Part shown: piece by piece, positions 1-38,407 of the stretch
Position numbering within the stretch: the stretch's first letter is position 1
Layout: each line of letters opens with the position of its first letter
Program-made: the position numbers and the translations under genes
Notes under the pieces: model-generated
Databases searched by the model: none
The model's input: only the letters and a program-made list of their open reading frames with translations
Told to the model about the DNA's origin: nothing
Source: Methylobacter sp.
GTDB taxonomy: Bacteria; Pseudomonadota; Gammaproteobacteria; Methylococcales; Methylomonadaceae
Reading direction: 5' to 3'
NCBI GenBank assembly: GCA_026399025.1
Contig: JAPLRU010000050.1
Coordinates: 1-38,407, forward strand
DNA length: 38,407 bases

Positions 1-1
1 T

Positions 2-103
2 ATTACCGACTGGATTGTCGACACAGGCGGCGCGGGATTAGCGGTGTTTTTATTGACTAGGCGAGGCGATGGCTTGCATCGGTTTACAGCCAATGTTCGA
101 TAA
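2..103 (+). CDS. possible 3' end of an unidentified gene (partial)
   Basis: An open frame enters from the left edge and ends at TAA 101-103, giving 33 residues that finish in LLTRRGDGLHRFTANVR. The pattern of a hydrophobic strand, then dG, then RF.AN, recalls the C-terminal extension of some thiolase-like proteins, but this is only a resemblance and the piece is too short to name. It converges on dapB and is separated from it by the hairpin at 121-164. It could also be chance open sequence. Confidence 0.22.
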   Translation: MTDWIVDTGGAGLAVFLLTRRGDGLHRFTANVR

Positions 104-120
104 GTACAGGATGAACCGAG

Positions 121-164
121 TAAAAATGGAACGCAGGTGATGCCGACAGTTATCTGCGTTCCAT
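121..164 (-). terminator. Rho-independent terminator after dapB, possibly bidirectional
   Basis: An 11-bp perfect stem (126-136 ATGGAACGCAG with 154-164 CTGCGTTCCAT) encloses a 17-nt loop. Read on the minus strand it is followed at once by a T-run (125-121), as expected for the end of the dapB transcript about 45 bp past its stop. On the plus strand a T-run at 175-181 lies farther away, so it may also stop transcription from the left. Confidence 0.7.
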
Positions 165-209
165 TGTAGGGGGCGTTTTTTTGCGGGTTACCTAAGTTGA
201 AAGCCTAAT

Positions 210-1016
<807 letters not shown>

Positions 1017-2159
1017 TTATCCTGTTAACTTGTCGAAAAAGCTTTTTACGCCATCGGTCCAGGAAGACTCTTGCGGACTGTGATGTTTACCGCTACCGGA
1101 TAAAGAATCGCTGAGTTGCTCAACCAAGGCTTTTTGTTCTTTGGTCAAATGCACCGGCGTTTCAACCTGTACTTTGCATAACAAATCGCCGACCGGGCCG
1201 CCTCTGACCGGCTTGACGCCTTTACCGCGCAGCCTGAATAATTTACCGGTTTGCGTTTCGGCAGGAATTTTCAACAACACTTTGCCATTCAAAGTAGGGA
1301 CTTCCAACTCGCCGCCCAAGCACGCGGTCGGAAAGCTGATCGGCACTTCGCAATATAAATTGGCGCCGTCGCGGGTAAAAATCTGATGATCTTTTACTTG
1401 AACCTGAACATACAAATCGCCTGCCGGACCGCCGTGCTCCCCGGCTTCGCCTTCGCCGGCCAAACGAATGCGATCGCCGGTATCGACGCCTGCCGGAATT
1501 TTTGCGGACAAGGTTTTGTTTTCTTGAACCCGACCTTGACCATAACAGACGCCGCAAGGATCTTTTATCTGCTTGCCGGTACCGCGACAGGTTGGACAAG
1601 TTTGTTGAACCGAAAAGAACCCCTGCTGCATCCTGACTTGACCGTGACCGTGACAAGTGGAACAGATAACAGGGCTTGAACCTTTTTTAGCGCCGGAGCC
1701 GCTACATTCGCCACAGGTAACCAGCACCGGCACCCGGATTTTAGCATCGGTGCCGAAGACCGCTTCTTCGAGCGTTAATTCCAGGTTGTAGCGTAAATCC
1801 GAGCCGCGTTGAACGTTGCTCCGTTGCTGTCTGCCCCCGCCGCCGAAAATGTCGCCGAAAATATCGCTGAAACTTTCACCGGCGCCGAAACCGCCAAAGC
1901 CGCCTGCACCACGTCCGCCGCCCATTGAAGGATCAATCCCGGCGTGGCCGAACTGGTCGTAAGCGGAGCGTTTTTTAGGATCCGATAAAACTTCGTAAGC
2001 TTCTTTAATCTGTTTAAACTTGGCTTCGGCTTCCACCGGATTGTCTTTGTTTCTATCCGGATGAAATTTCATCGCCTTGCTGCGATAGCTTTTCTTAATC
2101 TCTGCATCACTGGCGTTTTTGTCTACACCGAGAAGCTTGTAAAAATCTTCTTTTGCCAT
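1017..2159 (-). CDS. dnaJ: chaperone DnaJ (Hsp40)
   Basis: DnaJ is the cochaperone that delivers unfolded clients to DnaK and stimulates its ATPase. The 380-residue protein has the full type I layout: J domain 1-70 with HPD at 33-35, a Gly/Phe-rich linker about 75-115 ([18 protein letters not shown]), four CxxCxGxG zinc-binding repeats ([32 protein letters not shown]) about 149-212, and the C-terminal substrate-binding domains. Only a poor ribosome binding site precedes the ATG. It lies 334 bp after dnaK, a gap holding dispersed repeats, so it may have its own promoter as well as read-through from dnaK. Confidence 0.98.
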
Positions 2160-2315
2160 GGTTCAATATTCTATTGTTGGATTCTGGTGATTATCATCGT
2201 CTGATTTTGTCCGAAATACCCCGCGAAGCGGATAATAAACGGAGACGATTATGCTGTCTTCTTTACGGCACTACCTTCGATAATAATTGGCCGATCAGAA
2301 TATCTTAAGCTCTCT

Positions 2316-2342
2316 GTTCGCCCAGAGCCTGCCGAAGGCCGG
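2316..2342 (+). repeat. dispersed repeat copy, GTTCG..GAGCCT..CGAAGG type
   Basis: GTTCGCCCAGAGCCTGCCGA and the following AGGCCGG match most positions of the minus-strand sequence at 8683-8711 (GTTCGACCTGAGCCTATCGA then AGGATGG). The shared core is GTTCG, then GAGCCT, then CGAAGG. This looks like a degenerate member of an intergenic repeat family; only two copies are visible here. Confidence 0.5.
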
Positions 2343-2384
2343 CTATGACTTTGTTCGTTATTAAATCATTAATCAAGGACTGCT

Positions 2385-2450
2385 AAACCACAAAAAGAAC
2401 ACGAAGGGACACGAGATTTTTCTTCGTGAGCTTCGTGTTCTTCGTGGTTT
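2385..2450. repeat. imperfect inverted repeat with AGAACACGAAG arms
   Basis: The left arm, 2385-2406, reads AAACCAC, AAA, then AAGAACACGAAG. The right arm, 2431-2450, is its reverse complement apart from one short indel (AAACCACGAAGAACACGAAG on the minus strand). The 24-nt centre contains a further TCTTCGTGAG half-copy. No T-run follows on either strand, so it is not an ordinary terminator. In the dnaK-dnaJ transcript it would fold into a long hairpin and could act as an mRNA stabiliser. Confidence 0.65.
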
Positions 2451-2493
2451 TATAGGACGCATGATGGCGTATAAGTTACGCCATCACCTAGAT

Positions 2494-4428
2494 TTATTTT
2501 TTATCTTCGTCCTTAACTTCTTCAAACTCGGCATCGACAACACCGTCGTCGGCCGCGGCATGATGCTCCGATGAAGCATGTGCGCCGGCCGCTTCGCCTT
2601 CAGCGGCCGACTTTTGTGCGTAAACGCGCTCAGCCAGTTTGCCGGATAGCTCGGTTAAGTCATGAGTTTTGGCCTCAATCGCCTCTTTATCGTCACCTTT
2701 AAGCACGGCTTTCAGTGCATCAATCGCTTGCTCAATGCTGGCTTTTTCTTCGGCGCTGACTTGATCGCCGAGTTCTTTCATCGATTTTTCAGTGGCGTGA
2801 ATCATACCGTCGCCATGATTACGCGCCGACACCAATTGCGTCAGTTTACGGTCTTCATCGGCATGTGCTTCGGCGTCTTTGATCATGCGTTCAACTTCAT
2901 CATCGGATAAACCGCTGGACGCTTTGATCACGATGGATTGCTTTTTACCGGTCGCCTTGTCTTTGGCGGATACGTTCAAAATACCGTTAGCGTCAATGTC
3001 GAAGGCGACTTCAATTTGCGGGATACCGCGCGGTGCCGGCGGAATGTCGGCCAAGTCAAAGCGTCCCAATGATTTGTTCGCTGCCGCGACTTCGCGCTCA
3101 CCTTGCAACACATGAACGGTTACCGCAGTCTGGTTGTCATCCGCAGTGGAGAAAACTTGCGAGGCATTGGTTGGAATCGTGGTGTTTTTCTCGATCAGTT
3201 TGGTCATCACGCCGCCCATCGTTTCGATACCCAACGATAACGGGATAACGTCCAACAACAACACGTCTTTAACTTCACCGCCTAAAACGCCGGCTTGAAT
3301 CGCCGCGCCTAAAGCGACCGCTTCATCAGGGTTTACGTCTTTACGCGGTTCCTTGCCGAAAATGCTTTTAACCATTTCCTGAACTTTCGGCATACGGGTT
3401 TGACCGCCGACCAAAATCACGTCATTAATATCCGAAGCTTTTAACTTCGCATCTTTCAGCGCCATTTCGCAAGGGCCTTTAGTGCGGTTAATCAGCTCTT
3501 CAACCAACGATTCCAGTTTGGCGCGGGTCAATTTAACGTTTAAATGCTTAGGACCTGATGCGTCTGCGGTAATGTAAGGCAGGTTGACATCGGTTTGTTG
3601 GCTTGAAGATAATTCGATTTTGGCTTTTTCCGCCGCTTCTTTTAAACGTTGCAAGGCCAGCGGGTCGTTATGTACGTCAACGCCGCTTTCTTTTTTAAAT
3701 TCCGAAGCCAAAAATTCAATGATTCTTGAGTCGAAATCCTCACCGCCCAGGAAAGTGTCGCCGTTAGTCGACAGCACTTCGAATTGATGTTCGCCTTCAA
3801 TCTCGGCGATTTCAATGATGGAAATATCGAAGGTACCGCCACCTAAGTCATAAACGGCAATTTTGGTGTCGCCTTTAGGCTTATCCATGCCGAACGCCAA
3901 CGCAGACGCCGTCGGTTCGTTGATAATGCGTTTAACTTCAAGACCGGCGATGCGTCCCGCATCTTTAGTCGCTTGACGTTGCGAGTCGTTAAAATAAGCC
4001 GGTACGGTAATAACCGCTTCGGTGACTTCTTCGCCTAAATAGGCTTCGGCGTCTTTCTTCAATTTCATCAAAATACGCGCTGAAATTTCGGGAGCCGCCA
4101 TTTTCTTGCCGTGAACTTCAACCCACGCGTCGCCGTTTTCCGCTTCAACGATTTTATAAGGCACCATTTTGATGTCTTTTTGCACGACATCGTCTTTAAA
4201 GCGACGACCGATCAAACGCTTGATCGCAAATACCGTATTTTTGGGGTTGGTAACGGCTTGACGTTTCGCCGATTGACCTACCAATACTTCATCGTCGCTG
4301 GTGAAAGCGATAATGGATGGCGTCGTGCGTGCTCCTTCGCTGTTTTCAATTACTCTTGCGACGCCGTTTTCCAATACCGCTACGCACGAATTGGTTGTTC
4401 CTAAATCTATGCCAATTATTTTAGCCAT
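2494..4428 (-). CDS. dnaK: molecular chaperone DnaK (Hsp70)
   Basis: DnaK is the ATP-driven Hsp70 that binds exposed hydrophobic segments in the cytosol, with DnaJ and GrpE as partners. The 644-residue sequence starts [20 protein letters not shown] (phosphate-1 loop) and contains [13 protein letters not shown] near 195 (phosphate-2 signature). The conserved interdomain linker [13 protein letters not shown] (about 388-400) joins the ATPase domain to the substrate-binding domain. The tail is acidic and ends [10 protein letters not shown]. Length is standard. The ATG is preceded by TGGAG at 7-8 nt. It lies 70 bp after grpE in the hrcA-grpE-dnaK order, so CIRCE control from the hrcA promoter is expected. 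Confidence 0.99.
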
Positions 4429-4498
4429 TGAGTTCTCCAGACCTGAATTTATTTAAAAAGTAAAAGTTGTTACAAATATAAGGCTGCTTTATTGGATT

Positions 4499-5110
4499 TC
4501 AAGCCTGCTCATCGATACTGGGGCTATCCGCCGGTTTTTTTTCGGCGGCTTTAGCTACCAAAACCATTGCCGGACGCAGCAAACGTCCGTTCAACATATA
4601 GCCTTTTTGGAAAACGTTAACCACCGTATTCGGCTCGGCGCCTTCTACAGTCTGCATCGCCATGGCCTGATGCTGCTCGGCATTAAAAGGTTGGCCGATG
4701 GGATCAATCGTTTCAATTTTGAATTTTGCAAAGACCGATTCGAACTGTTTAATGGTTAAATCGCTGCCTTCACGGAATTTTTTAACGTCTTCGCTTTCGC
4801 CGGTTGCAGCTTGCAAACCTAACACCAAACTGTCTAATACCGGCAGAAGCTCCTTGGCGAAACTGGTTAACGCAAACTTGTGCGCATCTTCCAGATCTTT
4901 TTGCGTTCTTCTTTTCAGGTTTTCCATTTCCGCTTGAACCCGCACCGCTTTATCCCAATTTTCCTGCGCCTTTTGCTCGGCTTGGGCCAATGCCTGTTGT
5001 AACTCATCAATCGTAAGTTCGTGCTCAACTAATTCGGTATGCGGCTGTTCATTGACCGCTTCGTTTTCAGTTTTAGCCTGAGATTCAGGCACTTCCTGAC
5101 CAGTACTCAT
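4499..5110 (-). CDS. grpE: nucleotide exchange factor GrpE
   Basis: GrpE releases ADP from DnaK and acts as a thermosensor of the Hsp70 cycle. I place the start at the ATG beginning MSTGQEVPES (203 residues) because AAGGAG lies 8-9 nt upstream. A longer frame to 5170 would add 20 atypical residues (MSFLCRWAWILI). Residues about 25-85 form the long alpha-helix and coiled coil (ELQQALAQAEQKAQENWDKA), followed by RVQAEMENLKRRTQKD and the beta-wing domain, with family motifs such as FNAEQHQAM and VVNVFQKGYMLNGRLLRPAMV. It sits between hrcA and dnaK in the same operon. Confidence 0.96.
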   Translation of the reverse strand: MSTGQEVPESQAKTENEAVNEQPHTELVEHELTIDELQQALAQAEQKAQENWDKAVRVQAEMENLKRRTQKDLEDAHKFALTSFAKELLPVLDSLVLGLQAATGESEDVKKFREGSDLTIKQFESVFAKFKIETIDPIGQPFNAEQHQAMAMQTVEGAEPNTVVNVFQKGYMLNGRLLRPAMVLVAKAAEKKPADSPSIDEQA

Positions 5111-5173
5111 TTTGTATAGCTCCTTAATGTTTGAAATTAATATCCATGCCCAACGGCACAAGAAAGACATCTT

Positions 5174-6247
5174 TTATAGTGGGGTCGTTGATTTTGGATT
5201 CAAGGCGGCGCCTAATAATTTTGCCGTCACATCGACAAAAGGAATGATTTTCTCGTAAGCCATGCGGGTCGGGCCGATCACGCCGAGTACGCCGACCACT
5301 TCATTGCTGACCGAATAGGAGGACGTTACCAGACTGCAATGGTCGAAAGCCCGATAGCCGGATTCTTCGCCGATAAATATCTGTACGCCATCCGCTTTCA
5401 TGCATTGATCCAGCAAATGAATAACCCCTTGTTTTTGGCTGAAGGCTTCAAACAGATTTTTTAAGCGGTCCATGTCCGACAATTCCGAAAATCCCATCAG
5501 ATTGGTTTCGCCGGTCAACACATAATCGTCTTTTTGATTGTTCTGATCGAACGCCAGCTGCGCCATTGTTACCGCATCCAGCATGCCTTGGTTCATGCGT
5601 TCCTGAGCTTCCTGCAATTCTTTGACCACGGCTTTACGCACGGCATCCAGGCTACGCCCGGAATAAATGGAATTTAAATAATTGGCCGCCTGCTGTAATT
5701 CCGCAGGACTGAATAGTTTAGAGGTGTGAATGATTTTATTATGGACTTCCTGTTCATCGGTCACAAAAATGACCAATACGCGGGTGTGCGATAAAGACAG
5801 AAACTCGATATGGCGCAAACATACCTGCTCTCTTTTAGGCAGCGTCACGACCCCGGCCATCTGCGTTAATTCCGAAAGCAGACGCGATGCAACGCCAATT
5901 GCATCACCGGCATCCTCGCTTAACGACAAGCCTTGATGCAGTCGGGTTAAATCTTTCGACTCCAACGGCTTTACCGTCAACAAACTATCGACAAACAAGC
6001 GATAGCCGCTGACCGTGGGCACCCGTCCCGCCGAAGTATGCGGCGAATGCACCAGACCCAAGTCTTCCAGATCGGCCATGACGTTACGAATAGTGGCCGG
6101 ACTTAGGTTTAAATCCGAATCTTTTGATAAAGCCCGCGAACCCACCGGCTGTCCATCGTTGATATAGCGCTCGACCAGCGTTTTTAACAGCTGTAGCGAC
6201 CGCCCATTTAAAACTTGCGAATTACTCACACCAACCTCTGCAACCAT
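5174..6247 (-). CDS. hrcA: heat-inducible transcription repressor HrcA
   Basis: HrcA binds CIRCE operators and represses chaperone genes until heat or unfolded protein inactivates it. The N-terminal winged-helix segment is plain: NGRSLQLLKTLVERYINDGQ, then GSRALSK, LSPATIRNVMADLEDLGL and the conserved HTSAGRVPT. The C-terminal GAF-like domain ends with GVLGVIGPTRMAYEKIIPFV. I use ATG 6247 (357 residues) because GGAG lies 8 nt upstream, within the CIRCE element itself. A GTG at 6229, with AGAGG before it, would start just ahead of SNSQVLNGRS and is a real alternative; the GTG at 6256 lies inside the operator. HrcA is not universal in gammaproteobacteria, most of which rely on sigma32 alone. 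Confidence 0.96.
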   Translation of the reverse strand: MVAEVGVSNSQVLNGRSLQLLKTLVERYINDGQPVGSRALSKDSDLNLSPATIRNVMADLEDLGLVHSPHTSAGRVPTVSGYRLFVDSLLTVKPLESKDLTRLHQGLSLSEDAGDAIGVASRLLSELTQMAGVVTLPKREQVCLRHIEFLSLSHTRVLVIFVTDEQEVHNKIIHTSKLFSPAELQQAANYLNSIYSGRSLDAVRKAVVKELQEAQERMNQGMLDAVTMAQLAFDQNNQKDDYVLTGETNLMGFSELSDMDRLKNLFEAFSQKQGVIHLLDQCMKADGVQIFIGEESGYRAFDHCSLVTSSYSVSNEVVGVLGVIGPTRMAYEKIIPFVDVTAKLLGAALNPKSTTPL

Positions 6248-6249
6248 AT

Positions 6250-6276
6250 TTAGCACTCCGTTAACACGAGTGCCAG
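6250..6276. promoter_or_regulatory. CIRCE operator (HrcA site)
   Basis: Left arm TTAGCACTC (6250-6258), a 9-nt spacer, and right arm GAGTGCCAG (6268-6276). The left arm matches the CIRCE consensus TTAGCACTC-N9-GAGTGCTAA exactly; the right arm matches 7 of 9. It lies directly downstream of the hrcA -10 box, over the expected transcription start, and contains the likely hrcA Shine-Dalgarno. This fits autorepression of the operon. Confidence 0.9.
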
Positions 6277-6282
6277 CAGGGC

Positions 6283-6311
6283 AAAGTATCAGCTCATTGT
6301 GCTGTTGTCAA
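6283..6311 (-). promoter_or_regulatory. sigma70-type promoter of hrcA-grpE-dnaK
   Basis: On the minus strand TTGACA (6311-6306), a 17-nt spacer and TACTTT (6288-6283). The -35 is perfect and the spacing optimal; the CIRCE element begins 6 nt after the -10. I see no CCCCAT-type sigma32 -10, so HrcA relief appears to be the main heat control at this site. Confidence 0.75.
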
Positions 6312-6350
6312 TAAACCTAAAAACCCGGTTACTATTTCATAGCGTTCGAG

Positions 6351-7433
6351 TTATCGCAGCTCGATTAAGCGCTGTTTGATATAGCCGGCAATGGATTCTT
6401 TTAGTGTATTTTTGTTGAGCGCTTGCTGGTAGGCCTCGCGGGCAAATTTAGAATTACCCAGTTTCTCTTGCGCTAAAGCAAGACCCAGCCAGTTTTCGGC
6501 TTTTTCCGGGTTAATGGTGACCAATCTTTGATAGACCTTAGAGGCATTGTTAAATGACGGCAGCTGCTGATAAGCAGCGGCCAATAAAGACAAATAAACT
6601 TCATTGGAAGTGTCTGCCGAATCAACCCGCTGTAGCGTTTTCAGCGCGCCGCCGGGATTTTTTTGTTGCAGATATAATTGCGCACGGGTGTTGATAAATT
6701 GCAGGTTATCAGGAAAAAAAGCCAGGCTTTGATCCAGGAACTCGGCGGTTTTGTTGATTTGGCCCTGATTGTGCAATGTTTTAGCCAATAACAACCGGGC
6801 CCCAAGGTGGCGCGGATCGAGCGCAAGCACCTGTTCCAGTTTATTGATGACCGAATAGCCTTCAACGTTATTTTCTGCCTGACGATAGAGTGCATCCGCT
6901 TGCTGTCTGGCGGTTTTAGGTTTGCTCAGTGCCGGTTTAGGAGCAGCGGATATTTTTTTTAGCGGCGGTTCGGGAGGGGAGGCAAGCGTCGCTTGAACTG
7001 GCGCAGCCGGTGGCGCCGGTTTGACCGGTGCAACAGATTGAACTGCTGTTATTGTCTCAACCGCCAATGCAGGCGGAACCACCGGAACGGGCTGAGACGT
7101 TGTTCTTTCGGCGGGCTTTTGTTCGATTTTTTGTGCGGGATTGATAATCGCGTTCGGCGCGGCGAGTACTCTTTCGTAAGAAACACTGGGCAGCGGATCT
7201 TTTTTAGTACGCTCGGCAACGATGAGCGGAGGCTGTTTAACCGGCGTTTTGCTGTATTGAAAGACCCAATAAGCGCCGCCTGCTGCAATAAGGGCCAACA
7301 CGCCTGCAAGCAAAAAGCGTATTTTTGATGCGGGCGGCGATGCGGCCTGAATAGTGTGCTGCAAAATCGATGCTTCGTTATTCGTTGTACTGCGGCTTTC
7401 CAAATCGCGCAGCATTTGATTAATTAGACTCAT
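6351..7433 (-). CDS. mshN: MshN-like tetratricopeptide protein
   Basis: The 360-residue protein begins MSLINQMLRDLESR, a signature of MSHA-pilus biogenesis MshN. It then has one membrane span (about 38-60, FLLAGVLALIAAGGAYWVF), a Pro/Ala/Lys-rich linker (about 65-175), and tetratricopeptide repeats from about 180 to the end (LDPRHLGARLLLAKTLHNQG; INPEKAENWLGLALAQEKLG). The topology predicts a short cytosolic N-terminus and a periplasmic TPR domain, suited to scaffolding type IV-like pilus or surface assembly. It overlaps the upstream mshM-like gene by 4 bp (translational coupling). No other msh gene is in the window, so a role in an MSHA pilus is inferred from the pair alone. Confidence 0.85.
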   Translation of the reverse strand: MSLINQMLRDLESRSTTNNEASILQHTIQAASPPASKIRFLLAGVLALIAAGGAYWVFQYSKTPVKQPPLIVAERTKKDPLPSVSYERVLAAPNAIINPAQKIEQKPAERTTSQPVPVVPPALAVETITAVQSVAPVKPAPPAAPVQATLASPPEPPLKKISAAPKPALSKPKTARQQADALYRQAENNVEGYSVINKLEQVLALDPRHLGARLLLAKTLHNQGQINKTAEFLDQSLAFFPDNLQFINTRAQLYLQQKNPGGALKTLQRVDSADTSNEVYLSLLAAAYQQLPSFNNASKVYQRLVTINPEKAENWLGLALAQEKLGNSKFAREAYQQALNKNTLKESIAGYIKQRLIELR

Positions 7434-8329
7434 ACCTTAGGCACCCATAGGTAAGCGATAACCGCGAGCAGCAGCAACAGTAAATAGCGTTTACGGCAAC
7501 CCAAAAACTTAAGTTTTGTATTAGCGTCTTCGGTGTCCATAGCGGCCAGATAAACATGTTTCACGCCTATTGCCGAATGGCCCTTGCCAAAAGCCGACAA
7601 CATCGCTTTATTGGCTAAGATATTCACCAGCCGAGGTATGCCCCGACTATAGTAATGCATCGCTCTAATCGCCGCCCCGGAAAAAATGCTTATATTCCCC
7701 ATGCCGGCGACACGTAACCGGTGCTTAATATAATCGGCAACATTTTGAACCGTAAGCGGTTTTAGCGCATAGCTGAAAGTGATGCGCTGCCTAAGCTGCC
7801 GGATGGCTTTGTTTTGCAATTGTTCGTCAAGTTCAGGTTGACCGAATAACACAATTTGCAGCAATTTTTGTTTTTCGGTTTCCAGATTGGTAATAAGCCG
7901 AAGCGCTTCTAACGTCTCAATCGACATGGATTGGGCTTCATCAATAATCAACACCATTTTTTTTCCGTTAGTAGCGCTATTGATTAAAAAATCATTAATG
8001 AGGTTTATCAGTCCGTTTTGCCCGGTATGGCGGGGATATTCAATATTCATTTCAGCCGCAATTGCCCTCAGCAAATCTACCGGAGGCAAATGCGGATTGG
8101 GAAGGTAGGCCGTCTCGAAAGGTTCGGGTAACTCGTTAAGCAATTTTCGGCAGAGCATGGTTTTACCGGTGCCGACGTCGCCGGTGATTTTGATAAAGCC
8201 TTCGCCGTTATGTAAAGCGATCAGCAACACATTGAATGCTTCTATATGAGAAGGTAGTCCGCAAAAAAACTGCGTGTCCGGCGTTAAGCCAAAGGGGTGA
8301 TTATTTAGACCAAAATGCGTTTTATACAT
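7430..8329 (-). CDS. mshM: MshM-like AAA ATPase (ExeA family)
   Basis: An inner-membrane-associated ATPase of the ExeA/GspA/MshM group, which helps assemble pili or secretins across peptidoglycan. I choose ATG 8329 (299 residues, MYKTHFGLNNHPFGLTPD), the canonical family start; a TTG at 8341 would add four residues. It has a Walker A motif GDVGTGKT (50-57), Walker B VLIIDEAQ (126-133, Asp130-Glu131), a sensor-like RQLRQRITF region, and a C-terminal membrane span (LLLLLLAVIAYLWV). It overlaps mshN by 4 bp. A promoter is proposed at 8367-8395. Confidence 0.87.
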   Translation of the reverse strand: MYKTHFGLNNHPFGLTPDTQFFCGLPSHIEAFNVLLIALHNGEGFIKITGDVGTGKTMLCRKLLNELPEPFETAYLPNPHLPPVDLLRAIAAEMNIEYPRHTGQNGLINLINDFLINSATNGKKMVLIIDEAQSMSIETLEALRLITNLETEKQKLLQIVLFGQPELDEQLQNKAIRQLRQRITFSYALKPLTVQNVADYIKHRLRVAGMGNISIFSGAAIRAMHYYSRGIPRLVNILANKAMLSAFGKGHSAIGVKHVYLAAMDTEDANTKLKFLGCRKRYLLLLLLAVIAYLWVPKV

Positions 8330-8366
8330 AAATAACGGCAAAAATGTTTTTCATGAAGAAAACGCC

Positions 8367-8395
8367 ATTATAGCTATTCGGAAATCGCTTGTCCT
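8367..8395 (-). promoter_or_regulatory. predicted promoter of mshM-mshN
   Basis: On the minus strand AGGACA (8395-8390), 17 nt, then a perfect TATAAT (8372-8367), 37 bp before the chosen mshM start. The -35 matches 4 of 6 positions. Confidence 0.55.
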
Positions 8396-8548
8396 TGTGT
8401 AACTGCCGAGCAGAGGCCCTGTGTTAATAATGGACCACGAGTTGCTGTGGTTAAATCGATTTTAAGAAATTAACGGATTAGGTTGATTTGTATCGGCTGC
8501 GTTCCCTTTTTCTAAGCGCTGTGTTGGGCATGAAAAAGTTTTTTACCT

Positions 8549-8617
8549 TTACCTCAGCGCTTGATCTATCAATCGAGACAGTTGGGTTTCGGCTTTGCGG
8601 ATAGTGACTGTTTGCAT
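8549..8617 (-). pseudogene. remnant of a Phd/YefM-family antitoxin gene
   Basis: ATG 8617 opens a 22-codon frame, MQTVTIRKAETQLSRLIDQA then LR and TAA. This matches the N-terminal beta-strand and helix of prevent-host-death antitoxins (typically M.TV.I.EAKT.LS.LI..A). The family then continues with a glycine-rich turn and PVARL, which is absent here. GAGA before the ATG may be the old ribosome binding site. I found no toxin frame downstream (8342-8548). The remnant suggests a lost toxin-antitoxin module between the cyd operon and mshM. Confidence 0.55.
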
Positions 8618-8664
8618 GATAGATCTCGTTGAATTCCGGTAGTTTGCTCTATCGGATGTGCTGC

Positions 8665-8716
8665 AAAAAATGGCTTAACCGTCCATCCTTCGATAGGCTC
8701 AGGTCGAACGGTTAAG
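8665..8716 (-). terminator. terminator of the cyd operon, built on a dispersed repeat
   Basis: On the minus strand CTTAACCGT (8716-8708) pairs with ACGGTTAAG (8682-8674) around a 25-nt loop, followed by CCATTTTTT (8673-8665). The loop is the GTTCG..GAGCCT..CGAAGG repeat also seen at 2316-2342. Its position, about 65 bp after the last cyd gene, fits a Rho-independent terminator. Confidence 0.65.
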
Positions 8717-8780
8717 TCATGTTGTTTTTTGCTTTAAACGGGAAGCCCAACAAAACCAGAGCATTCTGCGGGCCTGATAT

Positions 8781-9347
8781 TTATAAGCCGCTCTTTGCCG
8801 TTGCAACTCTGATTAATTCATCCACTTCAAGCGCCGTATTAGCAAATTTACCGGACAGGGCCGAGTATTCGGCAACCCCTGTCGCCACGTCGACAACCAA
8901 GTCCGGCGCTTTAACGCGTTCTGAAATCTCGTTTTTAATCTGTACCGCGACTTGTTCGGCTTTTTTCAACGGCGAACCCGGCAGCGCAATCAGGAAATCC
9001 TGCTCGCCCATTCTTGCAGCAATATCGACGCCCGACCTGATGTCGTCTTGAAAACAATCGGCCACACTACGCAATACCGCATCCATTTCAAATTCAGGTA
9101 AATTATTTTTAGCTTTAAAATCTTTCAAGCTGATAAAAAGAATGGAAAAAGGAAAACCGTTGCGTCTGGAGTTTTCAACTTTTTCTTTTAAGCGGCCCAG
9201 CATGGTTTCTTTAGTCATTAACTGAGTTAGCGGATCTAAGGGGATATGTTCTCTATCCCATGTTTCCTGGGCTTCCAGCCGCAGCACGTTGATAATGCCT
9301 AAGGAGCAGGCCAGCAATAATCCCAATATCCAAGTGAAATACCACAT
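8781..9347 (-). CDS. CydX-like peptide fused to a degenerate GGDEF domain
   Basis: Residues 1-28 (MWYFTWILGLLLACSLGI, continuing to VLRLEAQE) match CydX/YbgT, the single-span miniprotein that stabilises cytochrome bd oxidase. The family MWYF.WILG start and a glutamate at residue 25 are present. Normal CydX ends at about 35-40 residues, but this protein runs to 188. From about 38 it is a GGDEF fold: DPLTQL (38-43), FISLKDFKAKNN (71-82), ARMGEQDFLIALP (111-123), VATGVAEYS (154-162). The active motif reads GEQDF instead of GGDEF, the metal-binding Asp of the D.D.FK strand is Ser73, and the RxxD inhibitory site is off by one, so cyclase activity is unlikely. The gene follows cydB by 9 bp with TAGGAG overlapping the cydB stop, so it belongs to the operon. 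The fold could sense a nucleotide or be structural. Confidence 0.88.
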   Translation of the reverse strand: MWYFTWILGLLLACSLGIINVLRLEAQETWDREHIPLDPLTQLMTKETMLGRLKEKVENSRRNGFPFSILFISLKDFKAKNNLPEFEMDAVLRSVADCFQDDIRSGVDIAARMGEQDFLIALPGSPLKKAEQVAVQIKNEISERVKAPDLVVDVATGVAEYSALSGKFANTALEVDELIRVATAKSGL

Positions 9348-9356
9348 AATAATCTC

Positions 9357-10496
9357 CTAGTAAGCCGAATGATCGTTCTGATGAATGTGTTCCGGCGTTA
9401 TTTTGCCGCGCAATATCCGAAAGACCCATGCGGTATAAGCCAAAACGATGGGTAAAAAAATCAGCGTAGCTCCGAGCATCAGTTTTAAAGTGGTCAGGCT
9501 GGAACTGGCGTCCCACACGGTCAACGAGCTATTCATCGCCGAGCTTGACGGCATCAGAAAGGGAAACATCGACACGCCCGCGGTTAAGATAATGGAGGTC
9601 AGTGTTAATGAGCTGGTGATAAAAGCCAGACCCGGACGCTCGATTTTTGACAGCACGATGGTGATGGCGCCGGCCACGAAAGCCAAGGCCGGAATAGTCC
9701 ACAACACCGGATAATGCGCATAGTTATCCAGCCATAATCCCGGTGCTTTCTGAACCATTTTTGCCAAGGGGTTGGAGGGGGCATTAGGGAGAATTTCGGT
9801 GGTGATATGGTAACCGTCAATATGACTCACCCAGAGCCCCGCCACTGCAAAAATCGCCAGCGTTATGAGGGCGGTAACGGTGACTACGGTTTTGCAACGT
9901 TGGTTGATGTCGCCTCCGGTCTTGATCTGTAAATACACCGCACCGTGCATAATCAGCATCGATAAGCTAAGCACTCCGGCGACCAACGCAAAGGGGTTTA
10001 ATAAGGCCCAGAACGAACCGGTGTAAAAAATACGCATGTCGTTATCTAAATGAAACGGGACGCCTTGCAATAAGTTGCCGAAGGCGACGCCGAAAATTAA
10101 CGACGGTACGAACCCGCCGACAAACAATGCAATATCCCAGTTATTGCGCCATTTTTGGCTGGGCAGTTTACTGCGGTAATCAAAGCCTATCGGCCGCAAA
10201 AATAACGCAAATAAAGTCAATAGCAACGCAAAATAAAACCCTGAAAAGGCCACCGCATAAGCGATAGGCCACGCCGCAAACAACGCGCCGCCCGCAGTGA
10301 TAAACCAAACTTGGTTGCCTTCCCAGACCGAGCCTATCGAATTAATAATGATGCGGCGTTCGGTATCGTTTTTGCCTAAAAACGGCAACAGAATGGCGAC
10401 GCCCATGTCAAAGCCGTCGGTAATTGCAAAGCCGATCAATAACGCGCCCAACAGGGCCCACCAGATTACGCGCATGGTTTCATAATCAAAAATCAT
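9357..10496 (-). CDS. cydB: cytochrome bd ubiquinol oxidase subunit II
   Basis: CydB is the multispan partner of CydA in the inner-membrane bd oxidase, which passes electrons from quinol to oxygen at low oxygen. The 379-residue protein shows the family start ([20 protein letters not shown]), the conserved DGFDMG, the segment [22 protein letters not shown], and [10 protein letters not shown] after helix 3. Eight or nine hydrophobic segments can be seen. Its ATG overlaps the cydA stop by 4 bp (ATGA), with AGGAG just upstream. Confidence 0.97.
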
Positions 10497-12055
10497 AGTG
10501 ATGCTCCTGTGGCGATTTCAAAATGATAACGGCCTTTATGCAGGCTGCTCGGACCTAACTTGATGAATTTGAGCATCAAGAACATTTCGATGGCTAAAAA
10601 TACGGTATATAAGCCGATGTAACCGGCCAAGCTCAGGTAAATGTCCAGCTCGGTTAAGGACGATGTGCTTAAAAAGGTCGGCAAAACCTCCGCAATCGTC
10701 CAGGGTTGACGGCCGAATTCGGCGACAAACCAACCCAGTTCGGAGGCAATCCAGGGCAAAGGCATCATGTAAAGGCTGGCGCGTAACAGCCATTCCCGTC
10801 TGCATTTACGCACCGAGCTGGCGATTACTGCAAAAATAAAGATGCCGAGCATGATAAAGCCGCAAGCCACCATGATGCGGAACGTCCAGAATAAAGGCAC
10901 AACCCTGGGAATTGAGTATTGCGTTGCCAATTCTATTTGTTGGTCGGTCGCATCGACGACGTTTTCGGTATAGCGCTTAAGCAATAGGCCATAGCCCAAA
11001 TCCTGCTTGTAACGGTCGAATTCCGCCCGGACATTGTCATCTTTGCTGCCGCTTCTTAACGTTTGCAATAATGCGTAAGCCTTCATGCCGCTACGAATGC
11101 GCAAGCGATTTTTGTCCAGAATTTCCGATAAACCGGTAATCGGCTCATCGATAGAACGTGTGCCGATTAAGCCTAATACCCAGGGAATTTTGATGGCGTA
11201 ATAGGTTTCCATGGCTTCCTGGTCGGGGATGCCGAGGGCGGTAAACGCGGCGGGTGCCGGTTCGGTGTGCCATTCGGCTTCAATAGCGGCCAGTTTGGTT
11301 TTTTGGACTTCGCCGGCGGTATAGCCGCTTTCATCGCCCAACACAATGACCGACAGGATGGCTGCCAAGCCGAAACCGGCGGCAATGGTATAAGAGCGTT
11401 GCGCAAAAGCGGCATCGCGGCCTTTCAGCATGTAGTACGCGCTGATGCCTAACACAAAAACTGAAGCGGTGGTGTAACCGGCAGCTACGGTATGGACGAA
11501 TTTAACCTGGGCGGCCGGATTCAATAACAGATCGGCAAAGCTGGTGATCTCCATGCGCATGGTTTCGTAGTTAAAGTTAGCGCCGGCCGGGAATTGCATC
11601 CAACCGTTAGCCACCAAAATCCACAATGCGGATAAGTTGGTCCCGAACGCAACCAGCCAAGTCACCAGCAAATGTTGGCCTTTGCCCATCTTATCCCAGC
11701 CGAAGAAAAACAGGCCGACAAAGGTGGATTCCAGAAAAAACGCCATCAAGCCTTCAATCGCCAGCGGCGCACCGAAAATATCGCCGACATAATGCGAAAA
11801 ATACGACCAGTTCATACCGAACTGAAATTCCATGGTCAGACCGGTGGTCACGCCCAGCGCGAAATTGATGCCGAATAATTTTCCCCAAAACTGGGTCATA
11901 TCCTTGTAGATTTCTTTGCCGGTCATCACGTAGGTCGATTCCATAATCGCCAGTAAAAACGACAAACCTAATGTTAACGGAACAAATAGAAAATGATATA
12001 GAGAAGTTGCTGCAAACTGCCAGCGCGATAAATCAACCACAGCCTCTGAGATCAT
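10493..12055 (-). CDS. cydA: cytochrome bd ubiquinol oxidase subunit I
   Basis: CydA carries haems b558, b595 and d and the quinol site. The 520-residue length and a long Q loop place it with E. coli type CydA. The key residues all fall two positions later than in E. coli: His21 and His188 (haem ligands), Glu101 and Glu109, Lys254 and Glu259 in the quinol loop, Arg393 and Met395, and the GRQPW signature at 448-452. AGGGGA precedes the ATG. It is first in the operon cydA-cydB-cydX/GGDEF, with a candidate FNR-type site about 62-75 bp upstream. Confidence 0.98.
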
Positions 12056-12111
12056 AAGTTTCCCCTATGGGTTGCTGTTCTGTAGACCAGAACTTGAGAT
12101 ATATGACAGGG

Positions 12112-12130
12112 GGATATTGATGTATATCCA
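12112..12130. promoter_or_regulatory. candidate FNR/ANR-type box ahead of cydA
   Basis: TTGATGTATATCCA (12117-12130) matches the FNR consensus TTGAT-N4-ATCAA at 9 of 10 positions. It overlaps a palindrome GGATAT-N6-ATATCC (12112-12129). The oxygen-linked cyd operon makes redox control plausible. I could not place a convincing -10 at the standard class II distance, so activation is not shown and the site could repress. Confidence 0.42.
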
Positions 12131-12296
12131 TGTCCTTTTTTAGCCAAAGTAACTGTTTACTTGACTTATGCCGGTTCCCGCTTAACGTCACAAAATACGA
12201 GAGCCCAAAGCTTGCCTCGTTCGAGTTTGATTTTAACCTGACAATTAATCTTATGCGTTAAGAACCAACCCTGATATTGTCTATTAATGTTCTCTA

Positions 12297-12377
12297 ATGT
12301 ACCAATTTATTTTTAAGTTTTTAGCGGCCTTAGCTCTGATCGGCTTTGGGTTTGGTGTCGGTACCGGTTTATTGTAA
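12297..12377 (+). CDS. possible 26-residue hydrophobic small protein
   Basis: ATG 12297 opens a frame that translates to MYQFIFKFLAALALIGFGFG and then VGTGLL before TAA. It is a single hydrophobic helix with a Gly-rich face (GFGFGVGTG), as in many small membrane proteins. There is no good Shine-Dalgarno and I do not recognise a family, so it may be chance. It lies between the cyd operon and argD, on the argD strand. Confidence 0.25.
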   Translation: MYQFIFKFLAALALIGFGFGVGTGLL

Positions 12378-12635
12378 TGAGGATTTCGATGGGTTCAAGA
12401 TCAATTAAGGCAATGCAAGGCATACGACTGCTTTTTCGCTGAAGATGAGGTTATTGACGAGTGTGCTGAAGGAGGGTGATTATACTCTGCTTCAGTTTAC
12501 GCTGTTTGTCTTGGGTACAATCAACCGACTCAAGACTATGCATGAAATCGCTTCGGTAACTTGTCCCTTTCCGCCGGAACCACTGCAAGATTAATGACCT
12601 TGTTAAGTGTCTATTTCCGATAGCGCTTATAGGGC

Positions 12636-12664
12636 TTGCTTGAGACTAAATTGAAACCTATAAT
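12636..12664 (+). promoter_or_regulatory. predicted argD promoter
   Basis: TTGCTT (12636-12641), a 17-nt spacer and a perfect TATAAT (12659-12664), 65 bp ahead of the argD ATG. The -35 is weak. I saw no clear ArgR box. Confidence 0.5.
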
Positions 12665-12729
12665 CGAGCATTTTTTTAATGGGCGGCGGACTGCGGCCTG
12701 TTTCTTCATTTTTATAGTATAAAAAAGCA

Positions 12730-13917
12730 ATGACGAGCCACATTATGCCAACCTACGGACGCTTGCCCATTACCTTCGAACGGGGCGAGGGCGCATGGTT
12801 GTTTGACGAAAATAATAATCGCTATCTGGATGCGGTATCCGGCATCGCCGTGTGCAGTTTAGGACACGCTCACCCGGCGGTGCATCAAGCCATCTGCAAA
12901 CAAAGCGAAAAACTGGTGCATACCTCCAACCTATACGGAATCGCCGTTCAGGAACAGCTGGCCGACAGGCTGATCGAAAAAAGCGGCATGGATAACGTGT
13001 TTTTTTGCAATTCCGGCGCCGAAGCCAATGAAGCGGCGATCAAATTGGCGCGCAAATACGGTCATGAGCAAGGCATAGAAAATCCGGCGATTATTGTCAT
13101 GGAAAAAAGTTTTCATGGCCGTACCTTGGCAACATTGAGCGCGACCGGCAACGCTAAAATACAACAAGGTTTCGCGCCGTTGGTCGAAGGCTTTATCCGC
13201 GTACCCTATAACGACATCAACGCCATCGAACAAGCGCTTGAGCGGCATAATAATATCGTTGCCGTTTTGCTTGAGCCGATACAAGGGGAGGGCGGCGTCA
13301 ATATTCCCGCCGCCGATTACCTGAACCGAGTACGCAGTCTGTGCGACCGGCATCGGCTACTGATGATGCTGGATGAAATCCAGACCGGCATCGGTCGTAC
13401 CGGCAAGTTCTTGGCCTACCAGCACAACAGGATACTGCCCGACGTCTGCACCTTGGCTAAAGCCTTGGGCAACGGCGTACCGATCGGCGCCTGTCTGGCT
13501 CAAGGCAAAGCGGCCAAGGTATTAAGCCCCGGTAATCACGGTTCTACTTTTGGCGGCAATCCCTTATCCTGTAGCGCGGCTTTAGCGGTATTGGCGACGC
13601 TGGATGCGGAAAATCTGATCGAGCAAGCCGCACAAAAAGGCGATGCTATCGGCGCGGCGTTTAAAGACCGCTTGCAGGGCAATGCCCATGTCGTCGATAT
13701 TCGGCATAAAGGCCTGATGATCGGCATCGAACTCGACAGCCCCTGCTCCGATTTAGTTCAAGCCGCATTGCAACAGCATTTATTGATTAATGTGACCAGC
13801 GAGAAAACGATCCGTTTGCTGCCGCCGTTGATTATTAACGATCAACAAATCGCTCAACTTGTAGACACTTTATCGACTCTTATTCATAAGCATACGGACA
13901 CTCCCTATGAATCCTAG
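12730..13917 (+). CDS. argD: acetylornithine aminotransferase
   Basis: A PLP-dependent class III aminotransferase that converts N-acetylglutamate semialdehyde to N-acetylornithine in arginine synthesis; many also serve in lysine synthesis as succinyl-DAP aminotransferase. The 395-residue protein begins [19 protein letters not shown] and has [18 protein letters not shown] (91-108), the PLP-ring aspartate in [16 protein letters not shown] (Asp215) and the Schiff-base lysine in [13 protein letters not shown] (Lys244). The region before the ATG is AT-rich with no strong ribosome binding site. It overlaps argF by 11 bp, so the two are cotranscribed. Confidence 0.95.
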
Positions 13918-14815
13918 ACATTTCATCAGCCTGCTTGATTTCTCCGGCGACGAGCTTCGTAGCTTGATCAATCGGGCCATCGTGCTGAAAATTAACCGCG
14001 ATCCCAATTATCAACCGTTAAAAGGCCAAGTGTTGGCGATGATTTTTGAGAAATCATCGACGCGCACCCGCATTTCATTCGAATCCGGCATGAGCCATTT
14101 CGGCGGCAATGCGATCTTCTTATCGCCCCGAGATACCCAGTTGGGCCGCGGCGAGCCCCTGCAAGACAGCGCCCGCGTGATTTCGAGCATGGTCGATTGC
14201 ATCATGCTCAGAACCGATAAGCATGAAACCGTAACCACTTTCGCTGAACATTCAAGCGTTCCTGTCATCAACGGTTTGACCGATTTGTTGCATCCTTGTC
14301 AATTGCTGGCGGATATGCAGACCTATTTTGAACATCGCGGCGATATTCAAGGCAAAACAGTCACCTGGATCGGCGACGGCAATAATATGTGCCATTCCTA
14401 TATTCATGCGGCTATGAGGTTGGGCTTTAGATTAAATATCGCCTGTCCGCCCGCTTATCAGCCGTTACCGTCGATAGTTGACGCCGCTGGAGAAAGCGTT
14501 GGTTTTTTCGATACGCCTGTAGCGGCCGCTCAGAACTCGGATTTGGTGGTCACCGACGTTTGGGCCAGTATGGGCCAGGAAGAAGAGCAAAAACAACGCG
14601 AAGTGGCTTTTAAAGACTATCAGGTTAATGCCGAGGTCATGGCCGCAGCCAACAACGATGCGCTATTCATGCATTGCTTGCCGGCTCACCGGGGCGAAGA
14701 AGTCAGCGCCGAAGTCATTGACGGCAGTCAAAGCGTTATCTTCGATGAAGCCGAAAACCGTTTACATGCACAAAAGGCCTTGCTGGAGTTTCTCCTGTGC
14801 AAAAAACCACGTTAG
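13907..14815 (+). CDS. argF: ornithine carbamoyltransferase
   Basis: ArgF transfers the carbamoyl group to ornithine to give citrulline. The 302-residue protein has the carbamoyl-phosphate loop SSTRTR (50-55), the HPCQ motif (129-132) and the ornithine-binding [10 protein letters not shown] starting at His256. The start ATG sits inside the end of argD, so translation is probably coupled; no separate ribosome binding site is obvious. Length is typical of anabolic enzymes. Confidence 0.97.
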
Positions 14816-14826
14816 AATTTAATTGG

Positions 14827-14853
14827 GTCGCTCGGTTTTTTACCGAATGCGAC
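14827..14853 (+). terminator. hairpin after argF, weak terminator candidate
   Basis: GTCGC TCGGT (14827-14836) pairs with ACCGA and GCGAC (14842-14846, 14849-14853) with a 2-nt bulge and a loop of five T. No T-run follows, so it may be an attenuating or stabilising hairpin rather than a terminator. Confidence 0.35.
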
Positions 14854-14901
14854 GCTTAACCCATTCCTAGCCGTCGTTATACGACCAACAATGAGATTAA
14901 A

Positions 14902-15573
14902 GTGAAAAAAATACTCAGCTCGTTTTTTATCCTACTGGTGACTTTCGGCTCAGCACAGGCTGAAGTGGTTTATGTTACCGATAATCTGAATTTATCACTC
15001 AGGAGTGAAGAAAATAACAACAGCAAAGCGATAAAGTTGCTTCCGACCGGCACCCCGCTGACGGTCATCGAAGAAAATAAAACCACCGGTTTTTTGCATG
15101 TTCGGATGAATGACGGCACCGAAGGCTATATGCCGGTGCGTAATACCATCAAAGAACCGCCCAGCCGTTCTCAATTGGATGTCGCCAATAAAAACCTGGT
15201 ATCGTTGCAAGCCGAAAATGCCACACTCAAGGCTGAGCTGGCCACGCTAAAAGAATCGATCACGCCGGGCACTTCGCTTGAACAGTCTTTAGCCAAGGAA
15301 CGGGACCAGTTAAGCCGGGAACTCAGCGAATTGAAAAAAACCGCAGCCAGCACCGTGGAGTTGAAAAATCAGCGCGATGAGCTACAAGAACGCGTGGTGA
15401 ACGTCGAACGGGAACTGCAACAATTCAAACTGGAAAATCAGGCCTTGCAAGACACCGCCAACCAAGACTGGTTTTTATACGGCGGCATACTCGCACTTAT
15501 CGGCGTTATTTTAGGCTTCATTTTGCCTAAACTCAGCTGGCGCCGCAGCAGAAGCAGCTGGGATTCGTATTAA
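14902..15573 (+). CDS. YgiM-like SH3-domain membrane protein (TIGR04211 type)
   Basis: The 223-residue product has a signal peptide (about 1-20, ending GSAQA) and a bacterial SH3 domain (about 22-85, VTDNLNLSLRSEENN ... GYMPVRN). A long Leu/Glu/Lys-rich coiled coil (about 90-182), one membrane span (about 187-208, WFLYGGILALIGVILGFIL) and a basic tail (SWRRSRSSW) complete it. This is the layout of E. coli YgiM and relatives, whose function is not well settled; a cell-envelope role is likely. The start is GTG at 14902, with a weak GAGA upstream. It appears monocistronic. Confidence 0.85.
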   Translation: MKKILSSFFILLVTFGSAQAEVVYVTDNLNLSLRSEENNNSKAIKLLPTGTPLTVIEENKTTGFLHVRMNDGTEGYMPVRNTIKEPPSRSQLDVANKNLVSLQAENATLKAELATLKESITPGTSLEQSLAKERDQLSRELSELKKTAASTVELKNQRDELQERVVNVERELQQFKLENQALQDTANQDWFLYGGILALIGVILGFILPKLSWRRSRSSWDSY

Positions 15574-15581
15574 TTAGTCTC

Positions 15582-15665
15582 AGGCGAAAGGCGAAAGGCG
15601 AAAGGCAAAAGGCAAAAGGCAAAAGGCAAAAGGCAAAAGGCAAAAGGCAAAAGGCAAAAGGCAAA
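15582..15665 (+). repeat. heptanucleotide tandem repeat, 12 copies
   Basis: Three copies of AGGCGAA are followed by nine copies of AGGCAAA without interruption, 9 bp past the stop of the SH3 gene. The sharp switch from G to A variant suggests expansion of a single unit. It lies outside any supported gene and just ahead of the ilvD remnant. Confidence 0.95.
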
Positions 15666-15710
15666 AAAGCCCGATCCTTTCGTCTTTCGCTTTTATCTAA
15701 ATTATCAGCG

Positions 15711-15990
15711 ACAAAAATGGTTGACGGCATGGAACGCGCACCGAGCCGCGCGATATATTGTAGGCTGTTGGTTTTAACGATGAAGCCTGCAAAAAAACAT
15801 TGCTTCAACGTGGAGCATGGTTGCGCCTTGCAACATCCACATTAATAAACTGGCTGATGCGGCAGCGCTTGGCGTTAACAATGCTAACGGTAAAGCCGTT
15901 ATTTTTAATACCATCGCCATTTTCGACGGCATTTCGATGGGTACCGAAGGCATGAAATAGCCGTTGGTGTTTCAAGGGTAAATCGCCGCT
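15711..15990 (+). pseudogene. ilvD: decayed 5' fragment of dihydroxy-acid dehydratase (ilvD)
   Basis: Pieces of IlvD, an Fe-S enzyme of branched-chain amino acid synthesis, can be read in successive frames. TKMVDGMERAPSRAIY lies at 15711-15758. After a short insertion come [11 protein letters not shown] (15764-15796) and, back in the first frame after another indel, [20 protein letters not shown] and the stretch ending [18 protein letters not shown] (to 15957). TAG then stands where the family has Tyr, and the next codons (PLVFQG, TAA, IA) look like decayed SLVSREVIA. Two frameshifts and two stops make it non-functional. The fragment covers about 90 of some 560-620 codons and ends against the 3' end of the DUF3999 gene. 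Confidence 0.85.
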
Positions 15991-15997
15991 ATCAGAT

Positions 15998-17428
15998 CTA
16001 ATCTTTGTTCAGGCTCATCTGTAAATATAATTGATAAGCCATCAGCCCCACAGTAAATACGCCATAACACAATATCACCCACAACAGGATCTTTTGCCAG
16101 TTTAAGGGTAGCGGGGCCGCTTTTATCGGCTTGGTTGTCCGTTCAACAGCCCTAATCTCAAGCACATTAACGGTCTCCGCGTGTTTGATTAAGTCAGGCG
16201 ATAAACCGGTATTGGACGGCCCCACTGTAGCCTTGCCGAAAAACAGCCGGTAAGGTGGATCGCCTTGCGCAACAAAGGTCACAATGACCGGGTGCCAAGC
16301 AAGCTTGATGCCGGGGATTTGCTCCGACAGCAGCGTCGCGGGTTGGTCTAACACTAATTTCCACTGCCGGTCTTTACTGGCCGAGACAGTGGTCGGCGGG
16401 CTTGCAATTTCACCGGCAGCGGTTAATAAGCGATATTGCGTTAGCGCTCCTTGGTAGCGCCAATCACCTTGCTCCGCTACGCGTTGCTCAGGGTAACGGT
16501 GTAAAGCGCGCTTTACTTCGTGTTTGAAACTATGATTAGGCTTCGCTAGGTTTTGTCTTGGACTGTCGTTTTTAGAATACAAACGGCCTTGATACAACAA
16601 GCCGGTGCTGGGGATTTCAAAGCCGATTTTAGTTATCCGGATATAGCCGCCGGTATTGAACAACCATTCATTAGGAGTATCGCCCGGTTTTAACTGAACA
16701 GTTTGCCGGTTTTCGCGCTCAACCCGCGTGTCTTGCCGATAGTCGCCGGTAATTTTCTCTATGTTCAAACTAAAATCGCTGGATGGCTGAAACGATAAAC
16801 GCAGATATTTTGCATGGTTGGCATAAGGCAAAGACACGGTGTTTTGCGTTAAGACGCTGTCTAAATAGGTTAGTGCGTATAAAGTAGCGTCGCTTACCGG
16901 CTGCCAATTTTGCAAATCGTCGCTACTCGCTAATTTTACGTTAATGCTGAACCCGGCATCGCCCGGTTTCCGCCAAGCGAGTTTTATCGCTATCAAGGCT
17001 TCGTTTTGATGCCCATTTTCAATAATCAAGTAATGGGACGGCTCATGCTCAGGACTGGCCGCATTAAAATTAAAATGGGCGGTGTTCTCGTTAAAATTTA
17101 CCAACAGTCCGCCGCTGTTCCGGGCAGTCTTATCCGTTAAGCGAAAAAATCTAAGATCGTGGCTTGCATTATTTTGTTGAGTTTGCGGCTCAAGTTGAGT
17201 AATGCCGAACGGCACGGCTTGGTTTTGGCTGTTAAAAATCCGCAAGTCGCCGTAATCCTGACGCTCCAGCTTGGCTAAGATTGAATAAGGCAGTTCAAAT
17301 TGCCGTATCGATTGCTTACCCTCGCTGAGGGTGGCCGCAAAAGCGAAATTGGCGGTGTCGGCCATGGTGGTTTGTGTGGCCAGCAACATGATCATGCTCA
17401 TCGATTGAAGGCTAAAACGTTTAAGCAT
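15998..17428 (-). CDS. DUF3999 family protein, membrane-anchored
   Basis: The 476-residue protein has a signal peptide (about 1-23, MSMIMLLATQTTMA), a large extracytoplasmic beta-rich region (FELPYSILAKLERQDYGDLR; LAWRKPGDAGFSINVKLAS) and one C-terminal membrane span (LLWVILCYGVFTVGLMAYQL) with a short tail. It matches the DUF3999 family, usually found next to DUF2339; the function is unknown. Its ATG overlaps the DUF2339 gene by 8 bp, with AGGAG upstream inside that gene, so the pair is translationally coupled. Confidence 0.85.
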   Translation of the reverse strand: MLKRFSLQSMSMIMLLATQTTMADTANFAFAATLSEGKQSIRQFELPYSILAKLERQDYGDLRIFNSQNQAVPFGITQLEPQTQQNNASHDLRFFRLTDKTARNSGGLLVNFNENTAHFNFNAASPEHEPSHYLIIENGHQNEALIAIKLAWRKPGDAGFSINVKLASSDDLQNWQPVSDATLYALTYLDSVLTQNTVSLPYANHAKYLRLSFQPSSDFSLNIEKITGDYRQDTRVERENRQTVQLKPGDTPNEWLFNTGGYIRITKIGFEIPSTGLLYQGRLYSKNDSPRQNLAKPNHSFKHEVKRALHRYPEQRVAEQGDWRYQGALTQYRLLTAAGEIASPPTTVSASKDRQWKLVLDQPATLLSEQIPGIKLAWHPVIVTFVAQGDPPYRLFFGKATVGPSNTGLSPDLIKHAETVNVLEIRAVERTTKPIKAAPLPLNWQKILLWVILCYGVFTVGLMAYQLYLQMSLNKD

Positions 17429-20400
17429 TTGTCCGCTCCTGACGCTTGGGCGGTAACGGTGCGAAATAACCGATCAGCATTAATAACGCTCCGACACTGA
17501 TGAAAGAAATAATCCGCTCCATCGAATCATGGGCATGCAGGTCAAACAAGAATAATTTGACCACGACGACGGTCAGAAGCGCCGCGCCGACGATCCATAA
17601 TTGCCGCAGTTGATTTTTAGTCGCTGCAATAGCTAAGGATAAGCCGGTCAGCGTCCAGAAAATCGACAAACTCGTTTGCGTCAAAGGTTGGAGTAATATA
17701 TTTTCCGACCAAAATAATCCGGCCCAATGATGTAGGGTTCGCAACAGCATAAAATTAAGCCAGATGAAGCTAAAGCAGGCAATTTGGATGTAGCGGCTGC
17801 GCTTTTGGATTTTGGACAATTGTTGCTCGGGCAGTAAAGAAATAAAACGCAGCCCTGTTGCCAAGACAATGGCTTGCATGAGTTCGGCTGGATTGATTAA
17901 CGGCAGCCAGGGTAGGGGGCTGGAATCGGCAGGCGATTTTAACGCGACCAACGACCAGAGTATCAGTCCCCAAATTAACGGCTTGGCCGTCCAGTTTAAA
18001 TAATCATTCCGATAGCGGGTGAACGGCCAACATTTAGGCAACATAATTAACCATAATGCGACGCTGGGCAGCAGCGGAAATAAGGCAATATGCCAACCGT
18101 TAACGAGTTCCAGGTGCTCGCTTAAATGCCAGGAAGCTTCCCAGGTCGACAAAATCACCAGCAATAATAAGCTAAGGCCGCGAAACGACGCTGGGCAGCG
18201 TTGCTTCTTGTCGTCATAAAACAGCCAGTACAACGCGCCAAAAGCTACCGGCCAGAGCAGATAACCGGCTTCAAACGGCCAAGACACACCCGTGCTGGTG
18301 TCGGGCAAATCAAAAGGGTGCATCGTGTGAGTGAACAAGCCGCTTATCGCTAAAAATACCATCACCGGAAATAATCCGAAGGCTAAGATCCGCAATTGAG
18401 GCCATTGGTAACGGCTTGCGAGAGCGTTAAACAGCAGGCTTAACATTGAACCGACCAGTAATAATTGCCAAAAACCTTCCCAAAACAGCAGCACGGCTAA
18501 AAACAGCCCGGTAAAAATATGCAGGTTTAAACGGGTGTTAGGGCTGATTTGCCCGGCATTTTTTAAGCTTAAAAAGTAGGCCGCAAAAGCCAAAGGCCAC
18601 AACCCTAGACCGTAACCGGCGCTGGGATGGCTCGATTGGTTGAAAATGATCAGCGAGTCCAGTATCAGCGGGAGCATCATGCTCAAGGCGGCGTAATTGG
18701 AGGCCGTCCATTGCAAACGGCGGCCCAATTGGGTTAATAATACAGTCAGGACGACGGTTAGCGACAACAGCAAATCGCTTTGCACCGGGAGTAAATCATG
18801 CTGTTCAATTTGGTAGTTATAGCCTGCAAACAACCCAATCAAGCTGTAAGCCAATAATAACGGGGACAGCATTTGCTCGAATTTGCGGCGGCCGGTAAAG
18901 TCCCGTGACAACAACCAACTGCTTAGCCCGCCGCAAATACTGACGATGACGACACCGATAAAGCCGCTGTTGAAAAAAGCGGCGCCGTGGGTTGCACTCG
19001 CGGCATCCGTCAACAAAGCCACACCCGCGCAAAACTGCAAACCTAACGCGAAAATGCGGCGCACCACGTGTTGTTGGCGGATGCTGACCCATAACACACC
19101 GGTGCCTTCCACCGCCCAGGTTGCTGAAGTGGTCGAGCCGTCCAGCGCAAAAGGAATCGCCAAGGTGATAAAAATCACACAGACCGACAACAAGGTTTCG
19201 CTTAAGAATTTAAGCGATTCGCTAAAGCGCTTCCAGACCCAAGCCGCCAAAGCTAAATAAAACAGGCTCAGCACAAATGCACTGATAGCCACCCCGTATT
19301 CATAGTCTTTAACCATCGCCGCTTGCAGCCCAAAGGCTAAAATCGGCGTGCCGAAGATTAAAGTGCCGTCGATAGGATCCTTAAAATCGGGGATGCGCCG
19401 TGTTGCATATAAAACGGCAATGCCGGTATAAAACAGAAAAAACAAAATTAAAAACGGTTCGACCGTGGCGAAATTTTCCGGCTGATAGTTGCCTGCGCCC
19501 CAGAATGCACCGATGGCAAAAGTAAAAGTAAAGCCGACCCAATTTAAAAGCCGCCATGCCTTAAACCAGGCAATGGCAAAAATCCCTGCGTTCAATACCG
19601 CATAAAAACTGAATAAGCCGACGTAATTATTGGTGCCGGACGAAGTTAAAATCGGCGCGAGAAAACCGCCGATGCTGCCGAGCAAGGCTAAAGACGAGGT
19701 GTTTTCGAGTACGGCCAAGGTTGCGGACAGCGCGACCAACAGCACTAACAGCGCGAACGCCAGTGCCGAGGGTAATAAATGGTATAAGTTATAGCCGGCA
19801 AAAATGGTTAAATACAGCAAACCCACCGCCCCGCCTTGAATTAGCAAAGCATAAGCGCCGCGCGATTCCCGAAGTCGCCAACCTAGCGCCAGTAAAGCTA
19901 TCGCGGCCGCTGCCACGGCTGATAAACGCAATTCGATCGGGACGTAGCCGCGATCTATGGCAAGGTTGAGTAAAAAAGACACGCCGACGAATAAAATGAC
20001 GATACCGACCCGAACAAAGGTATTGCCATCGCTAAACCAGCGCCAGACATAGTTATACAGTTTTTCTAGATCGGAAGGTTCGGTGCTAACCGGCGGTGAG
20101 TAAGGTTCCGGTTCCGGCTTTGTTGAGAATTGTTGTGCGACGGCTTCAAGCAGCCATGAGGTATCTTCTGTTTGCGCTTCCGGGGGTTCTTCGACTAAGG
20201 CGGTAATAGCCCAGGCCGGTTGATCTGGCTCTTCCTCTTCTTCCTCTATATGTGTGCCTTTAAGTTGCGAGATTTCGGTTTGTAGATACTCGATTTGCCG
20301 TTCTAATTGCGTGACGCGCGGGGCTATTTTCAGCACATACCCCATTAGAAAACCGATAACGGCCCAGACCCAAATATGTTCATTAAGACTTGTAGCGATT

Positions 20401-20432
20401 ATTGCAGCTACAAAAGCGAGTATCCACTGCAT
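17421..20432 (-). CDS. DUF2339 family polytopic membrane protein
   Basis: A 1003-residue protein, mostly hydrophobic. Two N-terminal spans (1-36) are followed by a short coiled coil (VTQLERQIEYLQTEISQL), an acidic stretch (EEEEEEPDQP) and a linker to about 130, then more than twenty further membrane segments. The first of these carry the family pattern WFSDGNTFVRVGIVILFVGV and LLIQGGAVGLLYLTIFAGY. This is DUF2339, a family of unknown biochemical role, often paired with DUF3999 as here. AAGGTGG precedes the ATG at 20432. A cell-envelope role is inferred from membrane content and partner only. Confidence 0.88.
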   Translation of the reverse strand: MQWILAFVAAIIATSLNEHIWVWAVIGFLMGYVLKIAPRVTQLERQIEYLQTEISQLKGTHIEEEEEEPDQPAWAITALVEEPPEAQTEDTSWLLEAVAQQFSTKPEPEPYSPPVSTEPSDLEKLYNYVWRWFSDGNTFVRVGIVILFVGVSFLLNLAIDRGYVPIELRLSAVAAAAIALLALGWRLRESRGAYALLIQGGAVGLLYLTIFAGYNLYHLLPSALAFALLVLLVALSATLAVLENTSSLALLGSIGGFLAPILTSSGTNNYVGLFSFYAVLNAGIFAIAWFKAWRLLNWVGFTFTFAIGAFWGAGNYQPENFATVEPFLILFFLFYTGIAVLYATRRIPDFKDPIDGTLIFGTPILAFGLQAAMVKDYEYGVAISAFVLSLFYLALAAWVWKRFSESLKFLSETLLSVCVIFITLAIPFALDGSTTSATWAVEGTGVLWVSIRQQHVVRRIFALGLQFCAGVALLTDAASATHGAAFFNSGFIGVVIVSICGGLSSWLLSRDFTGRRKFEQMLSPLLLAYSLIGLFAGYNYQIEQHDLLPVQSDLLLSLTVVLTVLLTQLGRRLQWTASNYAALSMMLPLILDSLIIFNQSSHPSAGYGLGLWPLAFAAYFLSLKNAGQISPNTRLNLHIFTGLFLAVLLFWEGFWQLLLVGSMLSLLFNALASRYQWPQLRILAFGLFPVMVFLAISGLFTHTMHPFDLPDTSTGVSWPFEAGYLLWPVAFGALYWLFYDDKKQRCPASFRGLSLLLLVILSTWEASWHLSEHLELVNGWHIALFPLLPSVALWLIMLPKCWPFTRYRNDYLNWTAKPLIWGLILWSLVALKSPADSSPLPWLPLINPAELMQAIVLATGLRFISLLPEQQLSKIQKRSRYIQIACFSFIWLNFMLLRTLHHWAGLFWSENILLQPLTQTSLSIFWTLTGLSLAIAATKNQLRQLWIVGAALLTVVVVKLFLFDLHAHDSMERIISFISVGALLMLIGYFAPLPPKRQERTNA

Positions 20433-20999
20433 ACTAAATCCACCTTGTTGTTTTTAAGATTTGCCGGTTATGTACCGTATACCGTTGCCGCTGCATTTTT
20501 CTCCTTTCTGAAAGAAGTTTTAAAAATCAGGCAATGATGAGCTAACACTATAACTGACTGCCATTATTTATCACTACGAAATACCAGAAAATACTTCGGT
20601 TTTTGCGTATTAACTATAGAACACAAGATTTAGCTTGCGCAGGATGAGGGATGTGTAAACGAGGGGCAGATAACAGCTTCTTGTCGTGGTAATTTTGCCA
20701 CCGGAGCATACTCTATTAGCAAGCGGACTCTCTCGACATCAGCCGGCGCAAGCAAGGATGGGGTCGGATGGGGTTTTATGGATAGGCGGCAAACTGGCGA
20801 TAGAAACGCGATGCTCAGCGCTAATAAGCGTTCCTCATCACTGCCGGTAGAAAATAAGACGTGATGATTGATTAACATTTTTTGAATGATCAGGGGGAAA
20901 CCCGTTGATTGCCGTTTTAGGCTTATCTGTGTTTATCAGCGTCGTCTACATTCGAATGCTTCGGGTGGCTGAGCTCTTCGTCTTAATTTTTATGCGGGT
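20433..20999. other. intergenic region, DUF2339 to GH5
   Basis: 567 bp with no gene I can support. An 82-codon open frame on the minus strand (20630-20878) and an overlapping open frame on the plus strand lack recognisable motifs and ribosome binding sites. The part next to 20432 is AT-rich and presumably holds the DUF2339 promoter, but I cannot place it. Confidence 0.4.
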
Positions 21000-22049
21000 T
21001 TAAGATCCTTTACGCCATTTACATTCGGCGGTAACTGTATCCGTTTGGGCGGTGTCCTGCAATCTTGCTTGAATGCGTTGTAGTTTAGGACGGTCAACAC
21101 CGTTAATCGGCTCTAAAGATAAGGGATAGCTATCTTTCCAGGTTCCGCCGGCCCAATAAAACCAGCCCAGACAATTTCGGTCGGCCATATCCATAAATTT
21201 ATCCATTGCAGGCTGCCACTTCGGATCGTCGGGGACTCCCCATTCGCCGATGAGGCCTCGTTGCCGATAGCTTGAAAGCCAAGATATAAAGGGTTGTAAA
21301 CGTTGCTCTACCAGTAATGGCAGGTCTACATCACTATCTAAGCCGCCTGAATAATGTCCGCTGTAGTCAGCATCGAAAAAAATGTGGGCTTCGTATACGA
21401 TCAACTGCTTCGGATCTTTAACAAAGGGCTGCGGATTATGATGGGCCCAGTATTGCGCGTTACTCCAGCCATCGCCCGCTACATAGATAGAATGCCTGGA
21501 ATCGATATAGCGAACGCCGTCCACACCGGCTTGAGCCACTAGAGGCCAATGCCCGTTCATATCGTGAGGCTCATTCATCAGTCCATAGGCCAGCAGGGCC
21601 GGATGATTTTTTACGACTTTAGCCAGTCGCCACCAAAAGTTTCTGAATGCCTTAGCTGGAACCGCCGAGGTTCCGACAATATTTTTGCGGTAGCGCCCGA
21701 AATTATGCATATCCAATACCACGCGCTGATTCCGAAGGGCCGCTTCATCCAGGAAGCGAGTGATCTGGGCCAGATAGACCGGATTGAGCGGGCCGAATTG
21801 TTTAGGTTGGAGTTGTTCCCAACTGAAGGGCAATCGAATCGTGCTGAATCCGGCTGCGCTGTAGTACTGGAGCTTGGCTGCTGTAGGAAAGGTATAGTTA
21901 ATGGTGGTGCCGTCCGGAAAACGATTCGGGGCAAACTCGGCGCCTGCCAGATTAACGCCTCGCAATAACGGGTTTCCGGCCGCCATAACAGCGGGGGACC
22001 AGAGCCAGCAGGCTTGAACTGTAATAATAAGGGCGATTAATTTAAACAT
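21000..22049 (-). CDS. secreted glycoside hydrolase family 5 (endoglucanase-like)
   Basis: A GH5 TIM-barrel enzyme that would cleave a beta-linked polysaccharide outside the cytoplasm. I start at ATG 22049 (349 residues), which gives a proper signal peptide (MFKLIALIITVQACWLWSPAVMA); a TTG start at 22103 would bury it. Family segments are RGVNLAGAEF, AAGFSTIRLPFSWEQLQP, the acid/base LMNEPHD (Glu160) and the nucleophile GLIGEWG (Glu269), with VLDMHNFGRY between. It is about half identical by eye to the GH5 at 25841-26869. It is the last gene of the glycan region, after a 356-bp gap with a possible promoter, so a role in trimming or releasing the exported glycan is likely but not proven. Confidence 0.88.
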   Translation of the reverse strand: MFKLIALIITVQACWLWSPAVMAAGNPLLRGVNLAGAEFAPNRFPDGTTINYTFPTAAKLQYYSAAGFSTIRLPFSWEQLQPKQFGPLNPVYLAQITRFLDEAALRNQRVVLDMHNFGRYRKNIVGTSAVPAKAFRNFWWRLAKVVKNHPALLAYGLMNEPHDMNGHWPLVAQAGVDGVRYIDSRHSIYVAGDGWSNAQYWAHHNPQPFVKDPKQLIVYEAHIFFDADYSGHYSGGLDSDVDLPLLVEQRLQPFISWLSSYRQRGLIGEWGVPDDPKWQPAMDKFMDMADRNCLGWFYWAGGTWKDSYPLSLEPINGVDRPKLQRIQARLQDTAQTDTVTAECKWRKGS

Positions 22050-22405
22050 TGTCGTAACTCTTTGATAAAACAGGGTATGGGCTAAGGCAGCAGGCACGGT
22101 CAAAATGTGATGATAGTGATCGTGATTTGTTTTAACCGCTGTCGGTAAGCGTGTTAATTCTGCTGAAGATCGCTCAAACTTTCTGCACTGTTTCTCACGG
22201 AATCCGAATTAACATCGGCTTTGGCAGATACCCGGTCCACAGATTTGCCGATTTTTGTGCCGTTATTGAAATCACCCATCCGTAAACCACGGCAAAATTT
22301 TCGTTGCGGTTGGGCAATGTCAAGGTTGCTCTTCGACAATCCGGTCGAAAACTGCATTCGGCTCATCGTCATGGGATATAGTCGCCGCGTTATCGGCTGC
22401 GGACG
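22050..22405. other. intergenic region, GH5 to flippase
   Basis: A minus-strand TTGACC (22103-22098) with CATACC 18 nt later may be a weak promoter for the GH5 gene. A 72-codon minus-strand frame (22154-22372) follows the flippase stop but has no ribosome binding site, hydrophobic segment or known motif. I do not call it. Confidence 0.35.
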
Positions 22406-23692
22406 CTATGTTCGAATTTTTGATTTGACTCTGTATATTATCAGCCAAGTCACTATCACGGTAAGCGTGAGTACAACGAGTTTTGTATAAACGGCGCCCA
22501 AAATTCCAAAATAATGTAGCGAATAAAAAAGTACCGGCGCTGTTGCTAAAGATGACACTATCATTATATAGGTTCTGGTTAACTGCCGACCAATGCCGCG
22601 AAGTAAATCCACGCCTGTGCCCAATAAACCCATTAGCAAGGGATAGACGCATAAGTGTTTTATAATATCGACCGATGGCTGATATTTTTGTCCAAGCAGC
22701 AGAGGTAATATCCAGGCTAAATAATAGATACATACTCCTATTATCAGCGAAGTAATAATAAGGTAGGGCAGTACTTTAAAAGAAAATAAGATCCCGTCAT
22801 TTTCACTTTTATGACTGAATTTAAAGTATCTAACATAAGCCGCATAGAGTATCCCTCTAACGGGTGAGCAGGCGGCGTCTACTAATTTAAATGCGGCCGC
22901 ATAATATCCCCCTTGCTCCGAACCCATCAACGCTGAAATTATAGGTTTATCAAGGTCTTTTAATGCAGCCAGAGAGGCTTGCTCAATACAGAACTGCATG
23001 CCGATTATAAATTCCGATCTCACTCTGCCAAATTTAGGCGGGCCAAGATGATAGATCACATACAATAGGCTAAAGCAGGTTGAGAGCAAACCGCCTGAAA
23101 AATACCACATCGCCCATTGATCTAAATTAAAAGTCAGCGAATAGTGGAGGGCAAATAATAAAGAAAATAGCTTGGTCAGTGTTGTAACAAGATTAATGAC
23201 TAACTGGTTTCTTGCCCGTTCAAACACGACGAAACACGCTTTTGCAAAGAAAATGGTTTTAGTGAAAAGTAAATCCGCTGTTATGAATAATAATAACGAT
23301 AGGTTGCTGACTGAAGATGCATTAAGCGTAAAATATAATATACAGAATAATAAGGCCGATAATACCGGATAGGTGGCTAAAATAAGGACTAAGCCTCTGC
23401 CGAAGTTTATTTGAAACTTTTCTTTTGCAACCGATACGTTTTTGATCAGTATTTGGTCGCATCCCCATCCTGCAAAAACAGACCCCATAATAATTATTGC
23501 TGTTATCGAGGCAAAAATTCCATAACTCGATGGGCCGAGTTTCTTGGAAATAAGAATGGCATAAGCGGCCTGCACAAAAATTTGAAGAACGAAATCCGTT
23601 GTATAAACAAAGCTGTTTCGTACAAGCCGGTGTTTAGGGGTATTTTCAACTGCTTTCATCTTTGCATGTTTTCTGCCGAAGACAAAACTCAT
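22406..23692 (-). CDS. polysaccharide flippase (Wzx/MOP superfamily)
   Basis: The 428-residue protein has about 12 membrane segments and the N-terminal pattern of oligosaccharide flippases (RNSFVYTTDFVLQIFVQAAYAILISKKLGPSSYGIFASI). These proteins turn lipid-linked repeat units from the cytosolic to the periplasmic face. The ATG overlaps the stop of the upstream glycosyltransferase by one base (TAATG). Met12 (MKAVENTPK) is an alternative start without a better ribosome binding site. It serves the surrounding glycan genes; substrate unknown. Confidence 0.85.
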   Translation of the reverse strand: MSFVFGRKHAKMKAVENTPKHRLVRNSFVYTTDFVLQIFVQAAYAILISKKLGPSSYGIFASITAIIIMGSVFAGWGCDQILIKNVSVAKEKFQINFGRGLVLILATYPVLSALLFCILYFTLNASSVSNLSLLLFITADLLFTKTIFFAKACFVVFERARNQLVINLVTTLTKLFSLLFALHYSLTFNLDQWAMWYFSGGLLSTCFSLLYVIYHLGPPKFGRVRSEFIIGMQFCIEQASLAALKDLDKPIISALMGSEQGGYYAAAFKLVDAACSPVRGILYAAYVRYFKFSHKSENDGILFSFKVLPYLIITSLIIGVCIYYLAWILPLLLGQKYQPSVDIIKHLCVYPLLMGLLGTGVDLLRGIGRQLTRTYIMIVSSLATAPVLFYSLHYFGILGAVYTKLVVLTLTVIVTWLIIYRVKSKIRT

Positions 23693-24705
23693 TAAATCAA
23701 TCTTCGATTTATTATTCTGAGTGCATGGTTATACATTCTTTGCACTTTTGTATTGTTTTGCCTGGCGGCCGACCAGTCGCACATACTGTCGTTCAAGTTA
23801 TAATATCCTCGTTGCTCATCCGGCAAATCACCGGTTTCGATGCGATGAATAATAGCCGGCAAATCTTGGTAAAACTGTTCAGTCCGAAACGGAGGATGCA
23901 GCGACCACATACCCTGTTCTTTGCCAAGATAGTCAACTCTAATGAGCTTACGTTGTTGCAGGGTATGACTTAATACCGCCTCGAACTCTCTGGACTGAGG
24001 CGGATTGCCCAGCAGAAACGCTTTCAGTTGTTGATTAAAGCTTGGCCGCACCCCTTCAAGATAACCCATGCGGCTCTCTATTAATTGAGGACGAGTAACG
24101 AATAGTCGAGTGCTTACGCTATTGAAGGCATATGAACGAGGCCGAGAATAAGGCCGGACTGAAGTATCCGATTGCCCTTTTAATATACCTTCAGGGTGAG
24201 GCGGTCCGGACAACGGCGCAACATAGATTACATTAGTATCCGTATCCAGAATGTCCTCCGCTTCATCGATCCAGGTCCGGCTTAATCCGCCAAACATCAT
24301 ATCCGAATCCATATGAATGACAGTGCGCGCTCTGACTTTCCAGAGACCGTACAGATAAGAGTAAAACGGGCCGCCATCCCAGGCTTTGATTGGAATATCG
24401 TGTTTATTAAAAAACTTATGGGCTACGGCATGACGTATTTCAGCAGAGGTATCGACTTCGTCAACGGTGATAAAACTGTATTCTCCGGCAATAAGGTTAA
24501 TTATTGAATAAATCTTGCGAAGGTTATCGGCGAAATGATCGGATCGGTAACGTCCGCTTTCGCTGTTATGCAGGTCGAGAGTTAAGCGTACTCGGTCAAT
24601 AGTGCTTCCCCATGCTTTTATCTGATGCCTTAACAGGATTTCAAAGTGTTTATGGTCGTTGGGATGAATATTTATTTGAAGTTCACGATTAACCATTTCA
24701 TTCAT
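23692..24705 (-). CDS. putative GT-A type glycosyltransferase
   Basis: A soluble 337-residue protein. I do not recognise a specific family, but residues 112-145 (GPFYSYLYGLWKVRARTVIHMDSDMMF...) carry a DxD-type metal and sugar-nucleotide motif (Asp133-Ser-Asp135) after a hydrophobic strand, and the N-terminal half alternates strands and helices as in GT-A folds. The C-terminal third (LGKEQGMWSLHPPFRTEQFYQDLP) resembles the closing part of such enzymes. It is joined to the flippase by a 1-bp overlap, which supports a role in the same glycan. The IS982 element ends 95 bp ahead of its start. Confidence 0.65.
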   Translation of the reverse strand: MNEMVNRELQINIHPNDHKHFEILLRHQIKAWGSTIDRVRLTLDLHNSESGRYRSDHFADNLRKIYSIINLIAGEYSFITVDEVDTSAEIRHAVAHKFFNKHDIPIKAWDGGPFYSYLYGLWKVRARTVIHMDSDMMFGGLSRTWIDEAEDILDTDTNVIYVAPLSGPPHPEGILKGQSDTSVRPYSRPRSYAFNSVSTRLFVTRPQLIESRMGYLEGVRPSFNQQLKAFLLGNPPQSREFEAVLSHTLQQRKLIRVDYLGKEQGMWSLHPPFRTEQFYQDLPAIIHRIETGDLPDEQRGYYNLNDSMCDWSAARQNNTKVQRMYNHALRIINRRLI

Positions 24706-24791
24706 TAGGTCATTCCTATGTATGCTTCAGAGGTAGGAATATTGAACCACCATAATCCTATTTAATATATAAACCCGACATTGTTAGTTAC

Positions 24792-24800
24792 TCATATAAT
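24792..24800 (+). repeat. target-site duplication, left copy
   Basis: TCATATAAT, repeated exactly at 25796-25804 on the other side of the IS982 element. Confidence 0.9.
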
Positions 24801-25795
24801 ACGCGATGCTCAACTTTTAAACCTCAACTAATGACTCAAAAAGCAAAGTCGGGGTGCCCATAAGTTTTCCCAAGAAGCAGCCCATCGTGTGGGCAAGCAG
24901 TTTACGGAAGAAACGGTTAGCTAAATGCCAAGTGTCGCGAGCCCTCACTTTTTCAATATGAAACCGTTCGGTCAATTGTCCAATAACGGTTTCCACTAAG
25001 CGTCTGCTTGACATCAGTTGGCTGACAAACGACTTTGGTCTTAAGTCTTGCATGTTTTTCCGTAAAGGGGTTTGCAAATCAATATCTTGTTGTTCCAATT
25101 CTTGCTTTAGGCTGGGACGAATATAGCCTTTGTCTCCGATTAGCAAGCCGTGCAGACCGGCGAGCATCTCAGGCAGCACATCCCGTTCGTCCACATTCGC
25201 GGCGGTCAAAGCATAGCCACAGATGATGCCTTCGAAACTGATCAGCACATGCCCTTCAAAGCCATAATATTTCTCATCCTTCGCCGCGCAATAGCTGAAT
25301 CCTGCTTCGCCCTTGAAACAACGGCTGCCGGATGCTCGAGCATACTTGCAGACCGGCATCGGAAAGCCGTCAACCAAGTGGATTGAGTCCTCCAGCGCCC
25401 CGATTTGCCACGCGATGTGATCCTGTATACGCCTTTTCAGATCCCATAAATTAGCGCTTTGCTTGGCGAAGTTGGCACGCGACCCCAAGTTAGGAAACCA
25501 GTTATGCCAATGATTACGAAAATAGCGCCATATACCCTTATCCTGGTCTTTGCCCATGAATTCACCCACGATCTCCATCGTGATAACTTCGGCGTCGCTC
25601 AGCTTGGGCATAAAACCACGACTTCTTAGCGGTTGGTTGACGATTGTTCGGCAGATATCTTCTACACAGCAATAAACATAAATGATAAAGTCTTCTACTG
25701 ACATGGCCCTTCTCCCTCATAAAATTGCTTTTGGTAGAACAACTCTACGGGAGCCGTGTCCTTGTCTTCAACTCATTTAAAGTTGAGCATCGCGT
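24801..25795 (-). mobile_element. IS982-family insertion sequence, intact
   Basis: The 995-bp element is bounded by inverted repeats: ACGCGATGCTCAACTTTTAA at the left end (24801-24820) and its near-perfect complement ending at 25795. Nine-bp direct repeats TCATATAAT flank it exactly. It contains one full-length transposase gene. Length, single gene and direct-repeat size fit IS982. The intact ends suggest recent insertion. It sits between two glycan genes without breaking either. Confidence 0.92.
24817..25704 (-). CDS. IS982 family transposase (DDE)
   Basis: The 295-residue transposase fills the element. It shows the family pattern KLSDAEVITMEIVGEFMG, YFRNHWHNWFP, HLVDGFPMPVCKYARA with its aspartate, the second aspartate in GLLIGDKGYI, and the C-terminal RRLVETVIGQLTERFHIE, in which a glutamate completes the DDE set. 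The frame is uninterrupted, so the enzyme may be active. Start ATG 25704. Confidence 0.93.
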   Translation of the reverse strand: MSVEDFIIYVYCCVEDICRTIVNQPLRSRGFMPKLSDAEVITMEIVGEFMGKDQDKGIWRYFRNHWHNWFPNLGSRANFAKQSANLWDLKRRIQDHIAWQIGALEDSIHLVDGFPMPVCKYARASGSRCFKGEAGFSYCAAKDEKYYGFEGHVLISFEGIICGYALTAANVDERDVLPEMLAGLHGLLIGDKGYIRPSLKQELEQQDIDLQTPLRKNMQDLRPKSFVSQLMSSRRLVETVIGQLTERFHIEKVRARDTWHLANRFFRKLLAHTMGCFLGKLMGTPTLLFESLVEV

Positions 25796-25804
25796 TCATA
25801 TAAT
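25796..25804 (+). repeat. target-site duplication, right copy
   Basis: TCATATAAT, matching 24792-24800. Confidence 0.9.
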
Positions 25805-25840
25805 ATAAACGAGCATATCTAAGTCCGATAAATATCGATG

Positions 25841-26869
25841 TTATTTATGAAGAGGATGCAAGTACTCTTTCAATTTTTTTAACAAAACCTTGTCTTGCCC
25901 ATCCACCGGCTCCAAGGATAACTCGTAGTCTGCTTTCCATTGTCCGCCGGCCCAAATAAACCAATCCAGGCACTCGGCATTAGTAATATCTATAAAACTA
26001 TCTACAGCATTATTAAATTTTGGATCGTTTGCGGGCAGACTCCATTCACCTATAACGCCTTTTTGTTTATTTGTTTTTAACCAAAAAATAAACGGCTGTA
26101 ATCTGGCGTTGATTCTCTCTTTAAAATTAACATTCTCACCCATCTTCTTATAACGGCCGCTAAAATCATCGTCAAAATAACTATGAGCGTCATAAACCAC
26201 TTTATTAACTGGATCAGTTACAAAAGGTCGCGGATTTGCTTTCGGCCAGGATGCGGCTCCACTCCATTCGTCGCCATCAACATAGATGAGGTGTAATTTA
26301 TCAATGGTTCTAATTGCATTAATGCCATATTGCGCAGCCTCATGCCACAAGTTTTGAGTATCATGAGGCTCATTCATTAAGCTGTATGCATATAAAGCGG
26401 GATGATTATGAACAATTGACGCCAGTTTTTTCCATAGATCGTAAAATGCCGATGAAGGCACGTCTGATGAACCCAGCAGCCGATCCCTGTAACGCGCATA
26501 ATTATGTATATCGATAACCACGCGCTGATGGTATTTTTGGGCTTGATCCATGAAGGTTAATAAATTACTCGAATAGGTCTTATCTAAATCGCCAAATAGA
26601 GCCGGTTGTATTTTTTCCCAACCTATCGGTAATCGAACCGCGTTAAAACCTGCAAGACTATAATATTTAAGCTGTGCTTCGGTAGGAAATTTAAAATATT
26701 TTGCAGAAACTCCCGGTAAGCCGTTTTCACCGAATTCCGCGCCGGCAAGATTTATTCCGCGTATTTGATCAGGGCATTGATTATCGGCAACACTGTTATT
26801 AAGTCCAAACATGCCCAGTAATAGATAATAAATACACGCTAAAAGTAACTTATTAACCTTCGAAAGCAT
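25841..26869 (-). CDS. secreted glycoside hydrolase family 5 (endoglucanase-like), second copy
   Basis: The 342-residue protein has an N-terminal signal (KLLLACIYYLLLGMFGLNNSVAD), RGINLAGAEFGENG, YYSLAGFNAVRLPIGWEKIQP, the acid/base in LMNEPHD (Glu167) and the nucleophile in GVIGEWS (Glu275). It is a paralogue of the enzyme at 21000-22049, with long shared blocks (NHPAL.AY.LMNEPHD; RLQPFI.WL). The two have diverged at the loops after the catalytic strands, so they may differ in substrate or site of attack. Its codons are more AT-rich than those of the first copy. The gene stands between the IS982 element and a GT4 gene and probably has its own promoter in the 261-bp gap upstream. Confidence 0.88.
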   Translation of the reverse strand: MLSKVNKLLLACIYYLLLGMFGLNNSVADNQCPDQIRGINLAGAEFGENGLPGVSAKYFKFPTEAQLKYYSLAGFNAVRLPIGWEKIQPALFGDLDKTYSSNLLTFMDQAQKYHQRVVIDIHNYARYRDRLLGSSDVPSSAFYDLWKKLASIVHNHPALYAYSLMNEPHDTQNLWHEAAQYGINAIRTIDKLHLIYVDGDEWSGAASWPKANPRPFVTDPVNKVVYDAHSYFDDDFSGRYKKMGENVNFKERINARLQPFIFWLKTNKQKGVIGEWSLPANDPKFNNAVDSFIDITNAECLDWFIWAGGQWKADYELSLEPVDGQDKVLLKKLKEYLHPLHK

Positions 26870-27130
26870 AGTAAGTTTCCCAGGGAAATTCAGTGAGCAT
26901 TAATAATCTGAGTGCTTATAAATGTTTTTGCTAACCGGTTATAGTTCAACGAGCGTAAATGGTTTTATGGGCGGTTATTGATACTTTGTTTTTCTTAAAA
27001 ATCGAGCCATTGTTTCATACCTTCCAACCTTTGTCGTTCGTGCTTTACTGAAATAATGGTTAAATAATAATTAAATTATGCCGCTTTTCGATAGGGGTGG
27101 ACGTGACAGAATCGGCATGGAAAACCTTTA

Positions 27131-28306
27131 TTATATTACGCAGCCCAATAACTCCCTGATAGTTTTGTTGTATTGGCTCAGGTAGGTGTCTCTATCGAAA
27201 TTTGCTTGGATCGCCTGCTGATTTTCTATTAACCACTGCCGGTAAGCCTCCTGATGTTCCAGAAGATTGTTTAAGCCTTCGGTAATACTTTTTATCGAAG
27301 CCGGATCAACGCCGACTTTGGCCGGTATCCAATCGACAAAGCCGTCTATGCCTGTGCTTTTGGAATAAAGAATGGGAATTCCGGATAATAACGCCTCGAC
27401 GTAGACCATACCGAAAGTTTCGTTATGGCTGGGTAATACCAAGGCGGCGTAATGAGGCAAGCGTTGCAGCAGTTCGGCATTATCGAAGGTGCCCAAGAGT
27501 TTGACCCGGTCTTGCAAACCCAAACCGACAATCAGCACCAAGACTTCGGCAATCACTTGCTCGCTGCCGCGTCCGATAATATCCAGTTTGGCGTTCGGAC
27601 ATTGTTTTAAGCACTGAGTAAAAGCAAGCAGTAAACGATCCAGGCCTTTTTTACGAAAGACGTTAAGGTCCAATATGGTGACAAAGTGATCGCGCTCGAA
27701 TGCGTTGGACGAGCTAACGCTGTTTTCGCTGACGAAGTTCGGCAGCAGGGCTTGTTTCTCAGCCGGAATATCGAAATGCCGATTGAGGATAGGCCGAAAC
27801 CACGCCGATACATACAAAACCCGCGCCGAATCCTCAAGTACTCGTTTAATTAAGCTTTTGTAGTGCGGTTTAAACTGCAAAACTTTCGATTCGGCCTCGC
27901 CGCGCACCGATACGACCAGCGGTACTTTTAACCAACGCGCTAAAGGCTGCGCGGCCAAACCTTCAAAAGTCAGTTTATGGGCATGAATCAAATCGACCTT
28001 GATGTGTTGCCGCCTCAGCATTCTGTGTGCGCGAAACGCTACAATCAGCATGGAGAGCGCCAGCAGCAGGCCGTAAGGAAAGCCCCAATAACGCATCGAC
28101 AGCACTTGAGGATCGCCTTGATCGTCACCTTGAATGCTGTTGCATTTGAAGGGATTGGTCACTCGATTCAGCGAGATGACGAAATAATCCAATTCCGCAT
28201 TAGACCTAACGAAAGTGCGTACCGCTTGCGTGGTTTCCGCACGATTGGCGTCCGGGTAATCGGCAGAGATATGAAGGACTCTGGGTTTAGGACTCAAGTC
28301 GTTCAT
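27131..28306 (-). CDS. family 4 glycosyltransferase (GT-B)
   Basis: A cytosolic GT-B enzyme that uses a nucleotide sugar to extend a lipid-linked glycan. I start at ATG 28306 (391 residues, MNDLSPKPRVLHISADYPDA), which has GGAGAG 8 nt upstream and overlaps the previous gene by 4 bp. The longer frame to 28366 lies wholly inside that gene. It shows HAHKLTFEGLAAQPLA in the first domain, VTILDLNVFRKKGLDRLL and, in the second, the retaining E-x7-E signature LPSHNETFGMVYVEALLSG. Confidence 0.9.
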   Translation of the reverse strand: MNDLSPKPRVLHISADYPDANRAETTQAVRTFVRSNAELDYFVISLNRVTNPFKCNSIQGDDQGDPQVLSMRYWGFPYGLLLALSMLIVAFRAHRMLRRQHIKVDLIHAHKLTFEGLAAQPLARWLKVPLVVSVRGEAESKVLQFKPHYKSLIKRVLEDSARVLYVSAWFRPILNRHFDIPAEKQALLPNFVSENSVSSSNAFERDHFVTILDLNVFRKKGLDRLLLAFTQCLKQCPNAKLDIIGRGSEQVIAEVLVLIVGLGLQDRVKLLGTFDNAELLQRLPHYAALVLPSHNETFGMVYVEALLSGIPILYSKSTGIDGFVDWIPAKVGVDPASIKSITEGLNNLLEHQEAYRQWLIENQQAIQANFDRDTYLSQYNKTIRELLGCVI

Positions 28307-30141
28307 ATCCGATCTCTCCAGGCTGCGATAAGAAAGGTGATGTTGCCGATCAGGTAACGCCGCCACATGCGCCGCGGTTCAAGGGCGAGACGGAACACCC
28401 ACTCGCAACGCAAACGTCGAATCCAAAGTGGCGCGCGCTTGATTTTTCCGGACATGAAATCGAACAGCCCGCCCACGCCGATACATAAGTTGGCGCGCAT
28501 CGTCGTTCCATACTGATGGATAAAAAACTCTTGCAACGGATTTCCCATCGCCACCAACAAAACGTCAGGCTGCAAGTTGCGGATACGCTCGCAAACGGCA
28601 TGGATTTGCGTCGATTTAAAATAGCCGTCAATGAAGCCGAGCCATTCATGTTGGGGAAACCTTTCCCGGCAGCGCTCAATGCAAGCTTTAACAATATCGG
28701 CGTGCGCGCCCAGCAGGAATATTCTGAGTTTGAGCCGGGATTCGGCGAAATAATGCGCCATAAGGTCGGTACCGTTCAGATTCTCGCAGAAGCCTTTGCC
28801 GTATTTCCATAGACTGGCGATGTTGACGCCGATACCGTCGTTTAAAACCAAGGCCTTATTTAATATTTTCCGGTAGACAGCGTCTTTGCGCGCCAGGTTT
28901 ACGGTATGCGCATTGGCAATCGCTACCTGTAAAAATTGTCCTTGCTCTACCGTATCGTCAAAAACGTCGATGACTTCCGCGACGGTGCGGGTATCGAATT
29001 TGATGCCTTGCAGCAAGCGCCATTTTTCGCCAAAAAGTTCGTAATAGGCCGCTAGAAATTTTGACGCGGTTCCGCTCCAGCCGTAGTGCTCCGCTGCGGC
29101 CATGGCTTGCTCGCGCAGGGCCGAAAAATCGGCGCGACCGATTTCTTCGACATAGGCGTGGATGGTCATTGCCGCACTGCTCGGGTCCTGAAAGTCCACC
29201 AATAAGCCGACGCCGCTTTGTGTCACAATGCGCTCGAAACTGGGTATCCGGCCGGCAACCGGCAAAAGCCCGGCTGACATGCCTTCAACCAAGGTCATGC
29301 CAAAGCCTTCGTATTCCGATGCACTGACAATAAAGCTGACTTCGCTTAATCGATTACGGATGGCTGCATTGTCTAAGCCGGTATCAATAGAGACGGTCGA
29401 GCCCAAGTCCAAGCGATGAATTTGTTCGCTTAGCCCGGCCTGATTGTTGTCCCAATCGTTGCCGATAATCAGTAGACGGTAATCGGGAGCCTGTTTTTTG
29501 AGTTCGGCGAACGTATTTATCAGTTGATCTAAACGTTTGTTGTCGGAAAAACGGCCAATAAAGACAAATACTTTGCTCGGTTGTTTGGAACCGGCATCGG
29601 CAAATTTTTTAACATCGACACCGTTTTCGATAAGCCTTAACTTGGTCTTGCAGAGCGGCGCAAACAGCTGATAATCGCCTTCACTGCAGGCGTATACCTG
29701 ACTGTAATACTGTAACGACAGGCGAGTTACGGTGTTAAAAAAGATCTTTTTTGCCGTGCTTGCAAAGGACGTATGAAAAAAACCGCCATGGGTCGACAGC
29801 ACCAGCCGATGCCCATGAAAACAACGGGTCAATGCCAGGAAATCGGCGAAAAAATCGACGCCATGCACATGAATAATGTCATAACCCTTCAAATGACCGA
29901 GCACCGCAGGCGCCAGCGGGTACTTATAGGAGCCTCGCCAGGAAATTCGTTGTACCGGTATCGGCCCGACGTGTTCGCTACGAGCTAAACACGCAGCGGA
30001 TTTTTGACTAAAAACCGAATCAAGCGTTAATACTTCCGCCTGAACGCCGGCTTGCAGTTGCTCCAAAACCAGGCACTGGACAAAGTTTTCAAGCCCGCCG
30101 ATAGACGGATAAAATTGTCGAACCACATGTAATACGCGCAT
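28303..30141 (-). CDS. two-domain glycosyltransferase: GT4 fused to WecG/TagA/CpsF (GT26)
   Basis: At ATG 30141 (612 residues, MRVLHVVRQFYPSIGGLENF) the ribosome binding site is GAGGTG. The first domain (about 1-375) is a GT-B GT4 enzyme, with HVHGVDFFADFLALTR, FIGRFSDNKRLDQLI and the E-x7-E segment SASEYEGFGMTLVEGMSAG. From about 385 the protein is a complete WecG/TagA/CpsF domain: VAIANAHTVNLARKDAVYRK, the acceptor-binding LNDGIGVNIAS, then AMGNPLQEFFIHQY and GVGGLFDFMSGKIKRAP, ending with a basic, amphipathic membrane-contact tail. Family knowledge gives GT26 the transfer of ManNAcA-type sugars onto lipid-linked primers. One chain would add two successive sugars. It lies 4 bp after the GT2 gene and overlaps the next GT4 gene by 4 bp. 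Confidence 0.9.
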   Translation of the reverse strand: MRVLHVVRQFYPSIGGLENFVQCLVLEQLQAGVQAEVLTLDSVFSQKSAACLARSEHVGPIPVQRISWRGSYKYPLAPAVLGHLKGYDIIHVHGVDFFADFLALTRCFHGHRLVLSTHGGFFHTSFASTAKKIFFNTVTRLSLQYYSQVYACSEGDYQLFAPLCKTKLRLIENGVDVKKFADAGSKQPSKVFVFIGRFSDNKRLDQLINTFAELKKQAPDYRLLIIGNDWDNNQAGLSEQIHRLDLGSTVSIDTGLDNAAIRNRLSEVSFIVSASEYEGFGMTLVEGMSAGLLPVAGRIPSFERIVTQSGVGLLVDFQDPSSAAMTIHAYVEEIGRADFSALREQAMAAAEHYGWSGTASKFLAAYYELFGEKWRLLQGIKFDTRTVAEVIDVFDDTVEQGQFLQVAIANAHTVNLARKDAVYRKILNKALVLNDGIGVNIASLWKYGKGFCENLNGTDLMAHYFAESRLKLRIFLLGAHADIVKACIERCRERFPQHEWLGFIDGYFKSTQIHAVCERIRNLQPDVLLVAMGNPLQEFFIHQYGTTMRANLCIGVGGLFDFMSGKIKRAPLWIRRLRCEWVFRLALEPRRMWRRYLIGNITFLIAAWRDRI

Positions 30142-30145
30142 GGGT

Positions 30146-31051
30146 TCACCTCTTATAAAGTTCGATAGGTTGGCGCTGTAGCGCGTGGCGCAATTTGCCC
30201 CAGTTGGCAAGCGCTTTGATCACGTAGCGCATGTAGACGGTCTTGCCTAAAGGCATCAGCAATAGGGCGAACAAAGCTGCGGCTATCGCCTGTATTCCGG
30301 CTCTTTGCAGCGCTAAAGTTTTGTTCAATGGCGGCTTCGGCATGATGAAAATGCGCGCATAGGTTTCTCCAACCCGAAGCGCTTTACGCAATAAAAAATT
30401 CGTGCAAACGCGGTGTTGTTCGAGCGTCTCGAAAACTTGCGCCTCTCGGCAAGCAACAATCCGGTGGCCGGAAGCGGCGATACGCGAAAACAATTCGGTG
30501 TCTTCGCCGCCCAGCGTATTGAAGGTTGAATTGAACGGCGTCTTTGGATCCGGCAACGCATGCCGGTGAATCAACGCGTTACCGGTAATTCCGGTATTCA
30601 GTTGAGATCCTGTCGGTGCAAGTTGCCTGGCGAAGAAGTTTCCTTCGACGATCCAGGCCGGGGTGTCTGCCGGGTATCGGGAATGCACCGCACCAATGAC
30701 TACCGACGCTTGATAAGCATAGGCGCATTCCAGCAGGGTTTTTAACCAATCGGAAGCCGCTTCTTCGTCGTCATCGATAAAGGCAAGCCATTCTCCGTCG
30801 GCATTTGCGACCGAACAATTGCGCGCGGCTGCCACTCCGGGCTGTCCGGCGAGCACATAAGTAAGCGCCGATTGCCGTTCTCGCATGAACGCTTCGACTA
30901 TTGCCCGACCCGATTCCGACGGGTCGTTATCGGCCACAACAATGTTCATTTTTACTGTATCCGGCAAGCACTGATGAGCAAGACTTGCCAAAGCCTCCTT
31001 TAAAGACCGGCGTTGGTAAGTACACAGGCACACCGTTACAGATGTATTCAT
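30146..31051 (-). CDS. family 2 glycosyltransferase
   Basis: The chosen start, ATG 31051 (301 residues, MNTSVTVCLCTYQRR), has AGGGGA upstream and overlaps the previous gene by 4 bp. A GT-A fold is shown by TVCLCTYQR (6-14), VVADND (38-43), the DxD motif FIDDDEEA (91-98, Asp93-95) and GGEDTELFSRI, with the catalytic-base aspartate in ED. Near the C-terminus one hydrophobic segment (AAALFALLLMPLG) suggests membrane association. It is part of the tightly packed operon with the ligase and the fusion enzyme. Confidence 0.9.
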   Translation of the reverse strand: MNTSVTVCLCTYQRRSLKEALASLAHQCLPDTVKMNIVVADNDPSESGRAIVEAFMRERQSALTYVLAGQPGVAAARNCSVANADGEWLAFIDDDEEAASDWLKTLLECAYAYQASVVIGAVHSRYPADTPAWIVEGNFFARQLAPTGSQLNTGITGNALIHRHALPDPKTPFNSTFNTLGGEDTELFSRIAASGHRIVACREAQVFETLEQHRVCTNFLLRKALRVGETYARIFIMPKPPLNKTLALQRAGIQAIAAALFALLLMPLGKTVYMRYVIKALANWGKLRHALQRQPIELYKR

Positions 31052-32346
31052 TTCACTTTCCCCTGATCGGCTTTTAAACGTATGAGGACGGATGCCGCCA
31101 TCAGCTGAACTATCCATAAGCTGGTATAGCTCCTTAAAATGGTCGTTTCCGTAAAGTTATGTAAAAGACTGAAAACCAAAATAAGCCAACATATCGACAC
31201 GATGCCGGGAGCGGCGTTTTTGAATTTATCAAGCAGGTACAAAAAATAAGCGATGCACCCAAAATAGAGAATTGCCCCGGTCATGCCGATATTGAGCAAC
31301 AGATCCAGATAGCCGTTATGCGCCTGATTTAAACCGGCGATAAAACTGCCGTACCTAACGCTCGGAGATTGCGGTCCAATATCCCAGAAACCGCCGAAGC
31401 CGTACCCGCCCAGCCAGTTGCCGCGCATTTTAATAAAGATAAAATTCCAAATATAATCACGGCCGGTAAAGCTGATTTCCTTAACGACCTTGACCAGCTC
31501 ATCAATAACGTCGACTCCCGCTATGGTCAGGACGCAAAACACCATAAAGACACCGCTCAATCCAATCGCCAACAACGGGCCCAGCCCAATGCCCAGTCTT
31601 CGGCAGATACCTAAAGAGCCAAAGCTGATGATCGGCGCGGCAAAGGCCAGTCCCATGGATGTTTTTGAAAAACTAAGAATCAGGAAAAAAATCCAGCTCA
31701 CTATAAAAAACAAGTTAGTGACGCTTTTAAATGTGCCGTTTGCGTTGTATCTAAGCCACACTCCAAAAAAAGTCGAGATAATCGCGATGAGCCCCAGTAC
31801 ATTTTTATGGATATGGATGCCGCGGAATAAACCGGCCTCGTCAAAACCTTGCGGATTAAAAAGCATGATAATCTCAAAAAACAACACGATATTGGCCACT
31901 CGATAAACAATCAAAAAGGCGTGTTCGGGGCGTTTAAGCGATGTTGTCGCTATTACCACGCAAAACATAATCATCATTTGCAGCGTTGCTCGGCGTAAAG
32001 AAATCGAAGGGACCGGAGACCACGCCGAACTCAGCACACAAAACAAACACAATGCGACTAACGGAATCGAGGCGATAAGCACGTTGGGAAGGCGTCTCGC
32101 CTCCTGTTGTTGCCCGTCTGTAAACGCGATCAGTAAGGCTATTGCCGACATCGACAGCCAAAATAATTGATTGGCCGCGTTTCCTTCCGAACCTTCGATT
32201 TGCAGTCCGCTGTAAGAAAAGTGAGGAGGAAGGCTGTTGAATATGAAAGCGATAATTGCGGAGAGGAGAATAGCCGAACGGAACTCATTTTTGCTGTAAT
32301 CTTCAGTATTTTCAGCGAAATACCAGTTGATCAGTTTATTTGCCAC
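31048..32346 (-). CDS. O-antigen ligase / Wzy-type polymerase family membrane protein
   Basis: The 432-residue protein has about 10-12 membrane spans and the Wzy_C-type core: GIHIHKNVLGLIAIISTFFG, SKTSMGLAF, then a periplasmic loop with GYGFGGFWDIGP and LNQAHNGYLDLLLNIGMTG. Such proteins join or polymerise lipid-linked glycans in the periplasm; sequence alone does not separate ligase from polymerase. The start is GTG at 32346 with AGAGGG 6 nt upstream. It is the first gene of the minus-strand glycan operon. Confidence 0.88.
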   Translation of the reverse strand: MANKLINWYFAENTEDYSKNEFRSAILLSAIIAFIFNSLPPHFSYSGLQIEGSEGNAANQLFWLSMSAIALLIAFTDGQQQEARRLPNVLIASIPLVALCLFCVLSSAWSPVPSISLRRATLQMMIMFCVVIATTSLKRPEHAFLIVYRVANIVLFFEIIMLFNPQGFDEAGLFRGIHIHKNVLGLIAIISTFFGVWLRYNANGTFKSVTNLFFIVSWIFFLILSFSKTSMGLAFAAPIISFGSLGICRRLGIGLGPLLAIGLSGVFMVFCVLTIAGVDVIDELVKVVKEISFTGRDYIWNFIFIKMRGNWLGGYGFGGFWDIGPQSPSVRYGSFIAGLNQAHNGYLDLLLNIGMTGAILYFGCIAYFLYLLDKFKNAAPGIVSICWLILVFSLLHNFTETTILRSYTSLWIVQLMAASVLIRLKADQGKVK

Positions 32347-32836
32347 AAGAACCCTCTTTTAAGTTTTTAACAACGAATCAGCTATATCGATTGTTTAAAA
32401 GTCTTACCTACAATAGATATGTGCCAACAGGACTTTATGTCCTCTATTGCTAAATAATTATTTCGCCGTTTTGGCGAGCTAACAGGGTGAACTCAATCTT
32501 AGTATCTGCGATTGCCTCTTAAATATCCATAAAGGGAAAATCAATAAGTCATTAAATATCATAGGTATAAGTTTAAATACTTAAGCGGCTTATTTGTAGA
32601 TACAGGATGAATGCTGGAAAAGGAACTTTCCATCGTTTTTGTGGTTTATTTTTCTTGCTGATTTCTGTGCTGAATAGAATGATCGCCGGTTTTTTCTTTA
32701 ATGGTGGGTAAGGTCGCAAAGTTTGTATGTTTAAGCGATAATTTATAAATTTTAGCGGGCGAAAGAAACCGACGGATAGCCTAAAAACTTATTTAGGCGG
32801 ATATTTTTAATTAACTGTGTAGGTAGGATAAAACTG
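32347..32836. other. divergent intergenic region, glycan operon to argC
   Basis: 490 bp, AT-rich, between the two divergent units. It holds a bulged hairpin at 32411-32449, a CGCC-GTTTT-GGCG hairpin at 32463-32475 and a weak argC promoter candidate. I see no coding sequence and no ops/JUMPstart element. Confidence 0.5.
32723..32751 (+). promoter_or_regulatory. weak candidate argC promoter
   Basis: TTGTAT (32723-32728), 17 nt, TAAATT (32746-32751). Spacing is ideal but both boxes are imperfect. Confidence 0.3.
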
Positions 32837-33868
32837 ATGATTCGTGCGGGTATTGTGGGCGGAACCGGATATACCGGTGTTGAGCTATTACGGATTTTAG
32901 CGTTGCATGCGGACGTTGAAGTGGCGGTCGTCACTTCGCGTGCCGATGCCGGGCTTAGGGTGGATGCGCTTTATCCCAGTTTGCGGGGTTCTATCAATGC
33001 CGTATTTAGCCAGCCCGAAGTCGATGCTTTGGCCGAATGCGATGTGGTATTTTTTGCAACGCCAAATGGCACGGCGATGTTGATGGCGGAGCAGTTGTTG
33101 GCGCGCGGCGTTAAGGTCATCGATCTTTCCGCGGATTTCAGGTTGAAGGATGCAACAGAGTGGAGCAAGTGGTATGGCATGGAGCATGCCTGTCCCGATT
33201 TAATCGCCGAGGCGGTTTACGGTTTACCGGAAGTGAATCGTGAAGCGATTAAGCGGAGCCGTTTAATCGCGTGTCCGGGCTGCTATCCTACGGCTGTGCA
33301 GTTGGGATTTTTGCCGTTGCTTGAAAACGATTTGATCGATGCAAGGCATTTAATTGCCGATGTTAAATCCGGCGTCAGCGGGGCAGGGCGTAAAGCGGAG
33401 TTAGCGACATTGATGAGCGAAACCGGCGAGAGCTTTAAAGCTTATGCGGTTGGTGGTCATCGACATTTGCCGGAAATTAGCCAAGGGCTTGAGTTGGCAG
33501 CCGGTAAACCGGTTGGACTGACTTTTGTGCCGCATTTAACGCCGATGATTCGTGGGATACACGCTACTTTATATAGTCAGGCGCAGGGTGAGCTGGGCGA
33601 TGTGCAGGCTTTGTATGAACAAAAATACGCCAATGAAATGTTTGTCGATGTACTGGCGCAAGGTTCGCATCCCGATACCCGAAATGTTCGGGGCAGTAAT
33701 AATTGCCAAATTTCGATTCATCAGCCGCAAGGAGGTCAAACGATTGTGGTGTTATCGGTGATCGATAATCTGGTTAAGGGCGCATCCGGGCAGGCGGTGC
33801 AAAATATGAATTTGATGTTCGGTCTACAAGAAGACTTGGGATTAAGGACAATTGCGCTTTATCCGTGA
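32837..33868 (+). CDS. argC: N-acetyl-gamma-glutamyl-phosphate reductase
   Basis: ArgC reduces N-acetylglutamyl phosphate to the semialdehyde, the step before ArgD. The 343-residue protein has the NADP fold [13 protein letters not shown] (7-19), [10 protein letters not shown] and the active-site cysteine in [14 protein letters not shown] (Cys149), followed by the substrate-binding GVSGAGR and a histidine-rich [13 protein letters not shown] stands 9 nt before the ATG. Its type 1 length (about 340 residues) and pairing with erpA follow the usual gammaproteobacterial order. Confidence 0.97.
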
Positions 33869-33891
33869 GGCAAAAAACCTATTCATAATTC

Positions 33892-33920
33892 TTGACTAAA
33901 AAGCTAGGTATAGTCATAAT
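33892..33920 (+). promoter_or_regulatory. predicted erpA promoter
   Basis: TTGACT (33892-33897), a 17-nt spacer, CATAAT (33915-33920), 33 bp ahead of the chosen ATG. Both boxes match 5 of 6 positions. Confidence 0.65.
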
Positions 33921-33953
33921 TTATTTCAACTTCATTTTTTATAGTGTGTGAGT

Positions 33954-34286
33954 ATGTCTAATCCGATCATTTTTACTGACAGCGCAGCGTCTAAAGTAGG
34001 TGAATTAATCGCCGAAGAAGGCAATGATAAGCTGAAGCTGAGGGTTTATGTCTCAGGCGGCGGCTGTTCAGGGTTTCAATACGGTTTTACTTTTGATGAA
34101 GAAGTCAATGAAGACGATACTTGCGTTGAAAACGGCGGAGTCACGGTTTTGATTGACGCAATGAGCATTCAATATTTAACCGGCGCTGAAATTGACTATA
34201 AAGAAGATTTGTCGGGTTCCCAGTTTGTTATCCGTAACCCTAACGCGACAACTACCTGCGGCTGCGGTTCCTCTTTTTCGGCGTAA
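33954..34286 (+). CDS. erpA: iron-sulfur cluster insertion protein ErpA
   Basis: A-type carrier that delivers 4Fe-4S clusters to apoproteins such as the isoprenoid enzymes. Counting from ATG 33954 (110 residues, [19 protein letters not shown]), the three cluster cysteines are Cys38 ([11 protein letters not shown]), Cys102 and Cys104 (TTCGCGSSF). A GTG at 33948 in the same frame would add two residues; neither has a strong ribosome binding site. [11 protein letters not shown] and the ErpA-type end separate it from IscA. It has its own promoter, although it follows argC by less than 90 bp. Confidence 0.93.
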
Positions 34287-34294
34287 TTGTTTTA

Positions 34295-35455
34295 TCAATT
34301 CCCCCCTCGGGCGGCAAGATTGTCGCCCTTTTTGTTGCCCAGATAAATCCCTCCAAGAACGACAGCGTTAAGCGCCCCTGTGACTTCTTTAAGATTGCCC
34401 GGCAGGTTGTTTAAGGTTTGTCTGGCTAACCACGCAAAAGCCATCGCTTCAACATGATCGGGATGAAGCCCGTATCGCTCTGTCGATTCAACCGGGCATT
34501 CAATATTCTGCTGAATCAATTCCAGCAAATAGGCGTTGTGAATACCGCCGCCGCAAATCAATAGGCGTTCAGTCGCCGGTGCGTGTCTTTTGATCGCATC
34601 GCAAATCGTTATTGCCGTCAAAAAACATAAGCCGGCTTGAATGTCTTCGGCTTTATAACTGAAGGCGTCGAAATATTGATAAACCCAAGGCAGCGAAAAG
34701 TACTCTTTGCCGGTGCTTTTAGGGGGGGCGCTATTGAAATAAGCATCTTGTTTTAATAACGCTACCAAATCATGATTGACTTTGCCGGTTTTGGCCCAGG
34801 CGCCGTTTTTATCATAGGCCAGATTCCGATGCAGCTTGATCCATAAATCCATTAAGGTGTTGCCGGGGCCGGTATCGAAGCCGATGACTTCGGCGGATTG
34901 CTGTTTAGGCAGTACGGTGATATTAGCGATGCCCCCGATATTGACGATGCAACGATGTTCATCCGGGTGCTGAAATACGGCTTGATGAAAAGCAGGAACC
35001 AGCGGCGCGCCTTGACCGCAGGCTGCAATATCGCGCCGTCTGAAATCGGCTACCGTAGTAATGCCGGTTTGTTCGGCAATGATGTTGGGATCGCCAATTT
35101 GCAGGGAGAAAGGAAATGGGTCGCTTGGTAGCCGAATGTCGGGTGCGTGGTAAATGGTGAGTCCATGACTGCCGATGGCCTTGACCGATGAAGCCGGAAT
35201 ATTGGCTTTGACGAGCAAATTATTCGTAGTGTCCGCGAATAATCGACCAAGCCGGGTATCCATTGCGCCGTATTCTTTTAACGAAATTAAGGTATCAGGC
35301 TTACTGAGGCGCTGAAGGGTAGTTTGAATGTCGTCGGGGAAGGGGAGATATTCAAATTCTACAAGCCGGACTTTGTTGTTTTCAAAATCGACAAGAGCTG
35401 CGTCGATTCCATCCAGACTGGTTCCGGACATAAGTCCAATATAAAGTTCAGACAT
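34295..35455 (-). CDS. anmK: anhydro-N-acetylmuramic acid kinase
   Basis: AnmK opens and phosphorylates 1,6-anhydro-MurNAc recovered from peptidoglycan turnover, giving MurNAc-6-phosphate. The 386-residue protein begins MSELYIGLMSGTSLDGIDAA with the phosphate loop (GLMSGTSLDG, 7-16). It has GSHGLTIYH, the ADFRRRDIAACGQGAPLVPA block, GFDTGPGNTLMD and LICGGGIHNAYL. The start lies 11 bp after the M23 peptidase stop, so these two cell-wall genes share a transcript. Its last codons overlap the erpA terminator hairpin. Confidence 0.96.
   Translation of the reverse strand: MSELYIGLMSGTSLDGIDAALVDFENNKVRLVEFEYLPFPDDIQTTLQRLSKPDTLISLKEYGAMDTRLGRLFADTTNNLLVKANIPASSVKAIGSHGLTIYHAPDIRLPSDPFPFSLQIGDPNIIAEQTGITTVADFRRRDIAACGQGAPLVPAFHQAVFQHPDEHRCIVNIGGIANITVLPKQQSAEVIGFDTGPGNTLMDLWIKLHRNLAYDKNGAWAKTGKVNHDLVALLKQDAYFNSAPPKSTGKEYFSLPWVYQYFDAFSYKAEDIQAGLCFLTAITICDAIKRHAPATERLLICGGGIHNAYLLELIQQNIECPVESTERYGLHPDHVEAMAFAWLARQTLNNLPGNLKEVTGALNAVVLGGIYLGNKKGDNLAARGGN
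34309..34333 (+). terminator. Rho-independent terminator of erpA
   Basis: GGGCGGCA (34309-34316), a 4-nt loop AGAT, TGTCGCCC (34321-34328) and TTTTT (34329-34333). The 8-bp stem has one G.T pair. It lies 22 bp past the erpA stop and inside the 3' codons of the converging anmK gene. Confidence 0.75.
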
Positions 35456-35466
35456 CGATCTTTGTA

Positions 35467-36942
35467 TTAATCGTAGTGGTACGGTTGTAGGGATGCAGGA
35501 GGTACAGCAATGCCGGGAGTAATGGCCGATGGATTTTTTGCCAATAAACTTTTGGCTTTGGCTTGATTGAGTTGAGCAAAGAAAGTTTGAGTTTGCGCTT
35601 TAAAATCAGTCAGTAATGCACTACTTATCGGCATTGAATGCGGTACTTTGACGGTTTCCGGGTCGCGGTAAAGGCCGTCTACATGGAATTCGTAATGCAA
35701 GTGAGGGCCTGTGGCCAAACCGGATTGACCGACATAGCCGATTACATCGCCTTGTTTAACATGACTGCCGACGCTTAGGCCTTTTTTAAAATCGGACATA
35801 TGGGCATAAAGTGTTTCATAGCGATCATTATGCTGAATAATGACGACTTGCCCATACGCGCCTTTACGGCCACTGAAAGTAACGATTCCGTCTCCGGTCG
35901 TTTTTACAGGTGTACCCGTTCTTGCAGCGTAATCAATGCCTTTATGGGCACGAATTCTGTTCAATATGGGATGCTTTCGGTGCATGTCGAAAGGCGAGCT
36001 GATTTTGGCAAAGTCAACAGGAGTCGTTAAAAAAGCCCTTTGCATGGATTGTCCGTCAGGTGTGTAATAACTGGCGATGCCGGCTTCATTGATATATCTG
36101 ACAGCGGTGTATGACGATCCTTGGTTAATAAATTCGGCGGCAATAATTTCATCGGTATCGGTTTCTTTGCCATCGATCATTTTCTTGCCATAAACAACCG
36201 TGAATTGATCGCCGGGACGTAAATTGGTAGCAAAATCAATATCCCACGCAAAAATATCGGTAAGTTGCAGGAGCAGTTCTTTTGATAAGTCGGCTTCGAG
36301 ACCATCCAGGAATAAAGAAGTTTCTATGGCTACGTGAGCGGTGTTGATTTTTGTCGGTTGTGCATGATCGATTGAGATCGGACGAAAGATTTTTTCATCA
36401 TCTGCTTGGACAATTTGATCCGACTCGGCATTATCAAAGTCAAGATTGGCGTGAGTATTCTTTTGCTCCTTTTTGCGGTCCGTCGATTTTATCGATATCG
36501 ATTCGCTCGCCTTGGATGAAATGATGCTGTGTTTTCTGGTGGTCGGTTCAGAAATAACAGCGAGAGCTTTATGGTTCGGTTTGGGCGATGTAAGTTGCTG
36601 CTTGTTAGGTTTTAACTTTGTGGAAACGACAGTTTGCTTATTTGATTTGGATTTTGGTGCAGCAACGGTTTTTTTTTGCGAGGTTATTTTGGTTGTAGCG
36701 GTGGAGTCTTTTTTGTTGGCGGACTTTGATGTGACAGGTGCTTTCTTATCACTTGTTGTAGTTTTAGTTGCTGTCGCGGGCTTTTTCTTATCGACGGTTT
36801 TGGCTTGTTTTGAGTGAGATGCGGGGGGGGAAATAGTCTTAGATGCCGTGTGTTTGTTTGCCGGTTTCGCCTGTGTGTAGCCAGTTACTGAAAAGGAAAC
36901 GCTAATTCCAAGCAGCAAAGATGTAAAGATTTTATTTTTCAC
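35467..36942 (-). CDS. M23 family zinc metallopeptidase (MepM/YebA-like) with a basic low-complexity region
   Basis: A periplasmic peptidoglycan endopeptidase of the LytM type. The 491-residue protein has a signal peptide (about 1-25), a Lys/Thr/Ser-rich disordered region (about 26-165, for example SANKKDSTATTKITSQKK), an intermediate domain (about 200-310, LFLDGLEADLSKELLLQL, then LRPGDQFTVVYGKK) and a complete M23 domain. Its zinc and catalytic residues are HKGID (His333, Asp337), LYAHM (His near 381) and HLHYE (His414, His416). E. coli MepM has a membrane anchor and LysM domain where this protein has the basic linker. It lies between tyrS and anmK, the usual order in gammaproteobacteria, and is divergent from tyrS. 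Confidence 0.93.
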   Translation of the reverse strand: MKNKIFTSLLLGISVSFSVTGYTQAKPANKHTASKTISPPASHSKQAKTVDKKKPATATKTTTSDKKAPVTSKSANKKDSTATTKITSQKKTVAAPKSKSNKQTVVSTKLKPNKQQLTSPKPNHKALAVISEPTTRKHSIISSKASESISIKSTDRKKEQKNTHANLDFDNAESDQIVQADDEKIFRPISIDHAQPTKINTAHVAIETSLFLDGLEADLSKELLLQLTDIFAWDIDFATNLRPGDQFTVVYGKKMIDGKETDTDEIIAAEFINQGSSYTAVRYINEAGIASYYTPDGQSMQRAFLTTPVDFAKISSPFDMHRKHPILNRIRAHKGIDYAARTGTPVKTTGDGIVTFSGRKGAYGQVVIIQHNDRYETLYAHMSDFKKGLSVGSHVKQGDVIGYVGQSGLATGPHLHYEFHVDGLYRDPETVKVPHSMPISSALLTDFKAQTQTFFAQLNQAKAKSLLAKNPSAITPGIAVPPASLQPYHYD

Positions 36943-37080
36943 TAGGTTATGCTAAATAATTGAAATTTACGTAAATCAAAAAATAATGGACTTTTGATTT
37001 CATTTTAAGAGGTTTCAAAGGTTTTTACCAATTTTAGGTTATATAAAAGTTTTTTATTCAGCCGGGATGGTTATTAATTC

Positions 37081-37086
37081 TATAAT
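37081..37086 (+). promoter_or_regulatory. -10 element for tyrS
   Basis: A perfect TATAAT stands 30 bp ahead of the tyrS TTG start. No good -35 is present at 16-18 nt, so this is only a candidate. Confidence 0.4.
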
Positions 37087-37116
37087 GCTTTATTTGTACA
37101 TATCTGGAGAAAGCAA

Positions 37117-38313
37117 TTGCAAGAGGACGTATTGGCACACCTTCTTAGAGGGACGGATGAGGTTTTAATCAAGGAAGAATTAATTAAAAAGCTGGGAGAG
37201 GGGCGGCCTCTTCGAATAAAGGCTGGTTTTGATCCGACCGCCCCTGATTTGCATTTGGGACATACAGTGCTGATCAATAAGCTAAAGCAATTTCAGGACT
37301 TTGGGCACGAAGTGCTGTTTTTGATTGGTGATTTTACCGGAATGATCGGTGATCCAACTGGAAAGAACGTTACGCGTAAGCCTCTGACTCGAGATGAGGT
37401 TATCGATAATGCAAAAACTTATGAAGAGCAGATCTTTAAAATTCTGGATCCCACTAAAACGTTGGTAATGTTTAATTCAAGCTGGATGAATGCAATGTCA
37501 TCGGCTGATTTGATTCAGTTGGCTGCAAAGCATACCGTGGCCAGAATGCTGGAGCGAGATGATTTTAGCAAGCGTTTTAAAGGTAGTCAGCCGATTGCTA
37601 TACATGAATTTTTGTACCCTTTAATTCAAGGCTATGATTCAGTTGCGATGAAGGCCGATGTGGAATTAGGTGGTACCGATCAAAAATTTAACTTATTGGT
37701 TGGGCGGCAGTTGCAGGAGGCTTTTGGGCAAAAGCCTCAGGTTGTTATGACTATGCCGATCTTGGAAGGGTTGGATGGCGTGCAGAAAATGTCCAAGTCG
37801 CTCAATAATTATGTTGGTATAGCTGATTCTGCCGATGATATGTTCGGTAAGTTAATGTCGATATCGGATGAGTTAATGTGGCGTTATTTTGAATTGCTGA
37901 GTTTTCGTTCTATGACCGAAATAGGTCTTTGGGCAGATGAATGTAAACAAGGTGCGAACCCAAGAAATTATAAAGTAAAACTGGCTCAGGAAATTATAGA
38001 AAGATTTCACGATGCGTCGGCGGCTGCTAAAGCGTTGGAGAATTTTGAAGCCAGATTTCAGCGTGGAGCAATACCTGATCAAATGGATGAGTTGGAATTA
38101 AAAATTGATGGCGCAGGTTACGCTATAGCTAACATACTGAAAGATGCCGGCTTAACGGAAAGCACGTCCGAGGCTAGTCGCATGATAAAGCAAGGAGCGG
38201 TAAAAATTAATGGTGAGAAAGTTTTCGATCAAAAATTGGAAATTCCTTTAGGAACCAATCATGTTTATCAAGTGGGAAAAAGAAAGTTCGCTCGAGTGAA
38301 AATAACAGCTTGA
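37117..38313 (+). CDS. tyrS: tyrosyl-tRNA synthetase
   Basis: A class Ic aminoacyl-tRNA synthetase that charges tRNA-Tyr. The 398-residue protein shows HLGH (46-49) within [20 protein letters not shown], the tyrosine-site [18 protein letters not shown] (224-228), and a C-terminal S4-like RNA-binding domain from about 335 ([18 protein letters not shown]). The first codon is TTG, supported by GGAGA 6 nt upstream and by the product beginning before the conserved helix; no ATG fits. HLGH and the overall layout fit the TyrZ-like group. It is divergent from the M23 gene. Confidence 0.96.
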
Positions 38314-38337
38314 CCGGGATAGTTAAGGCTGTATAAT
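38310..38337 (+). promoter_or_regulatory. strong promoter after tyrS, probably for an rRNA operon
   Basis: TTGACC (38310-38315), 16 nt, and a perfect TATAAT (38332-38337), followed by the GC-rich discriminator GCGCAG typical of growth-rate-controlled promoters. The -35 overlaps the tyrS stop codon. No gene start follows before the window ends at 38407, and the leader has an AT-rich run and a terminal TTGA that may begin a second -35. In Pseudomonas, as I recall, an anmK/M23/tyrZ order leads to 16S rRNA, so an rrn promoter is inferred. Confidence 0.6.
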
Positions 38338-38407
38338 GCGCAGTTCTTTCGGGGCAGGGTGCTCCGGCAGGAGGTTCCTTTGAAATTAAAGTGAACAAAT
38401 TGCTTGA

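Follow-up and report, generated by a model that had tools for sequence, protein, structure and literature searches.

The usual view of CydX is that of a bare structural helix in the bd oxidase. In a contig of Methylobacter sp. (JAPLRU010000050.1; the whole 38,407-nt stretch analysed is called the window here), the third gene of a cydAB operon opens with a CydX peptide and runs on into a sequence that resembles a GGDEF domain. Is this one real protein, does it serve as the CydX of its oxidase, and what would a GGDEF domain do there? The operon lies on the minus strand in the order cydA, cydB and fusion gene, with the following features.

10493..12055, minus strand: cydA (PF01654, 556 bits), overlapping cydB by 4 nt
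9357..10496, minus strand: cydB (PF02322, 344 bits; TIGR00203, 505.9 bits)
9354..9359, minus strand: Shine-Dalgarno-like TAGGAG of the fusion gene, overlapping the cydB stop
8781..9347, minus strand: cydX-GGDEF fusion gene, 188 amino acids plus stop, ATG start, open frame
9264..9347, minus strand: CydX part, residues 1-28, single membrane helix (PF08173, 54.7 bits)
9237..9263, minus strand: junction, residues 29-37, helix predicted to residue 33, then the DxLT turn (D38, T41)
8784..9236, minus strand: degenerate GGDEF-fold domain, residues 38-188, with S73 at the metal Asp position, GEQDF at 114-118 and R104xxxD108

The fusion gene starts 9 nt past cydB. Its product matched the Pfam CydX family YbgT_YccB over residues 1-27 (54.7 bits; cut-off 26.2) and GGDEF (PF00990) over residues 37-162 (58.3 bits; cut-off 23.8), as well as the NCBIfam models for CydX (TIGR02106, 50.6 bits; cut-off 31.6) and GGDEF (TIGR00254, 59.1 bits). 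The AF2 model of the protein has a helix at residues 2-33, with pLDDT of 66-69 at residues 21-40. These matches confirm the initial annotation, which had described a third cydAB-operon gene that begins with a CydX peptide and continues into a GGDEF fold with GEQDF and Ser73. At 188 residues, the protein is outside the size range of plain CydX (∼30-50 residues), and it is instead classed as a fusion protein that includes a CydX part.

Conservation of the fusion in Methylococcales

We searched genomes of the order, class and phylum with a profile built from 17 fusions, scoring at most 8-10 candidates per genome. The profile matched 69 of the 311 genomes of the order (Methylococcales, going by record titles), many of which are metagenome bins, in 15 of 50 genera; the matches belong to family f1 and once to f5. 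The match was full-length in 66 of the 69 genomes (14 genera, two families). The other three are a match ending at a contig end (G948), a remnant covering positions 57-170 only, which lacks the CydX part and is the sole basis of the fifteenth genus (G245), and broken fusion pieces (G207). A stop was observed within the full-length matched stretch of G213 and G241, the frame of G213 (L126) ending at residue 187.

A scan of genome contigs yielded at least 80 loci. In at least 40 of them (L009-L048) most of the fusion's length is present; L049 carries a broken copy. Records of 38 of these 40 loci are titled Methylobacter, Methylomonas, Methylococcaceae or Methylococcales. The exceptions are L044, whose record title is Gammaproteobacteria, and L042, which is titled Epsilonproteobacteria yet has a Methylococcales-type fusion and is probably misbinned. 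From 89 loci we read 60 distinct fusion proteins, one of which (L236) is cut by a contig end. cydB lies directly upstream of 59 of the 60, and the record of the remaining one begins 80 nt upstream; in these 59 the fusion starts 11-68 nt past the last aligned CydB residue. The fusion thus recurs beside cydAB in several genera, which the initial annotation had named as support for a real subunit.

Outside the order, the class search covered 368 other genomes (three of these from Methylococcales) without a match to the fusion, and the phylum search of 299 genomes gave no fusion and one GGDEF-only match, an ordinary GGEEF protein (G785). The class was also searched for other CydX fusions, frames of 86 codons or fewer being taken as too short for a GGDEF domain. 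CydX matched in 54 of 321 genomes, 3 of them from Methylococcales, and no fusion was found among the eight candidates that were read, with open frames of 81 to 982 codons. In seven of these the CydX motif lies ∼36-51 codons before the stop, and they were rejected as fusions, since the open stretch ahead of an ordinary CydX is unrelated to it. The CydX motif had no match in the remaining one (G578, below cut-off).

A quick CydB tree (110 rows) placed all 40 fusions and the broken L049 on one side of a branch with an SH-aLRT support of 83, given for the union of two fusion subclades with 99 each. None of the other 69 rows, all with short CydX, was within this clade; the program warned of long branches, which meet among the short-CydX groups. 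The single clade suggests, as the simplest reading, one origin of the fusion, tied to one cydAB operon lineage. CydB proteins of the fusion operons are 60-91% identical to that of the window, the nearest rows including Methylobacter species (best 91%), and CydB of same-genus members with short CydX (L153, L154) is ∼52% identical to it. The single-contig genome G179 has two near-identical cydAB-fusion operons (L140 and L141), 1.3 Mb apart.

The CydX part is highly conserved. W2, Y3, W6, G9 and E25 are kept in all 60 fusions, position 23 is R in 56 and W in four, and PF08173 matched each of the 17 fusions scanned with an E value of 0.01 or better. We found no second, stand-alone CydX in any of the 65 carrier genomes covered by both the CydX and the fusion searches. 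There was one CydX match in 64 of them and two in G179, both of which are fusions; these counts come from genome tables, and for part of the 65 genomes the single CydX match was equated with the fusion by inference. The CydX match of G207 is the CydX part of its broken copy. Because no other CydX match exists in these 65 genomes, the fusion would be the CydX subunit itself, a physical and needed part of the bd oxidase complex. Other members of the order have a short CydX of 32-52 residues with a different cydAB. In one such group (L139, L164, L119 and loci like them), the short CydX ends in a conserved C-terminal two-cysteine tail, CDIDTHGIDQSCDSL or close to it. Two tandem cydAB-CydX sets were seen in Shewanella corallii (L072, 2278-8263).

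Motifs of the GGDEF domain and selection on it

We compared the fusions with 21 ordinary GGDEF domains of the window's own genome. These controls were selected from 27 loci; the six that did not show [DE]xLTxLxN[RK] within an open 110-codon frame were left out, so the control set favours intact domains. We observed the following. GG[DE]EF is present in none of the 60 distinct fusion proteins and in all 21 controls. The position of the metal-binding Asp, which we take to correspond to D327 of PleD, is Ser in 48 and Asn in 12 of the 60 fusions, and Asp in every control. Of the C-terminal AD pair, the Asp is found in 4 of 51 fusions and in 21 of 21 controls. D38 and T41 of the DxLT turn, on the other hand, are retained in 60 of 60. 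R104, D108 and an extra residue between them (RxxxD) are likewise found in all 60, so that the I-site is one residue longer than in any of the controls and the intact RxxD is absent. The initial annotation had seen no proper inhibitory site; this stands as far as the spacing is concerned, but both R104 and D108 are present and invariant. A special meaning of this invariance is weakened by the finding that the two residues are also present in 21 of 21 ordinary domains, and they may be structural. E55, K56 and N59 (48, 49 and 48 of 51 fusions, respectively) form a polar stripe on the first helix of the domain that is absent from ordinary domains and is a candidate contact surface.

Loss of GG[DE]EF and of the metal Asp, together with the extra I-site residue, indicates that the domain is not a cyclase. 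Judged by these motifs it is a catalytically dead GGDEF domain whose active site has been lost, in agreement with the non-catalytic domain, tethered to a CydX part, that had been proposed at the outset.

Selection was estimated with our own version of the Nei-Gojobori count, applied to 129 pairs drawn from 51 proteins; the pairs are not independent. Pooled dN/dS was 0.014 for CydX residues 1-28, 0.075 for residues 29-37 and 0.174 for the domain (residues 38-188), within which it climbs from 0.095 (residues 38-72) through 0.138 to 0.238 at the end. Purifying selection acts on the domain, though less strongly than on the membrane part.

Possible roles of the domain beneath the oxidase

The available part of the cryo-EM study PMC6853902 places the C-terminus of CydX in the cytoplasm, and the portion at hand of a review (PMC8951039) agrees. 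The opposite orientation is given in the accessible text of PMC4325964, from work that preceded the structures. Following the structures over the earlier work, we infer that the domain is cytosolic, where the initial annotation had also put it.

We propose that this gene supplies a cytochrome bd oxidase with its CydX subunit, whose cytosolic tail has turned into a dead GGDEF domain. The CydX helix would be seated in CydA as in E. coli and would extend, as a short stalk, to the GGDEF fold beneath the oxidase. There, the domain could act as a protein-docking or assembly module that holds oxidases together or binds a partner, a function that would be independent of c-di-GMP. Such a CydX-anchored module is the best explanation that we can offer, and a quite possible one; docking of other proteins had also been suggested in the initial annotation. 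A fuller version is more tentative: the GGDEF fold may have been recruited as a stable, c-di-GMP-independent part of the oxidase, fused to CydX, which would gather bd oxidases into clusters or dock a partner from the cytosol, fixed once in Methylococcales and kept after other GGDEF and EAL genes were lost.

According to the part of PMC8585947 that was available, AppX makes up most of the interface between the two oxidases of the cryo-EM dimer of bd-II, and its authors are undecided whether this dimer exists in the membrane. The place of AppX at this contact suggests that CydX may be positioned where paired domains could link two enzymes. We found no partner protein for the domain. There was no general conserved downstream neighbor among 33 loci, a PsiE-like gene following the fusion in 14 and a CydC-like one, in opposite orientation, in eight (both named from sequence). 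Residues specific to the fusion clade are T223, G298 and S414 in CydA (3 of 520; 41 fusion and 70 other rows), and M1 and K202 in CydB (2 of 379; 49 fusion and 95 other rows), of which M1 corresponds to the start codon and is probably artefactual. With almost no clade-specific residues, no strong new contact surface is visible on the oxidase, and a remodelled CydA/CydB surface was rejected.

Alternatively, the domain could be a passive cytosolic tail, an inherited accident that is kept only since its misfolding would damage the CydX subunit. PMC4325964 describes free variation of the CydX tail among other bacteria and reports that tail mutants of E. coli were functional in the conditions used. 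The climb of dN/dS to its highest value at the end of the domain also fits a passive tail, and so does the broken domain of G207, which sits on the same contig as L049. In this copy (L049, 5001-5953; L204) residues 1-65 are kept and are followed by the piece 95-179 twice; an intact CydX part with a broken domain means that the domain is not needed everywhere. However, a stop after residue 35 would shed the load, and no short-CydX row (0 of 69) is found within the fusion clade. The full-length match is kept in 66 of the 69 matching genomes, and pooled dN/dS stays at 0.1-0.24. We therefore consider a passive tail unlikely.

The domain could also be a ligand sensor that binds c-di-GMP or another nucleotide, perhaps at RxxxD, and tunes the oxidase. 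R104 and D108 are invariant although the GGDEF motif is not, which could point to a retained ligand site, and a GGDEF match is present at 468-599 of a solved ammonium transporter chain. PF00990 was searched in 30 of the 69 carriers (12 chosen mainly for low GGDEF counts, plus 18), and 28 had at least three matches, the fusion included; the genome of the window has 53. Against a sensor, the same R and D are equally invariant in the ordinary domains, and all 60 fusions have one residue inserted in the site.

Two carriers, both metagenome bins, have a single PF00990 match each, which is the fusion. These are G121 (99% complete; a 3.5-Mb bin with L033 and L219, its fusion gene being L033) and G236 (84% complete; fusion gene L027). 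Neither has an EAL match over cut-off, each showing one weak EAL-like match below it, and HD_5 had no match in G121 and two in G236. It is unusual for a GGDEF domain to persist where, as in G121, further GGDEF, EAL (over cut-off) and HD_5 matches are all lacking. PilZ matched once in each, in open frames of 113-123 codons, so the c-di-GMP receptor fold is not wholly absent there. If sensing or making c-di-GMP were its job, the domain should be under relaxed selection in G121 and G236; it is instead constrained. Domain dN/dS is 0.088 for the L027-L033 pair and 0.024 for L027 versus L025, whose genome (G110) has four GGDEF matches; the values in the window's own clade are 0.11-0.24. Structure prediction still gives a folded L033 domain (mean pLDDT of 80.5, with lower values over the CydX part). 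The full-length, constrained fusion of G121, a genome with no further GGDEF, no EAL (over cut-off) and no HD_5 match, argues against c-di-GMP sensing as the conserved role. Loss of the other GGDEF genes on the G121 branch may be recent, and both genomes are metagenome bins, so that the sensor reading is weakened only. Together with the motifs missing from all 60 fusions and the I-site insertion, these data weaken the suggestion of the initial annotation that the domain senses c-di-GMP or GTP, and we regard a ligand sensor as unlikely.

It is very improbable that the CydX and GGDEF parts are two separate proteins, arising from an internal start or a sequencing error. The window gene has GTG at codon 21 and ATG at codons 44 and 49, but none of these three internal starts (codons 21-70 inspected) is preceded by a Shine-Dalgarno-like site, and codons 44 and 49 sit within the domain, past DxLT. 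Shine-Dalgarno-like sites are present at the first codon in 49 of 51 genes, whereas internal ones number eight, scattered, in the 51. The frame is open in 60 distinct fusion genes. A read error or a split gene, which the initial annotation had allowed for, was rejected in view of this recurrence, which also speaks against chance, and of the lack of internal ribosome sites. Finally, an active diguanylate cyclase linking respiration to c-di-GMP synthesis, which the retained GGDEF fold and DxLT turn would favor, has a negligible probability and was excluded, since neither the metal Asp nor GG[DE]EF is present in any of the 60 fusions and the Asp of the AD pair is rare in them compared with the controls.

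Relation to known systems

No description of a CydX-GGDEF fusion was found, by title or opening of the abstract, among the papers listed in searches of the openly accessible literature. Those listed for CydX or YbgT together with GGDEF are, judging from their titles, on a genome, on an expression profile and on prophage genes. The obtainable text of PMC4325964 has no word beginning with fus or methylo, and in the available parts of PMC6956133 and PMC6222125 there is no mention of the fusion. This is consistent with the initial view that the fusion had not been characterised; it is a real, conserved and apparently undescribed variant of the bd oxidase. A methanotroph lineage has made CydX the anchor of a folded domain in 14 genera, and the fusion offers a simple handle on the organisation or regulation of the high-affinity oxidase in methane oxidisers.

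In its N-terminal 27 residues (W2, Y3, W6, G9, E25), the fusion resembles CydX and AppX (PF08173; TIGR02106) of E. coli bd-I and bd-II, and like E. coli CydX it is the third gene of a cydAB operon and the only CydX match of its genome. The E. coli proteins have 37 and 30 residues (available parts of PMC6853902 and PMC8585947), whereas the fusions have 187-209 with a folded domain. This domain resembles the GGDEF domain of diguanylate cyclases (PF00990), with WspR 3i5b as its best structural match; the nearest NCBIfam model, SiaD (NF038266), scored 66.2 bits, far under its cut-off of 290. Unlike in these cyclases, the metal Asp and GG[DE]EF are absent, the I-site reads RxxxD and the C-terminal motif is not retained. 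In degenerate GGDEF proteins, a dead cyclase fold is kept for another role. Such proteins act by contact or as receptors (PMC5635695 and, for BcsE, PMC7439463, both as far as available). A GGDEF match in a membrane metabolic protein is also found in the ammonium transporter of PDB 8qj3, 8qj4 and 8qpf, which is a transporter, not an oxidase. BcsE, by the title of PMC7439463, senses c-di-GMP, and the distribution of the fusion argues against such a role for it. Unlike these degenerate GGDEF proteins, the fusion would form part of a respiratory enzyme.
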